The translations under genes were made by a program, and so were the position numbers. Under the pieces are notes generated by a model. That model made no database searches. It was not told the DNA's origin and worked only from the letters and a program-made list of their open reading frames with translations. From Ignavibacteriae bacterium HGW-Ignavibacteriae-1 (GTDB taxonomy: Bacteria; Bacteroidota; Ignavibacteria; Kapaibacteriales; UBA2268): a DNA stretch of 64,000 nt. The stretch lies in contig PGYU01000005.1 of the NCBI GenBank assembly GCA_002839825.1, positions 1 to 64,000 of the forward strand. Reading direction: 5' to 3'. Shown here one piece after another: positions 1 to 64,000 of this stretch. The number at the start of each line of letters is the position of its first letter. Positions within the stretch are counted from its first letter, which is position 1.

Positions 1-2
1 CT

Positions 3-791
3 TCACTTATAAGGATCAAATTCTCTGATGACGACAGATTCTTGGCAATGCTTGTAGGTGAACCAGACCATAATGATGAGACAGGAACAGTTTTGTATAA
101 CTCCGGCACTTGGGATATTTACGGAACTTTTTGGGGACATGAATATGGTGTTGAATACTGTGCTTTCTCACCTGATGGAACTAAAATGGCTACTTGTGAT
201 CGGAGTCGTTATGTGAAAATTTGGAATATTGAGGAAAGGAAACTGTTCACTGAAATAATGACTAAATATGGTTTTGTTCATTCTGTAATTTTTACTGATG
301 ACGAGTATGTAATTGCTAGTACTGGTGGTGCATTACCTTATATAAATATTGAAGGTAGAAAAATTTCGGATAATGCTCTTGTTTTTTCTATAAATAATTA
401 TTATTCATACACGATGGATTATAATCATATAGTCAATAAAATTTGTGGAGATTTCTCAGGTACTTCAATTACTGATATGGGTTATGTACTTTTGATAAAC
501 CCAGACGTCTCTTCAAGCGTTAATGAGCCTATCAAACAAAGTATTACTGCATCACCCAATCCTGCAAATAATTCAATAAAAATTAGTTTCAGTTTACCCA
601 ACTCGGGATTGACAAATGTTGAAATATGCGACCTTAACTCAAAGATTATACGCAAACTTCATACAGGTTTTCTCGAATCCGGGCAGCACTCTTTTGATTG
701 GGGCACGAAAGCAATCCCCGCAGGTGTTTACTTTTGCAAGATTTCTTCAAAAGAATTTAACGAATCAGTTAAAATTATTGTGGAGAAATGA
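3..791 (+). CDS. WD40-like secreted protein with T9SS sorting domain, 5' end outside window
   Basis: The reading frame is open from base 3, so the N-terminus lies before the window. The visible part ends a beta-propeller: a CAFSPDGTKMATCD blade with VKIWN is a typical WD40 signature. The last ~75 residues, from SITASPNPANNSIKISF to VKIIVEK, form a type A T9SS C-terminal sorting domain, with the SPNPA opening and a GVYFCKI strand. This implies export across the outer membrane and cell-surface or extracellular location. It is a close paralogue of the minus-strand gene at 36670-37917, which has lost this domain. The ligand of the propeller is unknown. Confidence 0.85.
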   Translation, partial: SLIRIKFSDDDRFLAMLVGEPDHNDETGTVLYNSGTWDIYGTFWGHEYGVEYCAFSPDGTKMATCDRSRYVKIWNIEERKLFTEIMTKYGFVHSVIFTDDEYVIASTGGALPYINIEGRKISDNALVFSINNYYSYTMDYNHIVNKICGDFSGTSITDMGYVLLINPDVSSSVNEPIKQSITASPNPANNSIKISFSLPNSGLTNVEICDLNSKIIRKLHTGFLESGQHSFDWGTKAIPAGVYFCKISSKEFNESVKIIVEK

Positions 792-842
792 GTATCGTCC
801 TAAAAAAGTTGACAAACATAAAAACAAAGAAAGCTCACCCCG

Positions 843-863
843 ACCCTTCGACAGGCTCAGGGT
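843..863. repeat. short palindromic intergenic repeat
   Basis: ACCCT and AGGGT arms flank CGACAGGCTC. It lies between the convergent WD40-like gene and norZ, where a bidirectional terminator would be expected, but neither strand has a clear T-run. Best read as a small dispersed repeat that may help end transcription. Confidence 0.35.
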
Positions 864-899
864 GCAACACATCTGAAATGTATCTATCTCGCTCTTACA

Positions 900-3203
900 C
901 TATTTTGTTACCAGCGGTGGTTTATCGGATTTTTGCATGTTGAAGTAAGTAAGAACTGTCGCAAGCAATAGTGGGATTACCCCACCAACGATAAATATCG
1001 CATCGGCAGGCAATCGGAGCCATGCCAAGTTAACAACATGTTGTTGCCCCAAAAATTCAAGGCTACGTGCATGCCAGTAGCCATTATTTATTACATCAAT
1101 TAACTGCAGCACACCACTGGGGAACAACTGTAGTACAACCATTCCCGCCAAGCCAATATTCAATCCCCAAAACGATATTTTTACAAATTTTTCAATTCGA
1201 TTCCAATGTTCTGAGGAGGAAACCTGCCTGATAGCAAAAACCAGAAAAGCCAATCCAAGCATTCCAAATACACCCATCATGGCTGCATGCCCGTGATTTG
1301 GTGTGAGGCTTGTACCGGTTTCGTAATAGCTTATTACCGGAAGGTTAATCAAGAAACCCAAAATCCCCGCGCCAATAAAATTCCAGACACCTACTGCAAT
1401 CAAAAAGTAGAATGTCCATTTGTGCGGAAAATCAAGTTTTTCTCCTTTTTCATCTGCTCTGCGACGCATTAGCCTAACAAAGCCGGATGCTTCAAGGGTA
1501 AGCAAAATCAATGGAACAACTTCCAAAGCCGAAAAAGATGCAGAGAGCGCCATAGAAACATCTGTCTGTCCATTCCAATACCAATGGTGCCCTGTTCCTA
1601 AAATACCGGCACCCAGAAACAAAACCGCATCCAGATATATAATCCGTGTTGCCGTTTGCTTTGATACCAAATGCAGTTTATAGAACATTATGGCTACCAT
1701 AACGGTGGCGAAAACTTCAAAAAAACCTTCTACCCAAAGATGTATTATCCAGAAGCGCCAAGTGTCCACAGTTGAAAAGTTTGTGGACGAACCGAAGAAG
1801 AATGCAGGAAGGTAAAAAAAAGGAATGGCGAAAGCCGCCAACAAGAAGAGCGTTTTCAATTCTCTTTCCTCGGGTTCCTTTTTGGAAGGTCGAACCATCC
1901 TGTAAAGTAGCCACGCCCATAGTATAAGCCCGATTGCCATTAAAACCTGCCATCCACGGCCTATCTCGAGGTACTCCCATCCCTGATTACCAAACCAGAA
2001 CCACAAATTTTCCAATAAGCCTTTAACTCCGAGATATTGTCCAAAAAAGCTCCCAACAAGCAGGATTGCGAGTGCGATAAAAAGGAAATTTATCAAACCC
2101 ACTTGCCCTTTTGGTTCCCGCTTTGACAGAAGTGAAGAAACAAATATACCACCACCAATAAAAGCTGTTGCAATCCAAAGAATGGCTGACTGCAAATGCC
2201 ATGAGCGGAGGACGTTGGATGGAATTATCTTTGACAGGTTAAAACCGAAAAAGCCTTCCGGTTCGACAAAGTAATGAGCCATAGCTCCACCTGCCATTGT
2301 TTGAAACAAAAGAATGAGAATTGCAACCACGAAGAATTTTATGGAGGCACGTTCTATTGCAGGTACACTGCCCGGCACCATTAATGGTGGTGGCTCGTCG
2401 GACTTATGCCAGCCCAGATAGTTAAAACGACCAAAGAAAAGGAGAATCAGTGCAGTACCCGCAAGCAGTGCAATAAGACTTAAGGCACTCCACAACAAAG
2501 TGGCAGTCGAAGGACCATTGCCTATTAGCGGTTCATATGGAAAATTATTGGTGTAGGAATAATTATTGCCCGGCGAAATGGCTACACTTGCCCATGCAGC
2601 CCATGCAAAAAAAGCAGTCAATTGTCTCATTTCCTGCGGGTCGCTTATTAAATCATTTGGTAAGCCTCGGTTGGCAGCAGGATTCCGGAAATAATCTGTC
2701 CAATACGATATTTGAGCATTAAAAGAATTTACTTCAGGTTCAGTAAAAATGAGGTTTTGACTTTCCGCATCATAACGATTTGTGCCCAAAAACTCGCCTG
2801 TTAATCCTACTAAAGCTTCTTTTTGTTCCGGTTCAATATTTGAAATTTGGGTATTATACTTTTCTATAGCAATATAATTATTGACTTCGAGAGCAAGTAT
2901 ATGTAAATATTGGGCAGAAAAATCGGGTCCCAAATAGGCTCCATGCCCCCAAATGCTCCCATTGTTCATTAACCCTTTTTGCAAGAAGACTTCCTGTCCT
3001 GCCTTTATATCATTTCCGGTAAAAATCACCTCTCCTGAATGGTCTATAACCCTTTGAGGGATTGGCGGTTGCGAATCTCTGTAATAGCTACCGGTAGTAA
3101 CCCAGATTAGTACAGCAAATTCTACAAGTAGAATAAATATTAACCCCCTTCTCCACCAAATTGATGAGAATTGGTTTTCCGAGATTCCGATTGAATTATT
3201 CAT
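900..3203 (-). CDS. norZ: quinol-dependent nitric oxide reductase (qNOR)
   Basis: Reduces 2 NO to N2O with electrons from quinol at the cytoplasmic membrane. About 767 residues with some 14 membrane spans. The N-terminal ~220 residues form the periplasmic domain that replaces NorC in single-subunit enzymes and has no CxxCH haem c site. The catalytic core shows HLWVEGFFEV and GTGHHWYWNG (haem b3/FeB histidines), a conserved Glu in FSALEVVPL, and NHGHAAMMGVFG. ATG at 3203 is preferred over an upstream TTG because homologues start near this point. It stands alone, with no norC, norQ or norD beside it, so NO detoxification is more likely than complete denitrification. Confidence 0.93.
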   Translation of the reverse strand: MNNSIGISENQFSSIWWRRGLIFILLVEFAVLIWVTTGSYYRDSQPPIPQRVIDHSGEVIFTGNDIKAGQEVFLQKGLMNNGSIWGHGAYLGPDFSAQYLHILALEVNNYIAIEKYNTQISNIEPEQKEALVGLTGEFLGTNRYDAESQNLIFTEPEVNSFNAQISYWTDYFRNPAANRGLPNDLISDPQEMRQLTAFFAWAAWASVAISPGNNYSYTNNFPYEPLIGNGPSTATLLWSALSLIALLAGTALILLFFGRFNYLGWHKSDEPPPLMVPGSVPAIERASIKFFVVAILILLFQTMAGGAMAHYFVEPEGFFGFNLSKIIPSNVLRSWHLQSAILWIATAFIGGGIFVSSLLSKREPKGQVGLINFLFIALAILLVGSFFGQYLGVKGLLENLWFWFGNQGWEYLEIGRGWQVLMAIGLILWAWLLYRMVRPSKKEPEERELKTLFLLAAFAIPFFYLPAFFFGSSTNFSTVDTWRFWIIHLWVEGFFEVFATVMVAIMFYKLHLVSKQTATRIIYLDAVLFLGAGILGTGHHWYWNGQTDVSMALSASFSALEVVPLILLTLEASGFVRLMRRRADEKGEKLDFPHKWTFYFLIAVGVWNFIGAGILGFLINLPVISYYETGTSLTPNHGHAAMMGVFGMLGLAFLVFAIRQVSSSEHWNRIEKFVKISFWGLNIGLAGMVVLQLFPSGVLQLIDVINNGYWHARSLEFLGQQHVVNLAWLRLPADAIFIVGGVIPLLLATVLTYFNMQKSDKPPLVTK

Positions 3204-3584
3204 ATAAATCAATTTTTGTTTATTTAAAAATTTCTACGCCTTATCAATCATGAATTAGCCTTGTTGAGCTAATGAGAAATTTAAATATATTTATAGAGAC
3301 AGAACTGAGTTCTGCCCAAAACACAACCCAAGGTTTTTAACCGTGGGTTAGGAATAAAGAAAAAACACGCTCAGTGAGCAATATTGTAGGGACAGAACAA
3401 CGTTCTGTCAAAATCATTTATAATATCATAGGTAAACAACGCGCTGTGTTCCTACATAATAGCGTTCATATTGAGCCAGGCGAAGAAAACTAATTCCTCC
3501 GATGACTCTAAGTCATAGGTGAATATCTAGTCTGTTATCATCTGACAGAACGCTGTTCTGTCCCTACAAATACCTGTGCTCTTC
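3204..3584. repeat. intergenic region with palindromic GACAGAAC repeats
   Basis: No gene is seen in these 380 bases. There are three copies of a short palindrome with arms (R)GACAGAAC and GTTCTGTC(CC): 3296-3317, 3387-3409 and 3544-3567, the last in opposite orientation to the second. A fourth hairpin at about 3328-3351 has arms AACCCA and TGGGTT, and another at about 3498-3516 has ATGACT/AGTCAT. The cluster looks like a nest of REP-like elements between norZ and the hydrolase gene. Confidence 0.55.
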
Positions 3585-4436
3585 TCACTCTCCGGCAAAT
3601 TTTATTAACTCGTTATTGAACTTTTCTGTTTCTTCCAGAAATAGGCTATGACCGCTGTTCTCGAAAACTACGAGTTTTGAATTTTGGATTCCGTCTTTCA
3701 TTTGCTCTGCTAAATCGAAGGAGCATATTTTGTCTTTTTTGCCGTGCATTATCAAAGTTGGAATGCCGATTTTCGTAATATCGGCTCTCAAATCTGTATC
3801 GCGTAGAGCAACCAAGCATTGTGCCGTAGCATACGGAGAAGCGCTCAAACTAATTCCATTAAGCCAATTTCCAATTCCTTCATTCAGTGAGCCCTCTGTG
3901 GCTGAGAATATTTTGGCAAAATCATCTAAGAGCTTTGGTCTGTCCTTATGACTGAGTTCAATTAATTCATCAACGGCACTTTGGGGCAGATTGTACGAAA
4001 AATCTTCACGTTGAGTCCAGCTCGGGGCTGCTGCTCCACAAAGTACCAGTTTAGAAACATGGGCTTCATTATACTTTGACACAAAGCGAATTGCAATAGA
4101 GCCGCCCATCGAAAAGCCGACTAAAATCGCGTAATTTATATCAAGTTCGCTCAGTACTGTTTTGATATCCGATGCGTGTTTATCGTAATTATACTCGCTA
4201 TAAGGTTTGTCAGACTTTCCAAAGCCTCTCAGTGTAATGCCGATTGCACGAAACCCTGCATTGAGCAAATCATTGTATTGATATTCGAACATCTCATCGC
4301 TTAGGGGCCAACCGTGTATCAATACAATTGGTCTTCCTTCGCCGGCATCTGTAATGTGAAGTCGAACATTTGGTTCTACTTCAATATATTCTGCTCGAGC
4401 TGATTGGGTAGTAGATTTTTCTATAGATTTTTCCAT
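3585..4436 (-). CDS. alpha/beta-hydrolase, non-haem chloroperoxidase-like
   Basis: A 283-residue alpha/beta-hydrolase of the haloperoxidase/esterase type. HGWPLSDEMF near residue 41 forms the oxyanion-hole loop. The nucleophile is Ser109 in GFSMGG, the acid is Asp in HGKKDKICS and the base is His in NSGHSLF. There is no signal peptide, so it is probably cytoplasmic. Its first 16 bases overlap the catalase N-terminal remnant upstream, which suggests co-transcription from the element at 4668-4729. The substrate cannot be told from sequence. Confidence 0.85.
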   Translation of the reverse strand: MEKSIEKSTTQSARAEYIEVEPNVRLHITDAGEGRPIVLIHGWPLSDEMFEYQYNDLLNAGFRAIGITLRGFGKSDKPYSEYNYDKHASDIKTVLSELDINYAILVGFSMGGSIAIRFVSKYNEAHVSKLVLCGAAAPSWTQREDFSYNLPQSAVDELIELSHKDRPKLLDDFAKIFSATEGSLNEGIGNWLNGISLSASPYATAQCLVALRDTDLRADITKIGIPTLIMHGKKDKICSFDLAEQMKDGIQNSKLVVFENSGHSLFLEETEKFNNELIKFAGE

Positions 4437-4624
4437 TTTCTTTCCCTAAATCTCTTTACTGAATCTTTCTTTTCTGATTCGAAAGATTTGAAAGTATTGT
4501 TTTCATCGTTTATTTTTGAGGCATGATTGGTCATAAAATGGAACACGCCTCTCTGAGTGTTTCCGGAAATGTCATCAATTATTGACGAGCTTTTCTTTTC
4601 CGGATTTTCTTCTGTATTTGCCAT
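4421..4624 (-). pseudogene. catalase N-terminal arm remnant (67 aa)
   Basis: Residues 7-55 match the N-terminal arm of the full KatE at 18630-20795: IIDDISGNTQRG against KIDDLAVNTENG, then MTNHASKINDENNTFKS against MTTNQGLKINDNNNSLKA. The similarity stops before the haem-binding core, and the tail (KRFRERKWKNL) is unrelated. It lies 44 bases below a copy of the same promoter element that drives katE. The simplest reading is a second katE that lost everything after about 55 codons. A short product may still be made, because the frame is open and overlaps the hydrolase gene. Confidence 0.7.
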
Positions 4625-4667
4625 TGTAACTATACCTTAATTAGGTGAATAATAATTAGTAACTATA

Positions 4668-4729
4668 CAAATGTAAGTACATTAAGTTGCTGAAATTTAC
4701 ATATATTTTGAAATATTTATATTATTCAC
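4668..4729 (-). promoter_or_regulatory. three-block stress promoter element, copy a
   Basis: Read on the minus strand: GTGAATAAT (4729-4721), ATGTAAA (4702-4696), then the -7-like box TACATTTG (4675-4668). The block starts are 27 and 27 bases apart, against 28/28 in most other copies. It precedes the catalase remnant and hydrolase genes. TAnnTTTG is the known Bacteroidota -7 consensus; the two upstream blocks are inferred to bind a regulator. Confidence 0.7.
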
Positions 4730-4819
4730 ATATTTCAAAAGAATGTAATTCAGAAATTGAAATATTTCTGAAACTGATGAATCAAGTTTGTAAATCGTAA
4801 AAACTATTCATATAAATAA

Positions 4820-5974
4820 TTAAAAACGAAATATTGCTGCCATTCCGGTTTCGGAAGGCATTTTATCGGTTGGAAGGACCATTACCTTTCCACCCATCTT
4901 CATAACCAATTCTCCCATATCGTCTAGCAGGTCATCTACTTTCGGATTGCTCAAATCTTTTTTCTGTGTATTTCCGGTTACAAGATTAGTAACTCTTACC
5001 GCGATTATTCGGTCAGCTTCAACAAGAAGTGTATCAACCCGACCCTCAACTGCCGCAACAGCAATTTTCTTGTAATCATCACTACCTTTGCCGTTTGCTC
5101 TTGCCTGCTCAAAGCGTTCAACTAAGCTGTCAAGTTTCAAGTTAAATTCCGGTTCCATTACTTCCCAAGCCATTTTTGCCAGTTGCTCAGTTGAAACTGA
5201 TGAAGGATTGATAGCAATTCCATTCGGAAGCAAAAATGGATTTTTGCTTACTTTTTGAAAAAGGCTATGGTGTTCGGGTAATGCCGCAAGAATAAGGTTC
5301 CAGCCTGTAGGTTTCGAATAGTGTTCATATATCGCATTTGCGACCACTCGGAAAAAGCGCTCAGCATCCTTTTCTGATTCTTCCTTATATCCACCATGTC
5401 CGTGGTGCATACCAGTGCTTTCTCCACCCACACCTCCATAAGATGCAACAGTTGTATGGCTGTCTGTCAATTCATCACCTAGTGCTTCTGTTATGGTTTT
5501 TGGAGTGTCTGAAGTTAGTTCAACCTCAGAGATGAAATGACGATTGCCTTCAAAAAGTTTGATGTCATGGAGGGTTAAACCCAATAAATAAAAATGATCG
5601 AGTGATTGCAAATATTGCCGCAGTGGTTTGGTATGGAAGCTGTCTGCTACTATAGCCAATTCCTCAACCGTTTTATTCAATCCTACAACTTTGAACATTC
5701 CTTTGGCACTAAAAACAGCCAGTCCGTCTTTTGGGTGATTCCAACTATTATTATCTTTAGCAAGTGTTTCCAAAGGCTCCAGATATTCCTGTACTTCATC
5801 GGCTGAATATTTTTGAAGCAATGATTTCTCCATTTCGCGGACAAGATTTTTAAACCGGATAGGGTTCTGAAGTTTAGCAGGATGGCTTCTATCCGTAGGC
5901 ATATAAAGCGAAAGAAAAGGCTCCTGTTCAGACGAAAGGAGCTCTTTAATTAATTCTTTTGTTAGTATTTCCAT
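4820..5974 (-). CDS. baeRF3-domain protein (bacterial release-factor-like)
   Basis: A 384-residue soluble protein opening with PFLSLYMPTDRS and NPIRFKNLVREMEKSLL, the hallmark start of baeRF family 3, bacterial relatives of the archaeo-eukaryotic eRF1/pelota fold. A His/Gly-rich loop (MHHGHGGY) lies in the middle. The C-terminal third (AVAAVEGRVDTLLVEADR) resembles the eRF1 domain 3 region. The family is thought to act on stalled or damaged ribosomes, but the reaction is not established. It is 8 bases downstream of the PRC-barrel gene, so the two are probably co-transcribed. Confidence 0.8.
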   Translation of the reverse strand: MEILTKELIKELLSSEQEPFLSLYMPTDRSHPAKLQNPIRFKNLVREMEKSLLQKYSADEVQEYLEPLETLAKDNNSWNHPKDGLAVFSAKGMFKVVGLNKTVEELAIVADSFHTKPLRQYLQSLDHFYLLGLTLHDIKLFEGNRHFISEVELTSDTPKTITEALGDELTDSHTTVASYGGVGGESTGMHHGHGGYKEESEKDAERFFRVVANAIYEHYSKPTGWNLILAALPEHHSLFQKVSKNPFLLPNGIAINPSSVSTEQLAKMAWEVMEPEFNLKLDSLVERFEQARANGKGSDDYKKIAVAAVEGRVDTLLVEADRIIAVRVTNLVTGNTQKKDLSNPKVDDLLDDMGELVMKMGGKVMVLPTDKMPSETGMAAIFRF

Positions 5975-5982
5975 GATGATTT

Positions 5983-6519
5983 TTATTTTAAATCTTTGAT
6001 TCGAGATGAATTTTTGAACTCATCGCGGTCATAAAATCCTTCTACAGAATTTGAACTGTGAATTGTATTGTCTCCCTTGTAATGGCGAACTACATCTAAT
6101 TCGTAACCAAAATCAATAACTTCGCCCTTTTTGAAGCGTTTGGTCTTCGCAAAAGTTGTGCTATCAATCTGATTGGTATTTACAAGTTTGTTTTCTTCAT
6201 CAAGATTCGCCATTCCGATAGGAATAATCAGGTGATTTTCCCCATCCTTGTTTAGAAATCCATGGACTCCGTCGCTTGCACTATCTTGATAAGTATCATG
6301 CCCTTGCTCAAGCAAGGTGGTATCCACTTCAACGTCGAGGTAAACCACACGTTCTGCAGTTTTATTTACCAGCAAATGATCCACTTTTCCTATGGTGCGG
6401 TTATTTGCATCTTTCACATCCCAGCCTTTTACATCACTATAATTATCGGCTACTTTATAACCGGATAATTCATCCAAGTTATAAAGATTTTTATTAGTAT
6501 CTGTCATTTTTTTTTCCAT
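5983..6519 (-). CDS. PRC-barrel domain protein
   Basis: About 175 residues. An N-terminal PRC-barrel is visible: ELSGYKVADNYSDVKGWDVKD, then TIGKVDHLLVNK and RVVYLDVEV, as in photosynthetic reaction-centre H-like stress proteins. The C-terminal half ends in a charged tail. ATG at 6507 is an equally good start, since a GGA run sits just ahead of it. The upstream gene at 6531-7142 is 11 bases away. Likely a stress-induced soluble protein; molecular role unknown. Confidence 0.8.
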   Translation of the reverse strand: MEKKMTDTNKNLYNLDELSGYKVADNYSDVKGWDVKDANNRTIGKVDHLLVNKTAERVVYLDVEVDTTLLEQGHDTYQDSASDGVHGFLNKDGENHLIIPIGMANLDEENKLVNTNQIDSTTFAKTKRFKKGEVIDFGYELDVVRHYKGDNTIHSSNSVEGFYDRDEFKNSSRIKDLK

Positions 6520-6530
6520 TAAATGGTTAA

Positions 6531-7142
6531 TTAATTCATTTTATTAAGTAGGTCAGAAGCTTTTGCAAAATAATTCTTAACTGCATCTCTTTGTTCAAGG
6601 GTTTGGACATCCGGTTTTATTGCTCCGGCTGCACTTTTTAATCCTTGAACATCATTTGCCAAACTCGGAAATTTAGCCTTTTGGATGTTTTGCAATACAT
6701 TGGCTATATTATCAGCTGTTTCTCTTATGTGATTTGCATGCGTTGTTTCAAAAGCATCAACTGTAATCATTTGGTGATGTTGCTCAGCTCTTTCCAACTC
6801 TGCGTCAGCATCATATCCAACTTCATCTGCCATATCTTCTGTAGCATCAATTAGTTTTGTAAACGCGTCGTTTGTATATGTATGGTCCAGTCCCATTCTT
6901 CCCTTAGTGTTTTCTACATAGCTTACATAATCAGCAACAGCGCTGTTATTTTCCCTAACACCTATGAGGTTATTTTCATCCCTTGTGTTAGTAGTGTAAT
7001 TTGCATCTGTGTGTGCATCTGCATATTGGTCGTCCTCTTGAAATACCAAGAAGTACACAAGTAATGCAGCGATGACTAGTCCTGCTAATACCCAGGGCCA
7101 AGCCTGTGTCTTCTGTTCAATTTTAATCTCAGCCATAATCAT
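6531..7142 (-). CDS. single-pass membrane protein of unknown function
   Basis: 203 residues. A short cytoplasmic start is followed by one membrane helix (WPWVLAGLVIAALLVYFLVF, residues ~16-35), then an acidic, helical domain of ~165 residues. Not recognised as a named family. AGGA five bases before the ATG is one of the few clear ribosome-binding sites here. It is the first gene after promoter copy b and leads an apparent operon with the PRC-barrel and baeRF3 genes, so an envelope-stress role is inferred. Confidence 0.75.
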   Translation of the reverse strand: MIMAEIKIEQKTQAWPWVLAGLVIAALLVYFLVFQEDDQYADAHTDANYTTNTRDENNLIGVRENNSAVADYVSYVENTKGRMGLDHTYTNDAFTKLIDATEDMADEVGYDADAELERAEQHHQMITVDAFETTHANHIRETADNIANVLQNIQKAKFPSLANDVQGLKSAAGAIKPDVQTLEQRDAVKNYFAKASDLLNKMN

Positions 7143-7168
7143 TTATCCTTTCATTAGTTAATAATATA

Positions 7169-7231
7169 CAAATGTAAGTACTTAAAATTATAGAAATTTA
7201 CATATTGTATTGAAATATTTATATTAATCAC
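7169..7231 (-). promoter_or_regulatory. three-block stress promoter element, copy b
   Basis: Minus strand: GTGATTAAT (7231-7223), ATGTAAA (7203-7197), TACATTTG (7176-7169); block starts 28 and 27 bases apart. The -7 box is 27 bases from the start codon of the membrane protein that leads the PRC-barrel/baeRF3 group. Confidence 0.72.
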
Positions 7232-7267
7232 ACATTTGTTTTTTGTATTTAATTTCACATCACATTA

Positions 7268-8311
7268 CTACTTGCCTTCTTCGATTTTTTCTTCTACTTC
7301 GGCTTTTTCATCGGCATCTGTTTTTTCCAATCCTTCTGTATTATCACCATCGGGTTCGTAATTTAAATTAATCATAAATGGAAAATGGTCTGAGCCAATA
7401 TCTTCAAGTCTTTTAAGTGCTAACAGCCCAAATTCTTTGGAATAGAAAATATGATCCAGCGGAAACCGAAACAAAGGCACAGAAGCGTTATAAGTATTAT
7501 AAAATCCTCTACCTTCACGTGGGTCAACGAGCCTACTATACTTCCGGAAAAGCTTTGAAGTTCCGGACCAGCCTACATCGTTCATGTCACCGGCGACAAT
7601 AGTTGGATTTCTGGTTTCCTTAATTTTTTTGCCGATAATAAGCAATTCTGTATCTCTTTCATAAGTATCGGTACCAGGCTGCGGCGGTTCCGGGTGAACT
7701 CCGTAAAAATCAATCTTGCTTCCGGATGGCAAGGTAATCTTGGTAAAAATTGATGGCACATCATCTCGTACCAAAAAATTGACTTCGCTTTCCGTCAATG
7801 GCAGTTTAGACAGCAATATCATTCCGTATGTGTTTTCAAGTGGATATTTGATAGAATACGGGTAATCTTGGTCCAGCTTACCAATTGATTCAGCCCAAGC
7901 ATTATCGGGTTCATTAATCAGCACAATATCAGGATTATGCTTTTTTACAAGTGTATGAAAACTCTCTTTGTCTTCATTTTTCATAAGCACATTTGAAACC
8001 AGAAGGGTCAAGCTGCTTCCTGCAACCGGCTTATTGCTATCCTTAGCCGAAGTTTTGCAAAGGGGAGTATAAACCACAATAAACTGAAGCTGATATACCA
8101 TTGAAACTGATAGGATTAACAATAATGGCAACTTGAATTCCCATTTGATGTCTAAGAAAACAGAAGCCAGAATTATCGCTAATAATGTTAGCGTAGCTAT
8201 CTGAACTCTCGGAAAATCAAATATTCTAATCCACCAAGCGCCCGAGTTGATCAAGGGCAGTCCTGTTGTAATTAGAACAATAAAGCATAATATTAGAATA
8301 CTTATTCTCAT
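7268..8311 (-). CDS. membrane-anchored endonuclease/exonuclease/phosphatase (EEP) family protein
   Basis: 347 residues. Three hydrophobic helices in the first ~95 residues are followed by an EEP domain with a NEPD metal-site motif, YGVHPEPP, VAGDMNDVGW and a terminal IGSDHFP. These are the metal and catalytic residues of the DNase I-like fold. Related membrane proteins act as phosphatases or phosphodiesterases with poorly known substrates. The last ~30 residues are a Glu/Lys/Asp-rich tail. No recognised promoter element sits directly ahead of it. Confidence 0.82.
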   Translation of the reverse strand: MRISILILCFIVLITTGLPLINSGAWWIRIFDFPRVQIATLTLLAIILASVFLDIKWEFKLPLLLILSVSMVYQLQFIVVYTPLCKTSAKDSNKPVAGSSLTLLVSNVLMKNEDKESFHTLVKKHNPDIVLINEPDNAWAESIGKLDQDYPYSIKYPLENTYGMILLSKLPLTESEVNFLVRDDVPSIFTKITLPSGSKIDFYGVHPEPPQPGTDTYERDTELLIIGKKIKETRNPTIVAGDMNDVGWSGTSKLFRKYSRLVDPREGRGFYNTYNASVPLFRFPLDHIFYSKEFGLLALKRLEDIGSDHFPFMINLNYEPDGDNTEGLEKTDADEKAEVEEKIEEGK

Positions 8312-8406
8312 TAATAAATCTTCATATTTAAAAACTGTTGTATCTTGTTGCTTAATTCATTTCAATTTAATGTTGATTTGTTCCACATCACGTCCCCTTG
8401 ATAACT

Positions 8407-8434
8407 ATAGCCCACGAATAAATTCATGGGCTAT
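8407..8434. repeat. 28-base palindrome
   Basis: Arms ATAGCCCA and TGGGCTAT, with GAAT/ATTC pairing inward, make a strong hairpin between the YciF-like and EEP genes. No T-run follows on the minus strand, so an intrinsic terminator is not convincing. Its outer arms resemble the hairpin at 3328-3351. Confidence 0.5.
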
Positions 8435-8468
8435 GGTAAATGTAAACTCAATTTAAGATAAGATATTC

Positions 8469-9047
8469 TTATGCTTCTATTTCTGTCGCATCTATATTAA
8501 CCGTTCTCATTGCAACTTTTGTTAGTTTTTGGTCAGCCGCTTTTTCTTCATTGAGCGTGGTTTCAAGCAGTGATTGAGCTTCTGTTAAACCTAATGTTTC
8601 AGCAAATTGGCGAAGTGTACCGTAAGAAGCAATTTCATAATGTTCTACTTTTTGTGCAGCTGAAATAATTCCTGCATCGCGCATTGGTCCTTCTTCACAA
8701 TCTTCCATTATTTCTTCTCCTTCTTTAATCAGACCTTCCATTGCATCGCATTTTTCTGCTGTTGCTTTTTTGTCAATTGACTCAAAAACTTTTTCCAGTC
8801 TGGTAATCTGGTTTTTCGTTTCTTCGAGGTGGTTTGTTAGTGCATCAACCAAAGCATCGGAAGTTGCATTTTTTATCATCTTGGGAATTGCTCTGGTTAG
8901 AGCTTTTTCAGCCCAGTAAATGTCTTTCAATTCATCTTCAAATAATTTCATTAGTTGAGATGATCTCATAGAAACGTTGTTTGATTTTTCTCTTGACTGT
9001 TTTCCGTTTGTGGAAGTGGTCGGCGAATTTGATTTTTGATTATTCAT
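8469..9047 (-). CDS. YciE/YciF-like ferritin-fold stress protein (DUF892)
   Basis: 192 residues from the ATG at 9047; a GTG nine bases upstream is possible. After a Ser/Asn-rich start the DUF892 pattern is clear: LMKLFEDELKDIYWAEKAL, LEETKNQITRLEKVFE, IISAAQKVEHYEIASYGTLR and a last helix with LNEEKAADQKL. The family has a dimetal four-helix bundle and is induced by osmotic and general stress. It probably belongs to the transcript that starts at promoter copy c. Confidence 0.88.
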   Translation of the reverse strand: MNNQKSNSPTTSTNGKQSREKSNNVSMRSSQLMKLFEDELKDIYWAEKALTRAIPKMIKNATSDALVDALTNHLEETKNQITRLEKVFESIDKKATAEKCDAMEGLIKEGEEIMEDCEEGPMRDAGIISAAQKVEHYEIASYGTLRQFAETLGLTEAQSLLETTLNEEKAADQKLTKVAMRTVNIDATEIEA

Positions 9048-9139
9048 TTTTTTCACTTTAAATTTATTTTAGAAATTATTATTTTATTGATTCAGTTAGT
9101 AATGCAACCGAAACTTTTCCAATTATAATTCCCATGTTC

Positions 9140-9376
9140 TTATTTTTTAGATACATTATTTTCCTTATGTTCTTTATTTTTCATAAGGTTTAAGCCATAG
9201 GTATAATTTGTGGAAAGAATTACATCGTTGCAATCAAAATGTTTGATGATTCCGTCTTTAACTAATGCAACGACCCAACAGGTATTTTGATGCATACCAT
9301 AATCAATGAGGAAGAGTGCTTGCCCTGTTCCCAGAGGTGTCTCTACTAATATTGATGGATCTAATTGAAGTATCAT
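9140..9376 (-). CDS. small protein of unknown function (78 aa)
   Basis: 78 residues with two predicted beta-hairpins (ALFLIDYGMHQNTCWVVALV and GIIKHFDCNDVIL) and a Lys/Asn-rich tail. Not recognised. It lies between the DUF2383 and YciF-like genes on the same strand, 33 bases after the former, so co-expression with these stress genes is likely. Position and clean spacing argue for a real gene. Confidence 0.6.
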   Translation of the reverse strand: MILQLDPSILVETPLGTGQALFLIDYGMHQNTCWVVALVKDGIIKHFDCNDVILSTNYTYGLNLMKNKEHKENNVSKK

Positions 9377-9409
9377 ATTATTGTTTAGTTAAATTTTCAA
9401 CAGAATGCA

Positions 9410-9871
9410 TTATGCATGTATTTTCAATGAATCGCGTAATGATTTTACATGGTCGTGGTCGGCTTTTAGTAATGCTTTTTGTGCGTTTATCAATTCTCGA
9501 TGGTCTGCACTTAAATATTCTCTATCATTCTCTAATACCTTTTTGTATGTATCTAATGCTTCTTCTTCTCCATCCACGCAAGAGTTGAGAATTGCTTCGC
9601 GGTCTTTGCCTGTGAGAGCTGCCTTAAAATCCATCCATACACGAAAGAATTTTCCGGAAATTTTTGTACCTTCGGCTTCTCTGCCACCCAGTCTGTTTAC
9701 TACACTTACTAGTTCACTTTTGCATTTATGACTTGTCGAAATGAATCTTGCAAACAAGGTTTTCAAATCTTGTTCATCGGTTTCTTTAGTAGCGGTGTCA
9801 TAACCTTCTATTCTATCGTTGTTGATAGTGATAAGTGAGTTTAACACGTCAATTGTTTTTTCGTTTTCCAT
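9410..9871 (-). CDS. PA2169/DUF2383-like four-helix-bundle protein
   Basis: 153 residues starting MENEKTIDVLNSLI. The pattern of four amphipathic helices, with NNDRIEGYDTA, RFISTSHKCKSELVS, GTKISGKFFRVWMDFKAAL and GEEEALDTYKKVL, matches the DUF2383 ferritin-like family often found beside YciF proteins. An in-frame start at 9925 exists, but the extra 18 residues look unlike the family. It is the first intact gene below promoter copy c, with the katE remnant in between. Confidence 0.82.
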   Translation of the reverse strand: MENEKTIDVLNSLITINNDRIEGYDTATKETDEQDLKTLFARFISTSHKCKSELVSVVNRLGGREAEGTKISGKFFRVWMDFKAALTGKDREAILNSCVDGEEEALDTYKKVLENDREYLSADHRELINAQKALLKADHDHVKSLRDSLKIHA

Positions 9872-10148
9872 TTTAATATCCTTAATTATTTTTATAAAAA
9901 TTTGAATTGTAAAGTCATTCTCCAATTTGAATCCGAGTAAATACTTAAACTTTATAGTTCATAGCTATTCACTATCGCATTCCCTCTGGAAAATTGATAT
10001 ATGTTATTTAGTCCCACTTGTCTAATCGGACAGTTTTTTTCTGCTCATTGTTATTCTTCACCAAATCATTTAAGTTATAGGCAGGTATTCTGTATAGTTA
10101 AACAAAATAATGCCGAATGTGAAGATAACATGCAATTTTAATCAAATA

Positions 10149-10256
10149 TTAAGCCGACACATTTCTGAACTCTACACGAATCCGGAAACGATGATTGGCA
10201 ATACACACGAAAAAATTTTCCGAATTGCCATTTGTAATCACTCAAACATCCTCCAT
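10149..10256 (-). pseudogene. catalase (katE) C-terminal remnant
   Basis: Translating the minus strand from 10256 gives 36 codons that align without a gap to the last 36 codons of katE (18630-20795), including the stop: MEDV-stop-VITNGNSENF then CIANHRFRIRVEFRNVSA, against MEDVGVNIDGSADKF then CIAKHRFWNREDFRKVPA. The Gly codon became TGA. Weaker nucleotide similarity continues to about 10290. It lies ~65 bases below promoter copy c, so a whole promoter-katE unit probably stood here before most of it was deleted. Confidence 0.85.
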
Positions 10257-10354
10257 AAATAGTTTTTAAATTTTATTTTCTTAAACAAATACACATCTAT
10301 TTTTTGCAATGTTAAAATAGAATTTCTAATTGTTAATTATAAATAGTTAAGCTA

Positions 10355-10418
10355 CAAAGATAAGTCCATTAACTCATTAATTTGTTACATAAGTAAATGG
10401 ATGAGTTACATTATTCAC
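10355..10418 (-). promoter_or_regulatory. three-block stress promoter element, copy c
   Basis: Minus strand: GTGAATAAT (10418-10410), ATGTAAC (10390-10384), TATCTTTG (10362-10355); spacing 28/28. It now precedes the katE C-terminal remnant and, ~480 bases on, the DUF2383/YciF genes. The rest of 9872-10499 holds no gene. Confidence 0.78.
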
Positions 10419-10499
10419 ACATTAATAAAACGTGTCTCATCCTATAAATACCTTGACAATTATTACACTTGAATAAGTGAGATACAATCATAATTCTAT

Positions 10500-11411
10500 T
10501 TATTTATAAATTTTCACTGTAACAATTTCCTCATTCATTTTCCATGCTCTAAGCATTCGTTGGCTGTTATAACTTATTCCAAAGTTTCCCATAGCATCTA
10601 AAGCAATGACTCCTATGTCGCCTTCAACATCTTTGTTCCGTTGGTGAATCACATAATCACATGCCTCTTGCACGCTGCAATTTTTCAATTCCATATAAAA
10701 TGCAATGCTGTGTGCAATTACATTAGTGATTAGCAATTCTCCATCGCCGGTTCCGGAAACAGCGCATGAAGAATTATTTGCAAAACAACCGGCACCTATA
10801 ATACAGCTATCGCCAATGCGACCGCTCAAGCAATTGCTTGTGCCACCTGTAGATGTCGCAGCTGCAATATTGCCGGCATTATCTAATGCAACTGCACCAA
10901 CTGTTCCATTTTTGCGTTTTCTTTTAATATCATCGGTATCATCCATCCGCTCTTTTATAAGCTCATCTACCCGATGCTCAGTTATAAAATAGGAATCAAC
11001 TTCCAGTTCCAGATTGTTTTCTTTTGCAATCTCAAGCGCTCCATACCCGGATATAAAAACATGCGAAGTATTTTCCATTATGAACCTTGCAAGTGTGACG
11101 GGGTTTTTGACATTGCGAACGATTGAAACTGCACCTGCACTGTGCTTACTACCATCCATAATGGAAGCATCCATTTCTACTTCACCCTTGGCATTGAGTG
11201 CGGAGCCTCGAGCTGAATTGAATATTGGATTATCCTCCATCAACCGAACAGCATTTTCTACAGCATCCAATGCACTACCACCTTGCTTCAATGTTTCGTA
11301 ACCCGTATTAACAGCCTTTACCAATCCGGCTTTATAAGCTATCTGATTCATCCGGATAAATTCTGAATCTTGTCCGGCTCCACCGTGAACAGCTATCGCA
11401 ATATTTTTCAT
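10500..11411 (-). CDS. iaaA: isoaspartyl peptidase / L-asparaginase (Ntn hydrolase)
   Basis: 303 residues of the plant-type asparaginase family. It begins IAVHGGAG and has the self-cleavage site NGTVGAVAL, which makes Thr170 the catalytic nucleophile of the beta subunit; GRIGDSCIIGAG and GTGDGE follow. In the cyanophycin pathway it hydrolyses beta-Asp-Arg dipeptides released by cyanophycinase to aspartate and arginine. It is 54 bases after cphB and last in the operon. General isoaspartyl-protein repair cannot be excluded, but the neighbours favour cyanophycin use. Confidence 0.92.
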   Translation of the reverse strand: MKNIAIAVHGGAGQDSEFIRMNQIAYKAGLVKAVNTGYETLKQGGSALDAVENAVRLMEDNPIFNSARGSALNAKGEVEMDASIMDGSKHSAGAVSIVRNVKNPVTLARFIMENTSHVFISGYGALEIAKENNLELEVDSYFITEHRVDELIKERMDDTDDIKRKRKNGTVGAVALDNAGNIAAATSTGGTSNCLSGRIGDSCIIGAGCFANNSSCAVSGTGDGELLITNVIAHSIAFYMELKNCSVQEACDYVIHQRNKDVEGDIGVIALDAMGNFGISYNSQRMLRAWKMNEEIVTVKIYK

Positions 11412-11465
11412 AGTTATTTTTTTTTGGTTATATTAGTATTTATATATTTTTATTCGAGCCGAGGG

Positions 11466-12347
11466 TTATGATGGATTTCCATTTCCCTTTATCCTTATAG
11501 TATCTATTGCAGGATTAGCAACCATTCTGGTTTTAAGATTGAAGCGGCAACCCTTGACTAACATATGGACTTTTAAATTTTCAACAAATACACCGCATTC
11601 ATCATCTTCTTCATCAGCAATATTTGTTTGTCCAATCGTTGAATTATCTATTATCACTACCACACCGGAACCTATGCATTTAGCATCATGTCCATTTTTC
11701 ACAATAAGCGCAGTGTCATCACCAAGACCAACGCCAAGTTGCCCGGGATTAATCAGCACAGCGTGAGCAAGTCGCCCAAACCTCCCGCGTTTTATGAAAT
11801 GAGAATCAATTATGCAATGCTCAAGCCAACCAAAGCCTGAAGTGGTTTGCAAATCATTTCTAAACACTACTTCATTGGTTCCGCCGCCGCAAATCATAAT
11901 TTTTGACATCACCATTGCTCCGGCGCTTGTACCGGCTATTACAAAGTTTTCCTCTTCATGATAGCGTTTCGCGATTAATTTGATTAATGGAGTATCTCCC
12001 AAAATGTCTGATAAACGACATTGGTCGCCACCACTAAAAAAAACTGCGTCTGCTTTTTCTATCCGCTTAATATATTTGCTTAACCCTGCTTCACTTTGCT
12101 TTTCTATAGGAATGAATCCTGTATTATCAAGTCCTATTCGATTGAATGTTTGTTGATATAACTCTTTTACTTCCTCCTGAAACATAGAAGCAGTTGTGAT
12201 AATCTCAACTTTCTTTTTCCCTTTTAAAAGCATATGCAAAATTGCAAAATGTTTAAACTCAAGGTTTTGCTTTTCAATTTGAAGCGATGGATTATCAACT
12301 TTATCTTCGGCTCCTCCGATTATGAGTAATGTTCCTTTTGGTGTCAT
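11466..12347 (-). CDS. cphB: cyanophycinase
   Basis: 293-residue serine peptidase of family S51 that cuts cyanophycin into beta-Asp-Arg. Seen: GTLLIIGGAED at the start, FFSGGDQCRLSD near residue 103, and the nucleophile Ser141 in IAGTSAGAMVMS. There is no signal peptide, as expected for an enzyme acting on cytoplasmic granules. Its ATG overlaps the stop of the chimeric ORF upstream (ATGA), so translation is probably coupled. Its first ~95 bases are almost identical to those of the chimeric ORF. Confidence 0.94.
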   Translation of the reverse strand: MTPKGTLLIIGGAEDKVDNPSLQIEKQNLEFKHFAILHMLLKGKKKVEIITTASMFQEEVKELYQQTFNRIGLDNTGFIPIEKQSEAGLSKYIKRIEKADAVFFSGGDQCRLSDILGDTPLIKLIAKRYHEEENFVIAGTSAGAMVMSKIMICGGGTNEVVFRNDLQTTSGFGWLEHCIIDSHFIKRGRFGRLAHAVLINPGQLGVGLGDDTALIVKNGHDAKCIGSGVVVIIDNSTIGQTNIADEEDDECGVFVENLKVHMLVKGCRFNLKTRMVANPAIDTIRIKGNGNPS

Positions 12348-12694
12348 GACTGTCTATGGTTTAAGTTTAATGGGTATAAATCAACCGATGCGTTTTCTAA
12401 ATCTATTAGTTGTTGCACAAAGGCAAGCGTATTTGGGATATCCTCGGTACGTTCAAAAATAATTTCCACACTTTTAGCATTATCAATGGAAGTATGAATA
12501 GCAACTCCTGATAATATTACTATCAACTTTGAAATAATTACTTCTAAATATATGCTTTGATTATTCATCGTCCTTTTTCCTTTGGGTATTGCAGCTTTAT
12601 ACTCAAGGTTTTGCTTTTCAATTTGAAGCGATGGATTATCAACTATATCATCGGCTCTTCCGATTGTTAGAAATGTTCCTTTAGGTATCATGAT
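12257..12694 (-). repeat. tandem duplication across the cphA-cphB junction (period ~344 bp)
   Basis: Bases 12257-12350 (5' end of cphB) recur at 12601-12694 with few changes, offset 344. The 3' end of cphA (from 12694 upward) recurs in diverged form at about 12350-12480, including a shared block that reads CGTATTTGGGATATC in both. One head-to-tail duplication of the segment spanning the end of cphA and the start of cphB explains both matches and produces the chimeric ORF between them. Confidence 0.8.
12344..12691 (-). CDS. chimeric ORF: cyanophycinase start fused to cyanophycin synthetase end
   Basis: 115 residues. Residues 1-32 copy the CphB N-terminus (VDNPSLQIEKQNLE is identical; GGAED has become GRADD). 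Residues ~70-110 copy the CphA C-terminus (DNAKSVEIIFERTEDIPNTLAFVQQ against DNAISGELIFACADDIPNTLSYVKQ, then LENASVD against IENASLD). The middle is new. It has no catalytic residue of either enzyme. It starts two bases after cphA and ends by ATGA overlap with cphB, so it is translated in-line with the operon. Likely a by-product of tandem duplication; any function, such as binding CphA, is untested. Confidence 0.8.
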   Translation of the reverse strand: MIPKGTFLTIGRADDIVDNPSLQIEKQNLEYKAAIPKGKRTMNNQSIYLEVIISKLIVILSGVAIHTSIDNAKSVEIIFERTEDIPNTLAFVQQLIDLENASVDLYPLNLNHRQS

Positions 12695-15342
12695 TAAATT
12701 TGGTTTAAAGTAACTTGAACTGAATCCAAAGATGCGTTTTCTATTTCTATTTGTTGTTTCACATATGATAGCGTATTTGGGATATCATCGGCACACGCAA
12801 AGATAAGTTCTCCGCTTATGGCATTGTCTACTGCGTATTGAATAGCTTCTTTCTCATCTGAAATTATAATTACCGAAGTATAGTCATTAATTTCTCGAAT
12901 ACCATCAATAAGCAACTTGCTTAGTTCTTCTTTAGTTCTTCCTCTGTTGTCAGTGTCATGCCTAATTATTATTGTATCAAACATTTGGGCTGCATAACGT
13001 CCAATATTTTTTATGTCTTGCACCCGCCTGTTACCTGTAGCTGCGATAATCCCTGTTTTTTGGGTTGCATTTACCTGTTCCAGATATTTTTTCATCTGAA
13101 TATATCCGCCGGTATTATGAACGTAATCAACCATGAAGTCGAAATTTTTAAATTTAAAAAGATTCATTCTGCCGGGTGTCAGTTGTGGTGAGGGGATGAA
13201 TGATTTAAGCGCCTTGACAATTGTTTGTACAGGTACATCACTCAATGAAGCAGCTAATAAAGCAGGTAAAATATTTTTTATCATGAACTCGCATTTACCG
13301 TTAAAAGTTAGCGGCACTTGTGCAACTTCTGCAATTTTTATTTTCCATACACCTTTGCTTATAACAAAGTGTTCCTCTTCTACAAAAGCAGTCCAACCAC
13401 CGTTTTGACTATGCTCTTTAATGCGCGGATTATTTGCATCCATGCTAAGCAAAGCAATATTGCAATCTAAATCATTTTTGAATTCAAAAACCATATCATC
13501 ATCTGCATTAAGAATTGCGTAACCGCTATCAAAAGTGCTTTGTGGAACCACAGCTTTCACTTGTGCTAATTGTTCAATAGTGTCAATATCATTTACTCCA
13601 AGATGGTCATCCGAAATATTAGTAACAACACTAATGTTGCATTTATCGAAACCAAGCCCTGATCTAAGAATTCCTCCTCTTGCACATTCGAGCACTGCAA
13701 ATTCAACAATGGGGTCACGCAGCACAGTAGCCGCACTAATAGGTCCGCTACAGTCTCCGGCACAGATATGAGTACCATCAATATATATTCCATCCGTGGT
13801 AGTATATCCGGTATGATGTCCGGCTGCTTGCGCAAAATGGGCAATTAACCGTGTAACAGTAGTTTTGCCATTGGTACCTGTAACAGCAACAATCGGAATC
13901 CGTCCGCTTGCATTATCGGGGTATAGCATATCCAACACTGGCTCTGCCACATTTCTAGCTTTACCTTGTGAGGGAGAAAGATGCATCCTGAAACCGGGAC
14001 CGGCATTTACTTCAAGTACCGCACCGTTTTCTTCAGTGATAGGAATGCTAATATCTTTCGCCATTATATCAATTCCACATATGTCTAAATTCATGAGCCG
14101 TGAAATGCGTTCAACCATGAATATATTTTGTGGATGTACAATATCGGTAACATCTCTTGCTGTCCCACCGGAACTTAAATTGGCAGTTCCCTTCAAAAAT
14201 AATATCTCTCCAATCGGTAGGACTGAATTAAGTGTAAGTTTTTGTTCTGATAAGATGGATTCGGTGGCTGCATCAAATTGTATTTTGCTTAGTACATTTT
14301 CATGATCTTCACCTCTCCGTGTGTCACTATTAGTTTGGTCAATCAGTTCTTTTATACATGATGAATCATCGCCCATTACCATTGCCGGAGTACGCGTTGC
14401 TACGGCGACAAGTTTGAAGTTGATAAGCAAAAAGCGATAATCAGCACCATTTATAAACCGTTCCACTATTACATCGTCTGAAATTTTTTGCGCCTCAATA
14501 AAACCATTTCTCGCCTGCTCTAAAGTGTGTATGCGTGAAGTAATCCCGCGCCCATGGTTTCCATTTATCGGTTTAGTGACAAGTGGAAAGCCAATTTCGT
14601 TCACGGCTTCTTCCAAATCGATAATATCATTAATGAGCATACCCTTAGGTACCGGAATAAAAGACTTGGATAATAAGTTGCGTGTAGCGTCCTTATCAGA
14701 TGCCAAATCAACTGCTATGCTGCTTGTTGAACATGCAACGGAGGCGCAGATAATTTTTTGATTGCAACCTTGCCCCAGCATAATTAAAGATTTGTTGTTT
14801 AATCTTGTGGAAGGAATGTTTCTACGTTCAGCTTCTTTTACAATGGAGAATGTACTTGGTCCTAATTTATCTCTATTAAACAGCCGCTGAAGTTCTTTAA
14901 TATCATTTTCTACATTATAATCTGATTTATTCAGAAGATTTTCAACCAATTTAACAGCCGCTTTGGCAGCGTATATTCCTGCCTTTTCAATAATATAGGC
15001 AATTACAACGTGATAAACACCTTTTACATTGGTTGAACGTGTTCGCCCATACCCACAATCCATGCCGGCAAGGAATTGCAATTCCAAAGCAATGTGTTCT
15101 ATCACATGCCCGAGCCAAGTACCATCTTTAACACGCAGTAAAAAACCACCTTCAACTCCTTCTGAACAGTAGTGATTTTTCAAAGATGGCATAATCCGCT
15201 CTAATGATTCACCAAAACCATTTATCATGTTTGTAGGCAGATGCTCATAATCTCCAATGTCAAGTTTCATGACAATAAGATTTTTCCTATATCCCGACCA
15301 GTAATTTGGTCCACGGGTAACTTTTATTTCAATTATTTCCAT
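12694..15342 (-). CDS. cphA: cyanophycin synthetase
   Basis: 882 residues, the normal length. Builds multi-L-arginyl-poly-L-aspartate from Asp, Arg and ATP in the cytoplasm. An N-terminal domain (residues 1-160, GHVIEHIALELQ) is followed by an ATP-grasp module (~215-475, ending LEVNAGPGFRMH) that adds Asp, and a Mur-ligase-like module (~485 on, P-loop TGTNGKTTVTRL) that adds Arg. First gene of the operon cphA-chimera-cphB-iaaA; promoter copy d lies 268 bases upstream. Synthesis and breakdown genes in one transcript suggest a dynamic nitrogen/carbon reserve rather than simple storage. Confidence 0.96.
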   Translation of the reverse strand: MEIIEIKVTRGPNYWSGYRKNLIVMKLDIGDYEHLPTNMINGFGESLERIMPSLKNHYCSEGVEGGFLLRVKDGTWLGHVIEHIALELQFLAGMDCGYGRTRSTNVKGVYHVVIAYIIEKAGIYAAKAAVKLVENLLNKSDYNVENDIKELQRLFNRDKLGPSTFSIVKEAERRNIPSTRLNNKSLIMLGQGCNQKIICASVACSTSSIAVDLASDKDATRNLLSKSFIPVPKGMLINDIIDLEEAVNEIGFPLVTKPINGNHGRGITSRIHTLEQARNGFIEAQKISDDVIVERFINGADYRFLLINFKLVAVATRTPAMVMGDDSSCIKELIDQTNSDTRRGEDHENVLSKIQFDAATESILSEQKLTLNSVLPIGEILFLKGTANLSSGGTARDVTDIVHPQNIFMVERISRLMNLDICGIDIMAKDISIPITEENGAVLEVNAGPGFRMHLSPSQGKARNVAEPVLDMLYPDNASGRIPIVAVTGTNGKTTVTRLIAHFAQAAGHHTGYTTTDGIYIDGTHICAGDCSGPISAATVLRDPIVEFAVLECARGGILRSGLGFDKCNISVVTNISDDHLGVNDIDTIEQLAQVKAVVPQSTFDSGYAILNADDDMVFEFKNDLDCNIALLSMDANNPRIKEHSQNGGWTAFVEEEHFVISKGVWKIKIAEVAQVPLTFNGKCEFMIKNILPALLAASLSDVPVQTIVKALKSFIPSPQLTPGRMNLFKFKNFDFMVDYVHNTGGYIQMKKYLEQVNATQKTGIIAATGNRRVQDIKNIGRYAAQMFDTIIIRHDTDNRGRTKEELSKLLIDGIREINDYTSVIIISDEKEAIQYAVDNAISGELIFACADDIPNTLSYVKQQIEIENASLDSVQVTLNQI

Positions 15343-15494
15343 TTTGTTATTATATTTTCATGATTTACTAATTAATCTTTAAATCAATGCCTTATTGTAA
15401 TCATTTGAATTCAAATCCACTATATAAAAAATTCGATTCGATTCAAATCATTTTGGTCGTTTAGCACTAAAAAAAACACCCTTTATTTGTCTTG

Positions 15495-15530
15495 TTCTAT
15501 TTCTATTTCTATTTCTATTTCTACTTTTCA
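15495..15530. repeat. hexanucleotide microsatellite (TTCTAT)5-TTCTAC
   Basis: Five perfect TTCTAT units and one TTCTAC, between cphA and its promoter element (80 bases below the -7 box). Read on the transcript it lies in the 5' leader, so changes in copy number could alter the leader. The rest of 15343-15746 holds promoter copy d and no gene. Confidence 0.8.
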
Positions 15531-15609
15531 AATAACTCAATCAACTTACTAGTATCTATATTAAAGGCATGTTCAGTTACAGATATGTATGTAGAAAATA
15601 GTTACGATA

Positions 15610-15673
15610 CAAAAGTAAGTACATTAACTACTTGAAAAGTTACATAAATAATTTGAATAGTTGTATTATTCCC
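15610..15673 (-). promoter_or_regulatory. three-block stress promoter element, copy d (cphA)
   Basis: Minus strand: GGGAATAAT (15673-15665), ATGTAAC (15645-15639), TACTTTTG (15617-15610); spacing 28/28. It heads the cyanophycin operon with a long leader of ~260 bases. Confidence 0.75.
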
Positions 15674-15746
15674 ACATTTGTAATTTACAAAAAATACGAT
15701 TTATTGTTACTTAATATTAGTTCACAAAGGCTTAATTACTCATACT

Positions 15747-18398
15747 TTATTTACCTTTTTTTATAGTTCTGAAAAATATTTTTATAAACTCATTTAAAAG
15801 CAATGGGATGATTCCTAATCCAAAAATAATGCCCCATGCACGGATATCAGGCATTTGCAAGTGAAATGCACTTCTAACAGCCGGTATTCCAACAACGACT
15901 AATTGAAGGGCTAATCCTAAGAGAATCGCACCTACAAGATATTTATTTGTGAAAAGTCCAATTGTAAAAATTGATTTCAGTTCATCCCTAAAAGTCAACG
16001 AATATACTAACTGACTAACCACCAACACCATGAAAGCCATAGTCCCGGCATAATCTAAAGTATTATCGGGCACTTGCTTATCAAAGGGGGAGTATCCATG
16101 TTCATAATAACCAAAATAGTAAGCGAGTATAGTTAAGATACCGATTAGAAGACCTCCGAGTAAAATCTTAATGCCGGCACCATGTGCAAAGAAACTCTCT
16201 TTTGCCGGTCTTGGTTTTTCTTTCATTACATCGGGGTTTCCCGGGTCCATCCCGAGCGCTATGGCAGGGAGGGAATCGGTTATCAGGTTAATCCATAATA
16301 GTTGAGTGGCAAGCAATGGGGATTTCCAGCCTATAATCAGTGCCACGAAAATTGTGATAACTTCGCCAAGATTACATGTTATTAGAAATATTACAGACTT
16401 TTTAATATTATTGTAAATATTTCTTCCTTGCTCGATGGCAGTAACAATAGTTGAAAAATTATCATCAGTAAGAATCATATCCGAGGCACCTTTGGCAACG
16501 TCGGTACCTGTAATGCCCATCGCTACTCCAATATCGGCTGTGTTTAATGAAGGAGCATCGTTTACTCCGTCACCCGTCATGGAAACAATGTTCCCATGAG
16601 ATTTTAGTGCGCGTACAATTTTCACCTTATGCTCGGGGGAGACCCGCGCAAAAACATGAAAATCATCAATTTGCTCTGAGAATTCTAAATCGGTAAGTTC
16701 GTCAATTTCTTGTCCTGTAATAGTTTGTTCAATATTTTCTGCTATTCGAAGCTGATGGGCAATAGCGAAGGCGGTATTCTTATGATCGCCGGTAATCATT
16801 AGCGTTTCGACTCCTGCATTTTTTGCTTTTAGAATAGATTCCTTAACTTCGGCTCTCGGTGGGTCTATCATTCCTACCACACCCACGAGAATCAGGCCTT
16901 TTTCCATCTCAGTAGGGGCTATTTTACCCTCTACAGGCTTATAGGCTGCCCCAAGTGTACGCAGAGCTTGGTCAGACATAGTAACTGCTGCATCAAGGAA
17001 TTCCTTTTTATGAGCATCTGTCAATGGTACTGTTTTTCCTCCCTCCAAAACCTGTGTGCAAATGTTAATCAGGTTATCAATGGCACCTTTGGTATAAACA
17101 ATAAACTTTCCGTTTTCTTCAATCAATGTTGACATCAACTTGCGTTCAGAATCAAATGCAGCTTCGTCTATACGTTTGCTGCTTTGCTGTAATGCTTTTC
17201 GGTCAATTCCCATCTTGTCGCCCATAACCAGCAAGGCTATTTCAGTCGGATCACCGGTTCCTTCACCGTTTTCATAGCTTGCATCTGAGGAAAGAATCAT
17301 GGATTTTGCCAAAAATTCTAATTCTTCCGAATTATTATTTTCAGACTCTAGGCTTACTACTCCTTCAAGGGTGAAACCGCTTGTAACAGTCATCTTATTT
17401 TGGGTTAAGGTGCCTGTTTTGTCGGAGCATATAATATTGAGCGAACCAAGCGTTTCAACTGCGGATAGTTTTTTGATGATGGCATTTTTCTTGGAAAGTT
17501 TTGTGACGCCTATAGACAAAACGACAGCTACGATAGCGGCTAATCCTTCGGGTATGGCGGCTACAGCAAGGGAAACTGACAGGAGGAACATTTCAGACAA
17601 ATCCCTTCCTTGAAACATTGCAATGATAAAAATCAATACACAAATTACAATTGCAATGATACCTAATGTTTTTCCCAAATTATCCAAACGGACTTCCAAT
17701 GGGGTTTTTGACGGAACTTCAGTGTTAATGATGGATGCGATTTTACCAATTTCGGTTTTCATACCTGTTCCCACAACCACACCGACTCCTCTTCCGCCGG
17801 TAATAATGGTTGACATGAAACCTAAGTTAAAACGGTCTCCTAAGGGAGTTTTCAGGTCACTTTGAATAAGCGTTGCGTCTTTTACTGCCGGGACAGATTC
17901 TCCTGTCAATGATGATTCATCAACTTGAAGATTTACGGATTCAATCAGTCGCATATCAGCGGCTATGATTCTTCCGGCGTCAAGGATAAGGATGTCTCCG
18001 GGAACGACTTTTTCAGAATCAATTTCCGTAATTACTCCGTTTCTACGAACAAGTGCTTTAGGGAAAGTAAGCTTCTGGAGCGCTTCAATCGCTTTCCCGG
18101 CTTTGATTTCTTGCACAACACCAAGAGTTGCATTAATACAAATAACCAGCATGATGATTATTGCATCAACATACTCGCCCATAAAAAGGGTTATGACGAC
18201 TGCTCCAAGCAAGATATAAATCAGCCAGTTTTTTAGCTGGGCTATGAACAAAAGAAAAATGCTTTTCTTTTGTTCAGCCTGTAATTTGTTCGCACCGTGT
18301 TCGGTCAGTCGGGTTAGGGCATCTTGGTCTGTAAGTCCATTAGCCGGATTAACATTTAGTTCTTGTAGAACTGCTTCTGTTGATTTAGAAAACCACAT
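15747..18398 (-). CDS. SERCA-like Ca2+-transporting P-type ATPase (P2A)
   Basis: 883-residue inner-membrane ion pump. Cation-ATPase N-domain (1-70), TGES actuator loop at 165-168, PEGL in TM4 at 283-286, phosphorylation site Asp326 in CSDKTGTLTQ, and the hinge motif TGDGVNDAPSL. TM5 CNLGEV and TM6 NLITDSLPA keep the Asn/Glu and Asn/Asp pairs that bind Ca2+ in SERCA, so calcium export is favoured over Na+/K+ or heavy metals. It lies 230 bases after katE on the same strand and has no promoter element of its own class. Confidence 0.9.
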   Translation of the reverse strand: MWFSKSTEAVLQELNVNPANGLTDQDALTRLTEHGANKLQAEQKKSIFLLFIAQLKNWLIYILLGAVVITLFMGEYVDAIIIMLVICINATLGVVQEIKAGKAIEALQKLTFPKALVRRNGVITEIDSEKVVPGDILILDAGRIIAADMRLIESVNLQVDESSLTGESVPAVKDATLIQSDLKTPLGDRFNLGFMSTIITGGRGVGVVVGTGMKTEIGKIASIINTEVPSKTPLEVRLDNLGKTLGIIAIVICVLIFIIAMFQGRDLSEMFLLSVSLAVAAIPEGLAAIVAVVLSIGVTKLSKKNAIIKKLSAVETLGSLNIICSDKTGTLTQNKMTVTSGFTLEGVVSLESENNNSEELEFLAKSMILSSDASYENGEGTGDPTEIALLVMGDKMGIDRKALQQSSKRIDEAAFDSERKLMSTLIEENGKFIVYTKGAIDNLINICTQVLEGGKTVPLTDAHKKEFLDAAVTMSDQALRTLGAAYKPVEGKIAPTEMEKGLILVGVVGMIDPPRAEVKESILKAKNAGVETLMITGDHKNTAFAIAHQLRIAENIEQTITGQEIDELTDLEFSEQIDDFHVFARVSPEHKVKIVRALKSHGNIVSMTGDGVNDAPSLNTADIGVAMGITGTDVAKGASDMILTDDNFSTIVTAIEQGRNIYNNIKKSVIFLITCNLGEVITIFVALIIGWKSPLLATQLLWINLITDSLPAIALGMDPGNPDVMKEKPRPAKESFFAHGAGIKILLGGLLIGILTILAYYFGYYEHGYSPFDKQVPDNTLDYAGTMAFMVLVVSQLVYSLTFRDELKSIFTIGLFTNKYLVGAILLGLALQLVVVGIPAVRSAFHLQMPDIRAWGIIFGLGIIPLLLNEFIKIFFRTIKKGK

Positions 18399-18629
18399 AT
18401 TTTGTTACGAATTGGTTTACAAATTCTCAAATTTTTGTTTAATATTCTCTGATTGAAATAATGTAAGTAAAAGCAAAGCATCTTACGCACGCAGTATAAA
18501 AGCGATATATAATAAATATAAAGACAGATATAATTCAATTAATTTTGATTTACAAAGCTCAATTAAATTATAAATGTATTTTCTTGTCAGCGGTGCTAAT
18601 CATTAATAAGAGCCAAATTCGGCATAAGT

Positions 18630-20795
18630 TTAAGCCGGCACTTTTCTGAAATCTTCACGATTCCAAAAACGATGTTTGGCAATACACCCAATAAATTTGT
18701 CGGCACTGCCATCAATATTCACTCCAACATCCTCCATATTCAGACTCTTAAAATCAATCTCTTTTACAAAAGTCTCTTTCAAAAAGTCGGCACTTTCCGC
18801 CCCTGTCGCGATAGATTTGCAATGTTTGTAGGCTTCATTCACAAAATGTATCGAATCGGGCTCGGTCATTAAAGCTGTAATATTGTCTTTACCGTCAGGA
18901 ATATAAACGGCATCAAACAATACTGAAGCATCGGTCAGAAAACTTCCATCTACAGCTATTTTATTGCCGCCTTCAGTGGTAATTGTACCTTGTTTCAGCG
19001 AAATTAATTTTACCATAGCACCTTCTGCCACCAAAGCTTTTTTCATTATACTCACCGAATCATCATTTACCCCATCAGCCACAAGGAAAGCAACTTTTCT
19101 TGTCTTAATCGTATCTTTGATTGTGCCTTCCATGCTTAAGGCTTCTGAATGATTTACAACTGGTTTGACATGAATGGGTTCAGTATCTTTCACATCGGCA
19201 TCAGCTGAAACACCATGATTCATTGGCTTTTCAGGAGCTTTTGGGAGGTGTAATCCCAATCCGTCAGCTACTTTCGAAGCTAAGCTTTTATCTACCTGTG
19301 TCAGTAAACCAAGCATCCTTTCTCTTATGTAAACTTTTTCAACTTTGCCCAATTCAAAAGTAAAAGCGTCAACTATATGTTTTTGTTCAGCTTTAGACTG
19401 GCTGTTGAAGAACATAGTTGCTTGGCTAAAGTGGTCGAAAAAACTTTTGCTTCTGTTTCTGACTTTTACTGCGTCTATTCTTTCTGCATGACTTACAAAG
19501 CCGCCTTCTGCCTCTTTGGCTTGCATTGGTGCGCCACCTGAAATACTGTTAGGATGATAACTTGTTTTATCCGAATTTATGGTTTGCCTCATGTGTCCGT
19601 CACGCTGATTATTGTGCATTGGGCACACAGGGCGGTTAATTGGAATTTCATGAAAATTCGGACCTCCCAATCTCGAAAGTTGCGTATCGGTGTAAGAAAA
19701 TAATCTGCCCTGCAACAAAGGGTCGTTGCTAAAGTCAATACCAGGTACAATATGTCCGGGATGAAATGCAATTTGCTCTGTTTCGGCGAAAAAATTATCA
19801 GGATTTCTGTTGAGCGTCATTTTTCCCACTCGAATTACGGGAATAAGTTCTTCAGGAATGAGTTTGGTTGGGTCAAGCAAATCAAAACTAAATTTAAACT
19901 CATCTTTTTCGGGTATTATTTGCAAACATAATTCCCATTCCGGAAAATTGCCTGATTCGATAGCTTCCCACAAGTCTCTTCTGTGGAAATCGGGGTCCTT
20001 GCCGGAAATATTTTGGGCTTCGTCCCATGCTACTGAATGCACTCCCAGCAGAGGTTTCCAAATAAATTTCACAAAGTGGCTTTCATTATTCGAATTAATC
20101 AATCGGAAAGTATGAACTCCAAAACCTTCCATCATACGATAGCTACGGGGCAATGACCTGTCGCTCATTTGCCACATTACCATGTGCATGCTTTCGGGCA
20201 TTAGTGATATAAAATCCCAGAAAGTATCATGAGCAGAGGCTGCCTGCGGCATTTCATGATGCGGTTCAGGCTTTACGGCATGAACCAGGTCGGGAAATTT
20301 CATAGCATCTTGAATAAAAAATACAGGCATATTGTTTCCTACCAAATCATAATTACCTTCCGATGTATAAAATTTTACCGCAAATCCTCTTACATCTCTT
20401 GCCAAATCTGATGACCCTCTAGAACCTGCAACTGTTGAAAAGCGTACAAATACGGGAGTTTCAGCTTTTGTATCATTCAAGAAAGCCGCTTTAGTGTATT
20501 TGTTTTGTGAATCATACAACTTAAAAACACCATGAGCCCCACTGCCTCTTGCATGTACAATCCGTTCCGGTATGCGTTCGTGGTCGAAGTGCGTAGTTTT
20601 TTCTCTTAGTATGAAGTCTTCCAAGAGCGTAGGTCCTCGTTCTCCGGCTTTGAGCGAGTTATTGTTGTCGTTAATTTTCAAACCTTGATTGGTAGTCATT
20701 AGTTGGTCTGCACCATTCTCAGTATTAACTGCAAGGTCATCAATTTTTGATGAGATGTTCTTTGTCGGTTTTTTTTCTTGCTTTTTCATTTTCAT
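18630..20795 (-). CDS. katE: large-subunit catalase HPII (clade 2)
   Basis: 721 residues. Disproportionates H2O2 in the cytoplasm. Catalytic His81 in VHARGSGAHG; the Asn of the distal site lies in NYDLVGNNMPVFF; the proximal haem ligand is Tyr in RLFSYTDTQLSRLGG. The ~150-residue C-terminal DJ-1/PfpI-like domain (KVAFLVADGVNDDSV onward) marks the large clade. Promoter copy e is 38 bases from the start codon. Two remnants of a related katE lie at 4421-4624 and 10149-10256. Confidence 0.96.
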   Translation of the reverse strand: MKMKKQEKKPTKNISSKIDDLAVNTENGADQLMTTNQGLKINDNNNSLKAGERGPTLLEDFILREKTTHFDHERIPERIVHARGSGAHGVFKLYDSQNKYTKAAFLNDTKAETPVFVRFSTVAGSRGSSDLARDVRGFAVKFYTSEGNYDLVGNNMPVFFIQDAMKFPDLVHAVKPEPHHEMPQAASAHDTFWDFISLMPESMHMVMWQMSDRSLPRSYRMMEGFGVHTFRLINSNNESHFVKFIWKPLLGVHSVAWDEAQNISGKDPDFHRRDLWEAIESGNFPEWELCLQIIPEKDEFKFSFDLLDPTKLIPEELIPVIRVGKMTLNRNPDNFFAETEQIAFHPGHIVPGIDFSNDPLLQGRLFSYTDTQLSRLGGPNFHEIPINRPVCPMHNNQRDGHMRQTINSDKTSYHPNSISGGAPMQAKEAEGGFVSHAERIDAVKVRNRSKSFFDHFSQATMFFNSQSKAEQKHIVDAFTFELGKVEKVYIRERMLGLLTQVDKSLASKVADGLGLHLPKAPEKPMNHGVSADADVKDTEPIHVKPVVNHSEALSMEGTIKDTIKTRKVAFLVADGVNDDSVSIMKKALVAEGAMVKLISLKQGTITTEGGNKIAVDGSFLTDASVLFDAVYIPDGKDNITALMTEPDSIHFVNEAYKHCKSIATGAESADFLKETFVKEIDFKSLNMEDVGVNIDGSADKFIGCIAKHRFWNREDFRKVPA

Positions 20796-20832
20796 TAGCT
20801 ACTAATTTGTGATTAATATAAATATGACAATA

Positions 20833-20896
20833 CAAAGATAATTGCATTAACTAATTGAATTGTTACATAACTAATTGGAAAATTTGCATTATTCAC
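20833..20896 (-). promoter_or_regulatory. three-block stress promoter element, copy e (katE)
   Basis: Minus strand: GTGAATAAT (20896-20888), ATGTAAC (20868-20862), TATCTTTG (20840-20833); spacing 28/28. Reference copy for the family, since it serves an intact stress gene at a short distance. Confidence 0.82.
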
Positions 20897-20978
20897 ACAT
20901 TGGAAATTTTGCATTTTCCTGATCAAATATTGCCAAACAAAGACAATGATTTATTCATGGGAAGGCGTTAATGCATTT

Positions 20979-21047
20979 GTCATTAACAGCGAAGCGAAGA
21001 ATCAAGATTTCGTAAAATACATGTATTCTTCGCTTCGCTATAATGAC
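20979..21047. repeat. long inverted repeat between divergent genes
   Basis: Perfect 15-base arms (AGCGAAGCGAAGAAT at 20988-21002, complement at 21025-21039) extend imperfectly to GTCATT/AATGAC ends. It lies between katE and a plus-strand gene transcribed away from it, so it is not a terminator for either. It could be a MITE-like element. The rest of 20796-21191 holds promoter copy e and no gene. Confidence 0.6.
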
Positions 21048-21191
21048 CGCCATCAACTTATTTGATGTGTTCAAAAAAAAAATCCACTTTTTTTTTTGTA
21101 AGAAATGTGACAAAATGACTTTTGACTTGTTTATTATAAATATAGTATTGACAAATTGTAAAATTGTTTTTGAAAATTTGGGAAACTCGAC

Positions 21192-22136
21192 ATGAAGAAA
21201 ATATTTTTATACTCAGTCTTAGTGCTTTTTGCAGTAAATATCGCATTCTCACAGTCGGAGAATCAGACCGATGGCTTATTAAGCAGTTGGTTAACTTGTT
21301 TCGCCACAAATGGGAACAATGTTTTTGCCGGAACTTGTGGAGGTGTCCTCTTATCTACCGATAACGGGAACACTTGGACAGAGAAAAATACTGATTTAAG
21401 AGTATTAAGTGTGCAGTCAATGGTGATGAGCGGAAACACCGTTTATGTCGGGACCTATCTTGGTGGAGTGTTTGTATCAAACAACAATGGGAATTCGTGG
21501 GGAAAGATGAGTGTAGGCTTGGATGATGAAGATGTTGCTGCTTTAGCAAAAAGGGAAAATCTGTTTATAGCCGGAACTTATTGGGAAGCAAGTGCCTATT
21601 CATTTGTTTCCATTCAAGGTCAATGGCAATGGGTTTTGATGAATGAGGGATTGCCGAGAGCCACCGTTCGGACTATCGCTATCAAGGATAATGAAATTTT
21701 TGCCGGAACTTGTGAAGGTGTGTATTCATCTTTAGACAGTGGGAAAACTTGGACAAATAAAAGCAGCGGATTGCCCAAATTGAAAGTTCGGACTCTTACC
21801 ATCAGTGGCGACTTGATTTTTGCAGGAACCGATAGTGGCGGAGTGTATTTATCCACAAATAACGGTGAAAGCTGGTCGCCGAGAAATAGTGGATTACCCC
21901 AAGTAACAATCCGGTCTATAGCAATCAGTGATGATAAAATTTTTGTAGCCACCGAAGGTTTTGGGGTGTTTTCATCCTCAGACGTCGGCTATAACTGGTC
22001 TCCGAAAAACAAGGGATTACAGAACCTGAATATCTACGCCTTAGCAATTAACGGAAATAACCTCTTTGCCGGAACGTGGGGTGGAGGCATATATCGCTCT
22101 ACAGACTTTGGCATTAATTGGACTCAAACAAAGTGA
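21192..22136 (+). CDS. secreted beta-propeller with Asp-box (BNR) repeats
   Basis: 314 residues. A signal peptide (KKIFLYSVLVLFAVNIAFSQ) is followed by six Asp-box repeats of the S-x-D/N-x-G-x-x-W type: STDNGNTWT, SNNNGNSWG, SLDSGKTWT, STNNGESWS, SSDVGYNWS and STDFGINWT. Each is preceded by an IFAGT-like strand, giving a six- or seven-bladed propeller of the sialidase/sortilin type. There is no T9SS domain and no sialidase FRIP motif, so a periplasmic binding or scaffold role is more likely than glycosidase activity. Confidence 0.8.
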   Translation: MKKIFLYSVLVLFAVNIAFSQSENQTDGLLSSWLTCFATNGNNVFAGTCGGVLLSTDNGNTWTEKNTDLRVLSVQSMVMSGNTVYVGTYLGGVFVSNNNGNSWGKMSVGLDDEDVAALAKRENLFIAGTYWEASAYSFVSIQGQWQWVLMNEGLPRATVRTIAIKDNEIFAGTCEGVYSSLDSGKTWTNKSSGLPKLKVRTLTISGDLIFAGTDSGGVYLSTNNGESWSPRNSGLPQVTIRSIAISDDKIFVATEGFGVFSSSDVGYNWSPKNKGLQNLNIYALAINGNNLFAGTWGGGIYRSTDFGINWTQTK

Positions 22137-22164
22137 TTGGGGAGAGCTGATTTGTCTTTTTCCA

Positions 22165-22280
22165 AACCACGAAGTGGTTGAATATGAATAGCCCCGTATG
22201 AAATGCGGTGAAAATGTGGCGTCGATTATAAATCCTGAAAGGATTGAATATGAATAGCTCCGTATGAAATGCGGTGAAAA
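22165..22280 (+). repeat. two tandem hairpin repeat units (66-bp period)
   Basis: Two units, each with a 15-base palindrome (AACCACGAAGTGGTT at 22165-22179; AATCCTGAAAGGATT at 22231-22245), followed by a shared segment, TGAATATGAATAGC, and then a second hairpin CCGTATGAAATGCGG. The stems of the first hairpin differ between units but stay paired, so the folded form appears to be what is kept. It lies 30 bases after the propeller gene. Confidence 0.65.
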
Positions 22281-22391
22281 AGAAATGCGAGAAAATAATA
22301 TATAAAAACAAATTTTGTTCCTTTTTGCAACTTGAAGTGTCATTAGATATATAAGGTTGTTATTTTCAAAAATTTAGGATTGAGGTTCAGC

Positions 22392-22814
22392 ATGAAAGTA
22401 GTATTAACGTTTTTCGCAATTGTCATGATGTTGACAATGTCAGCATGTGATTTTGATATATTTGGCAGTTCAAAATCGAAAAAGAAGATTACCAATTCCG
22501 AGGGAACTTTTACGCTGAAAATTGTAATTCCGAGCACAGGCGAGCCTTGCTGGGAATCATTAGTTGAGATAGCCGATACGACCGGAATCAGCGCTGTGCT
22601 TGGCGATGAACATTTCCCCGGAAGCCAAGGATACCCGAATCAATTCATGGCACACAATATTGATAAAAGTTTAGACGTTCGCGACCAAGTACTAAAAGTG
22701 AAAATCAGAGCTTTGACACAGGAAGAGCACGAAGCAATTGCACCGCATTGCCCACAAACCTTGATTGCGATGCCACCTTTCATTTACGTAACTGAAATTG
22801 TTAGTGTAGAATAA
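22392..22814 (+). CDS. lipoprotein of unknown function (140 aa)
   Basis: ATG at 22392 gives a lipoprotein signal ending in the lipobox MSAC (residues ~16-19), so the protein is anchored to a membrane after Cys. The mature part (~120 residues) is mostly beta, with two Cys (EPCWES and PHCPQT) that could form a disulfide. Not recognised as a known family. It precedes repeat R1. Confidence 0.65.
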   Translation: MKVVLTFFAIVMMLTMSACDFDIFGSSKSKKKITNSEGTFTLKIVIPSTGEPCWESLVEIADTTGISAVLGDEHFPGSQGYPNQFMAHNIDKSLDVRDQVLKVKIRALTQEEHEAIAPHCPQTLIAMPPFIYVTEIVSVE

Positions 22815-22820
22815 AGTATT

Positions 22821-22870
22821 AAATCCCCCTGCTCGCAAGCTCGCTTTCCCCCTTTTAAAGGGGGATTTGT
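22821..22870. repeat. dispersed intergenic repeat R1 (CCCCCTGCTCGCAAGC family)
   Basis: Short GC-rich dispersed repeat: AATCCCCCTGCTCGCAAGCT, then CGCTTTCCCCC, then AAAGGGGGATTTG. It has an outer CCCCC/GGGGG stem and an inner GCTCGCAAGC hairpin. The same element occurs at 25748, 33742, 36521 (reversed) and 38179. Confidence 0.8.
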
Positions 22871-22950
22871 ATTTTTGGGTGCAATGTTTTCGTCAAATAT
22901 TTTACGACGAGAAATCATTTCTTTGGAAAAGTTTATGTATATTTGCCTAT

Positions 22951-22973
22951 CCTGTCATAGTAACAAGTGACAG
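22951..22973. repeat. CTGTCA-GTAACAA-TGACAG hairpin, copy 1
   Basis: CCTGTCATAGTAACAAGTGACAG, a degenerate form of the hairpin between the lipoprotein genes at 24324-24346. Confidence 0.5.
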
Positions 22974-23017
22974 TAGTTGAAACAAGATTTTGTACCTCTT
23001 TAACAAAAGGGTCAAAC

Positions 23018-23674
23018 GTGAGAGATAGTAAGTTTTATATTTTACTTCAAACAGGATTAGGCAGAAACCTTGTATATGTCTTTATTTTGCTGAATGTCAA
23101 TATCTGTTTTCTTTTCGCTGACGATTGGAAATCTGATTCAATCACAATTCACCCTGTTGTCGAGTCAAAAACTCCGAAAGTTAAAAAAAAGATTGATTTC
23201 ATTTTGATTGGAGGAGCGGGAATGGCAAACAGCGGCTCTTACTTCGATGATTTTATTGGCATAGCACCTGCTTTTAATATTGGCTTCGAAATTCCATTTA
23301 CCAAATCTCATATCTTTTCATTTGAAACAACATATCATTCATGGATTGGTAAAGCAAAAACATCAAGTCCGGTGGTTGATGAATACTATTCCAAAGTTAA
23401 AGATGACATTTATTCCCAAAGTGGTCTCTCGTTTGTTCTGAAATACTATATAGGGTCGGTTGATTCAAGAATTCGTTTTTCATTACATTTGGGAGCTGTA
23501 GCTTCGGATGATCCTGAAACAGGTCTTGACTTAGGTCTTGGCATATACTTCAAAGTGAATCAGAATATTTCTATCCAATTACTAAGACGAATACTTTCTT
23601 CCGGTATCTCAATTGAAACAAATCTTACTTCTACACCGAACTATTATTTGTTAAATTTTTGTTATAAATTATAA
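23018..23674 (+). CDS. outer-membrane beta-barrel protein, unknown function
   Basis: GTG at 23018 gives an N-terminal signal sequence (hydrophobic NLVYVFILLNVNICFLFA, likely cut before DDWKS). An upstream in-frame GTG at 22967 would bury the signal. The mature ~180 residues alternate polar and hydrophobic residues in beta-strands (IDFILIGGAGMA, HIFSFETTYHSWIG, SGLSFVLKYYIG, IRFSLHLGAVAS) and end with an aromatic/leucine C-terminus, as in small barrels. No named family recognised. It is 9 bases before the lipoprotein triplet. Confidence 0.65.
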   Translation: MRDSKFYILLQTGLGRNLVYVFILLNVNICFLFADDWKSDSITIHPVVESKTPKVKKKIDFILIGGAGMANSGSYFDDFIGIAPAFNIGFEIPFTKSHIFSFETTYHSWIGKAKTSSPVVDEYYSKVKDDIYSQSGLSFVLKYYIGSVDSRIRFSLHLGAVASDDPETGLDLGLGIYFKVNQNISIQLLRRILSSGISIETNLTSTPNYYLLNFCYKL

Positions 23675-23683
23675 GGTGATGTA

Positions 23684-24310
23684 ATGAAAAAACTTTCTTT
23701 GTTTTCTTTGTTTATTTTTGTATTGGCATTGGGTTGTTCGGATGACTCAAATTCGCCCAATAACAATTCTAAGGAACTAATGCCCCTGAAAATTGGTAAT
23801 TCGTGGGTGTACAATTATACCTATTACGATGGTTTCGCGGAACACTCAGGTAAAGTTACATCAACTGTTATATCTGATGAAATGTATAATGGTGAAAAGT
23901 ATTATAGAATCGAAACGTTGAATCATATTAACAATCAAAAGAAAATTTCACCAATTTATAGCATCAACAAAACTGACGGACTTTATATGTTATATTTTGA
24001 AGACAATGATGAACTTCATACAGATTTTTTAAAATATCCGGTCTCCGAAGGTGAAATATTTCAAAGTAATGAATCAAGCAAATTATACGTCGAAAAAGTT
24101 GATACTTTGATAAGCACAAGTGCGGGAAAATTCAATTGTATAAAGTATATAAAAAAAATAATATTTGATGGAAAGGAAATAGATATAAGTATAATGTACT
24201 ATTGTCCGGGTATTGGGCGAATTGCTGGAGAATATTTTTTGATGTCCGATGAAACCAGAAATCCAGTTTTTTTATATAAGTCTGAATTAGTATCGTATAA
24301 TTTGAAATAG
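23684..24310 (+). CDS. tandem lipoprotein paralogue 1
   Basis: 208 residues with a lipoprotein signal KKLSLFSLFIFVLALGC, then SDDSNSPNNN. The body is a beta-rich domain beginning LMPLKIGNSWVYNYT, with YNGEKYYRIE, PVSEGEIF and VDTLISTSAGKFNCIKY. Similar domains occur in many Bacteroidota lipoproteins, with no known activity. First of three adjacent copies; the N-terminal ~20 codons are nearly identical among them. Confidence 0.75.
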   Translation: MKKLSLFSLFIFVLALGCSDDSNSPNNNSKELMPLKIGNSWVYNYTYYDGFAEHSGKVTSTVISDEMYNGEKYYRIETLNHINNQKKISPIYSINKTDGLYMLYFEDNDELHTDFLKYPVSEGEIFQSNESSKLYVEKVDTLISTSAGKFNCIKYIKKIIFDGKEIDISIMYYCPGIGRIAGEYFLMSDETRNPVFLYKSELVSYNLK

Positions 24311-24323
24311 AAAAAATCCAGTT

Positions 24324-24346
24324 CTGTCAGTTGTAACAACTGACAG
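24324..24346. repeat. perfect 10-bp-stem hairpin CTGTCAGTTG-TAA-CAACTGACAG
   Basis: Perfect inverted repeat between lipoprotein paralogues 1 and 2. It could act as a processing or attenuation site. Related copies at 22951, 25005 and 36582. Confidence 0.7.
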
Positions 24347-24380
24347 GACGGGAAATTACAAATTTATAGGAGTTTAAAAA

Positions 24381-24980
24381 ATGAAAAAACTTTCTTTGTT
24401 TTCTTTGTTTATCTTAATATTGGCATTGGGTTGTTCGGAGGACTCAAATTCGCCCAATAACAATTCTAAGGAACTAATGCCCTTAAAAATTGGAAATAAA
24501 TGGGTGTACAATTATACTTCTTTTGATAATTTCGAGGTGAAGACAACTAAAGGGACATTAACAGTTGTTTCAGATGAAATGTATAATGGTGAAAGGTATT
24601 ATATAATTGAAATGTCGGATGGTGACCAAGCTATAATACCACCTATTTATTACATCAACAAGTCTGACGGACTGTATATGTTATTTTTTGAAGAGAATCA
24701 AGAACCCGAAACAGTGCTTATAAAATATCCGGTCACTGAAGGTGAAATATTTTTTAATGATGGATTCCACAAATCATATGTCGAAAAAGTTGATACTTTG
24801 ATAAGTACAAGTGCCGGAAAATTCAAATGTATAAAGTATGTTGATATAATACATTTGAATGGAGAGCAAATACATAAAAGCATCAAGTATTACTGCCCGG
24901 GTATTGGTCTAATTGCATCAAAATCCGGAAATTGGTCTCTTGACGATAGGACTGAATTAGTAACATACACATTGAAGTAG
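24381..24980 (+). CDS. tandem lipoprotein paralogue 2
   Basis: 199 residues, same plan as its neighbours: lipobox ALGC, EDSNSPNNNS linker, then LMPLKIGNKWVYNYT, YNGERYYIIE, YPVTEGEIFFND, VDTLISTSAGKFKCIKY and YYCPGIGLIAS. Divergence is concentrated in the loops after the first strand pair, as expected for surface-exposed variable positions. Confidence 0.75.
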   Translation: MKKLSLFSLFILILALGCSEDSNSPNNNSKELMPLKIGNKWVYNYTSFDNFEVKTTKGTLTVVSDEMYNGERYYIIEMSDGDQAIIPPIYYINKSDGLYMLFFEENQEPETVLIKYPVTEGEIFFNDGFHKSYVEKVDTLISTSAGKFKCIKYVDIIHLNGEQIHKSIKYYCPGIGLIASKSGNWSLDDRTELVTYTLK

Positions 24981-25004
24981 AAAAAAATCTCGTTATGACA
25001 TTTT

Positions 25005-25036
25005 CGTCCCGTCAGTTGTTACTAAGACGGAACAGG
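25005..25036. repeat. degenerate CGTCAGTTGTTAC hairpin copy
   Basis: CGTCCCGTCAGTTGTTACTA then AGACGGAACAGG. Same family as 24324-24346 but with a broken stem, between lipoprotein paralogues 2 and 3. Confidence 0.5.
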
Positions 25037-25063
25037 CAATTTTAATTATATAAGAGTCAAAAA

Positions 25064-25702
25064 ATGAAAAAACTTTCTTTGTTTTCTTTGTTTATTTTTA
25101 TGTTTGTAACAAGTTGTACGGATGACTCAACTTCCCCTATTATCAGCCCACACAATACGGATGAACTAATTCCTTTGAAAATTGGAAATACCTGGGTACA
25201 TAATCGAACCTATTACGATGAATTTCTCGCGGAAAACTCAGGTAAAGTTACATCAACGGTTGTATCTGATGAAATGTATAATGGTGAAAAGTATTATAGA
25301 ATCGAAAGGTTGAATCAAAAAAGCAACCAAAAGGAAATTTCGCCAGTATATTACATTAACAAATCTGACGGATTTTATTCGCTTACTTTCGATGATAATA
25401 ATGAACCCGAAACAGAGTTTATAAAATATCCGGTCACCGAAGGTGAAATTTTTTTTAATGATGAAATCCGCAAATCATATGCAGAAAAAGTTGATACTAT
25501 AATAAGCACAAGTGCGGGAAAATTCAAATGTATAAAGTATGTTCATATAATACAATTAGATGGAAAGTATGCTTATAAGATTGTAACATTCTATTGCCCC
25601 GGTATTGGTCTAATTGCAGGAGAAAATTATACAATTTTCCATGAAACCGGAGATCAATTTCTTTTCTTAAAGTCTGAATTAGTATCGTATAGTTTGAAGT
25701 GA
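25064..25702 (+). CDS. tandem lipoprotein paralogue 3
   Basis: 212 residues. Lipobox VTSC, TDDSTSPIISPHN linker, then ELIPLKIGNTWVHNRT, YNGEKYYRIE, YPVTEGEIFFND, ISTSAGKFKCIKY and FYCPGIGLIAGE. The middle resembles paralogue 1 and the EIFFNDE-KSY stretch resembles paralogue 2, so some exchange between copies is possible. Repeat R2 follows it. Confidence 0.75.
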   Translation: MKKLSLFSLFIFMFVTSCTDDSTSPIISPHNTDELIPLKIGNTWVHNRTYYDEFLAENSGKVTSTVVSDEMYNGEKYYRIERLNQKSNQKEISPVYYINKSDGFYSLTFDDNNEPETEFIKYPVTEGEIFFNDEIRKSYAEKVDTIISTSAGKFKCIKYVHIIQLDGKYAYKIVTFYCPGIGLIAGENYTIFHETGDQFLFLKSELVSYSLK

Positions 25703-25747
25703 TTTGTGGGGCTATGTTTGTAAACGTATTTTAGGACAAACTTTGGA

Positions 25748-25810
25748 AAATCCCCCTGCTCGCAAGCTCGCTTTCCCCCTTTGCCAAAGGGGGATTAAGG
25801 GGGATTTGTA
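25748..25810. repeat. dispersed intergenic repeat R2
   Basis: Same family as 22821-22870, here with the extra AAGGGGGATT end block. A GTATTTTAGGAC block lies just before it, as with the copies at 33742 and 38179. It sits between convergent genes. Confidence 0.8.
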
Positions 25811-25846
25811 TTTTTTTCTTCAATTGATTCATGCTTCTTCACCTTC

Positions 25847-26437
25847 TCAATAACCTGCTTTTTCAATCCAATATAGTATCAGAATTATCAAAATAGCAAC
25901 GGGTACGACCACCACCCAGTCGTTCACCTTTAGCAGGCGTGGGAAAGTAATTTCGCCGAAAGCGCCTTTTTTCATTATGCCATCCTTTAATTTTGGGTAC
26001 ATTACGGCGAAAATCCAGGTGCCCAGAATAATACCTGCCAATCCACCAACTAGTGCATCTAAATATCCGTTGCCAATAGCGCCGGCAATGGTACCCGGGC
26101 AATAACCAAGTACAGCGAAACCAACGCCAAAAATAAGGGCACCAAGCACGTTCTGACCCACCGAGCCACTTTTGACTGAAAGCTTAATCCAGCCCATTGA
26201 TTTCATAAAATAAATCCCAATCATACCTGTTAGGACTGCCGCAAGCATGATTTTCAGAACCGTAAAGTCTATGAGCAGCAACTGCCCTACAATTACGTCG
26301 TATTTTGTTGCTCCGCCCTTGTGAAGTAGAAAGCCAAATATGATTCCAAAACCCAAACCAAAAAATAAGGGTCGTTTATCTTCTTCAGCTTTATCCTTTA
26401 CATCTTGCAAAGTTGAAATTTGTTTTTTAGTTTCCAT
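25847..26437 (-). CDS. YeeE/YedE-family transporter half 2 (sulfur-compound permease)
   Basis: 196-residue inner-membrane protein with five to six spans. Its conserved loop, VLGYCPGTIAGAIGNGYLDA, carries the family's central Cys, used in TsuA-type thiosulfate transporters to pass the sulfur compound. It pairs with the preceding gene (15-base gap): together they match one full YeeE/YedE transporter split in two. Likely imports or exports thiosulfate or polysulfide-type sulfur for the adjacent persulfide-handling enzyme. Confidence 0.85.
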   Translation of the reverse strand: METKKQISTLQDVKDKAEEDKRPLFFGLGFGIIFGFLLHKGGATKYDVIVGQLLLIDFTVLKIMLAAVLTGMIGIYFMKSMGWIKLSVKSGSVGQNVLGALIFGVGFAVLGYCPGTIAGAIGNGYLDALVGGLAGIILGTWIFAVMYPKLKDGIMKKGAFGEITFPRLLKVNDWVVVVPVAILIILILYWIEKAGY

Positions 26438-26452
26438 AATGATTTGTCTTCG

Positions 26453-26986
26453 TTAAGCAATTAAATGATAAATAATATGGGCAGTTATAATTCCCCCGAT
26501 AAAAAAGCAGATTGCGGAAATCCAGCTTGAAAGGGCAAGCTGAAGAGTGCCGCTGATTCCATGCCCGCTGGTACATCCTCCGGCAAAGCGTGAGCCGAAG
26601 CCCAGAATGATGCCTCCGGCAAATGCAACAAGAACTCTAAGCACTTCGCTATCACCAAAGGATGAAGCCCACAGTGTCGGCACCCATACACCAACCTGGA
26701 AATTACCTGAGAGAATTGCCGACAGGAATGACCCTATCACAACACCCACTACCAGCATCCACTGCCAATTTACCTTGAGTTTGATCTTTTTGTAGTAGGA
26801 CCTTCTTTCGGTATTATCATCGGTAACTGCTTCCTCAATCTTGCCGCCGATTCGGGCAAATGTGGTAGAAGTGGCTATGGGCTTGCCTGATATTAAAAAA
26901 CTCAGCCAACTCAAAAGTCCAATGCCAATGCCAACTACATAGGGCGACCAATATGTATCTGTAAAAACTGAAGTAAATGTTTCCAT
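26453..26986 (-). CDS. YeeE/YedE-family transporter half 1 (sulfur-compound permease)
   Basis: ATG at 26986 is preferred: it gives a 177-residue membrane protein beginning METFTSVF and clears the end of the MBL-rhodanese gene by 23 bases, whereas the longer frame would overlap it. FGSRFAGGCTSGHGISG near the C-terminus is the family's first conserved Cys loop. It partners with the 25847-26437 product. Confidence 0.85.
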   Translation of the reverse strand: METFTSVFTDTYWSPYVVGIGIGLLSWLSFLISGKPIATSTTFARIGGKIEEAVTDDNTERRSYYKKIKLKVNWQWMLVVGVVIGSFLSAILSGNFQVGVWVPTLWASSFGDSEVLRVLVAFAGGIILGFGSRFAGGCTSGHGISGTLQLALSSWISAICFFIGGIITAHIIYHLIA

Positions 26987-27009
26987 ATCTAACTCGTATA
27001 AAATGATTT

Positions 27010-28431
27010 TTAATTTTTTGAATAAAACCTTGAACCGTGCGGAATCTGACAAACAGTACATCGTTTGACATACCCGGCTTCGCTGTATCCTGTAATGCCT
27101 CCGGCAACATTGTACAGGTTTTTAAAATCGTGCTGACTCAAAATACTAACGCCAAGACTGCTACGATTCCCTGAACTGCAAATCACTATAATTGTATCGT
27201 CCTTGTGGAGTTCGGTGTATCTTTCTCGCAAATCGGCAACAGGAATATTGATGGCGCCTTCGATATGACTATCTTCAAACTCATTCGTGGCTCTAACATC
27301 GAGCAAAACGAATTTTTCAGAACCTTTGACCTTGTCGTGCAAATCTTCTGCTGAGATTTGTGTAATGTGCTTAGTTTTGTATCCTTTTACAGCCCAGCCG
27401 GACATACCGCCATCCAGATAGCCTACAACACGGTCTTGACCTACTCGTCTAAGCCAGAGGTTTGTTTCTTCGGCTTCTTTGTAATTATCGGATACCACCA
27501 GTAAGTCTTTGTCAATCGGTAGAACCCATCCTGCAAATGTGGGCAGATTTCCATTAATGTCTAAGCTCCACGAACCTGGAATGTGCTGGCTGCCAAAGGC
27601 AAGGTAGCTGCGAGTGTCAACAATAGCAACATTTCCTTCATCAATCATTTCTTTGAATGCGTCCGCTTTGAGCTCTTTCATGCGGGGTAATTTTGAAACT
27701 AATTCTGGTCCTTTGCGATTGATTTCATTGCATCGGCTAAAGTGGTCGGGAGCAGGGGGCATGTAATCGGTAAGCGACTTGATAAATTCGTCCTTATCTG
27801 TGATTTGCAATGGGGCGTTGTATATCTTTTCGTAGCCGATAGTTGAATGCCACTTAGCACCCATAGCTTTACCGCAAAGTGAACCGGCACCATGTGCAGG
27901 CAATACTTCGCAAAAGTCGGGGAGCTTTAAAATTTTGTCAAAGAGGCTGTGGTATAATTTTTCGGAAAGCTCCTCGGCAATATCCGGGAAAATGTCCGGA
28001 CGCCCTACATCTCCAACAAAGAGGGTGTCGCCTACGAAAGTACAAACTGGCTCTTCACCGCGAGAAGTATCCACTACAACAAAGGTCAGATGATCGGGAG
28101 AGTGCCCGGGTGTTTCCAACACTTTGATTAAAATGTCTTCAATCTCTATGGTATCGCCATCGCTTAAGGGCACATGCTCGAAACTGGATTTTGACTTTTT
28201 AGCCATATAGATTTTGGCACCGGTTTTCTCTGCAAGGTCCATATGTCCCGAAACAAAATCGGCATGAAGATGAGTTTGCAGGACATGGGTGATAACTACT
28301 CCCAGTTCACGCGCCTCATCAATGTAAATATCAATGTCGCGTTGTGGGTCAATAACGGCACAAACTTCCGATCCGGCAAGTATGTAGGAGCTGTGCGCAA
28401 TCTTGTTTAAGAAAAAATGTTTAATCAGCAT
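27010..28431 (-). CDS. MBL-fold persulfide dioxygenase/rhodanese fusion (ETHE1/CstB-like)
   Basis: 473 residues. The metallo-beta-lactamase domain (1-250) has THLHADFVSGH (His54, His56, Asp58), ETPGHSPDH and FVGDTLFVGDVGRPD, matching the mononuclear-iron ETHE1 site. Two rhodanese domains follow. The first (LLVVSDNYKEAEE) has no Cys in its active loop and is probably structural; the second has Cys in VICSSGNRSS. CstB-type enzymes oxidise persulfides to thiosulfate or sulfite. It is co-directional with the split YeeE/YedE pair, a known sulfide-detoxification combination. Confidence 0.9.
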   Translation of the reverse strand: MLIKHFFLNKIAHSSYILAGSEVCAVIDPQRDIDIYIDEARELGVVITHVLQTHLHADFVSGHMDLAEKTGAKIYMAKKSKSSFEHVPLSDGDTIEIEDILIKVLETPGHSPDHLTFVVVDTSRGEEPVCTFVGDTLFVGDVGRPDIFPDIAEELSEKLYHSLFDKILKLPDFCEVLPAHGAGSLCGKAMGAKWHSTIGYEKIYNAPLQITDKDEFIKSLTDYMPPAPDHFSRCNEINRKGPELVSKLPRMKELKADAFKEMIDEGNVAIVDTRSYLAFGSQHIPGSWSLDINGNLPTFAGWVLPIDKDLLVVSDNYKEAEETNLWLRRVGQDRVVGYLDGGMSGWAVKGYKTKHITQISAEDLHDKVKGSEKFVLLDVRATNEFEDSHIEGAINIPVADLRERYTELHKDDTIIVICSSGNRSSLGVSILSQHDFKNLYNVAGGITGYSEAGYVKRCTVCQIPHGSRFYSKN

Positions 28432-28465
28432 GGTATTTGTCCTTTGATGATTTTTTATAGTTTAA

Positions 28466-30256
28466 TTATATAATGAAAAAAAAGAACAGAGAAACTGTAA
28501 TTGCAAGAAATAGGATTGTCATTCCACTCCCGGCTTTTAAATAGTCAGCATTGCGATAACCACCCGACGACATCAGGAAAGCATTCACCTGGTGTGTGGG
28601 CAGAATAAATGAGTTTGCAGCACAGACGGCTGCCATTAGTACAAGTGGTCTTGGGTCAATTTGGGCTATAACTGCCATGCCCATTACCAAAGGAGCCAAC
28701 ACTACGATTGCTCCTACATTCGACATAAAAAGTGAAAAAACGGTTGATAACACACCAACCATCAGTACTATGAAAATAGGATGTAAGTCAATGACTACGC
28801 TCATAATGGATTCGGCAAGTAGGGTGGCGGCACCTGTTTTTTGCATAGCCACACCCAAGGGAATCAATCCCGCCAGCAGAAAAACCACTTTCCATTCAAT
28901 CGCTTCGTAGGCTTCTCCTATATTCAATACACGAGTAAGTACCATACATAGTGCTCCCGTAAGAAAAGCCATTGAAATTGGAAAGCCAACTATTGCCAAA
29001 GTAATGGCAAACACAAAGCAGCCAATTGCGGGCAAAGTTTTCGACTTATCTTTTTTATCAACATCAAATGCGGTGAGCACAACAAAATCAGCACTTTCTT
29101 TCAATTCTTTAATTTTGAACCATCTTCCGTAAACAATAAGAGTGTCACCTTGGCGGATTTCAGCATCGGAAAAATCTCCATCCACTCTTTCTCCCTTGTT
29201 GAATAGTATTATCGGCTCAACAGCATAACGTTTTCTCAGCGAGTATTCTCTTAAGCATTTCCCTGCGAGTGCAGAATCCGGTGGAATAATTACTTCGGCA
29301 AAGCCGCTAACATTGGGATTAAAGCCATCAGAGAAATAGCGTGAGTTAGAAACATCCTCAAGTTGAAAGTCTTTTGAAAACTGTTCAATATTATCAGCAG
29401 AACCCAGAAGGGCAAGGGTTTGCCCATCTTCAAATTTGGTCTCACGCCAAGGGGCGTAAACCACGTCAGCGCCCTTGCCAATACCCAAGAGGTTGACATG
29501 GTATTTATCCCATAAGTCTGCCTCTTCATTTGTTTTTCCTGCAAGCGAGCTCTCACTGTTTATAGATAGCAACTTAATGTTGCTTGGTAAATTGAGCTTT
29601 TCCACCAACTTTTCCTGTGCTGTTTTGCCTGTTTCCCCAACTTGCTCCTTAGGTAAAACTTTAGCACCGAAAAGCAAAAAATACGAAATGCCCGACAACA
29701 AAAGCACAATGCCGACAGGAGTTACGCTAAATAAGTTGTAGGCTTCATGCCCATCAGTTCTTAATAAGTCGTTTACTAAGATGAGAGGACCTGAGCCAAC
29801 CATAGTAAGCGTTCCACCAAGTATCGCAGCAAAACCTATGGGCATAATGAGCGATGATGCGGGTATCTTCGTACGGCGAGAAACCTGCAAGATTCCGGGC
29901 AGAAAAAGCGCTGCTGCACCAATGTTTTGAATTAACCCCGACAATAAACCTGTTGAAAGCGAAAGCAATCCTACCAGATTCCGTTTGCGTGTGCCTGCCT
30001 TTTTGATTATAAATTTTGAAAATTCATCCATAATTCCTGTACGGGCTATTCCACGTCCCAATATCATCACGCTCAGCATAGCTATAACGGCATTGCTCGA
30101 AAAGCCGGAGAACATCTCCTGCGAATTCAATATGCCGGACCAGCCCAGCGCCAACATGCAACCAATGGCAACTATGTCAATGCGAACCACATCGACTACC
30201 ATCATTATTGCTGTTACGCTAAGGATGATCAAAACTATAATAATTTCTGTTTCCAT
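28466..30256 (-). CDS. SLC13-family permease with two RCK-C domains
   Basis: 596-residue inner-membrane transporter. N- and C-terminal membrane halves (start IIIVLIILSVTAIMMV; end LPTHQVNAFLMSSGGY) flank two cytosolic TrkA-C domains (ESSLAGKTNEEADLW and DSALAGKCLREYSLRKRY, residues ~230-390). Bacterial members carry sulfate, dicarboxylates or related anions. Being 34 bases upstream of the persulfide dioxygenase gene on the same strand suggests a sulfur oxyanion. Confidence 0.88.
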   Translation of the reverse strand: METEIIIVLIILSVTAIMMVVDVVRIDIVAIGCMLALGWSGILNSQEMFSGFSSNAVIAMLSVMILGRGIARTGIMDEFSKFIIKKAGTRKRNLVGLLSLSTGLLSGLIQNIGAAALFLPGILQVSRRTKIPASSLIMPIGFAAILGGTLTMVGSGPLILVNDLLRTDGHEAYNLFSVTPVGIVLLLSGISYFLLFGAKVLPKEQVGETGKTAQEKLVEKLNLPSNIKLLSINSESSLAGKTNEEADLWDKYHVNLLGIGKGADVVYAPWRETKFEDGQTLALLGSADNIEQFSKDFQLEDVSNSRYFSDGFNPNVSGFAEVIIPPDSALAGKCLREYSLRKRYAVEPIILFNKGERVDGDFSDAEIRQGDTLIVYGRWFKIKELKESADFVVLTAFDVDKKDKSKTLPAIGCFVFAITLAIVGFPISMAFLTGALCMVLTRVLNIGEAYEAIEWKVVFLLAGLIPLGVAMQKTGAATLLAESIMSVVIDLHPIFIVLMVGVLSTVFSLFMSNVGAIVVLAPLVMGMAVIAQIDPRPLVLMAAVCAANSFILPTHQVNAFLMSSGGYRNADYLKAGSGMTILFLAITVSLFFFFII

Positions 30257-30291
30257 TATTTTTAGTTCAGTTCTGAGAATTAATTATATTT

Positions 30292-30517
30292 TTAAGCTGA
30301 TTTACTTTTCTTACCTGCTAAACTTGCTTTCAGCATCTCCATTAAATCGTCACTTTGTTTATGGATTACTTTCATTTTCCCTCTTTAAATTTAATATCAG
30401 AGTGGTCTTTAGGGTCCAGCATGGTAAGGTCCAGCGAACTTGTCTGCACTGCCGAAAACATTTTTCGGGAAGATTTATTAACCCCAAGCTGATAGAACCT
30501 GTCCAAATTGCTCTCAT
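30292..30517 (-). pseudogene. ku: ku pseudogene (NHEJ end-binding protein)
   Basis: From ATG 30517 the minus strand reads MRAIWTGSISLGLINLPEK, the unmistakable Ku start. A frameshift moves the match to KMFSAVQTSSLDLTMLDPKD then HSDIKFK. After GK the rest of the Ku core is missing, and in another frame the Ku C-terminus follows: VIHKQSDDLMEMLKASLAGK with a Lys-rich tail, stop at 30292. About 75 of the usual ~260 codons remain, so the gene cannot make functional Ku. Confidence 0.88.
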
Positions 30518-30597
30518 GATATTTTGCTTTTAATTTGTTATAAATTATTTTCAATAAAATTTTGGTAAGTTATGTTGTATTCTGCTATTTCATTTAG

Positions 30598-31503
30598 TTA
30601 CACTTTACGCCCTGGTTCTCCAACAGCATTTTTATCAGGAGGAATGTACCCGTCTTGTTGTTCCGCATAAGTATGAGTAAACTGTGCTCCATAGAAAACT
30701 ATCATTGATGTATATGAAACCCACAACAAAATCAAAATGATTGAGCCGGCGGCACCATATCCGCTTCCGGGTTCCGCTTTGCCAAAATACAATGACAGCG
30801 CGAACATCCCCAGTAAAAATAATATAGCGGTAAGGAGAGAGCCCCACCAAACATGCTTCCATTTTACTTCTGCATCCGGGAAAAATTTAAACATTATTGC
30901 GAATAGGAATGCAGTAATCAAACCTGATACAATGAAGTTAATAACTTGAACTACAACCAGTAATGAATCCGAGAATTGACTCGACAACCAATCTCCCATG
31001 GCGCTTAAAAGTGAAGTTATCATAAATGACGCCATCATAATAAATGAAATTGCCACTAATAGTCCAAATGAAAACAAACGTCCACGGAGCACACTCCAGA
31101 TACCTGATTTTGATTCATCGGTTTTCACTTCCCATATAATGTTGAGCGATCTTTGAAATTGCGCAAAGACACCGGTTGCCCCAACAAGGATTGTTACTAC
31201 ACCAATAATTGTTGCCCATACAGATTTTTTTGATTCACTTGCAGTAGCTATCATGTCTTGAATCTGCTTTGCTGTATCTGCTCCCAAAGCAGAAGATATT
31301 TGTGATGACAAACGGTTATTCACAGCGTCTTCCCCCAAAAAATACCCGGCTATAGTGACAATAACTACGAGCAATCCCGGCAATGAGAAAATTGCGTAAA
31401 ACGCTATTACTGCGCTTTCTTTGAATGGGTCTTTTTCCCACCATTCTTTAAAAGCAGTTTTTAATAAGTTCCAGATATTTTTAATTTTTTGTTTCATTTT
31501 CAT
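30598..31503 (-). CDS. YihY/BrkB-family membrane protein
   Basis: 301 residues with six membrane spans. Family marks: WEKDPFKESAVIAFYAIFSL near the N-terminus, SKKSVWATIIGVVTILVGATGVFAQFQRSLNIIW in the middle and SYTSMIVFYGAQFTHTYAE near the end. Once misnamed ribonuclease BN; the true function, possibly as a transporter, is unsettled. It lies 54 bases after the SDR gene on the same strand. Confidence 0.88.
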   Translation of the reverse strand: MKMKQKIKNIWNLLKTAFKEWWEKDPFKESAVIAFYAIFSLPGLLVVIVTIAGYFLGEDAVNNRLSSQISSALGADTAKQIQDMIATASESKKSVWATIIGVVTILVGATGVFAQFQRSLNIIWEVKTDESKSGIWSVLRGRLFSFGLLVAISFIMMASFMITSLLSAMGDWLSSQFSDSLLVVVQVINFIVSGLITAFLFAIMFKFFPDAEVKWKHVWWGSLLTAILFLLGMFALSLYFGKAEPGSGYGAAGSIILILLWVSYTSMIVFYGAQFTHTYAEQQDGYIPPDKNAVGEPGRKV

Positions 31504-31557
31504 TATTATTATTGTGTTTCCCTTTTTATATCTTTAAGAGAAAAACTGTTGTACATT

Positions 31558-32409
31558 TTATGTGTTCACAAAATCACCGCCATTGATATGAATCACGTTG
31601 CCCGTGATATAGCTCGCATCCTCTGATGCAAGAAAAACATATGCCGGACCGACTTCGCTTGGCTGACCAACTCTGCCGAGAGCAGTCTTTTTCCCGAATT
31701 TGGAAACATTTTCAAGTGTTGACGGGATTAAAGGAGTCCAAATAGGTCCCGGAGCAACCCCGTTAACTCTGATTTTTCTATCGGCAAGATTCAAACTCAA
31801 TGACCGAGTAAACGCTGTAACAGCTCCTTTTGTTGATGAATAGTCCATCAGGTGGTCGCTGCCCCTGTAAGAAGTAACGCTCGTTGTATTGATAATCGAA
31901 TCGCCTGCTTTCATTTCAGGCACTACCTTCTTCGTAATGTAGAACATTCCGAATACATTTGTCCGGAAACTCTCTTCCATCAATGAAAGATCCAACTCTT
32001 CGAGGGTATCCGCTTCATGCTGTTCTGCTGCATTATTAACCAAAATATTTATTGTACCGAATTTCTTTTTTGTCTTCGCAACGGCACTGTCACAGAACTT
32101 TTTATCTTGAATATTACCTGCAATTATCAGACACTCTCTGCCTTCTGCTTCTACCAGCGATTTGGTTATCAAAGCATCTTCATCCTCACTGAGATAAATA
32201 ATGGAAATATCAGCCCCTTCTCGTGCAAAATGAACGGCAACAGACCTTCCGATTCCTGAATCGCCACCAGTTATTAAAGCCACCTTGTTTTTAAGTTTTT
32301 CGCTTCCGCGATAGTTTTTCCGGATTATCACTGGTTGCGGATGCATCTTTTCTTCACTTCCCGGAATCGGCTGTTTCTGATCGGGAATATCTTTCGGTTT
32401 ATCTTTCAT
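31558..32409 (-). CDS. short-chain dehydrogenase/reductase, YghA/general-stress-like
   Basis: 283 residues. A Pro/Lys-rich leader (DIPDQKQPIPGSEEKMHPQP) is followed by a Rossmann fold with nucleotide site GGDSGIGRSVA, NNAAEQHE, catalytic Ser in NTTSVTSYRG and YSSTK (Tyr-x3-Lys). The leader and GVAPGPIWTPLIPST are typical of the YghA/YhdF general-stress oxidoreductases, NADP(H)-dependent enzymes on small aldehydes or alcohols. Cytoplasmic. Confidence 0.88.
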   Translation of the reverse strand: MKDKPKDIPDQKQPIPGSEEKMHPQPVIIRKNYRGSEKLKNKVALITGGDSGIGRSVAVHFAREGADISIIYLSEDEDALITKSLVEAEGRECLIIAGNIQDKKFCDSAVAKTKKKFGTINILVNNAAEQHEADTLEELDLSLMEESFRTNVFGMFYITKKVVPEMKAGDSIINTTSVTSYRGSDHLMDYSSTKGAVTAFTRSLSLNLADRKIRVNGVAPGPIWTPLIPSTLENVSKFGKKTALGRVGQPSEVGPAYVFLASEDASYITGNVIHINGGDFVNT

Positions 32410-32488
32410 CGGTTGTCTTTATTCCTTATTAAATGTTTTGATCACTTTCTCTAAATTAATACCTTTACCCGGCATGGATTTGAAAATA

Positions 32489-32893
32489 TCACCTTCGCTT
32501 TATGTCCTTTCCGTCCGCATCAGCAATCTCATAAAAGCCTTCATCCCAAACAATTACCGTTCCGGCACCGTAGCCACTTGGTATGATGCCTTCAAAAGTT
32601 CGGTAATCATAAGGATGGTCTTCCACCATCATGGCAAGTCGCTTCACCTCAGGGTCGGTAGATGGACCTTTGGGTACTGCCCAGCTTTTCAGCACACCTT
32701 CCATTTCCAATCGGAAATCATAATGCAAATTTCTGGCATCATGCTTCTGAATTACAAAACGAAGCTTATCACCATCAGGATTACCTCCGGTTGGTTCAGG
32801 ACTTTCTTTAAAGTTACGCTTCTCTTTATATTTAGCAAGTGCCATGTTTTCCGTTGTTTGGTAAGTAAGATTGCTGCCATATTTTTTAGGCAT
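32489..32893 (-). pseudogene. ligD: truncated LigD 3'-phosphoesterase domain
   Basis: 134 codons with the LigD phosphoesterase signature: [38 protein letters not shown] (metal-site His and Asp), [28 protein letters not shown] and [15 protein letters not shown]. It stops about two-thirds through the domain with IKRR, and no ligase or polymerase module follows. A short in-phase-shifted tail to ~32420 may be residual. With ku also broken nearby, this looks like decay, though a minimal phosphoesterase could still be translated. Confidence 0.75.
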
Positions 32894-32920
32894 GTTTTAA
32901 ATAAGGGACGAGATTTGCAA

Positions 32921-32977
32921 AGTAATATTTGTCCGGCTAAATCTCTTAACCGGCTATAGTTAGTCAAGGTGCTTTAG
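32921..32977 (-). promoter_or_regulatory. 57-bp upstream element, copy 1 (ligD remnant)
   Basis: Minus strand: CTAAAGCACCTTGACTAACT, then ATAGCCGGTTAAGAGATTTA, then GCCGGACAAATATTACT. About 80% identical to 33673-33729 and, like it, placed just upstream of a minus-strand gene. TTGACTAA and AAGAGATTTAG are the best-kept blocks. Either a shared promoter/operator or a small repeat. Confidence 0.5.
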
Positions 32978-33008
32978 GAAAAGTCAGAAGCATATCAAAT
33001 CTTAAATT

Positions 33009-33038
33009 CCCCTCTTGAGGGGTGTCTGCGAAGCAGAC
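33009..33038. repeat. paired short palindromes
   Basis: CCCCTCTTGAGGGG (33009-33022) directly followed by GTCTGCGAAGCAGAC (33024-33038), downstream of the DUF305 gene on its coding strand. A frequent bacterial intergenic repeat type. Confidence 0.6.
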
Positions 33039-33094
33039 GGGGTGGATGTATTTCTACAAAAATTTCATATTTCAAATTAGTCTTTAAAAATACA

Positions 33095-33592
33095 TTATTC
33101 ACCTGACTCCAATCTTTTAATATATGCTTGCATTTGTGCAATTTCTTTTTCCTGAGCCTTTATAATTTCATCCGCCAATTTCCTGACTTCCGGGTCTTTT
33201 ATATCAGCTCTTTTACTTGTGAGAATCGCTATTGAATGGTGGGGAATCATCGCCTTCATATACACTACATCATCAACAGGAATTTGCATCCTAACCAGTG
33301 TTAAAGCACTTGCAAAAAGAATTATGCTGCCTAAAACGATAGCAACATTTTTCATCATATTCTTGTACATATTTAACATGAATAGCAGCATTATCACTGC
33401 CATCGCCGAAATTCCCATACAAGCCATATAAAAACGGGTAAGACTGAAATAAACATGGTCTATCTCATAGGTATTAAAATACATTGTAACATACATTGCG
33501 ATAAAAGAGCCTATCAACATCAATATAAATTTTGTGTAAGGACTTTTATTTTCTTTGCTATTATTCGAACCGTGATTACTATTATTTTCCAT
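33095..33592 (-). CDS. DUF305-family membrane protein
   Basis: 165 residues with three hydrophobic helices (YTKFILMLIGSFIAMYVTMY, FYMACMGISAMAVIMLLFML, VAIVLGSIILFASALTL), then the DUF305 core: VVYMKAMIPHHSIAILTSKRADI and a last helix of the EIAQMQAYI type. The MIPHHS histidines suggest copper or other metal binding, as in periplasmic DUF305 proteins. It lies divergent from and 450 bases away from the multicopper oxidase gene, supporting a copper-handling role. Confidence 0.83.
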   Translation of the reverse strand: MENNSNHGSNNSKENKSPYTKFILMLIGSFIAMYVTMYFNTYEIDHVYFSLTRFYMACMGISAMAVIMLLFMLNMYKNMMKNVAIVLGSIILFASALTLVRMQIPVDDVVYMKAMIPHHSIAILTSKRADIKDPEVRKLADEIIKAQEKEIAQMQAYIKRLESGE

Positions 33593-33672
33593 TTTGCACT
33601 CCGTTTTGTTTATTTTTTTAGGTTTGCGACCATATTTTTTTTGTTCGCTTTAAATAGTGACGCATGTTTCTG

Positions 33673-33729
33673 AGTAATATTTGTCAGACTAAATCTCTTA
33701 ATGTGCTATTATTAGTCAAAGTATTTTAG
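33673..33729 (-). promoter_or_regulatory. 57-bp upstream element, copy 2 (DUF305 gene)
   Basis: Minus strand: CTAAAATACTTTGACTAATA, then ATAGCACATTAAGAGATTTA, then GTCTGACAAATATTACT. It lies 80 bases before the DUF305 start; the partner copy at 32921-32977 lies 28 bases before the LigD fragment. Confidence 0.5.
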
Positions 33730-33741
33730 TACTATATATTG

Positions 33742-33803
33742 AAAATCCCCTACCCGCAAGCTTGCTTTCCTCCTTTGCCAAAAGGGGATTAAGGGGGATT
33801 TGA
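33742..33803. repeat. dispersed intergenic repeat R3
   Basis: Degenerate member of the CCCCCTGCTCGCAAGC family (here CCCCTACCCGCAAGCTTGC). It follows a GTATTTTAGTAC block. It lies in the 450-base region between divergent DUF305 and multicopper oxidase genes, which also holds promoter elements but no gene. Confidence 0.7.
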
Positions 33804-33899
33804 ATTTTTGCATTTAAATTGTAAATATAGTTAAAGAGGCATGTGTATAACAAAAATTAATAATAATATTAAATATCAAGAATAATTAAGTATTAAACT

Positions 33900-33963
33900 G
33901 TGAATATTACAAATATTTCAACGAATATTATAATATTTATCCTGTTACTATTGACTAATTTTG
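33900..33963 (+). promoter_or_regulatory. possible weak copy of the three-block element, copy h
   Basis: Plus strand: GTGAATATT at 33900, TTATAAT at 33928 (only 4 of 7 match ATGTAAC) and TAATTTTG at 33956. Block starts are exactly 28 and 28 apart, and the multicopper oxidase ATG is 82 bases on. The outer blocks and the spacing fit; the centre does not. Confidence 0.4.
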
Positions 33964-34044
33964 CTCTTTCAAAATGTATAAATATAATTAATATATTGGT
34001 GCATTTTGTAATTATTTAAAGAAACAAATTCAAAAAAGACTTAT

Positions 34045-36501
34045 ATGAAGACAAATCTAACAATAATATTATTTTTTCTAATCATTTCTCCAATTGCTTC
34101 TGCACAGCATGAAGGCCTGGAAATGAATAAAAATGAAAGCGGGCAAGAAGTTCAGCCTATAATATATACTTGTCCCATGCACCCGGAAATACAAGCCAAT
34201 AGCCCCGGAAACTGTCCTAAGTGTGGTATGAAACTGGTACAGGAAGAACAGATTCCACATACAAACCATGAGATGCATAAGTCATCAATGGAAAATATGA
34301 AAACTATTACAAATAATACTCCACCGCGAACTGTTCGCTACGATTTATTCATTGCCGATACGATTGTAACATTTGGCAAAAAACCAACAAGGGCTATTGC
34401 GGTAAATGGACAAATACCAATGCCCACACTCACATTCACTGAAGGTGATACGGCAGAAATCTATGTACACAACAACCTTGACGAAGAAACATCCTTGCAC
34501 TGGCACGGGATATTCTTGCCAAATCAATTCGACGGTGTTCCTTATCTTACGCAAATGCCCATTAAGCCCCACACAACTTATTTGTACAAGTTTCCGATTA
34601 TCCAGAGTGGTACACATTGGTATCACAGCCATACGGGATTTCAGGAGCAAATTGGCATGTATGGAATGTTCATCATGAATAAGCGCAATGAATGGGATAT
34701 ACCAACGCTACCGATAGTAATAAGTGAGTGGACAGATATGAATCCAAAAGAAGTTAACCGCAGTCTGCATAATGCTAATGATTGGTTTGCTATAAAAAAA
34801 GGGGCGGTCCAAAGCTATGCAGAAGCTATTGGCAAAGGGCATTTTTCAACTAAGCTTGCCAATGAGTGGAAACGTATGAATGCAATGGATGTTAGCGACG
34901 TTTACTACGAAAATTTTTTAATCAATGGTAAAAATCAAAATGAGCAACCGCAGTTCAAAGCCGGCGATAAAGTAAGATTGCGTATAGCAAACGGTGGTGC
35001 ATCCGATTATTTTTGGCTCTCATATTCAGGTGGCAAGATAACGGTTGTCGCTAGTGATGGCAACGATGTAGAACCGGTTGAAGTAGATAGACTGATTATA
35101 GCAACTGCCGAAACTTATGATGTTGTTGTAAGCATACCCAATAATATGAGTTACGAATTTTTGGTTACACCCGAAGACCGCACCGGCTCAGCGTCGTTGT
35201 GGTTAGGCAGTGGTGAAAAAGTACATGCAGCAAAATTGCCCAAACTAAAGTATTTTGCAGGCATGAAGATGATGAACGGCATGATGGATATGAATGGCAA
35301 TATGATTGAAATGAAAGGGATGCACATGCAAAACCAAGTAATGGATATGAATACTGTTATGTACCCTGAAATTACCGGTCACGAAAATTCAAAAGACAAT
35401 CATAACAAAGAAATGAATATGGACCACCACCACATGGAAGGCATGGATATGGCCATGGATAAAAGCAAATCGGATATTGTAACACTTAACTATGGCATGT
35501 TACGTTCAACCGAAAAAACTAAATTGCCGGACGGTCCTATAAAAGAATTAAAATTTGATTTAACCGGAAACATGAACAGGTATGTTTGGACTATGGACAA
35601 TAAAAAAATATCCGAAAGTGACAGAATACTTATCAAAAAAGGAGAAAACCTCAGAATTATATTATTCAACAACAGCATGATGCGCCATCCGATGCACTTG
35701 CATGGACACGATTTCAGAGTTTTGAACAAACATGGCGATTACGCACCCTTAAAAAATACCCTTGACATTATGCCGATGGAAAGAGATACCATCGAATTTG
35801 CTGCAACTGAAAGCGGGGATTGGTTCTTTCACTGCCATATTTTATACCACATGATGAGCGGGATGGGGCGAATTTTTAGTTATGAAAACTCACCGCCAAA
35901 TCCTGAAATACCAAATCCGAAATTGGCACAACGGAAATTATTTGCTGACGACAGGATGTTTTATTTTATGGCAAATGTAGGTATTGAAAGTAACGGAAGC
36001 GATGGTGAAGCCCTGATTGCAAATACAAGATGGAAACTGAGTACACTCTGGCATTTGGGATACAAAGATATTCACGGTTATGAAAGCGAAACAATGATTG
36101 GACGCTATTTAGGGCGTATGCAATGGTGGTTTCCATACATAGGTTTTGATTATCACTATAAGGCAGAAGGTGGTCCTAAAAACATTTTCGGGAACGAAGA
36201 TAAAAATTGGTTCGGACAAATAAGCAACAAGAATGAACGTGCAACGGTGATAGTAGGTATTGCTTATACATTACCAATGCTGTTTATTGCAGATTTCCGG
36301 GTAGATGGCGATGGCAAATTTCGTTTCCAGTTCAGTAGGGAAGATGTACCTGTTACCAGCCGATTACGCTTCAAGATGATGCTAAATACTGATAAAGAGT
36401 ACATGGCAGGACTTCGTTATATCATCACGAAATATATTTCCATCTCATCCCATTACGATAGTGATATGGGCTTAGGTGCAGGACTGACATTTACTTATTA
36501 A
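34045..36501 (+). CDS. multicopper oxidase with metal-binding N-domain and C-terminal barrel-like extension
   Basis: 818 residues. A signal peptide ending SAQH is followed by a heavy-metal-binding domain (41-64: YTCPMHPE and CPKCGMKL). The three-cupredoxin oxidase has copper ligands in LHWHG, HWYHSH, RHPMHLHGH and FFHCHILYHM. A Met/His-rich insert (MMNGMMDMNGNM, MDHHHMEGMDM) resembles Cu(I)-binding loops of CopA/CueO. The last ~190 residues (YRYI/ISSHYDSDMGLGAGLTF) look like the beta-barrel of CopB. Likely a periplasmic or outer-membrane cuprous oxidase for copper tolerance. No copper ATPase is nearby. Confidence 0.88.
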   Translation: MKTNLTIILFFLIISPIASAQHEGLEMNKNESGQEVQPIIYTCPMHPEIQANSPGNCPKCGMKLVQEEQIPHTNHEMHKSSMENMKTITNNTPPRTVRYDLFIADTIVTFGKKPTRAIAVNGQIPMPTLTFTEGDTAEIYVHNNLDEETSLHWHGIFLPNQFDGVPYLTQMPIKPHTTYLYKFPIIQSGTHWYHSHTGFQEQIGMYGMFIMNKRNEWDIPTLPIVISEWTDMNPKEVNRSLHNANDWFAIKKGAVQSYAEAIGKGHFSTKLANEWKRMNAMDVSDVYYENFLINGKNQNEQPQFKAGDKVRLRIANGGASDYFWLSYSGGKITVVASDGNDVEPVEVDRLIIATAETYDVVVSIPNNMSYEFLVTPEDRTGSASLWLGSGEKVHAAKLPKLKYFAGMKMMNGMMDMNGNMIEMKGMHMQNQVMDMNTVMYPEITGHENSKDNHNKEMNMDHHHMEGMDMAMDKSKSDIVTLNYGMLRSTEKTKLPDGPIKELKFDLTGNMNRYVWTMDNKKISESDRILIKKGENLRIILFNNSMMRHPMHLHGHDFRVLNKHGDYAPLKNTLDIMPMERDTIEFAATESGDWFFHCHILYHMMSGMGRIFSYENSPPNPEIPNPKLAQRKLFADDRMFYFMANVGIESNGSDGEALIANTRWKLSTLWHLGYKDIHGYESETMIGRYLGRMQWWFPYIGFDYHYKAEGGPKNIFGNEDKNWFGQISNKNERATVIVGIAYTLPMLFIADFRVDGDGKFRFQFSREDVPVTSRLRFKMMLNTDKEYMAGLRYIITKYISISSHYDSDMGLGAGLTFTY

Positions 36502-36520
36502 TCGGGACGAGACTAAATTC

Positions 36521-36579
36521 AAATCCCCCTTAATCCCCCTTTGAAAGGGGGAAAGCGAGCTTGCGAGCAGGGGGATTTT
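36521..36579. repeat. dispersed intergenic repeat R4 (reverse orientation)
   Basis: Reverse complement of the R1/R2/R5 element, between the convergent multicopper oxidase and WD40-like genes. Confidence 0.8.
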
Positions 36580-36581
36580 TT

Positions 36582-36633
36582 CCTGTCCTGTCAGTTCTTT
36601 CCCGTCCTGTCTTTGTTACAACTGACAGGACGA
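36582..36633. repeat. CCTGTC/GACAGG hairpin element
   Basis: CCTGTCCTGTCAGTTC, then CCCGTCCTGTC, then GTTACAACTGACAGGACG. Fourth member of the CTGTCAGTTG family, here directly beside R4. Confidence 0.6.
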
Positions 36634-36669
36634 GCATATTAACCCCATCTCAATTCTCCACAATAATTT

Positions 36670-37917
36670 TTATAGACTCGTTAAATTCTTTTGAAGAAAT
36701 TTTGCAAAAGTAAACACCTGCGGGGATTGATTTCGTGTCCCAATCAAAAGAATGCTTTCAACATTTGTAAGCCCTGATTTGGGCAAATCGAAACTAATTT
36801 TTATTGAATTATTTGCAGGATTGGGTGATGCAGTAATACTTTGTTTAATAGGTTCATAAATGCTAGTTGAGGCGTCTGGATTAAGCAAAACTACATATCC
36901 AATGTCATCATGTGAAAATCCTGTGAATTCCGCACAAATTCTATTTACTTTACTATTATAATCCATAGTACTAGGACAAAACTGATCAAATAAAGTTGAT
37001 TTTTTCATTTCTGGCAACTTTATCACTTCTATATAATCGGAAGGATATCCCATACCACTGGCAGCAATTACTTGATCATTGTCTATAAATAAAACAGATT
37101 CAACATTGATCCAACGTGTTTTAATATCAGCAATAAGTTTCCTTTCAGCAGTATCCCAAATTTTAACTTGATATCTATCACTACATGTTACCATCTTGGT
37201 ACCATCAGGGGAGAAAGCAGTATACATTGTTGCTGCACTCTTATGTCCCCAAAAATCCCCATAATAATCCCAAGTGCCGGAGTTGAGTAAAAAAGTTCCT
37301 GTTTCATCATTATGGTCAAGTTCCCCTACAAGCATTGCCAAGAATCTGTCATCATCAGAGAATTTGATTTTTATAAGTGAATAAGGTGGTTCTATTACTT
37401 TAACTTTCTCATAAGTGTTGACATCCCAAATATGTATTTCACCACCAACTGGGTAAGTCGTTTCAGGTTGCAAACTATAAGCAACTAAAGCAGCTATATA
37501 ATTCTCTGAAACAGTAATAGAATGATACCATTTTGTTCTCCATTCCTCATATCCTGCATCTAAGGTATGAAGTAATGCTCCGGTTTGCGTATCCCACACA
37601 TATAAAGAATTTCCCCAATCAGCCGCGAAAAGCCTTTTGCCGTCTCTTGATATGTCCAATATTTCAACCTGAACATCTCGTTCGACAAGAAGCCCCTCAT
37701 ATTCCATAACAATATCACCGGTTTCCGTCAATAGTTTCATTGGCTTAAATCCAGTTGCCGCCACATAAATAAATTCACCGTCAGGGCTGAATGTCACCGC
37801 CCTTACAATTCCCCCAATGTGCTTTTTCCACACCAAAGGGTCGGGGTCAGGCTCTTGTGCCAGTGAGGGGTTGCAATACAGCATTGCAACAACGAATAAA
37901 ACAAATGCTCGTTTCAT
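36670..37917 (-). pseudogene. WD40-like secreted protein with disrupted T9SS sorting domain
   Basis: About 415 residues from ATG 37917 (signal peptide KRAFVLFVVAMLYCNPSLAQ). WD-type blades carry TFSPDGEFIYVAA, LDISRDGKRLFAADW, LYVWDTQTG and TAFSPDGTKMVTC. Compared with the paralogue at 3-791, 61 bases are missing inside the sorting domain, just after the Asn-Val-Glu codons. The frame shifts and ends SILLIGTRNQSPQ to KNLTSL. The lost strand would continue in the next frame to an original stop near 36656. It should reach the periplasm but not be secreted by T9SS. Confidence 0.8.
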
Positions 37918-38036
37918 AAAATTCTCCCTGAAATACATTTTCCGTATATATACTATGACACATGAAAGTGTAATTTATCTCAAAATTAGGGAAAAAATTT
38001 CATTTCTGTCAACATATTTTAGGACTTAAAATGACA

Positions 38037-38135
38037 ACACACCCCCTAACCCCCTCTTGATAGAGGGGGAAAGGCTTTTGGGGCATTTTTGGCTGTCTTT
38101 CTCCCTCTCCTTCGGAGAGGGTCGGGGTGAGGTGA
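38037..38135. repeat. GC-rich palindromic intergenic repeats
   Basis: Two adjacent imperfect palindromes, CCCCCTCTTGATAGAGGGGG (38050-38069) and CTCCCTCTCCTTCGGAGAGG near 38102-38121, flanked by two copies of a GTATTTTAGGACT-like block at ~38014 and ~38156. No gene is seen in 37918-38361. Confidence 0.6.
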
Positions 38136-38178
38136 ATTGGTTTTCATTTTCGTCAATGTATTTTAGGACTAAGAAGAC

Positions 38179-38238
38179 AAATCCCCCTGCTCGCAAGCTC
38201 GCTTTCCCCCTTTTAAAGGGGGATTAAGGGGGATTTGT
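38179..38238. repeat. dispersed intergenic repeat R5
   Basis: Full-length member of the CCCCCTGCTCGCAAGC family with the AAGGGGGATT end block, next to GTATTTTAGGACT. Nearly identical to R2. Confidence 0.8.
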
Positions 38239-38361
38239 ATTTTTCTTTATATTTCTCAAGACTTTTTCAATTTTTCCCCATTTCCCAAACGTCAAAATAT
38301 GGCGTATAAAAATGTAGTTTTGCTATTGTAATTGTACCATTTTATTTTGGAGTATGGCATT

Positions 38362-39018
38362 ATGGAAACGAAACACAAAGTATTCAACCTGATTATTTTG
38401 GATGAAAGCGGCAGTATGGACTCTATCAAAGTCTCCACTATCAGCGGCTTCAACGAGATTATTCAAACGATTCAGGAAGTCGAAAAGCAATTTACTGAGC
38501 AAGAGCATTTTGTTTCATTTGTTACTTTCAACGGTGTCGGTATCAAAACTCTACTGTTTAACCAACCCGTTGCTACAATTCAGCCGATTGACGAACGGAA
38601 GTATCAGCCCAATTCTTCGACGCCACTATACGATGCTATGGGATACAGCATCAACAAACTCAGAGTAACTCTGCTCGATATGACTGATTACAACGTCTTG
38701 GTCACTATTTTGACAGACGGTGAAGAAAATTCATCTCGCGAATACAATAGCCGAAACATCAAAAACATGGTCGAAGAACTCAAAACTAAAAATTGGACTT
38801 TTACTTACATTGGTGCCAATCATGATGTCCGAAGGTCGGCTTTTTCAATTTCGATTGATAACACTCTGATTTTCAATTCAAATGCGGAAGATGTGCATAG
38901 GATGTTTGACCGCGAGAAATCTTCGCGAATGTCTTTCAGCCGAAAAATCAGACTGAAAGAAGATTTACAGAAGAATTTCTACGATGAAGAGCCGCCCGAA
39001 AATCCTCCTTCGGTCTGA
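38362..39018 (+). CDS. von Willebrand factor A domain protein
   Basis: 218 residues from ATG 38362. A stand-alone vWA domain with a complete MIDAS: Asp14-x-Ser16-x-Ser18 in DESGSMDS, Thr in SSTPLYDAMG and ILTDGEEN. No signal peptide or membrane helix, so cytoplasmic. Related proteins occur in stress or ternary-complex systems and bind partner proteins through Mg2+. It has no obvious partner here. Confidence 0.85.
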   Translation: METKHKVFNLIILDESGSMDSIKVSTISGFNEIIQTIQEVEKQFTEQEHFVSFVTFNGVGIKTLLFNQPVATIQPIDERKYQPNSSTPLYDAMGYSINKLRVTLLDMTDYNVLVTILTDGEENSSREYNSRNIKNMVEELKTKNWTFTYIGANHDVRRSAFSISIDNTLIFNSNAEDVHRMFDREKSSRMSFSRKIRLKEDLQKNFYDEEPPENPPSV

Positions 39019-39171
39019 AGGAATTTGGCTGTGATGTTGGGGTTTTAGTTCAATTTATTACTAAGTTGATAATTTATTTCATATTTTCGCATAAATTCTT
39101 TATTTTAGAATCTAAATTTTTGTAAATTGTGATTGAATTATGAAAAAGAATTCTGAGATTTGGAGAAAAGT

Positions 39172-40446
39172 ATGAATGTAAGAACTCAAGCGGAAATTGA
39201 CAAGATAACGGCTATTCGTCAAGATAAAATTTATAAGCGTCTGATGGACGGTGATACAAATATCACATTTGACGATGCGCTCGATAATGATATGATATTG
39301 AATATGGGACCCCAACATCCCGCTACTCATGGTGTATTGCGCGTTCTGCTTCGCCTCGAAGGTGAAACGATTTTGCGTTGTGTGCCTGAATTGGGCTATT
39401 TGCATCGCGGTTACGAAAAATTAGCCGAAAACGTGACTTATCACGAATTTATCCCGCATACTGACCGATTAGACTATCTATCGCCAATGTCCAACAATAC
39501 TGCGATTGCTCTTGCTATCGAGAATTCGCTCGGTATAGAAGCCTCGCCTCGTGCACAATGGATACGCGTTTTAGTTTCGGAAATGGCTCGAATCTCGTCC
39601 CACTTGATGGCGATGGGTGCCACTTGTATGGACGTTGGAGCGTTGACTGTGCTGATTTGGACTTTCACAGAGCGCGAAAAATTATACGATATTTTCGAGT
39701 TGATTTGCGGAGCAAGGTTCACCACGAGCTATACTCGCATTGGTGGCGTTGCAAACGATATTAACGATGCTACGATTGAAAAACTTCGTGATTGGGTAGC
39801 TCAATTCCCCGCTCAATTAGAAAAATCAGAAAAACTTGTTCATCGTAATTCTATTTTTATCAAAAGAGTTGCCGGTATCGGTGTTATAAGTCCCGAATTA
39901 GCTGTCCAATATGGTCTGACCGGACCTTGTTTGCGCGGTTCCGGAATTCCGAGAGACATTCGTCGTGATATGCCGTATTTGGTTTATGACAAACTCGATT
40001 TCGACGTCATAACTTATCCCGAAGGGGATTGCTGGTCTCGATATATGGTTAGAGTTGATGAGATGAGGGAAAGTATCAAGATTATTACTCAAGTGCTCGA
40101 CCAAATGCCAAAAGGTCCGGTGCTTGCGAATGAACCTAAGAAGGTATTACCACGTAAAAACGAAATTTACACCAAAATGGAAGAGTTGATACACGATTTC
40201 ATGTTGATTAATTTTGGTGCTGCACCTGTTCCGGGCGAGACTTACACTGCTATTGAAGCTCCGAAAGGTGAACTCGGTTTCTTTATAGTTTCTGACGGTA
40301 CCGGACACCCATGGAAGATGAAAATTCGTTCGCCATCGGCATCTAATTTGCAAGCACTGCCTCATTTTGTCGAAGGCTCTATGCTCTCGGATGTGGTTGC
40401 TTGTATTGGTTCGATTGACCCGGTTATGGGCGAAGCTGATAAGTAG
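39172..40446 (+). CDS. nuoD: NADH-quinone oxidoreductase subunit D
   Basis: 424 residues from ATG 39172. The 49-kDa subunit of respiratory complex I, in the peripheral arm at the quinone site. Conserved NMGPQHPATHGVLR (quinone-site His), HRGYEKLAE, DRLDYLSPM, and a C-terminus close to IGSIDPVMGEADK. Length is normal and the sequence intact. Unusually, no other nuo gene lies on either side: a vWA gene precedes it and a regulator gene follows convergently. The other subunits must be elsewhere. Confidence 0.93.
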   Translation: MNVRTQAEIDKITAIRQDKIYKRLMDGDTNITFDDALDNDMILNMGPQHPATHGVLRVLLRLEGETILRCVPELGYLHRGYEKLAENVTYHEFIPHTDRLDYLSPMSNNTAIALAIENSLGIEASPRAQWIRVLVSEMARISSHLMAMGATCMDVGALTVLIWTFTEREKLYDIFELICGARFTTSYTRIGGVANDINDATIEKLRDWVAQFPAQLEKSEKLVHRNSIFIKRVAGIGVISPELAVQYGLTGPCLRGSGIPRDIRRDMPYLVYDKLDFDVITYPEGDCWSRYMVRVDEMRESIKIITQVLDQMPKGPVLANEPKKVLPRKNEIYTKMEELIHDFMLINFGAAPVPGETYTAIEAPKGELGFFIVSDGTGHPWKMKIRSPSASNLQALPHFVEGSMLSDVVACIGSIDPVMGEADK

Positions 40447-40493
40447 GATTTGGTTTAAATACAAAAAAAAAATGGTTGATATTTTTTAAGATG

Positions 40494-41057
40494 TCAACCA
40501 ATTTCGTTTATAGACTGTCTGCGCTTCTTCCGGAGTGTTTTAAAATGGGTAGGGGATAAGCCTGTTACTTTTTTGAACTGAGTCGAAAGATGTTGAACGC
40601 TGCTATAGTTAAGTTTCCAAGCGATTTCGCTTATATTTAGCTCATCGTAAACAAGCAGCTCTTTAACGCGTTCAATCTTATGCTTGATTACAAATTGTTG
40701 TATTGTAACACCTGTCACTTCGGAAAAGAGGTTTGATAGATAGGTGTAATCCAAATGAAGTTTTTCACTCAAAACTTCCGAAAAGTGTACCGGTTCCATA
40801 TCTTCTGTATAGTGAACCATTTCAATTATTACATTTTTGATTTTTTCAATTATTTGACTTTTCCTATTATTCATAAGTTCCAGTCCGGATCTTCTTAAGT
40901 TAAAGTCGAGTTTTTCCTTATCCTCATCACTCATGTCTTCGCTAACCTCAACTTCGCCAATTGTGAGATTTTTATATTGAATACCTAAATTTTCCAATTC
41001 GGATGCTACTACCATCTTACATCTAATACACACCATATATTTTATGTATAATTTCAT
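40494..41057 (-). CDS. AraC-family regulator with HMA-like N-terminal domain
   Basis: 187 residues. The first ~70 (LYIKYMVCIRCKMVVASELE, then TIGEVEVSE) resemble a heavy-metal-associated ferredoxin-like fold whose metal loop is CxxC (CIRC). The C-terminal ~100 residues are an AraC DNA-binding domain with two helix-turn-helix units (LHLDYTYLSNLFSEVTG and ISEIAWKLNYSSVQHLSTQF). Probably a transcription factor sensing a metal or redox state through the Cys pair. Its targets are unknown. Confidence 0.82.
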   Translation of the reverse strand: MKLYIKYMVCIRCKMVVASELENLGIQYKNLTIGEVEVSEDMSDEDKEKLDFNLRRSGLELMNNRKSQIIEKIKNVIIEMVHYTEDMEPVHFSEVLSEKLHLDYTYLSNLFSEVTGVTIQQFVIKHKIERVKELLVYDELNISEIAWKLNYSSVQHLSTQFKKVTGLSPTHFKTLRKKRRQSINEIG

Positions 41058-41362
41058 ATAGAATCTAATTCTTTAATTCAAAGTTTGTGCTGTCGTTATA
41101 AATCGTAATCGTATAAAAACGTTGTCATTGTAATTTTTTCTTAATAATCTTACTAGTTTATCAAGATTATAAAGTCAGTCGTTTGTACCTCTAAGTTATT
41201 TTAAATCAATTCATTATTAAAAAAACCCAGAGTTCGTCAAAGTTAGAATTTAAATTAGCTACAAATTTATTCATACAAAGAACAAACTCTGGAATTTAAA
41301 ATAGCGTCAAACATAGATTAGAATTCAATTTAAATGTATCCTAATTTTTGTTTGTATCAAGA
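41058..41362. other. AT-rich intergenic region with a weak inverted repeat
   Basis: No gene seen. CCAGAGTT (41227-41234) and AACTCTGG (41285-41292) form distant 8-base arms, and TAGAATT-type segments recur nearby. It lies upstream of the AraC-type regulator gene and may hold its promoter. Confidence 0.35.
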
Positions 41363-41869
41363 CTAAAAGTAGTAGCGAAATCCAAGTGCGCCTTCAAAAT
41401 TAGTTCTTATGGGCGAAGGAATACCTAACATTAAGCCAACTTCAACAAAGAACTCGAGAGGAGCAGTTCTTGGAACAATATTGATACCAACAAGCCCACG
41501 GACACCGAAACCTAATTCGTCATCTTCTTTATACCAAGTTTTGCCTTTGTTGCTGTACCACCAACCGCCACTTTCGCCAATACCAATAGCCACACCGGGT
41601 CCTGCATACATATTGACTACTTTTGAATTGAAAGCATTGAAATGCCACAAATAATCAACACCCACTCTGATATTTCCCAAATAGGAACTTCCAAGACTTA
41701 AAGCAAAAGCTCTGTCATTGTGTGACCAAATTTTTGCTGTCAAGCCGGATGGTTCGCCAGCCATCAATCCCAATCCGAAATCTCTACCTTGCGGGGCGAA
41801 GGATTTGGATGTTTGAACTGACATCATAAGGAAAAGAGAAATCAATAATCCTGTAATAAAAATCTTCAT
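41363..41869 (-). CDS. outer-membrane protein of unknown function (168 aa)
   Basis: A signal peptide (KIFITGLLISLFLMMSVQTSKSFA) is followed by a small beta-barrel: FGLGLMAGEPSGLTAKIW, AFALSLGSSYLG, VRVGVDYLWHF-like strands, MYAGPGVAIGIG, FGVRGLVGINIV and a C-terminal Phe (GFRYYF). This GEPSGL-type barrel is common and unnamed in Bacteroidota. Surface location is inferred. Confidence 0.78.
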   Translation of the reverse strand: MKIFITGLLISLFLMMSVQTSKSFAPQGRDFGLGLMAGEPSGLTAKIWSHNDRAFALSLGSSYLGNIRVGVDYLWHFNAFNSKVVNMYAGPGVAIGIGESGGWWYSNKGKTWYKEDDELGFGVRGLVGINIVPRTAPLEFFVEVGLMLGIPSPIRTNFEGALGFRYYF

Positions 41870-41983
41870 CTTAATTCTCCCTGGGATTTATATAATATAT
41901 CCCAAATATATGTTTGTAAAATTGAATCAATACGCCGCCAATCACATTTAAATAAGACAGAGTAACGGCTCCAAAGTTTTCAC

Positions 41984-42628
41984 TTATTGAAACCTGTAAC
42001 CAACTGTAAATTGCACCCAAGAATTTCTATATCGTGGGGTATGCGAATTGCCGTCCCCATGATTTTGGTGCAAATCCCAACCTAATCTTGTTCCAAAAAC
42101 AAGTTGGTCCATGTTAACATCTAATCCAATTAAGAATGATAGAGTGTTGTTTCTGATGTTGTCATTTTCAAATTCCTGCTCCTGTTCTACTGTAGTCAGA
42201 GCATTCTCGAACACATCAGTTTGTTTGACCAAGTATGAATACTGCGGTCCGGCTACAATTGTGATTTCTTTAATCGGTCTCAAAGTTGCCAACAATGGTA
42301 TAGCTATATAATTCGTAGTTCTGGTTAAGCGATAATCGCCACCGAGAATTTTACCACTACCTTCAAAACCTTTCTGAGAAAACAGCAAACCCGGTTGAAA
42401 TCCGACATACTTCCAAATCGGTATCGAAACGAAACCGCCAAATACCAAACCAAATGCTGAATTAGCCACAAAATCCTCGCCTTCGGAATCCCAGACATTC
42501 GAGTAGTTTACTCCGATTTTTAGACCCACGTGTAAAATTTCCCGGTGTTCTTCTGCTTTACTTTGAGCAAGATTAATAAATGTTGTTGCTAAAGTTGCCA
42601 TTATCAATATCATAATAAATTTTTTCAT
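41984..42628 (-). CDS. PorT-type outer-membrane beta-barrel protein
   Basis: 214 residues with signal KKFIMILIMATLATTFINLAQS. Barrel strands as in the PorT/outer-membrane-beta family: LHVGLKIGVNYSNVWD, FGLVFGGFVSIPIW, GFQPGLLFSQKGFEG, IAIPLLATLRP, ITIVAGPQYSYLV and a terminal FTVGYRFQ with the aromatic end used by the BAM machinery. Whether it is the T9SS component PorT or a general member is not decidable here. Confidence 0.82.
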   Translation of the reverse strand: MKKFIMILIMATLATTFINLAQSKAEEHREILHVGLKIGVNYSNVWDSEGEDFVANSAFGLVFGGFVSIPIWKYVGFQPGLLFSQKGFEGSGKILGGDYRLTRTTNYIAIPLLATLRPIKEITIVAGPQYSYLVKQTDVFENALTTVEQEQEFENDNIRNNTLSFLIGLDVNMDQLVFGTRLGWDLHQNHGDGNSHTPRYRNSWVQFTVGYRFQ

Positions 42629-42819
42629 GTTTCTCCTTCAAACTATTATTAAAATTTGGAGTGCTTTTTATATTTTCCATAGACAATTGTGATTGCCTTT
42701 AGATAAGCACATAAATACTTTTAATACCTGAACTCGTTATTGAATATTCAAACCTTAGAAGCATTGTGTGGTAATATTTCCAACCACAATTAGAAAAATG
42801 CTTCCTAGTGTAAAATACT

Positions 42820-42969
42820 CTATACGACTCTGCGACCTTGAATCAGTCTCACTAAGATTATAATTACGGCTACTACCAAAAGTATATGAATGAATCCGCT
42901 CATTGTAAATGAACTTAACATTCCGAGAAGCCAAAGAATAATCATCACTACTGCGATTATATACAACAT
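42820..42969 (-). CDS. lmo0937-family small membrane protein (49 aa)
   Basis: Starts MLYIIAVVMIILWLLGMLSS, then FTMSGFIHILLVVAVIIILV and ends RLIQGRR. Two membrane helices and a basic C-terminus fit the lmo0937 family, small inner-membrane proteins often linked to stress genes. GGAG seven bases before the ATG is a good ribosome-binding site. The start region is copied in the chimeric ORF at 43121-43480. Confidence 0.85.
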   Translation of the reverse strand: MLYIIAVVMIILWLLGMLSSFTMSGFIHILLVVAVIIILVRLIQGRRVV

Positions 42970-43120
42970 AAATACTCCTATAAAATTTATTTAAAAAACC
43001 TAAAAAATCATTTTCATTTCAAATTGTGTTAGTCGAGGCGGATTCTATCTACAAAGTTCTCTAAATCTTTTTCAAAGCTAAAACTCCGCTTCAATCTGAT
43101 ACAATTCTTGTTTTACTACT

Positions 43121-43480
43121 TTACTTATCCCATTTATTTTCGAAGATTTCTGTAAAAACATTTTTGTTATACATTCTACCCTCGGGGTATTTGTTATCGA
43201 AAGTATATTGTGTTCTACGTTCATCCAATCCAATAGCTGTTATGTTATTTGTTGTTCCTATGTCTTTTTTGCCCTGTCCGCTAATCATTGATTTCGTTTC
43301 CTTAACTTTTTTTTGGGTCAATTTCAAATTACCTTCATCTCTTCCAATAATATCAGAATGACCATATACTATAACTTTTTCCTTACTTCCAATCTTTCTA
43401 ACAATATTCTTTCTTATGTTCGAATTTAACATAACGAGAAGTCCTAAAATTAGCATTACTATTGCGATCATATACAACAT
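43121..43480 (-). CDS. chimeric ORF: lmo0937-like helix fused to OmpA C-terminal end
   Basis: 119 residues from ATG 43480. Residues 1-18 (MLYMIAIVMLILGLLVML) copy the first helix of the 42820-42969 protein. From residue ~20 the sequence copies the end of the OmpA-like protein at 43691-45667: VIVYGHSDIIGRDEGNLKLT, NITAIGLDERRTQYTFDNKY and PEGRMYNKNVFTEI. Upstream leaders also match (GGAGT-TATTT before both ATGs). It has a membrane helix and most of a peptidoglycan-binding OmpA fold, so a function at the inner membrane is conceivable. It most likely arose by tandem duplication. Confidence 0.78.
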   Translation of the reverse strand: MLYMIAIVMLILGLLVMLNSNIRKNIVRKIGSKEKVIVYGHSDIIGRDEGNLKLTQKKVKETKSMISGQGKKDIGTTNNITAIGLDERRTQYTFDNKYPEGRMYNKNVFTEIFENKWDK

Positions 43481-43690
43481 CAAATACACTCCTCTAACTT
43501 TGTTTGTATTGCAATAAATCTTATTTAGATTCAAATAGCGATAGTTGAGAAGGTTTGTAAAGAACTCTATTAAATAATTTGTTTCACTATCCACAGAGTT
43601 CTCTACACCTTCAGGTCTTCAAAGAAGACTTTGTCAATCTAACTGATTACATTGCAACACTCAGTTATCTAATCATCTAATTCATTTATT

Positions 43691-45667
43691 TCATCTTCCT
43701 TCGACTATTTCGACAAAGACATTTCTATTATACATTCTACCTTCGGGGTATTTGTTATCGAATGTATATTGTGTTTTGCGTTCACCTAAGCCAATAGCTG
43801 TTACATTTGTTGTTGTTTTGTTGTCTTTTCTGAGCTGGTCAACAATAATTGATTTTGTTTCATCAGCTCTTTGTCTAGACAGTTTCAAATTACCATCCGG
43901 TGTTCCGATAATATCAGAGTGACCGTGAATAATAACCCTATCAATGTTTCCAATACCTTTAACAATATCGTTTCTGATTGTGGTCTCATAAGTTCTTACC
44001 GCATCTGCTTGATTATAGTCAAATATCATAAGATATCTTGACGCATTTCTCAATTCGGTATCTTTGGTTAGTTTGAAACTGACATTTTCACTTGTTATTT
44101 TTCCGGTTCTATCGGTAATGGAAACTTTTGCATTATATTTTCCATTTTCAAGAAATCTCATAAGTTCAGCCGGATTAATCCTGGCACTGCTATATGAGTA
44201 TGGACCGAAATACATTGTTCTGCCTTCGCCGGTGATAGTAATATCCCAACTTCTGAATGGAACCGAATTGTCTATCGAAAATAGCATGTCATTGTCAATC
44301 GAAGTTTCATCTCTAATTGTATAAACCAATGGTTTGTACATGTCCGAGTTGCTGAAAACAAACTTGACTCTTCTATTTTCGTCGTTAATCAATCCTGCTG
44401 ACTTTGCTTCAGTCGAATCACTACCCGAAGGAGCATACGGTGGATCTGTAATTACCGCTATTCTATCAGGATTAATATCGAAATTGTTCACCAAATAATC
44501 TTTGACTTTGTTAGCTTGTATTTCGGCTTCCTTTTCTTCAGGGTCAGAACCGCGTAAAGTCAATTGTACACTTGGATTCTTTCTCATCCTGTCGCCATAT
44601 ACATTCATTACATTGTAATATGCAACCATCAACTGATTCACATTAGTTTCTTTTTCAGTCAAATCACCTTTTTCAAAATTTGATAAGTCTGACTCGTTGA
44701 AATTTGTAGCTTCCGATTTAGTCAATGTGATATACCTTCTCGGGAAATCTAAACTACCTTTGTCAAAGAATACATATGGATGTATTGGGAAATAACCCTT
44801 TACATTCTTAGTTACGATAGTATTATCGGTAGGCATTTCAATTGCTACTTTGTTAGTAACTGTTGGAGTTGGAGATTTTGAAACCTGAGCCACGCCTTCA
44901 ACCGGGTCTCTATTTTCCATAGATAACCTTACACCAATTCTATAAGTCATGGTTGTCCACACATCGCCTACTGAATTTTGGGTAGGTTCATCAATGCTTT
45001 CGCGTTGATTTGCTATCCATGATGTTTCAAAGAATGGAGATAAATATAGGGATGAATTTTGGTCTAAATCCGAAATCCTAATATCATAAGCCAAGCCACC
45101 TTGGACACCCCAAGTTAACATTACCACATCAGGTACATCTTTTTCAGGTTGTTCAGCAGCTTCATCCTTATCGGCTTTATAGACAAAAGTACTATTTAAG
45201 TTGTATGCTAAGAAAGGACCCACATAGAAGTTTAAATTCGGAATAAGATGTTGGTCAACCCTGAACAATGGTTCAAAAGTTAGATAACTCATTTTAGTAT
45301 CAAATGAAGGAATTGGCGTTCTCGTGTCATCAATTACTAATGCATCTCTGACATCATATGATACACGGAATTGAAATCCCCACCAACTTTCGGAAAGATA
45401 CTCACCAAATAAGCCTAAGTATATACCATTACCTGTGCCATCTACATAATCAATTTCATCTTCCGGTGATTGGAAGTTAGGGTCAAGACCGTGAAGATAT
45501 TGCCAGCCCAGACTGGCAGAGTTGAATTGGTAACCGAGGTTTAACCCGTATCGCCATGCTTGTTGGCGAAATTTCATTTCTTGCGCATCTGTCGTTGACT
45601 GAAAAAACATTGCGAAGACAAATGTAAATATGAAACTGAAGACGATTTTTTGTCTAAAACTTTTCAT
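43691..45667 (-). CDS. OmpA-family outer-membrane protein (658 aa)
   Basis: Signal peptide (KIVFSFIFTFVFAMFFQSTTDA), N-terminal barrel (residues ~30-260, RYGLNLGYQFNSASLGWQYL on), a Pro-rich linker, and two OmpA-like peptidoglycan-binding segments. The first (YVFFDKGSLDFPRRY) is interrupted by a long insert. The second has VIIHGHSDIIGTPDGNLKLS then RADETKSII and ends FVEIVEGR. It anchors the outer membrane to the cell wall. Paralogous in design to 50821-52986; its 3' end is the parent of the chimeric ORF. Confidence 0.85.
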   Translation of the reverse strand: MKSFRQKIVFSFIFTFVFAMFFQSTTDAQEMKFRQQAWRYGLNLGYQFNSASLGWQYLHGLDPNFQSPEDEIDYVDGTGNGIYLGLFGEYLSESWWGFQFRVSYDVRDALVIDDTRTPIPSFDTKMSYLTFEPLFRVDQHLIPNLNFYVGPFLAYNLNSTFVYKADKDEAAEQPEKDVPDVVMLTWGVQGGLAYDIRISDLDQNSSLYLSPFFETSWIANQRESIDEPTQNSVGDVWTTMTYRIGVRLSMENRDPVEGVAQVSKSPTPTVTNKVAIEMPTDNTIVTKNVKGYFPIHPYVFFDKGSLDFPRRYITLTKSEATNFNESDLSNFEKGDLTEKETNVNQLMVAYYNVMNVYGDRMRKNPSVQLTLRGSDPEEKEAEIQANKVKDYLVNNFDINPDRIAVITDPPYAPSGSDSTEAKSAGLINDENRRVKFVFSNSDMYKPLVYTIRDETSIDNDMLFSIDNSVPFRSWDITITGEGRTMYFGPYSYSSARINPAELMRFLENGKYNAKVSITDRTGKITSENVSFKLTKDTELRNASRYLMIFDYNQADAVRTYETTIRNDIVKGIGNIDRVIIHGHSDIIGTPDGNLKLSRQRADETKSIIVDQLRKDNKTTTNVTAIGLGERKTQYTFDNKYPEGRMYNRNVFVEIVEGR

Positions 45668-45802
45668 TGTAAAACCCTTTTTAAAGTTTGTTATTATATA
45701 ATAATAATTTATTGTTTAATAGCGATAATATAACGCTATCATTAAATTGAAAAAACTTAATGCATATCCTTAATTTGATACGCTTTTCTGCGACAGTATT
45801 AC

Positions 45803-46165
45803 TTATTCGTAGCCGCTTTTTATAACTGTCAGAATCATTTTAAATCTTTCATTCGCTACAATTTTATTCGAAATATGGGCAGGTATGATTATAGATTGTC
45901 CTGTTTCAAGAAAAGTTGATTTCCCGTCAATAACGATTTCAGCCCTGCCATCAATAATATGTGCAAATGAATCAAAAGCAGATATTCTCTCGACCAATCC
46001 TTCACCTACATCAAGGGACAATACGCTTACATTTCCTGTCGTTTTTTTAATGATTGTTTTTATAACAACAGAATTCATTTCATACTCAATTATTTCAACC
46101 AAAATCAAAGCTTCTGCTTTTTTGACTTCTGCGTTTTTCATTTTAATTATTTCTGCGTTTTTCAT
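45803..46165 (-). CDS. small cupin-domain protein
   Basis: 120 residues. A single cupin barrel: VLSLDVGEGLVERISAFDSF, IIDGRAEIVIDGKSTFLETG and QSIIIPAHISNKIVANERF. Only one of the usual metal-binding His is obvious, so it may be a sensor or binding protein rather than an enzyme. The N-terminus repeats a block (KNAEIIK-MKNAEVKK), so either ATG could start translation; the shorter start is at 46141. It lies below the coiled-coil lipoprotein gene and promoter copies f and g. Confidence 0.72.
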   Translation of the reverse strand: MKNAEIIKMKNAEVKKAEALILVEIIEYEMNSVVIKTIIKKTTGNVSVLSLDVGEGLVERISAFDSFAHIIDGRAEIVIDGKSTFLETGQSIIIPAHISNKIVANERFKMILTVIKSGYE

Positions 46166-46225
46166 TTTACTTTTTGTCCTTCATGTAATTATGATAACAA
46201 TTGATACTGACATCAATTACAATTG

Positions 46226-46690
46226 CTATTTCTTTTGTTCAGTTGTAAAGAAATTAGATATTGAATTTCCAAGATCGTCCATGTTACGGGAGAATTTAAC
46301 CTTGAAGTCTTCCCAATTTTCCTTGTTTTCTTCATTATATTCATTCAAATTCTCCTTTAATGAGCGATTTTTTTGTTCCAAGTCAACAATATGTTTTTCA
46401 TAGTTTGCCTTGGTATTTCTGTTTGTGTTTGCAATTTGTAATTTCAGTTCAGCTATGTCCTTTTCATTTTGGATAATTCTCAATTCATTCTGCCTTTTAA
46501 ATTCCCAAAAATCATCCGTTGAATCCCTTATAGCTTGATTAAGTTCTGTTCTTGCTTCAACTACATCTTCTTTAGATGTTTGAAGTTCCATTCGTGCGTC
46601 TTCAACTTTCCCACTTTCCGATTGACAACCAAGTATGAAGACATAGAGGCTCAAAGCCATTGCGAATACTATAAATTTAAAACTAATCAT
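46226..46690 (-). CDS. coiled-coil stress lipoprotein (sll1863-like)
   Basis: 154 residues. Signal with lipobox ILGC, then ~120 residues of heptad-rich, highly charged helix (VEDARMELQTSKEDVVEART, NEKDIAELKLQIANTN) and a short C-terminal helix (NNLGNSISNFF-like). This matches the sll1863-type stress-response proteins. Two tandem copies of the three-block promoter element lie 310 and 427 bases upstream, supporting stress induction. Confidence 0.75.
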   Translation of the reverse strand: MISFKFIVFAMALSLYVFILGCQSESGKVEDARMELQTSKEDVVEARTELNQAIRDSTDDFWEFKRQNELRIIQNEKDIAELKLQIANTNRNTKANYEKHIVDLEQKNRSLKENLNEYNEENKENWEDFKVKFSRNMDDLGNSISNFFTTEQKK

Positions 46691-46999
46691 TTTGATATTC
46701 CTTAATAATGTTCAAAAAATTTTCAATTCAGAATCCTTTAGACAAAAAACTTATAAAGTTCTGCTTTATGTATGTAATCGTCATTGCATTGTCCGAATTT
46801 TGTAATGCAGTACTGCATTGGGCAATGATGCACTAAGTCGTATGTCTGTTTGTATGTACTATGTTGTTCGGGATGAGGTGTTATAAGTCGTTCACTCATA
46901 CAATTTCAATTCAAAGAAAAATTTTCTTGAATCCCTACCATTTCCTTTTGCAATGATATTCGGCATATTCTATTTTCTATGTGAAACTTCTTTACACTA

Positions 47000-47063
47000 C
47001 AAAGGTAACTCCGAACATACAAGACAATGTTACATCTAAAAATCTATAATGTATAGTATTCAC
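47000..47063 (-). promoter_or_regulatory. three-block stress promoter element, copy f
   Basis: Minus strand: GTGAATACT (47063-47055), ATGTAAC (47035-47029), TACCTTTG (47007-47000); spacing 28/28. Upstream of the coiled-coil lipoprotein. Between 46691 and 47494 there is no gene, only this, copy g and a tRNA fragment. Confidence 0.75.
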
Positions 47064-47116
47064 ATATTATATGCTATTGTCCAAAATCAATTTTCAATTT
47101 GCACATACTTACATTA

Positions 47117-47180
47117 CAATGATAAGTCTAAAAGTACAAGTGAATGTTACATATACAAATGTAAAGTTTATATAATTCAC
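47117..47180 (-). promoter_or_regulatory. three-block stress promoter element, copy g
   Basis: Minus strand: GTGAATTAT (47180-47172), ATGTAAC (47152-47146), TATCATTG (47124-47117, one mismatch in the -7 box); spacing 28/28. Tandem to copy f, 117 bases apart. Confidence 0.68.
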
Positions 47181-47311
47181 AGATTTTGAATTTTTAATCA
47201 AAGAAGTAATAGGGAAGCGGTTGCAGAGGAAATTATATGCAAAAATATCAGAAAAAACATAAATTTATTTAAAATATACAAGTTGATTTGAGCCAAATTC
47301 ATATAAAAAAC

Positions 47312-47388
47312 AATCGTCCAAAAATATTGAACGATTCCTTTTTTCATCTTGTACCCGGAACAGGAGTCGAACCTGCACGAGAGTTCTC
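47312..47388 (-). repeat. duplicate of tRNA-Leu 3' end plus terminator
   Basis: Seventy-seven bases align without gaps (two differences seen) to 53087-53163: the 3' 37 bases of tRNA-Leu (T-arm, acceptor strand) and its downstream hairpin. The match stops abruptly in the variable arm; upstream bases are unrelated. It cannot form a tRNA. Such a truncated 3' copy is the usual trace of site-specific integration into a tRNA gene, or of a segmental duplication. Confidence 0.85.
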
Positions 47389-47494
47389 AAGGTTCTATAT
47401 GATTTGTTGCAAAAATATCACAATGCTCATGTAGTTTACTTTTAGTTTATATTCCTTAAATTCTATCAATTTTCGAATTTCAACGAAGAAAATT

Positions 47495-50400
47495 CTACTT
47501 TATTACAGAAAAAATTCTTGATTCAATGTATGTCGGTGTTTTTAAAACAAGAAAATATTGCCCATTCGTAAAATTTCTGATGTCAATAGTTTTAGTTTGC
47601 GATACTGAATATTCGGTAACATCAAGATGGAATTTTTCGATTATACCTCCAAGCACATCTGTGATTATAATTTCAGTGGTCCCTTTCTCACTGATATTGA
47701 AAACTATTGTAATTTTATCATTGCTTGGATTGGGTGTAATGGATTCGATTTGAATTGCGCTTGGGTTAATGAGCCTCAAACCACCTTCATCGCACAAATC
47801 TAATAACCTGAATGTACCCAAACGAATATTAATCTCGGCATTACCATTGACAGTTTGAACATTGGATAGAATTAAAGGTGTTGATTCAGCATTCCCCAAA
47901 CAAGCTATGAATTTTGGCAATGCAATTGTATTTACATTAACCGGCAGATTTTTAAGTGTAATTGAAGAAACGAATTCATCTTTGTAAAAGGCTTCCATAT
48001 CCACAGGAGCTAACAAAGTAGAGTTATAATCCAATTCAAGGTTGATGGAAGTAATTCCGGCATAAGGTAGATTAACAGTATTAGTAAGAATAATAGGTAT
48101 TTCAATTGTGTCTCCAACGTTTGCTTCTAAAGATTCCGGATACAGAAGAATCGAAGCAGTTCCACTAAAGACACCTTCACCTAATAATGTAATAATCACC
48201 GGGCTATCTTCACCTTCAAACTGAAATTCAAGCGTTCCCGAAGTTTTTCCAATGAATGAAGGAGTAAATCTCAAATCCATAAAATGTTCGGCTCCGTTAG
48301 GCACACTAAAGCTTCCGCCTCCGTTAAGAGTGACGAAATCTAAAGCATTAGGCGCTCCATGAACAGTATTGCTTATAGTGAAAGGTTTATCACCGATACA
48401 TCTAATTGTAGCCGCATTGATGGTATCTTTGAATGAATCAATTTCAACTTTCCCAAAATCAATGACTTTGTTGACGACCTCGATTTTTGTATTACTTCCA
48501 TCATCAGGCAAGACTCCTTCGCCAATCAAAGTGATTATTTCCGGACTATCTGCCCCATCAAAATGAAATTCAAGCGTACCAATGGTTTCTCCCAAAAATG
48601 AAGGTGTGAATCTTAAATCCATAAGATGCGTAGTATTATAAGGAAGACTAAAAGCGCCACCACCAGAAAGAGTTGTAAAATCTATGAAATTAGGGATATT
48701 GTGTTTTGTATCTGCTATTTCGAAAGCAATATTGCCAATGCACTTGATTGTTTCGGCATTTAATGTATCTTTATAAGTGCCAATCACAACTTTCCCAAAA
48801 TCAATAATTTTATTTTGAACTTCAATTCTTGAGAATCGAGATTTATTCAAAATAGAAATGAAACCATCAAATATTCCATTGTTCAAATTCTGAAAAGCAT
48901 TAGATGTTATTTGCAAATCTTTTCCGGCAGTCCAACCTACGCAGTAAAGTTTGTCTTTTTTGGCAACAATATCTTTTGCATCCTCTTGCAAAGTGCCACC
49001 GATATAAGTTGACCACACAGGATTTAGCTCCGTATCAAATTCCAATATAAAAGCATCTGAATTACCTCCTATCTTATCTTGAGTCGGAATCCCAAGTAAT
49101 GGGAAATCTTTACTGAAAGTTGTACCTGCGATTACGATATTGCCTGAATCATTTATAGTAATTCCTCCCCATTGAGCATATGCTACATCTAAGCCTTCAT
49201 TTCCGTTTCCTCCAAAATAAGTTGACTTGAGCAATTCTCCATTTGGATTTAATTTTGCAAGAAAAAGTGAACGATTCCCCTTTAAAGATGATTGATACGA
49301 ATCAGTAAATACCGGCATATTATTACTTGAAGTGTAACCCGTGACATAAATATTACCTTCAATATCAGTAATCAAATTATTGCATTGATCATATCCGCTG
49401 CCACCAATCAAAGTTGACCATAAGGGCTTACCGAATTTAGAATATTTAACAATGAAAATATCGTACCCATTGCCTTTCCGCACTTGTGGGGTATTGAAGA
49501 CAGGAAAAGTAGTGCTATTTGTAAAACCTGATTGAATTGCGTTTCCTTGACTATCAACGTGGAAACCTTCAGCCATATTTGTACCATTTCCACCAAACAA
49601 ACTTGAATATAATAAAACACCTTTATTACTAAATTTTGATATAAACACACTATATTCTCCGGTAAGTTCTTTTCGATAGGCATCGGAAGTCACCAGATAA
49701 TCCATGCTCGTTGTTCGACCTGAACACCAAATATTATCTTCATTGTCAATTTCGATAGTTGTGAATGAGTCATAAGATGTGCCACCCAAAAAAGTTGAAT
49801 AATCTAAGTAACCGTCAGGAGCTAATTGTCCTAACAATCCATCTGCATAACCGGTAATAGTCTTTTTATGGGAACTACCGCGCATTATTATATTCCCACT
49901 TTCGGTATCGCCTCCAACCCAAATATTCCCTTTGGAATCAATATCTATTCGATACAAGTAATCTCTATCGGAACCACCCCAATAAGTGCTCCATAATAAT
50001 TTGTGGTTTTCATCGAATTTGGAAATGAATCCATCAAGTGAACCACCTTGGAATTTAGAGTTCAAAGATTCATTTTTAATCGGAATATTGTTGCTTTCGG
50101 TAAACCCGCATATATAATAATTCTCCTCATCATCAACTGCAATGCTCATCAATCTATCTGTTTTGCTTCCACCGAAATAAGATAAATATTCTAATTTATA
50201 ATAAATTACTTCTTCCTCTTGAAATTCAAGATCATTCTTTAATTGATCGTTCTTAACTAAAATCAACTTGTTTCCGATAACATCTTTTTGAGTCATACTG
50301 TATGTATTCAAGGTGAATTTTCCACCTTCATTAGCGATTTGAATTTGATAAGTCTCTAAATTTACTTTATCCTGGTATTCAATTCTAAAAGGTTTATCAT

Positions 50401-50800
50401 TTTTCTTTTGGGCATAATGAATTCCCGTACTATTCGTAAATACGAATATAACCCCTTCAAAATCAACAATCAAGCTATCAATTAGTTTTACGTTTTCAAT
50501 TTCATATAAATGATTGTAGATATTTACATAAGATGTAGAATTTACTACTCTAATTATAGGATTACTTCCATCTTTTATAACAAATGCTTCATTCCACTGT
50601 TTTAATGAATCTTGAACAGTATAATTATAAAATTTTAGTCCATCAGATTCAATTAAGACGGTAAAAATTGAATTTCGGAAAACATAACTATCGCCATTGT
50701 CTAATGAAAATATTTCAGCTTGAGATGCAAAAGAAGTATTATATGAAATAATCATATATGTAATGACGATAACCACATATTTTACAATTGAATTTTTCAT
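47495..50800 (-). CDS. giant SBBP-repeat surface protein with T9SS sorting domain
   Basis: 1101 residues. Signal peptide, then ~10 SBBP propeller repeats (LSYFGGSKTDRLMSIAVD, STYWGGSDRDYLYRIDID, STLIGGSGYDQCNNLITD), two choice-of-anchor-D Ig-like domains (IIDFGKVVIGTYKDTLNA and VIDFGKVEIDSFKDTINA), a cohesin-like domain (ASILLYPESLEANVGDTIEI), and a type A T9SS domain (ITPNPSNDKITIVFN to YFLVLK). Secreted and probably cell-surface attached; adhesion is plausible. It lies 20 bases after the OmpA gene and between the tRNA and its partial copy. Confidence 0.88.
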   Translation of the reverse strand: MKNSIVKYVVIVITYMIISYNTSFASQAEIFSLDNGDSYVFRNSIFTVLIESDGLKFYNYTVQDSLKQWNEAFVIKDGSNPIIRVVNSTSYVNIYNHLYEIENVKLIDSLIVDFEGVIFVFTNSTGIHYAQKKNDKPFRIEYQDKVNLETYQIQIANEGGKFTLNTYSMTQKDVIGNKLILVKNDQLKNDLEFQEEEVIYYKLEYLSYFGGSKTDRLMSIAVDDEENYYICGFTESNNIPIKNESLNSKFQGGSLDGFISKFDENHKLLWSTYWGGSDRDYLYRIDIDSKGNIWVGGDTESGNIIMRGSSHKKTITGYADGLLGQLAPDGYLDYSTFLGGTSYDSFTTIEIDNEDNIWCSGRTTSMDYLVTSDAYRKELTGEYSVFISKFSNKGVLLYSSLFGGNGTNMAEGFHVDSQGNAIQSGFTNSTTFPVFNTPQVRKGNGYDIFIVKYSKFGKPLWSTLIGGSGYDQCNNLITDIEGNIYVTGYTSSNNMPVFTDSYQSSLKGNRSLFLAKLNPNGELLKSTYFGGNGNEGLDVAYAQWGGITINDSGNIVIAGTTFSKDFPLLGIPTQDKIGGNSDAFILEFDTELNPVWSTYIGGTLQEDAKDIVAKKDKLYCVGWTAGKDLQITSNAFQNLNNGIFDGFISILNKSRFSRIEVQNKIIDFGKVVIGTYKDTLNAETIKCIGNIAFEIADTKHNIPNFIDFTTLSGGGAFSLPYNTTHLMDLRFTPSFLGETIGTLEFHFDGADSPEIITLIGEGVLPDDGSNTKIEVVNKVIDFGKVEIDSFKDTINAATIRCIGDKPFTISNTVHGAPNALDFVTLNGGGSFSVPNGAEHFMDLRFTPSFIGKTSGTLEFQFEGEDSPVIITLLGEGVFSGTASILLYPESLEANVGDTIEIPIILTNTVNLPYAGITSINLELDYNSTLLAPVDMEAFYKDEFVSSITLKNLPVNVNTIALPKFIACLGNAESTPLILSNVQTVNGNAEINIRLGTFRLLDLCDEGGLRLINPSAIQIESITPNPSNDKITIVFNISEKGTTEIIITDVLGGIIEKFHLDVTEYSVSQTKTIDIRNFTNGQYFLVLKTPTYIESRIFSVIK

Positions 50801-50820
50801 TATAATTTCTCCCCTATAAA

Positions 50821-52986
50821 TTATTTTACTTTCGTTTTTAATTTGATTTCTACAGTTCTGCTGTAAAATCTACCCTCTGGCACATCATTATCATAAAGTA
50901 AGATTGTTTCGCCTAGGCCTTCTGTCAAAGCTTCAGGTCTTTCGATTAAAGATTTAGTTTGATTTGCTCTTTTTCCGGAGAGAATTTTATTATATTCATC
51001 TTCACCAAGCCGGTCTGTATATCCACGGATTTCTACTTCAGATTGCTGACGCATTCTCGATTTTACAAATTCAATAATCTTTAAGTTTTCTTTTGAAATT
51101 TTGTAATCATCAAAATCAAACAATATCAAATTATACACTTCTATCTCATAATCATCAATCGTAAGTTCTCGTTTTTCTCTTATTGTAGTAATATCAACAG
51201 GAATGTCAAATATTGGTGTCAAGCAATGATTTCCCTTCTTATCGCTCACGGATAAACGGAAAAAAATCGGCGCATCTGACTTTGGCATGAATTGCTGATG
51301 TTTATTAATCTCTATATCATAAAATCTTGGTACAGCTTGATTGCTATGTACTTTAATATTGTGCCTTTCTTGATTAGATATATGACTGACATTCAAATTC
51401 CACTCTAAGACTCCGGCAGTAGAGTTTGCTTCCATCTTAAATCTTGCGATAGGAATATTTGAGGTTCTGACTATGTTTTGTAAGAATATTGGTTCGATAA
51501 TGCTGTAATCATCCGAATGAATTTCAACCCGCCGATTTTCAGCCATTTTGTCAAAATCATCTGCAGGTAAAGAAGCCTTTTCCGGCAATGTACGTGTCGT
51601 AATTTGTATTCTATATTCATCAATCAACCATGTTTTAGTAAAATAATCCTTGATAGCTACAGCTCTTTCATATGAGAGTGTTTTGTTGCCTTTTTCAAGT
51701 CCCTGATCTGAATTACAGCCAACTAATGTGATTTTGGCAAAAGGATTAAGATGCATTCTTTTACCGACAATATTCAAGACATTATAGTACAAATCTAAAG
51801 TTGAATTGTAAAACAGACTGTCAGCGCTAAAATAGCGTACTTCATGATTCGCTAATCGGACATACTTCTCTGGAAGTTCTGATGAGTTATCATCAAAGAA
51901 AATATAATTCAAAAGTGGTGAAAGTTTTCTGGTGGTAAATTCTTCGATAATAAACTTAGGATTCTCTATCTCGTTTCCGGAACTGTCAACACCTACAGCT
52001 TTTACATTGCAACTAAGTGTATGAATGATTGTCACTTTGCTTGTATCTGTCCTTGTTATCGAAGTTCTGGTTAGTTTTACATTTTTTTGTTCAATTATAT
52101 CCGTAGAGTAAGTTTCAATTCCTTTCACAATAATGTCTCTATCTATCAAATCCGTTTCAATTTGGACTGTATCAATAAAATATAGTTCTTCAAATTTTTC
52201 AATTATTTTTACTGTGTTGTCTGGAGTGTATTTCAATGATAAACCTATTCTAACAGCACTCAAATTCCATTTGCTCACCAAATCATCATCAACGATATTG
52301 TTCAAACTGTATGAATAGAAGATTTCAGGTTCGGCATATAAGGTGCCATTTTTATTCATCGGTACTTTATATGAAAATCCTATCATGGGTGAAAATAATA
52401 CAGGCACAGCTTTTTCAAGTTCTCCTGAAAATTCATTTCTAACACGAGTTTTTGTATCAACACCATTTGAATCAATGAACGTTCCAAAACCTTTTGGAGA
52501 ACTTATTTCTTCCTTTTGAGAATATGATTTGTCAATCAAATACCCGATGTGAAATCCAAGATTAATTGAAAAATTCTTTAATGGTTTGTACTTGATTAAA
52601 GGTATCAAACCGATTGCATTCAATTTTGTATCGAAAGTATGTTCAATCATTCCTTCAACAGCTTTATTGTTTACTGAGAGCATGATTGGTTCATCTCTTG
52701 TTAATTTGCCACTAAAATCTAAATAGGATAATCTAAACTCTGCGCTCAAAACTTTATTGATAGGATGCTCATATAAAATTCCTATTGCCCATCCTTGCCC
52801 AAAACCGTTACGATAACCTGGTGAACAACCGGGACAATCATAAATACGTTTAAAATCTGCGTGATGAAAATTTAAAGTGTAATCTGCAAATAGACCATAA
52901 CCTTGCCTTAAGCTGTCTGCTCTATTTTGAGCTAGAAGAACTTGAGATAATAATAAAAATGTTATGATTAAAAGTTTAAACATCAT
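50821..52986 (-). CDS. OmpA-family outer-membrane protein (721 aa)
   Basis: Signal KLLIITFLLLSQVLLAQ; an N-terminal barrel with a CPGCSPGYRNG loop in which two Cys could form a disulfide; then split OmpA-like segments: YIFFDDNSSELPEKYVRL, ITLVGCNSDQGLEKGNKTLS and, near the end, LILFDFDDYKISKENLKIIE, VEIRGYTDRLGEDEYN and YSRTVEIKLKTK. Same design as 43691-45667. Co-directional with the SBBP protein, so they may form an envelope pair. Confidence 0.85.
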   Translation of the reverse strand: MMFKLLIITFLLLSQVLLAQNRADSLRQGYGLFADYTLNFHHADFKRIYDCPGCSPGYRNGFGQGWAIGILYEHPINKVLSAEFRLSYLDFSGKLTRDEPIMLSVNNKAVEGMIEHTFDTKLNAIGLIPLIKYKPLKNFSINLGFHIGYLIDKSYSQKEEISSPKGFGTFIDSNGVDTKTRVRNEFSGELEKAVPVLFSPMIGFSYKVPMNKNGTLYAEPEIFYSYSLNNIVDDDLVSKWNLSAVRIGLSLKYTPDNTVKIIEKFEELYFIDTVQIETDLIDRDIIVKGIETYSTDIIEQKNVKLTRTSITRTDTSKVTIIHTLSCNVKAVGVDSSGNEIENPKFIIEEFTTRKLSPLLNYIFFDDNSSELPEKYVRLANHEVRYFSADSLFYNSTLDLYYNVLNIVGKRMHLNPFAKITLVGCNSDQGLEKGNKTLSYERAVAIKDYFTKTWLIDEYRIQITTRTLPEKASLPADDFDKMAENRRVEIHSDDYSIIEPIFLQNIVRTSNIPIARFKMEANSTAGVLEWNLNVSHISNQERHNIKVHSNQAVPRFYDIEINKHQQFMPKSDAPIFFRLSVSDKKGNHCLTPIFDIPVDITTIREKRELTIDDYEIEVYNLILFDFDDYKISKENLKIIEFVKSRMRQQSEVEIRGYTDRLGEDEYNKILSGKRANQTKSLIERPEALTEGLGETILLYDNDVPEGRFYSRTVEIKLKTKVK

Positions 52987-53078
52987 ATTAGCAATATTAT
53001 AATCTTATGTAATCAGTCTCTTCTGATAAATTTGTTCCACTTACCATCCACAATTTAAGTAATTTGCACCACCTAACC

Positions 53079-53112
53079 AAAAAAAAAATCGTCCAAAAAT
53101 TTTGGACGATTC
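53079..53112 (-). terminator. intrinsic terminator of tRNA-Leu
   Basis: On the minus strand, AATCGTCCAAAATTTTTGGA pairs within itself and is followed by CGATT and a run of T. A textbook Rho-independent terminator 15 bases after the tRNA end. A mutated copy is part of the 47312-47388 duplicate. Confidence 0.85.
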
Positions 53113-53126
53113 CTTTTTTCATCTTG

Positions 53127-53210
53127 TACCCGGAACAGGAGTCGAACCTGCACGAGAGTTCTCTCACTACACCCTGAATGTAGCGCGTCTGCCAATTCCG
53201 CCATCCGGGC
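53127..53210 (-). tRNA. tRNA-Leu (anticodon CAG)
   Basis: 84 bases. Acceptor GCCCGGA pairs with TCCGGGT (first pair G-U), discriminator A. D-arm GGCGGAATTGGCAGACGC; anticodon stem CTACA/TGTAG with loop TTCAGGG, giving CAG; long class-II variable arm; T-arm GCAGGTTCGACTCCTG. CCA is not encoded. Reads CUG codons. Confidence 0.95.
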
Positions 53211-53350
53211 AACGTCGAAGTTCAAAAGTAAGCAATTTTTCCGCTTCTGCAAAGAAATTTCGTATTGTTCGTCATAGCATTAATGCTAATTAAAATAAGC
53301 ATTTTTTGTACTTTTGTATTTTAAACTGAAATTGAAATTGAAGGAATTTT

Positions 53351-55888
53351 ATGACATCGCAAGAAATTAGAAAATCGTTTTTAGATTTTTTTAAAGATAA
53401 AGAACATCGTATCGTACAGGGTTCGGCTGTGATTCCATTTGGCGACCCTACTCTTTTGTTTACAAATGCAGGGATGAACCAGTTCAAAGACGTTTTCTTA
53501 GGAACGGGAAGCCGAGAATATACGCGTGCTGCCGATACTCAGAAATGTATTCGGGTAAGCGGCAAGCATAATGATTTGGAGGAAGTTGGCGTTGATACCT
53601 ATCACCATACTTTTTTTGAAATGCTTGGCAACTGGAGTTTTGGTGATTACTACAAGCAGGAAGCGATTCAGTGGGCATGGGAACTATTGACTGATGTTTG
53701 GAAATTGCCTGTCGAAAGGTTGCATGCTTCCGTTTATCGTACTGATGATGAAGCTTATGAAATTTGGAAAAAATATCTTCCCGAATCTCGAATTCATCGC
53801 TTCGACGAGAAAGATAATTTCTGGGAAATGGGGGAGACCGGTCCATGCGGTCCATGTAGCGAAATTCATTATGACAGAACACCGGACTTGAGTGGTGCAA
53901 ATTTAGTTAACGCAGGAGTGCCTGAAGTAATTGAAATTTGGAACCTCGTATTTATTCAATACAATAGGAAGTCAACGGGTGAATTAGAACCTTTGACGGC
54001 AAAGCATGTGGATACAGGAATGGGTTTCGAGCGAATTTGTTCGGTTATCCAGCAAAAAGAATCCAACTATGACACCGATGTTTTTAGTCCGATAATTAGT
54101 GAAATTGCAAAATTATCAGGTAAGATTTACAAACAAGATTTAGATGATAGCGATAGTATTGCGATGAGAGTAATTGCCGACCATTTGCGTACTTTATCGT
54201 TTGCAATTGCCGATGGTGCATTGCCCGGAAACGAAGGCAGAGGATATGTTTTAAGACGTATCTTACGTCGCGGTTCGCGTTTTGCACGTAATCTTGGCTT
54301 CAAGGAACCTATAATTTATAAATTATTACCCGTTTTAATTGACATTATGGGCGATCAATTCCCCGAATTGAAGCAATATGAAGGTACAATCCATAGAGTT
54401 ATCAAAGCCGAAGAGGAAAGTTTTCTTCAAACGTTGGAGCGTGGTCTCGAAAAATTCGACGAAATTCTCTCTAAGTTGGATGAATCCGAAAAAATCATTC
54501 CCGGCGAAGAAGCATTTTTGCTCTATGATTCATTCGGTTTCCCCTTAGATTTGACTCAACTCATTGCAAGAGAGCGCGGCTATTCTGTAGATAATGCAGG
54601 TTTCGACGAATCTATGAAACAGCAAAAGGAACGTTCACGCGCTGCTCGTAAAAGTTTCTCCGATGAACTTGTATTACCCCAAACAGATGCTATATCGCAA
54701 TTTGTTGGTTATGAAATGTTGGAATGTGAATCCGAAGTAAAATTTGTAAATGAAAATTTGATAGTATTAGCACAAACTCCTTTTTACACTGAAAGTGGTG
54801 GTCAGATTTCGGATACAGGCGTTTTGTTGATAGGCGGAACTGAATATCAAGTTAATGATATGAAAAAATCAGGTTCGACAATTTTTCATATTTGCGACAG
54901 AAATATCGAGGCTAAAGTCGGCGACAAAGTTTTGGCTCGTGTAGATGCAAGCCGTCGAATAGATATTATGCGTAACCACTCTGCGACGCACTTAATGCAC
55001 GAAGCGCTTAGAGTTGTTCTCGGCGACCACGTTCAGCAAGCAGGCTCGCTCGTAGCACCCGGGTATTTAAGATTCGACTTTAATCATTTTGAAAAAGTTT
55101 CTGCGGAACAAATTCATCAAATCGAACGTATAGTGAATGACAAAATATTGGAAATCGTAGATATAAATATTGAAGAACTTGATATGGAAATTGCTGCTCA
55201 AAATAGTAAGATTAAGATGTTCTTCGGTGACAAATACGGTGATCGTGTCCGTGTGGTTACGATGGATAGCAAATATTCTATGGAGCTGTGTGGTGGTACT
55301 CATGTCCAAAACACTTCTCAAATAGGACTTTTCAAGATTATTTCCGAATCTTCAATTGCAGCCGGTGTTCGGCGTATTGAAGCAATTACCGGACGCGAAG
55401 TTGAGAATTACATCAGTTCGCTCAACAATAAATTGGAAGAGAGCAAGCAAAAGCAAGATGAATTGCTCGATAAAATTAAAGAATTAAATAAAGAAATTAA
55501 TATAATCAAGTTAAATGATACTGTAAACATGATTATTAATGATTGCAAATCTATTGAAATTAAAGATATAAAATTATTTATTTATAATTTAAATAATAAT
55601 AATAATAATGATTTGAGAACTATTGCCGAAAAACTTAGAGAAACTTATAATAAAAATTCAATCGCATTTATTGCATCAATTAATGACGACAAAGTACAAC
55701 TTGCTTGCACTGTTAGCGATGATTTAGTGTCTAAATATAATGCAGGAAAACTCATAGGTCAAGCAGCCAAAATCGTTGATGGTGGCGGCGGTGGAAAACC
55801 ACATTTAGCAACTGCAGGCGGAAAGGACATCAGCAAATTAGACGAACTATTGCAATCATTTCCCAAAATAGTTGAAGGAAGCAATTAA
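53351..55888 (+). CDS. alaS: alanine-tRNA ligase
   Basis: 845 residues. Charges tRNA-Ala and edits mischarged Ser/Gly. Class II core at the start (FFKDKEHRIVQGSAVIPFGD, LFTNAGMNQFKDVFLG), editing-domain zinc motif HSATHLMHEAL with a distal CGGTHVQNT, and a C-terminal C-Ala domain ending IVDGGGGGKPHLATAGG. An Asn6 run coded by (AAT)6 at 55592-55609 lies in the C-terminal linker. Complete, housekeeping. Confidence 0.97.
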   Translation: MTSQEIRKSFLDFFKDKEHRIVQGSAVIPFGDPTLLFTNAGMNQFKDVFLGTGSREYTRAADTQKCIRVSGKHNDLEEVGVDTYHHTFFEMLGNWSFGDYYKQEAIQWAWELLTDVWKLPVERLHASVYRTDDEAYEIWKKYLPESRIHRFDEKDNFWEMGETGPCGPCSEIHYDRTPDLSGANLVNAGVPEVIEIWNLVFIQYNRKSTGELEPLTAKHVDTGMGFERICSVIQQKESNYDTDVFSPIISEIAKLSGKIYKQDLDDSDSIAMRVIADHLRTLSFAIADGALPGNEGRGYVLRRILRRGSRFARNLGFKEPIIYKLLPVLIDIMGDQFPELKQYEGTIHRVIKAEEESFLQTLERGLEKFDEILSKLDESEKIIPGEEAFLLYDSFGFPLDLTQLIARERGYSVDNAGFDESMKQQKERSRAARKSFSDELVLPQTDAISQFVGYEMLECESEVKFVNENLIVLAQTPFYTESGGQISDTGVLLIGGTEYQVNDMKKSGSTIFHICDRNIEAKVGDKVLARVDASRRIDIMRNHSATHLMHEALRVVLGDHVQQAGSLVAPGYLRFDFNHFEKVSAEQIHQIERIVNDKILEIVDINIEELDMEIAAQNSKIKMFFGDKYGDRVRVVTMDSKYSMELCGGTHVQNTSQIGLFKIISESSIAAGVRRIEAITGREVENYISSLNNKLEESKQKQDELLDKIKELNKEINIIKLNDTVNMIINDCKSIEIKDIKLFIYNLNNNNNNDLRTIAEKLRETYNKNSIAFIASINDDKVQLACTVSDDLVSKYNAGKLIGQAAKIVDGGGGGKPHLATAGGKDISKLDELLQSFPKIVEGSN

Positions 55889-55892
55889 CAAA

Positions 55893-56933
55893 ATGCAAGA
55901 CAATACAATTAAAAATATTCTGATTTTATTCTTAGCTATAGTAATTTTCTATATACTAAATGAATTAGCATCTATTATATTACCACTTGTATTGGCTTTG
56001 TTGGGCGCTATCGTGATGCAGCCCTTTATTGATTTTTTGCTCAGAAAAAAAATCCCTAAACTTTTTATTTTGCCAACTGTTTCGATTATATCATTAGCTG
56101 TGCTGTTCGGTATATTTTTAATAGTATCCGATACTGTCTCAAGTATCGTTGAGCAACAAGACTATCTTTTGAGCCGTCTTTTGAGCAAACTTGATGGATT
56201 ATTGACATGGATTAATGCCGTTTTTAAATTAGACCTTGATACAACTCTACTTGTTTCAGAGATTTACAAACGAGCAGGTGATGGTTGGTTATCAGGGTTC
56301 ATGGGTGATTTGGCATCGGGTTTAGGTTCATTTTTAGGTTCATTTATGTTTTTTGCTTTGTACTATATTATGCTATTAGCTGGAATGTCAGGTTATAAAG
56401 ATTATATGAGCTATGTTGGGGCAGAGAAATCTGAGCAATTTTTAGCGGAATATGCCAAAATTCAACACTCGATTTTTTCTTATGTAGCGATTAAAACTTT
56501 AATAAGCATTATTACCGGTTTGTTAGTATATGGGATATGTGTTTCATTCGGAATAAAATTTGCATTTTTTTGGGGATTTTCAGCATTTATATTGAATTTC
56601 ATTCCGAATATTGGTTCCATCTTAGGTACTGTTTTCCCAATTTTAATGTCTATTATTCAAATTGATTCCTTTCAAACAATATTATTGCTTTCAATTTTGT
56701 TAGTTACCGTACAGTTTATGATGGGTAATGTGATTGAACCGATAGTAATGGGTAATCGTATGCGTCTCAATACACTTACTGTACTTTTTGGCTTAGTATT
56801 TTGGGGCTATATTTGGGGGATTCCCGGGATGTTATTATCTGTTCCACTAATGGTAATACTGAAAATCATTCTTGAACGGTTTCCGGCATTCAGTTTTATT
56901 GGCAGAATTATGGGCTATCCCGAAAAAACGTGA
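55893..56933 (+). CDS. AI-2E-family transporter
   Basis: 346 residues from ATG 55893, 4 bases after alaS. Seven to eight membrane spans, with IILPLVLALLGAIVMQPFIDFL, FILNFIPNIGSILGTVFPIL and a late GNVIEPIVMGNRMRLNTLTV, which identify the AI-2E (TqsA/YdiK) family. Members export small molecules or Na+/H+-linked solutes; the autoinducer-2 role is not general. Co-transcribed with alaS by position. Confidence 0.88.
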   Translation: MQDNTIKNILILFLAIVIFYILNELASIILPLVLALLGAIVMQPFIDFLLRKKIPKLFILPTVSIISLAVLFGIFLIVSDTVSSIVEQQDYLLSRLLSKLDGLLTWINAVFKLDLDTTLLVSEIYKRAGDGWLSGFMGDLASGLGSFLGSFMFFALYYIMLLAGMSGYKDYMSYVGAEKSEQFLAEYAKIQHSIFSYVAIKTLISIITGLLVYGICVSFGIKFAFFWGFSAFILNFIPNIGSILGTVFPILMSIIQIDSFQTILLLSILLVTVQFMMGNVIEPIVMGNRMRLNTLTVLFGLVFWGYIWGIPGMLLSVPLMVILKIILERFPAFSFIGRIMGYPEKT

Positions 56934-57422
56934 TTACTCGCTTTTCAACCAATCCATATCGTCCTCGAATGTGATTGAGTTGTTCTCAAAATTCTCGTTT
57001 GTGAATTTGTAGATATCCTTGTATGCCGAGATTAGCTTTGATTTTTCAAAATAAGCGCTTGAGATATTAACTAATCGTTCGTCCTCAGTCATTATGATTA
57101 AGTTTTCGCTTTGTTTTCCATCTTCACGGTAGCTTTTAACTAACGCTAAATTATCCCAAGTTGTCGAGAATGTTTTGTTTGATTGGGTATATTGTAATTT
57201 ATCATCAAAAATGCTGATTGTGCGTGACTTTTTGCCGAAATAGTAAAAGAACAAGGCTATCAACAAACCGATAATACCGCCCGTTAATGCTTCGGTGATT
57301 TTCTCTTGGTCTCCCGATGTAACACCGCTCAGTATGTAGATGACTGAAATGCCTATCATCACCCAAGATAAATATTTGAAGGATGTTAATTTTACAGTAT
57401 ATTCTGAGATTAGATTACTCAT
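56934..57422 (-). CDS. two-helix membrane protein of unknown function (162 aa)
   Basis: Two adjacent membrane helices (YLSWVMIGISVIYILSGV and LTGGIIGLLIALFFYYFG) are followed by a ~100-residue soluble domain (ISIFDDKLQYTQSNKTFS, WDNLALVKSYREDGKQS) resembling bacterial PH-like modules. Its start overlaps the kynureninase stop (ATGA), so it is in the kyn transcript, but a link to tryptophan catabolism is not evident. Confidence 0.65.
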   Translation of the reverse strand: MSNLISEYTVKLTSFKYLSWVMIGISVIYILSGVTSGDQEKITEALTGGIIGLLIALFFYYFGKKSRTISIFDDKLQYTQSNKTFSTTWDNLALVKSYREDGKQSENLIIMTEDERLVNISSAYFEKSKLISAYKDIYKFTNENFENNSITFEDDMDWLKSE

Positions 57423-58621
57423 GACTTGCCTATATTAGTTACGATTTCTTTCAAAGCGATGATTGAATCAGCTAATTGACGGTTGCTCAAATAGGGTGCA
57501 GGTCCGAATCTTAAATTTTCACCTCTAAAATCTACAAAGATTTTTCTTTGCCGGAGTTCACTTGTGATTCGTGCTGCTCTTTTTGTATAAAAGACTATGA
57601 ATCCGCCATATTTTTCAAGTGGTATGTCTCGTTTGCGGTCTATAATGTCGCTCGGCATACCGGCTTTATCAAATTCAGACGCCAAATATTTCAATTGATG
57701 CAACGAAATTTCCCTTAATTTTACCGGTGAATATTGCATATCGCGGAAGAAGTCCAAGACGCTTGATGCACGATAGTGACTAATGGGGTCATAAGTCGAG
57801 CCTGCAAATTGCCAATGGCTCGGACCGTAATTGACTTGCCCCTGAACTTTAGGAGCAGTAATCATTCCAAATTCGCTGAACCAGCCTGTTAATGCAGGTC
57901 TGAATTCAACACCGTCGGGTATCAACATGAAGCAATTGCCTTCGCCCAATTGGCAGTATTTATAGCCACCGCCCAAAACGAAGCTGTTTGGCAAATTTTC
58001 TTCAATAATTGAGAAGGGGATAGCATTCAAAGTATGGTAGGTGTCTATCATCAATCTGGCGCCAAATTTTTCGCAAGTTCTATCTAAAAGGCTCAAATTT
58101 TCGATAATTTTAGAATTATTATAGAATACTTTTGATATAACAACCGCTGCAGTTTTATCGTCAACCAATTGAGCCATGCGTTCTGATAATGTATCGTAAG
58201 GTTCGGAGGCAACGTTGACCACTTCGAGGTATTCTGAGTCTAAACGGTCTAATTGGCGTCTGACAGTGTAAAATTCTGAGTCGCTGGTTATGACTTTTCT
58301 ACGATTCTTCAAATCAAGTGCAGACAGAAATTTAATAAATAGCTCGTGCGTATTGGTAGCTAGGGCGATATTGTGTGCCTTGCCATCTAATAATTCCGCA
58401 TATCCTTGCCGCACTCTGTCCGATTTGTGAAAAGCCTTCTCCCACTTATCATCTACAAATAAAGCGGCGTCTTTCCAAGCTTCGCGAATTCCCTCATAAG
58501 CTGCATCAGGCCAAGCTTGGTGAGAATGCCCAGTTAGCAAAATCCTTTCAGTCACTTTGAAATTACTATAAAATCTACTTAAAGGGTTGACATCTTTTGT
58601 CAAAATGTTAACATCAATCAT
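57419..58621 (-). CDS. kynU: kynureninase
   Basis: 400 residues, a PLP enzyme that cleaves kynurenine to anthranilate and alanine. Fold-type I features: LTGHSHQAWPDAAYEGI near the start, MIDTYHTLNAIPF (cofactor Asp) and the PLP lysine in VLGGGYKYCQLGEGNCF; the C-terminal domain has LRFGPAPYLSN. Overlaps kynA by 8 bases, so translation is coupled. The formamidase needed between the two enzymes is not in the window. Confidence 0.92.
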   Translation of the reverse strand: MIDVNILTKDVNPLSRFYSNFKVTERILLTGHSHQAWPDAAYEGIREAWKDAALFVDDKWEKAFHKSDRVRQGYAELLDGKAHNIALATNTHELFIKFLSALDLKNRRKVITSDSEFYTVRRQLDRLDSEYLEVVNVASEPYDTLSERMAQLVDDKTAAVVISKVFYNNSKIIENLSLLDRTCEKFGARLMIDTYHTLNAIPFSIIEENLPNSFVLGGGYKYCQLGEGNCFMLIPDGVEFRPALTGWFSEFGMITAPKVQGQVNYGPSHWQFAGSTYDPISHYRASSVLDFFRDMQYSPVKLREISLHQLKYLASEFDKAGMPSDIIDRKRDIPLEKYGGFIVFYTKRAARITSELRQRKIFVDFRGENLRFGPAPYLSNRQLADSIIALKEIVTNIGKS

Positions 58622-59405
58622 TATTAAACTCCGATCTTATTGCCCATAAATCCGGAAAACATGGGTTGAATAGGGTAGATTGTAAATATTTAGCTCCCGG
58701 ACTGCCACCTGTACCCATTTTTGCTCCGATTGTACGTTCAACCATTTTCACGTGACGATAGCGCCATTCTTGCAAGCCCTCGTCGAGGTCTAACATCAGT
58801 TCGCAGAACTGTGCTATGATTGGCGAATTGCGATAAATGTCTATAAGTATTATTTGAACTTCCGGAGATGTTTCTACTTTTGCTGTGAAATCTCGGTTGA
58901 GTATGTTTTGTGGTATATCGTAAGAATTCGTTTGTAAATATCTTAGAAAAAAATCCCAAAGGGTTGGGCTTTTAAAGCTATCTTCTAATCTTTTTCTTTC
59001 CGGGGAACCCTGCTCAAAACGATTTAGAACTGCTGATTGTTTGAGTCCGAGAGCGAATTCGAGTTCTCTGAACTGAGAAGATTGAAATCCGCTTGCCGAA
59101 TCTAAATAATTTCTGAATGAAAGAAATTCCAATGGAGTCATTGTTTCGAGAATATCAATTTGATGAACTAACACTTTCAAAATTGTGTTAATTCGCTTCA
59201 GTGTCTTTTGGGCGGCAATTAGCTGATTTTGCTCCAATTTGACTATAAGATGAGCAACTTCGTGAAGAATTTGCTTGAACCATAGCTCATATGCTTGATG
59301 AATTATGATGAAAAGCATTTCATCATGCTCATTCGGGTCCGACTTCAAATTTTGCAATCCGGTCAGTTCGGTAATTTGTAGATATTTATTGTATGTAAGT
59401 TCCAT
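58614..59405 (-). CDS. kynA: tryptophan 2,3-dioxygenase
   Basis: 263 residues from ATG 59405. Haem enzyme that opens the tryptophan indole ring to N-formylkynurenine. MELTYNKYLQITEL is the usual start; DEMLFIIIHQAYELWFKQIL carries the substrate-side His; WRYRHVKMVERTIGAKMGTG carries the proximal haem His and the Gly/Thr loop. Full length. Forms a two-step kynurenine pathway start with kynU. Confidence 0.94.
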   Translation of the reverse strand: MELTYNKYLQITELTGLQNLKSDPNEHDEMLFIIIHQAYELWFKQILHEVAHLIVKLEQNQLIAAQKTLKRINTILKVLVHQIDILETMTPLEFLSFRNYLDSASGFQSSQFRELEFALGLKQSAVLNRFEQGSPERKRLEDSFKSPTLWDFFLRYLQTNSYDIPQNILNRDFTAKVETSPEVQIILIDIYRNSPIIAQFCELMLDLDEGLQEWRYRHVKMVERTIGAKMGTGGSPGAKYLQSTLFNPCFPDLWAIRSEFNND

Positions 59406-59481
59406 CTCAAATCTCAAATTGAATAATTCTAAATATATGTAAAAATCTCGGCACTCAAAATTAAATAAAATTCACCGAACA

Positions 59482-60714
59482 TCAATCATAAAACGACAAG
59501 CTTGCAAATGTGACGGCTGATTGTGTTTCGGCTTCGTACCATTGATTATACTTGTTCAACTTTGCTTGCTTAAAGGAATTAGTTTTCAAAAAGGAATAAA
59601 TCGGAGCTGTGCCGCAAATTTTCCATTTGTCATGAACAGCCGCAATTTGACTGTAAAAATCTTCCGGTGCTAATTTTAATATCGAACTAATAAGCTTGCT
59701 ATCTTCTGTTTTTACTTCACCAAGTTTCTCGACAGCATCAAAATTATCTTCGAACTTGATGCCGATGTGAGCAAAGTCAACGCTTGCTATATAGCTCGCT
59801 TTTATATTATTATCCGAGATATAAGCCTTCAAAGTTTTAATAAAAGTGTTAATGTCGGCATTTTCAGCCGGGTTTGTGCCCTCAGCCATAAATTGATGCA
59901 TCGAGCCAACTACCACAGGTAAGATTTTGAAATTTCGATTCTTGAAATAATGTTGAAGCAAAATCACCTGAAGTTCAATCGAATGTTCGGGTTTATGTGC
60001 CAAATCATCAATTCCAAATGAATCAGGACAATTTGAATAGAGAAAATCTATCAAATTATTGTCTGTTTCTACAATCCCAAGTGGAGTCTCGAAATTTTTG
60101 CGCGTCAACATAAATTGACCGGAGTTGATAAAATGCGAGGTGCCGAAAATGATGAATAAGTCCGAATCAGTCCCTGAAATTGAATGATAGCCCGATGAAT
60201 AAACTTCGGAGACTATGTTGCCAAGCCTGAAATCAATATGCGGGACAATTATTGAATGAGCGGATGAATCAAATTCTTCAACATTTGTGCTTTTGAAAAA
60301 TTCATTCAGAAAGATTTCAATTTCTTTCGGGTCGGCGGGATAACAAGTACCTGCACAAACGGGAGGTCTGATACTTGACGCCAAGTATTCTTGCTCAACT
60401 AAAGCACGCTTTTGATAAAATGTCTCGGACAAAATGAATCCCATATCGTCTAATGCTTTGATTTGAGCCAAAATGGGTTCAATTGTAGTTTCGCCATGCT
60501 CTTGATTTTCAATTTTCAAAATATCACGAATGTCAAGTTCTTCATCAATACTTGCCAAAATATTGAAAAATTCGGGCGTTACTATTACAGGAGCTTCTGC
60601 ATAGCCCATTGGGTCATCTAACAAAACCCACTCTTTGCCTTCATATTCGATTAAATTGGTACGTATGTCATATCTTAAGGGGTAAAGTTTATTCATTGGC
60701 AATTTGATTTTCAT
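59482..60714 (-). CDS. AmmeMemoRadiSam system protein B (MEMO1 family)
   Basis: 410 residues. A ~115-residue N-terminal domain of unknown role is followed by a MEMO1/dioxygenase-like fold: PPVCAGTCYPADPKEIE, HSIIVPHIDFRLGNIVSEVY and FGTSHFINS, with HKPEHSIELQVILLQ and ASVDFAHIGIKF, which supply the metal-site His/Asp. The AMMECR1 and radical-SAM partners are not in this window. Either ATG at 60714 or ATG 60696 is possible; both overlap the small membrane gene upstream. Confidence 0.85.
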   Translation of the reverse strand: MKIKLPMNKLYPLRYDIRTNLIEYEGKEWVLLDDPMGYAEAPVIVTPEFFNILASIDEELDIRDILKIENQEHGETTIEPILAQIKALDDMGFILSETFYQKRALVEQEYLASSIRPPVCAGTCYPADPKEIEIFLNEFFKSTNVEEFDSSAHSIIVPHIDFRLGNIVSEVYSSGYHSISGTDSDLFIIFGTSHFINSGQFMLTRKNFETPLGIVETDNNLIDFLYSNCPDSFGIDDLAHKPEHSIELQVILLQHYFKNRNFKILPVVVGSMHQFMAEGTNPAENADINTFIKTLKAYISDNNIKASYIASVDFAHIGIKFEDNFDAVEKLGEVKTEDSKLISSILKLAPEDFYSQIAAVHDKWKICGTAPIYSFLKTNSFKQAKLNKYNQWYEAETQSAVTFASLSFYD

Positions 60715-60946
60715 CTGGAATGGATAAATATTTATCCTCGAACTTTTTAATTACGAATGCAAATGCTAATCCCGAAGCTGTCAAAATAAGCGCTGCTGCA
60801 AGAAACCATGCATTGTCTGTAAACGCATATGCAACGAAAAAGAACAGAGCACCAATCAGGCTCGAACCTGTCGTTACAAAAATTGACTTCTTGACGTTTT
60901 GTTGAGCATTCAAGGGTTTGCTCATGTCTAATTTATTGCTATTCAT
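60689..60946 (-). CDS. small two-helix membrane protein (85 aa)
   Basis: Two membrane helices (SIFVTTGSSLIGALFFFVAY and FLAAALILTASGLAFAFVI) with a short charged C-terminus (KKFEDKYLSIPDENQIANE). Overlaps the MEMO1-like gene downstream and follows dapD by 8 bases, so it is embedded in an operon. Family not recognised. Confidence 0.65.
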   Translation of the reverse strand: MNSNKLDMSKPLNAQQNVKKSIFVTTGSSLIGALFFFVAYAFTDNAWFLAAALILTASGLAFAFVIKKFEDKYLSIPDENQIANE

Positions 60947-60954
60947 ATCATCTG

Positions 60955-61782
60955 TTACCTTAAATCGAAATTTAATGCAGTCTTAGCGTCAGTTTTCGAA
61001 TCCCGATATTTTACTATCAAAGGGGTATAAATCGAAAGCCCGTTGTCTTGTGCAAATTCTGAGTTGATTTTTCGTGAACCTGCAACTAATACAGCGTTTT
61101 CAGGCACTTCTAAGGGATTGTTTTCGCCGGAAGTGATAATCGTTTCGTTTACTAAATCATAAATTTTGGTAGATGCTGTAAGTATAACTCCCGATGCCAA
61201 AACTGCATTTTTGCGAACTCGAACACCTTCGTAAATACCGCAATTTCCGCCTACCATAACATTATCCTCGACTATAACAGGTCTTGCACCGGCAGGTTCG
61301 AGAACGCCACCGATTTGAGCAGCTGCACTGATATGAACGTTCTTGCCAATTTGTGCGCATGTACCCACAAGTGCGTGTGAATCAATCATAGTTCCGGAAT
61401 CAACATACGAACCAATATTTATGTACATTGGTGGCATACAAATCACTCCATCGGCGACGTAAGCACCACGACGTATTGTCGAGCCACCGGGAACAACTCT
61501 GATGTTGCTTTCAAGGTCAATATTTTTGGTTGGTAGAGTGTGTTTATCAAAAAATTTGAAGTTATCGTCGTTAGAGAAGTCATGCATCGTTCCGGCTCTA
61601 AACAGAAGGAGTATGCCTTTTTTTACCCATTGATTCACCTGCCATTCGCCATTGCCAAGAGGCTCGGCTGCTCTTATTTTGCCGGTGTCTAATTGTTGGG
61701 CAAAACGCTCTAAAATTTCTTCAGGAATTTCATTTGTTCCTGATTCAAAGTAACTCTCAACGGAATTTTTCAATTCTTCCAT
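60955..61782 (-). CDS. dapD: 2,3,4,5-tetrahydropyridine-2,6-dicarboxylate N-succinyltransferase
   Basis: 275 residues. Succinylates tetrahydrodipicolinate in lysine/meso-DAP synthesis. An N-terminal helical domain (VESYFESGTNEIPEEILERF) is followed by a left-handed beta-helix with hexapeptide repeats (GAYVADGVICMPPMYINIGS, GTCAQIGKNVHISAAAQIGG, ENNPLEVPENAVLVAGSR). Normal length; a trimer in the family. Confidence 0.94.
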   Translation of the reverse strand: MEELKNSVESYFESGTNEIPEEILERFAQQLDTGKIRAAEPLGNGEWQVNQWVKKGILLLFRAGTMHDFSNDDNFKFFDKHTLPTKNIDLESNIRVVPGGSTIRRGAYVADGVICMPPMYINIGSYVDSGTMIDSHALVGTCAQIGKNVHISAAAQIGGVLEPAGARPVIVEDNVMVGGNCGIYEGVRVRKNAVLASGVILTASTKIYDLVNETIITSGENNPLEVPENAVLVAGSRKINSEFAQDNGLSIYTPLIVKYRDSKTDAKTALNFDLR

Positions 61783-61798
61783 ACTACTCCCGTAATTG

Positions 61799-63295
61799 TT
61801 AATTTCCTACTAAGTATATTTCAACTCTTCTATTCAAACTCATATTTTCTTCGCTGTCGTTTGGAACGATAGGCTCATTTTTACCATAAGACTTTATATC
61901 AATCCTCTTATTGTTGATACCAAATCTATTCAAAAGTTCGGCAACTGCTTTTGCTCTTGCCAAGCCTAATTGATAATTTGCATGGTCATTGCCGATATTG
62001 TCAGTATGTCCTTTGAGTTCAATTTTATAATGTGGATAAATTTCCAAAAAATCGCTGATGTTTGCGATAATATCAGCAAATGTATTGGCTACATGCATCT
62101 CGGCAAAACTAAAAAGTATATTTGGGATATGAATCAAACTGTCAGACAATGGATTTAAAGCTATTTTAATCGTATCTGCAAGTTTCAAACCTGAATATTT
62201 AATTTCTAATTTTGTATCATATGATTGATAATTTTCATAGTTAATTTTTAGATTGAATGTTGTAAATGGCAAATCAGCGTTGACTCTTCCCGTCATATCA
62301 GTCTTCAATTCATATGATATTTTGTTATTTTCGTACAAGTTGATTACAGCATTCTTCAACGGAATGAACCTTTTTGCATCCGAAACCTTGAAAACAATAG
62401 ATTTTGAAAGAATTGGCTGAGAACTTTTTTCTAATTCTATGTAGAAGATATTGCTTGCTGAATCAACTGATTCATTTGATGCGAAGTATGCTTGTTTGCC
62501 GTTTCTTGTTAGCTTGAAATGAGCATCCCAACCGGCTGAGTTAATTTCTGGTCCAAGATTCTCGGGAGTAGTCCAATTTTTCCAAGTATTGTCTAATCTT
62601 CGTGACATGAATATATCAGCTTCGCCAAAACCGGAATGACCAAACGAAGAAAAGTAGAGCGTAATACCATCAAATGCTAAAAATGGAGACAACTCATCAA
62701 ATTCAGTGTTTATCTTTGGTCCCAGATTTATAGGTTGCGAATATACCCAATTTCCTTCCGGGAAACTGACATAAATATCAGTCCCACCATAGCTTTCTTT
62801 CCGCTGTATTGTCATCAACAATATATTTGTTTCAAAACAAAGGTAGAAGCCGTTTACCTCGTTAAGGTTGTAATAATTCTTAATTTTTATAGTTTTGGGA
62901 CGTGTCCAATCGCCATTTTTGCGGTAGGTGTAAGAAATTCCTTGCAAAGAATCCTTGTCATGGTCATAGATTGTTCCCAGAATCAAAGTATCACCTGTTG
63001 TAGAAACTCCACACACGAAGTTATTGAGGTCGTTATTCAAAGGTTGCCCCATATTCAATGCTTTTGTCCATCCACCGTACTTATCCAATTCCGAATACCA
63101 TATATCATCGCGTCCATAATTCAAAATATTTTCTGAACGACAAAAGTATAATCTTTTCATGTCGTGAGTTAGAATCGGTATCAAATCACTTACCGATGAA
63201 TTAACATTGCTGCTAAGCTTCTCTTTGACCAACGATAAAGCGTTATAATTTATAAACAATAATAAGAATAAAAATACGCTTAAAATGCTTTTCAT
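61799..63295 (-). CDS. OmpA-family protein with PD40/WD40-like propeller
   Basis: 498 residues. Signal peptide, PD40-type propeller repeats (DELSPFLAFDGITLYFSSFG, AHFKLTRNGKQAYFASNE), an Ig-like/CarboxypepD segment (AVINLYENNKISYELKTDMT) and a C-terminal OmpA domain (HYKIELKGHTDNIGNDHAN, RAKAVAELL, SLNRRVEIYLVG). This order is common in Bacteroidota envelope proteins that bind peptidoglycan; some relatives act with T9SS. Confidence 0.88.
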   Translation of the reverse strand: MKSILSVFLFLLLFINYNALSLVKEKLSSNVNSSVSDLIPILTHDMKRLYFCRSENILNYGRDDIWYSELDKYGGWTKALNMGQPLNNDLNNFVCGVSTTGDTLILGTIYDHDKDSLQGISYTYRKNGDWTRPKTIKIKNYYNLNEVNGFYLCFETNILLMTIQRKESYGGTDIYVSFPEGNWVYSQPINLGPKINTEFDELSPFLAFDGITLYFSSFGHSGFGEADIFMSRRLDNTWKNWTTPENLGPEINSAGWDAHFKLTRNGKQAYFASNESVDSASNIFYIELEKSSQPILSKSIVFKVSDAKRFIPLKNAVINLYENNKISYELKTDMTGRVNADLPFTTFNLKINYENYQSYDTKLEIKYSGLKLADTIKIALNPLSDSLIHIPNILFSFAEMHVANTFADIIANISDFLEIYPHYKIELKGHTDNIGNDHANYQLGLARAKAVAELLNRFGINNKRIDIKSYGKNEPIVPNDSEENMSLNRRVEIYLVGN

Positions 63296-63322
63296 TTCAA
63301 ATCACTCGAAAACATAAATTTA

Positions 63323-64000
63323 TTAAAATTGTAAATTTAATATTTTGTAAATCAATCTGGCAGACGTCAAATCACAATGATGCAAAATTTCAACGGGAGC
63401 TAATTCGACAACATCAAAGCCGATGATTCTTTTATTGCGACGACGTATTTCCCTAAAAAGTTGAATAGTTTCGTTATATAAAAATCCATCCGGCTCAGGA
63501 GTTCCGGTTGCAGGCATTATCGATGGGTCGAAATAATCTAAATCGAATGTTACATAGATTTCGTCGGCTAAAGTGTCCACAACACTTTTTTGCCATTGCT
63601 CACCATGCAATCCTCTACCAATAGCGGAAGCATAAAAAGTCTTAACTTTATTTGCTTTGATAAAATTGTATTCTTCGATACACTGAGCTCTAATTCCCAC
63701 TTGTGTGATTCGTTCATTGGGGAAAAACTCCGCTACACGTGCCATCACCGAGGCATGAGAATATTTGGAATCTTGGTAAGTGTCGCGAAAGTCGCTATGA
63801 GCATCAAATTGTAGTACGCTCATATTTGGATGCTTTTTGAAATGAGATTTGATAGGCGCTGAAGATATTGTGTGCTCGCCGCCGATTGTTACCACAAATT
63901 TGTCCATATCTAAAAGTTGGTCTACAGTATCTTCAATCAATTGAAGAGCCACGTCATCTACTTTCCCGCTAAAATCCAAGGGCTCGATAGTAGCAATCCC
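63323..64000 (-). CDS. agmatinase/ureohydrolase-family protein, 5' end outside window
   Basis: The frame is open to base 64000, so the N-terminus is missing. Metal-site motifs of the ureohydrolase (arginase/agmatinase) fold are present: VTIGGEHTISSAP, LQFDAHSDFRD and TFDLDYFDPSIMPATGTPEPD, with VELAPVE at the end. Agmatinase (SpeB) is the closest type; formimidoylglutamase or arginase are possible. It would feed putrescine/urea or arginine use, which may tie to arginine from cyanophycin. Confidence 0.85.
   Translation of the reverse strand, partial: GIATIEPLDFSGKVDDVALQLIEDTVDQLLDMDKFVVTIGGEHTISSAPIKSHFKKHPNMSVLQFDAHSDFRDTYQDSKYSHASVMARVAEFFPNERITQVGIRAQCIEEYNFIKANKVKTFYASAIGRGLHGEQWQKSVVDTLADEIYVTFDLDYFDPSIMPATGTPEPDGFLYNETIQLFREIRRRNKRIIGFDVVELAPVEILHHCDLTSARLIYKILNLQF

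Follow-up and report, generated by a model that had tools for sequence, protein, structure and literature searches.

In the 64,000-nt window analyzed here (contig PGYU01000005.1 of a draft genome of 3.2 Mb in 43 contigs), a segment with two surface-protein genes lies between an intact tRNA-Leu(CAG) gene and a displaced 3' stub of the same gene. Judged by sequence alignment, the 5.69 kb and one repeat unit by which this locus exceeds that of its relatives are the signature of a site-specific insertion at the tRNA 3' end. We consider it very likely that an integrase mediated this insertion at the T-loop side of tRNA-Leu(CAG) and that the inserted element was small and had lost, or never had, an integrase of its own.

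A repeated tRNA-Leu(CAG) 3' end and terminator bound the segment

The sole tRNA that ARAGORN detected in the window was tRNA-Leu(CAG), and a repeat search identified an ungapped direct repeat of 84 nt, the two copies of which are identical at 81 positions (96%) and spaced 5,775 bp apart. The features at the two ends are listed below.

53126-53210, minus strand: intact tRNA-Leu(CAG) (ARAGORN); tRNA-Leu is single-copy in both relatives with an empty site
53080-53163, minus strand: repeat copy 1 (attL), consisting of the 3' 38 nt of tRNA-Leu and a Rho-independent terminator, stem 53087-53111 (repeat search, folding, terminator scan)
47305-47388, minus strand: repeat copy 2 (attR), consisting of the tRNA-Leu 3' stub (47351-47388) and a terminator, stem 47312-47336 (repeat search, folding, flank alignment, terminator scan)
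47389-53079: inserted segment between the repeats, missing from both other species of the genus

Each repeat copy comprises positions 48-85 of tRNA-Leu(CAG) and 46 nt downstream with a hairpin terminator. The 38 nt of the tRNA part are without any difference, while the three mismatches (47311, 47326 and 47330) all fall within the terminator part. Both copies fold as terminators, with -21.6 kcal/mol (z -6.3) on the tRNA side and -15.7 kcal/mol (z -5.0) on the stub side, and a terminator scan placed one hairpin in each. Since both copies are intergenic, the tRNA fragment is not inside a conserved coding domain. A search of the whole genome with a 101-nt query returned only these two direct copies as well as a third, weak match, which was the terminator palindrome on the other strand. 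The repeat is therefore real and far beyond chance. The first-pass annotation had reported that the 3' end of tRNA-Leu(CAG) and its terminator recur 5.8 kb away with a sharp edge in the variable arm, and both the recurrence and the edge (tRNA position 48) were confirmed; the 77 nt with two changes that it described were correct and slightly short of the full 84 nt with three changes, and the stub it put at 37 nt measures 38 nt. Beside the stub, an intergenic direct repeat of 77 nt (75%; 46992-47068 and 47109-47185) was also observed, and the two sister species contain similar sequence as well.

Both other species of the genus carry an empty site

Two relatives from the genus were compared, one with an alaS protein 97% and the other with one 94% identical to that of the window genome; they are here called G001 and G002. 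At the G002 site, the counterpart of window positions 59909-53077 (6.8 kb, 93%) directly abuts that of 47388-43422 (84%) with a single tRNA-Leu between them, and at the G001 site 57994-53114 is directly joined to 47388-46235, again around a single tRNA-Leu. Each empty site contains one tRNA-Leu and one terminator, and the window flanks, when fused at the repeat, align end to end with both sites. The excess of the window over either relative is exactly one repeat unit and 5.69 kb, or 5,775 bp in all. As a check on the earlier reading of the repeats as an integration footprint, it had been proposed to look for an empty site in which 47.3 and 53.2 kb are joined; such a site is present in both species and supports that reading.

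The insert carries an OmpA-family gene and an SBBP gene

The content of the insert is exactly two genes, both intact and co-directional, which are given here together with the neighboring OmpA gene outside the insert.

50821-52986, minus strand: OmpA-family outer-membrane protein, 721 aa, with a signal peptide, a predicted N-terminal beta-barrel and a C-terminal OmpA domain (Pfam PF00691; AlphaFold2; PDB matches)
47495-50800, minus strand: SBBP beta-propeller-repeat protein, 1,101 aa, with a T9SS type A C-terminal sorting domain, 20 bp downstream of ompA (PF06739, PF18962, TIGR04183)
43691-45667, minus strand: native OmpA/beta-barrel gene, outside the insert and not part of the element (orthologue 88% identical in G002)

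Only 93 bp separate repeat and gene at the ompA end, and 106 bp at the SBBP end. The gene content agrees with the earlier description of an enclosed SBBP/T9SS gene and OmpA gene without an integrase, except that an SBBP protein of 1,101 aa is long and not giant. The AlphaFold2 model of the 721-aa protein (pLDDT 85) had OmpA-type matches in the PDB. With a GC3 of 0.26, both insert genes were the lowest among the 16 window genes compared (others 0.29-0.40).

The closest protein to the inner OmpA within the order is 43% identical, and its closest paralogue in the same genome (40%) is encoded on another contig, beside SBBP genes. No relative was confirmed when the inner OmpA protein was searched against genome contigs, and plasmid and phage records yielded only short OmpA-domain matches. 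Neither a second copy of the segment nor a member with an integrase was found.

By analogy with T9SS cargo encoded beside outer-membrane partners (PMC9143113), the ompA-SBBP pair probably displays a surface-binding protein. In the pairs described there, type B CTD cargo is encoded beside PorP-like anchors. As in those pairs, the gene for an exported surface protein adjoins an outer-membrane beta-barrel gene, whereas the insert has a type A sorting domain (PF18962/TIGR04183) and a partner that is OmpA-like, not PorP/SprF.

Integrases in the genus and at tRNA-Leu(CAG) in the wider family

Within the segment, the search for an integrase or its remnant returned nothing credible (best E 0.23). The draft genome contains two PF00589 matches, which were read as XerC and XerD because each of the three species of the genus has them; only these XerC/XerD-like recombinases were found genome-wide in the draft assembly.

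The two sister species each carry an integrase module, related at 81% protein identity and, over 2.87 kb, at 72% DNA identity. These modules abut tRNA-Glu and tRNA-Met, running through the terminator into the tRNA 3' end. They form one family of integrase elements; one sister species has its copy beside tRNA-Met, the other beside tRNA-Glu, and in each the terminator separates the integrase gene from the tRNA 3' end.

G002:C3 (L102), 7617-10450: integrase-element locus
G001:C34 (L103), 7257-10095: integrase-element locus

In the same family as the window genome, Bacteroidetes bacterium FW215_bin.12 (SCSM01; G023) carries a tRNA-Leu(CAG) stub and terminator repeat of 116 nt (93%), with a tyrosine integrase (PF00589 and PF13102) 228 bp from the stub and the intact tRNA-Leu on a different contig. 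The element there and the segment in the window have the target tRNA-Leu(CAG) in common, and in both the duplicated piece consists of the tRNA 3' part and the terminator; the G023 element differs in carrying an integrase, and the OmpA/SBBP pair was not detected there in the stretches read. The earlier suggestion to look for strains with an integrase between the repeats was borne out in part: an integrase lies near a stub at the same tRNA gene, though in another genus instead of a strain of the window species. G023 (C3, L288, 8983-9222) also has a second tRNA-Leu 3' fragment, in inverted orientation, at a distance of about 0.9 kb from the intact tRNA-Leu; some 170 bp in front of it resemble the island end beside the stub of G067.

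The latter genome, also of the same family, has an identical 55-nt tRNA-Leu stub 17.9 kb from its tRNA-Leu. No integrase was identified in the intervening 17.9 kb (C32; L285 7865-20000, L286 1-5756), which encode two T9SS cargo proteins and two TPR-CHAT proteins as well as an M48 peptidase, a RhuM/Fic protein and a sigma factor. The genes right after the G067 tRNA-Leu are common to G069, so this stub was rejected as a simple island end, its history being murkier than that of G023. In G023 and G067 the first repeated base lies in the anticodon loop (tRNA position 33), in the window it lies in the variable arm (position 48), which places the former two in the anticodon class and the window in the T-stem-region class (PMC4383910), and the insertions were probably made by different integrases. 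A search of viral contigs with the 32-nt tRNA-Leu 3' core gave no match.

Proposed mechanism and alternatives

Under the integrase-mediated insertion that we favor, a small circular element would have carried an attP with a copy of the tRNA-Leu(CAG) 3' end and terminator and would have recombined with the host tRNA-Leu gene on its T-loop/acceptor side. The host 3' end and terminator would have been displaced by 5,775 bp as the stub, and the element-borne copy would have restored a whole tRNA with its terminator. Accordingly assigned, the terminator at repeat copy 2 would be the original chromosomal one, and the tRNA-Leu(CAG) 3' part from the crossover onward would be supplied by the element (attL side). 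The element would have brought a two-gene surface operon, an OmpA-type barrel and a T9SS-exported SBBP protein with a presumed surface-binding role, and the displaced host terminator, lying directly behind this operon, probably ends its transcript. Direct observation covers the repeats, the gene content without an integrase and, by comparison with two empty sites, the exact bounds of the insertion; the catalyst was presumably a tyrosine integrase that acted in trans or has since been lost. The Islander-like layout of the repeats, the low GC3 of the insert genes, the targeting of tRNA-Leu(CAG) elsewhere in the family and the integrase elements at tRNA 3' ends of the sister species speak for this mechanism; that the segment has no integrase and the genome only XerC/XerD-like recombinases speaks against it.

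The insertion would have taken place after the split from the nearest relative. The repeat copies differ at three of 84 positions; for an insertion predating the G002 split, with the displaced stub free of constraint, 7 (intergenic rate, P 0.06) to 16 (alaS four-fold sites, P 2e-5) differences would be expected. Barring gene conversion, this makes acquisition by the window lineage a better explanation than two losses. The terminator parts on the tRNA and stub sides are identical at 43 of 46 positions while the G001 terminator is quite different, which suggests that the previous host of the element was probably a close relative.

It is unlikely that the common ancestor of the genus already had the island and that G001 and G002 each lost it, by excision or deletion, through recombination between the repeats. 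Precise loss would give identical empty sites, but two independent losses are required, and the repeats are too alike for an insertion that predated the G002 split unless they were homogenized by gene conversion. Campbell-type homologous (RecA) integration of a circle that carried the tRNA-Leu 3' end and terminator by chance is decidedly unlikely. The identity between the copies extends 46 nt beyond the tRNA, which is more than an integrase needs and speaks against integrase insertion, and no integrase is present; however, 84 bp is short for RecA, and the edge inside the tRNA, the 3'-fragment layout and the integrase-linked, terminator-containing repeats at the same tRNA are typical of tyrosine integrases. 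An assembly chimera caused by the 84-nt repeat, which in a draft genome of this kind is short enough for mistaken bridging, is very improbable, since three positions distinguish the repeat copies, the insert shares the AT-richness of the host, members of its protein family occur across the host family and synteny with G002 holds to either side of it on the contig. Finally, the segmental duplication and subsequent divergence of a unit of ompA and the tRNA 3' end, which the first-pass annotation had offered as its alternative given a direct repeat with an OmpA-family gene near each end, is hardly credible and was refuted by the empty sites of both sister species, where the outer OmpA orthologue adjoins the G002 tRNA-Leu and no inner OmpA or SBBP orthologue was found at this site, and by the divergence of the two OmpA proteins (24% identity over 396 residues, compared with 96% between the repeats), which leaves an insertion bounded by an intact tRNA and a 3' stub.

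Other surface-protein genes near tRNAs

A further reading, which we regard as rather unlikely, is that the segment is a naturally integrase-less OmpA and T9SS cassette that moves between Kapabacteria tRNA sites with integrases supplied in trans, the att repeat doubling as operon terminator. Four OmpA-family loci were located within 200 bp of a tRNA, as opposed to 0.25 expected from density. This enrichment vanished with gene-edge controls (4/84 versus 12/382 and 15/569 control ORFs, P 0.32 and 0.22), and a recurrent class of tRNA-targeted OmpA/T9SS adhesin cassettes was therefore rejected as statistically unsupported. No tRNA stubs were found beside the tRNA-near OmpA-family loci of G018, G042, G057 and G058; the contigs of G018 and G059 end too early to show one. 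The G057 locus (C1, L109, CP058732; 9024-16380) contains tRNA-Glu, OmpA, a 1,602-aa VWA/WD40 protein and then the gene that directly follows tRNA-Glu in G010, and this insert loosely fits as a second case for the trans-mobilized cassette. The tRNA-Glu site is variable, G059 and G058 carrying other inserts there, and has no detectable stub.

In two further loci (G000:C40, L094 5555-8290; G002:C8, L036 3752-6499), the distance from the end of an SBBP/T9SS gene to tRNA-Ser(cga) is 78 bp, and no tRNA-Ser repeat was present in the stretches read. tRNA-Ser(cga) directly precedes tRNA-Leu(CAG) in several other genera.

Comparison with known tRNA islands and significance

The Islander rules for tDNA islands call for a tDNA and a downstream 3' fragment in the same orientation, 2-200 kb apart, with an integrase required as a filter, and the islands so defined peak in size at 13.6 and 39.9 kb (PMC4383910). 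The segment has the whole tDNA at one end and a terminal piece of it at the other, the 3' fragment lies downstream at 5,775 bp with both on the minus strand, and the uninterrupted attB is seen in G001 and G002; its repeat edge belongs to the T-stem-region (J) class. It is thus like the Islander class (PMC4383910) in layout and empty site and unlike it in being small at 5.8 kb and in having no tyrosine integrase between its ends, so that among these rules it departs from the integrase filter alone. Tycheposons, cargo-carrying elements that target tRNAs, have a listed size of 4-200 kb and a tyrosine recombinase (as described in PMC10872708). The segment resembles them by description as a small cargo element inserted at a tRNA gene, but has no tyrosine recombinase beside the tRNA.

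With an insertion mechanism that is otherwise standard, the segment is an ordinary kind of genomic island, and database methods that require an integrase inside the island would reject it. It is an example from Kapabacteria of a tRNA island with sharp boundaries and no integrase, and it shows that a tRNA site can acquire long surface-protein genes together with their outer-membrane partner in one piece.
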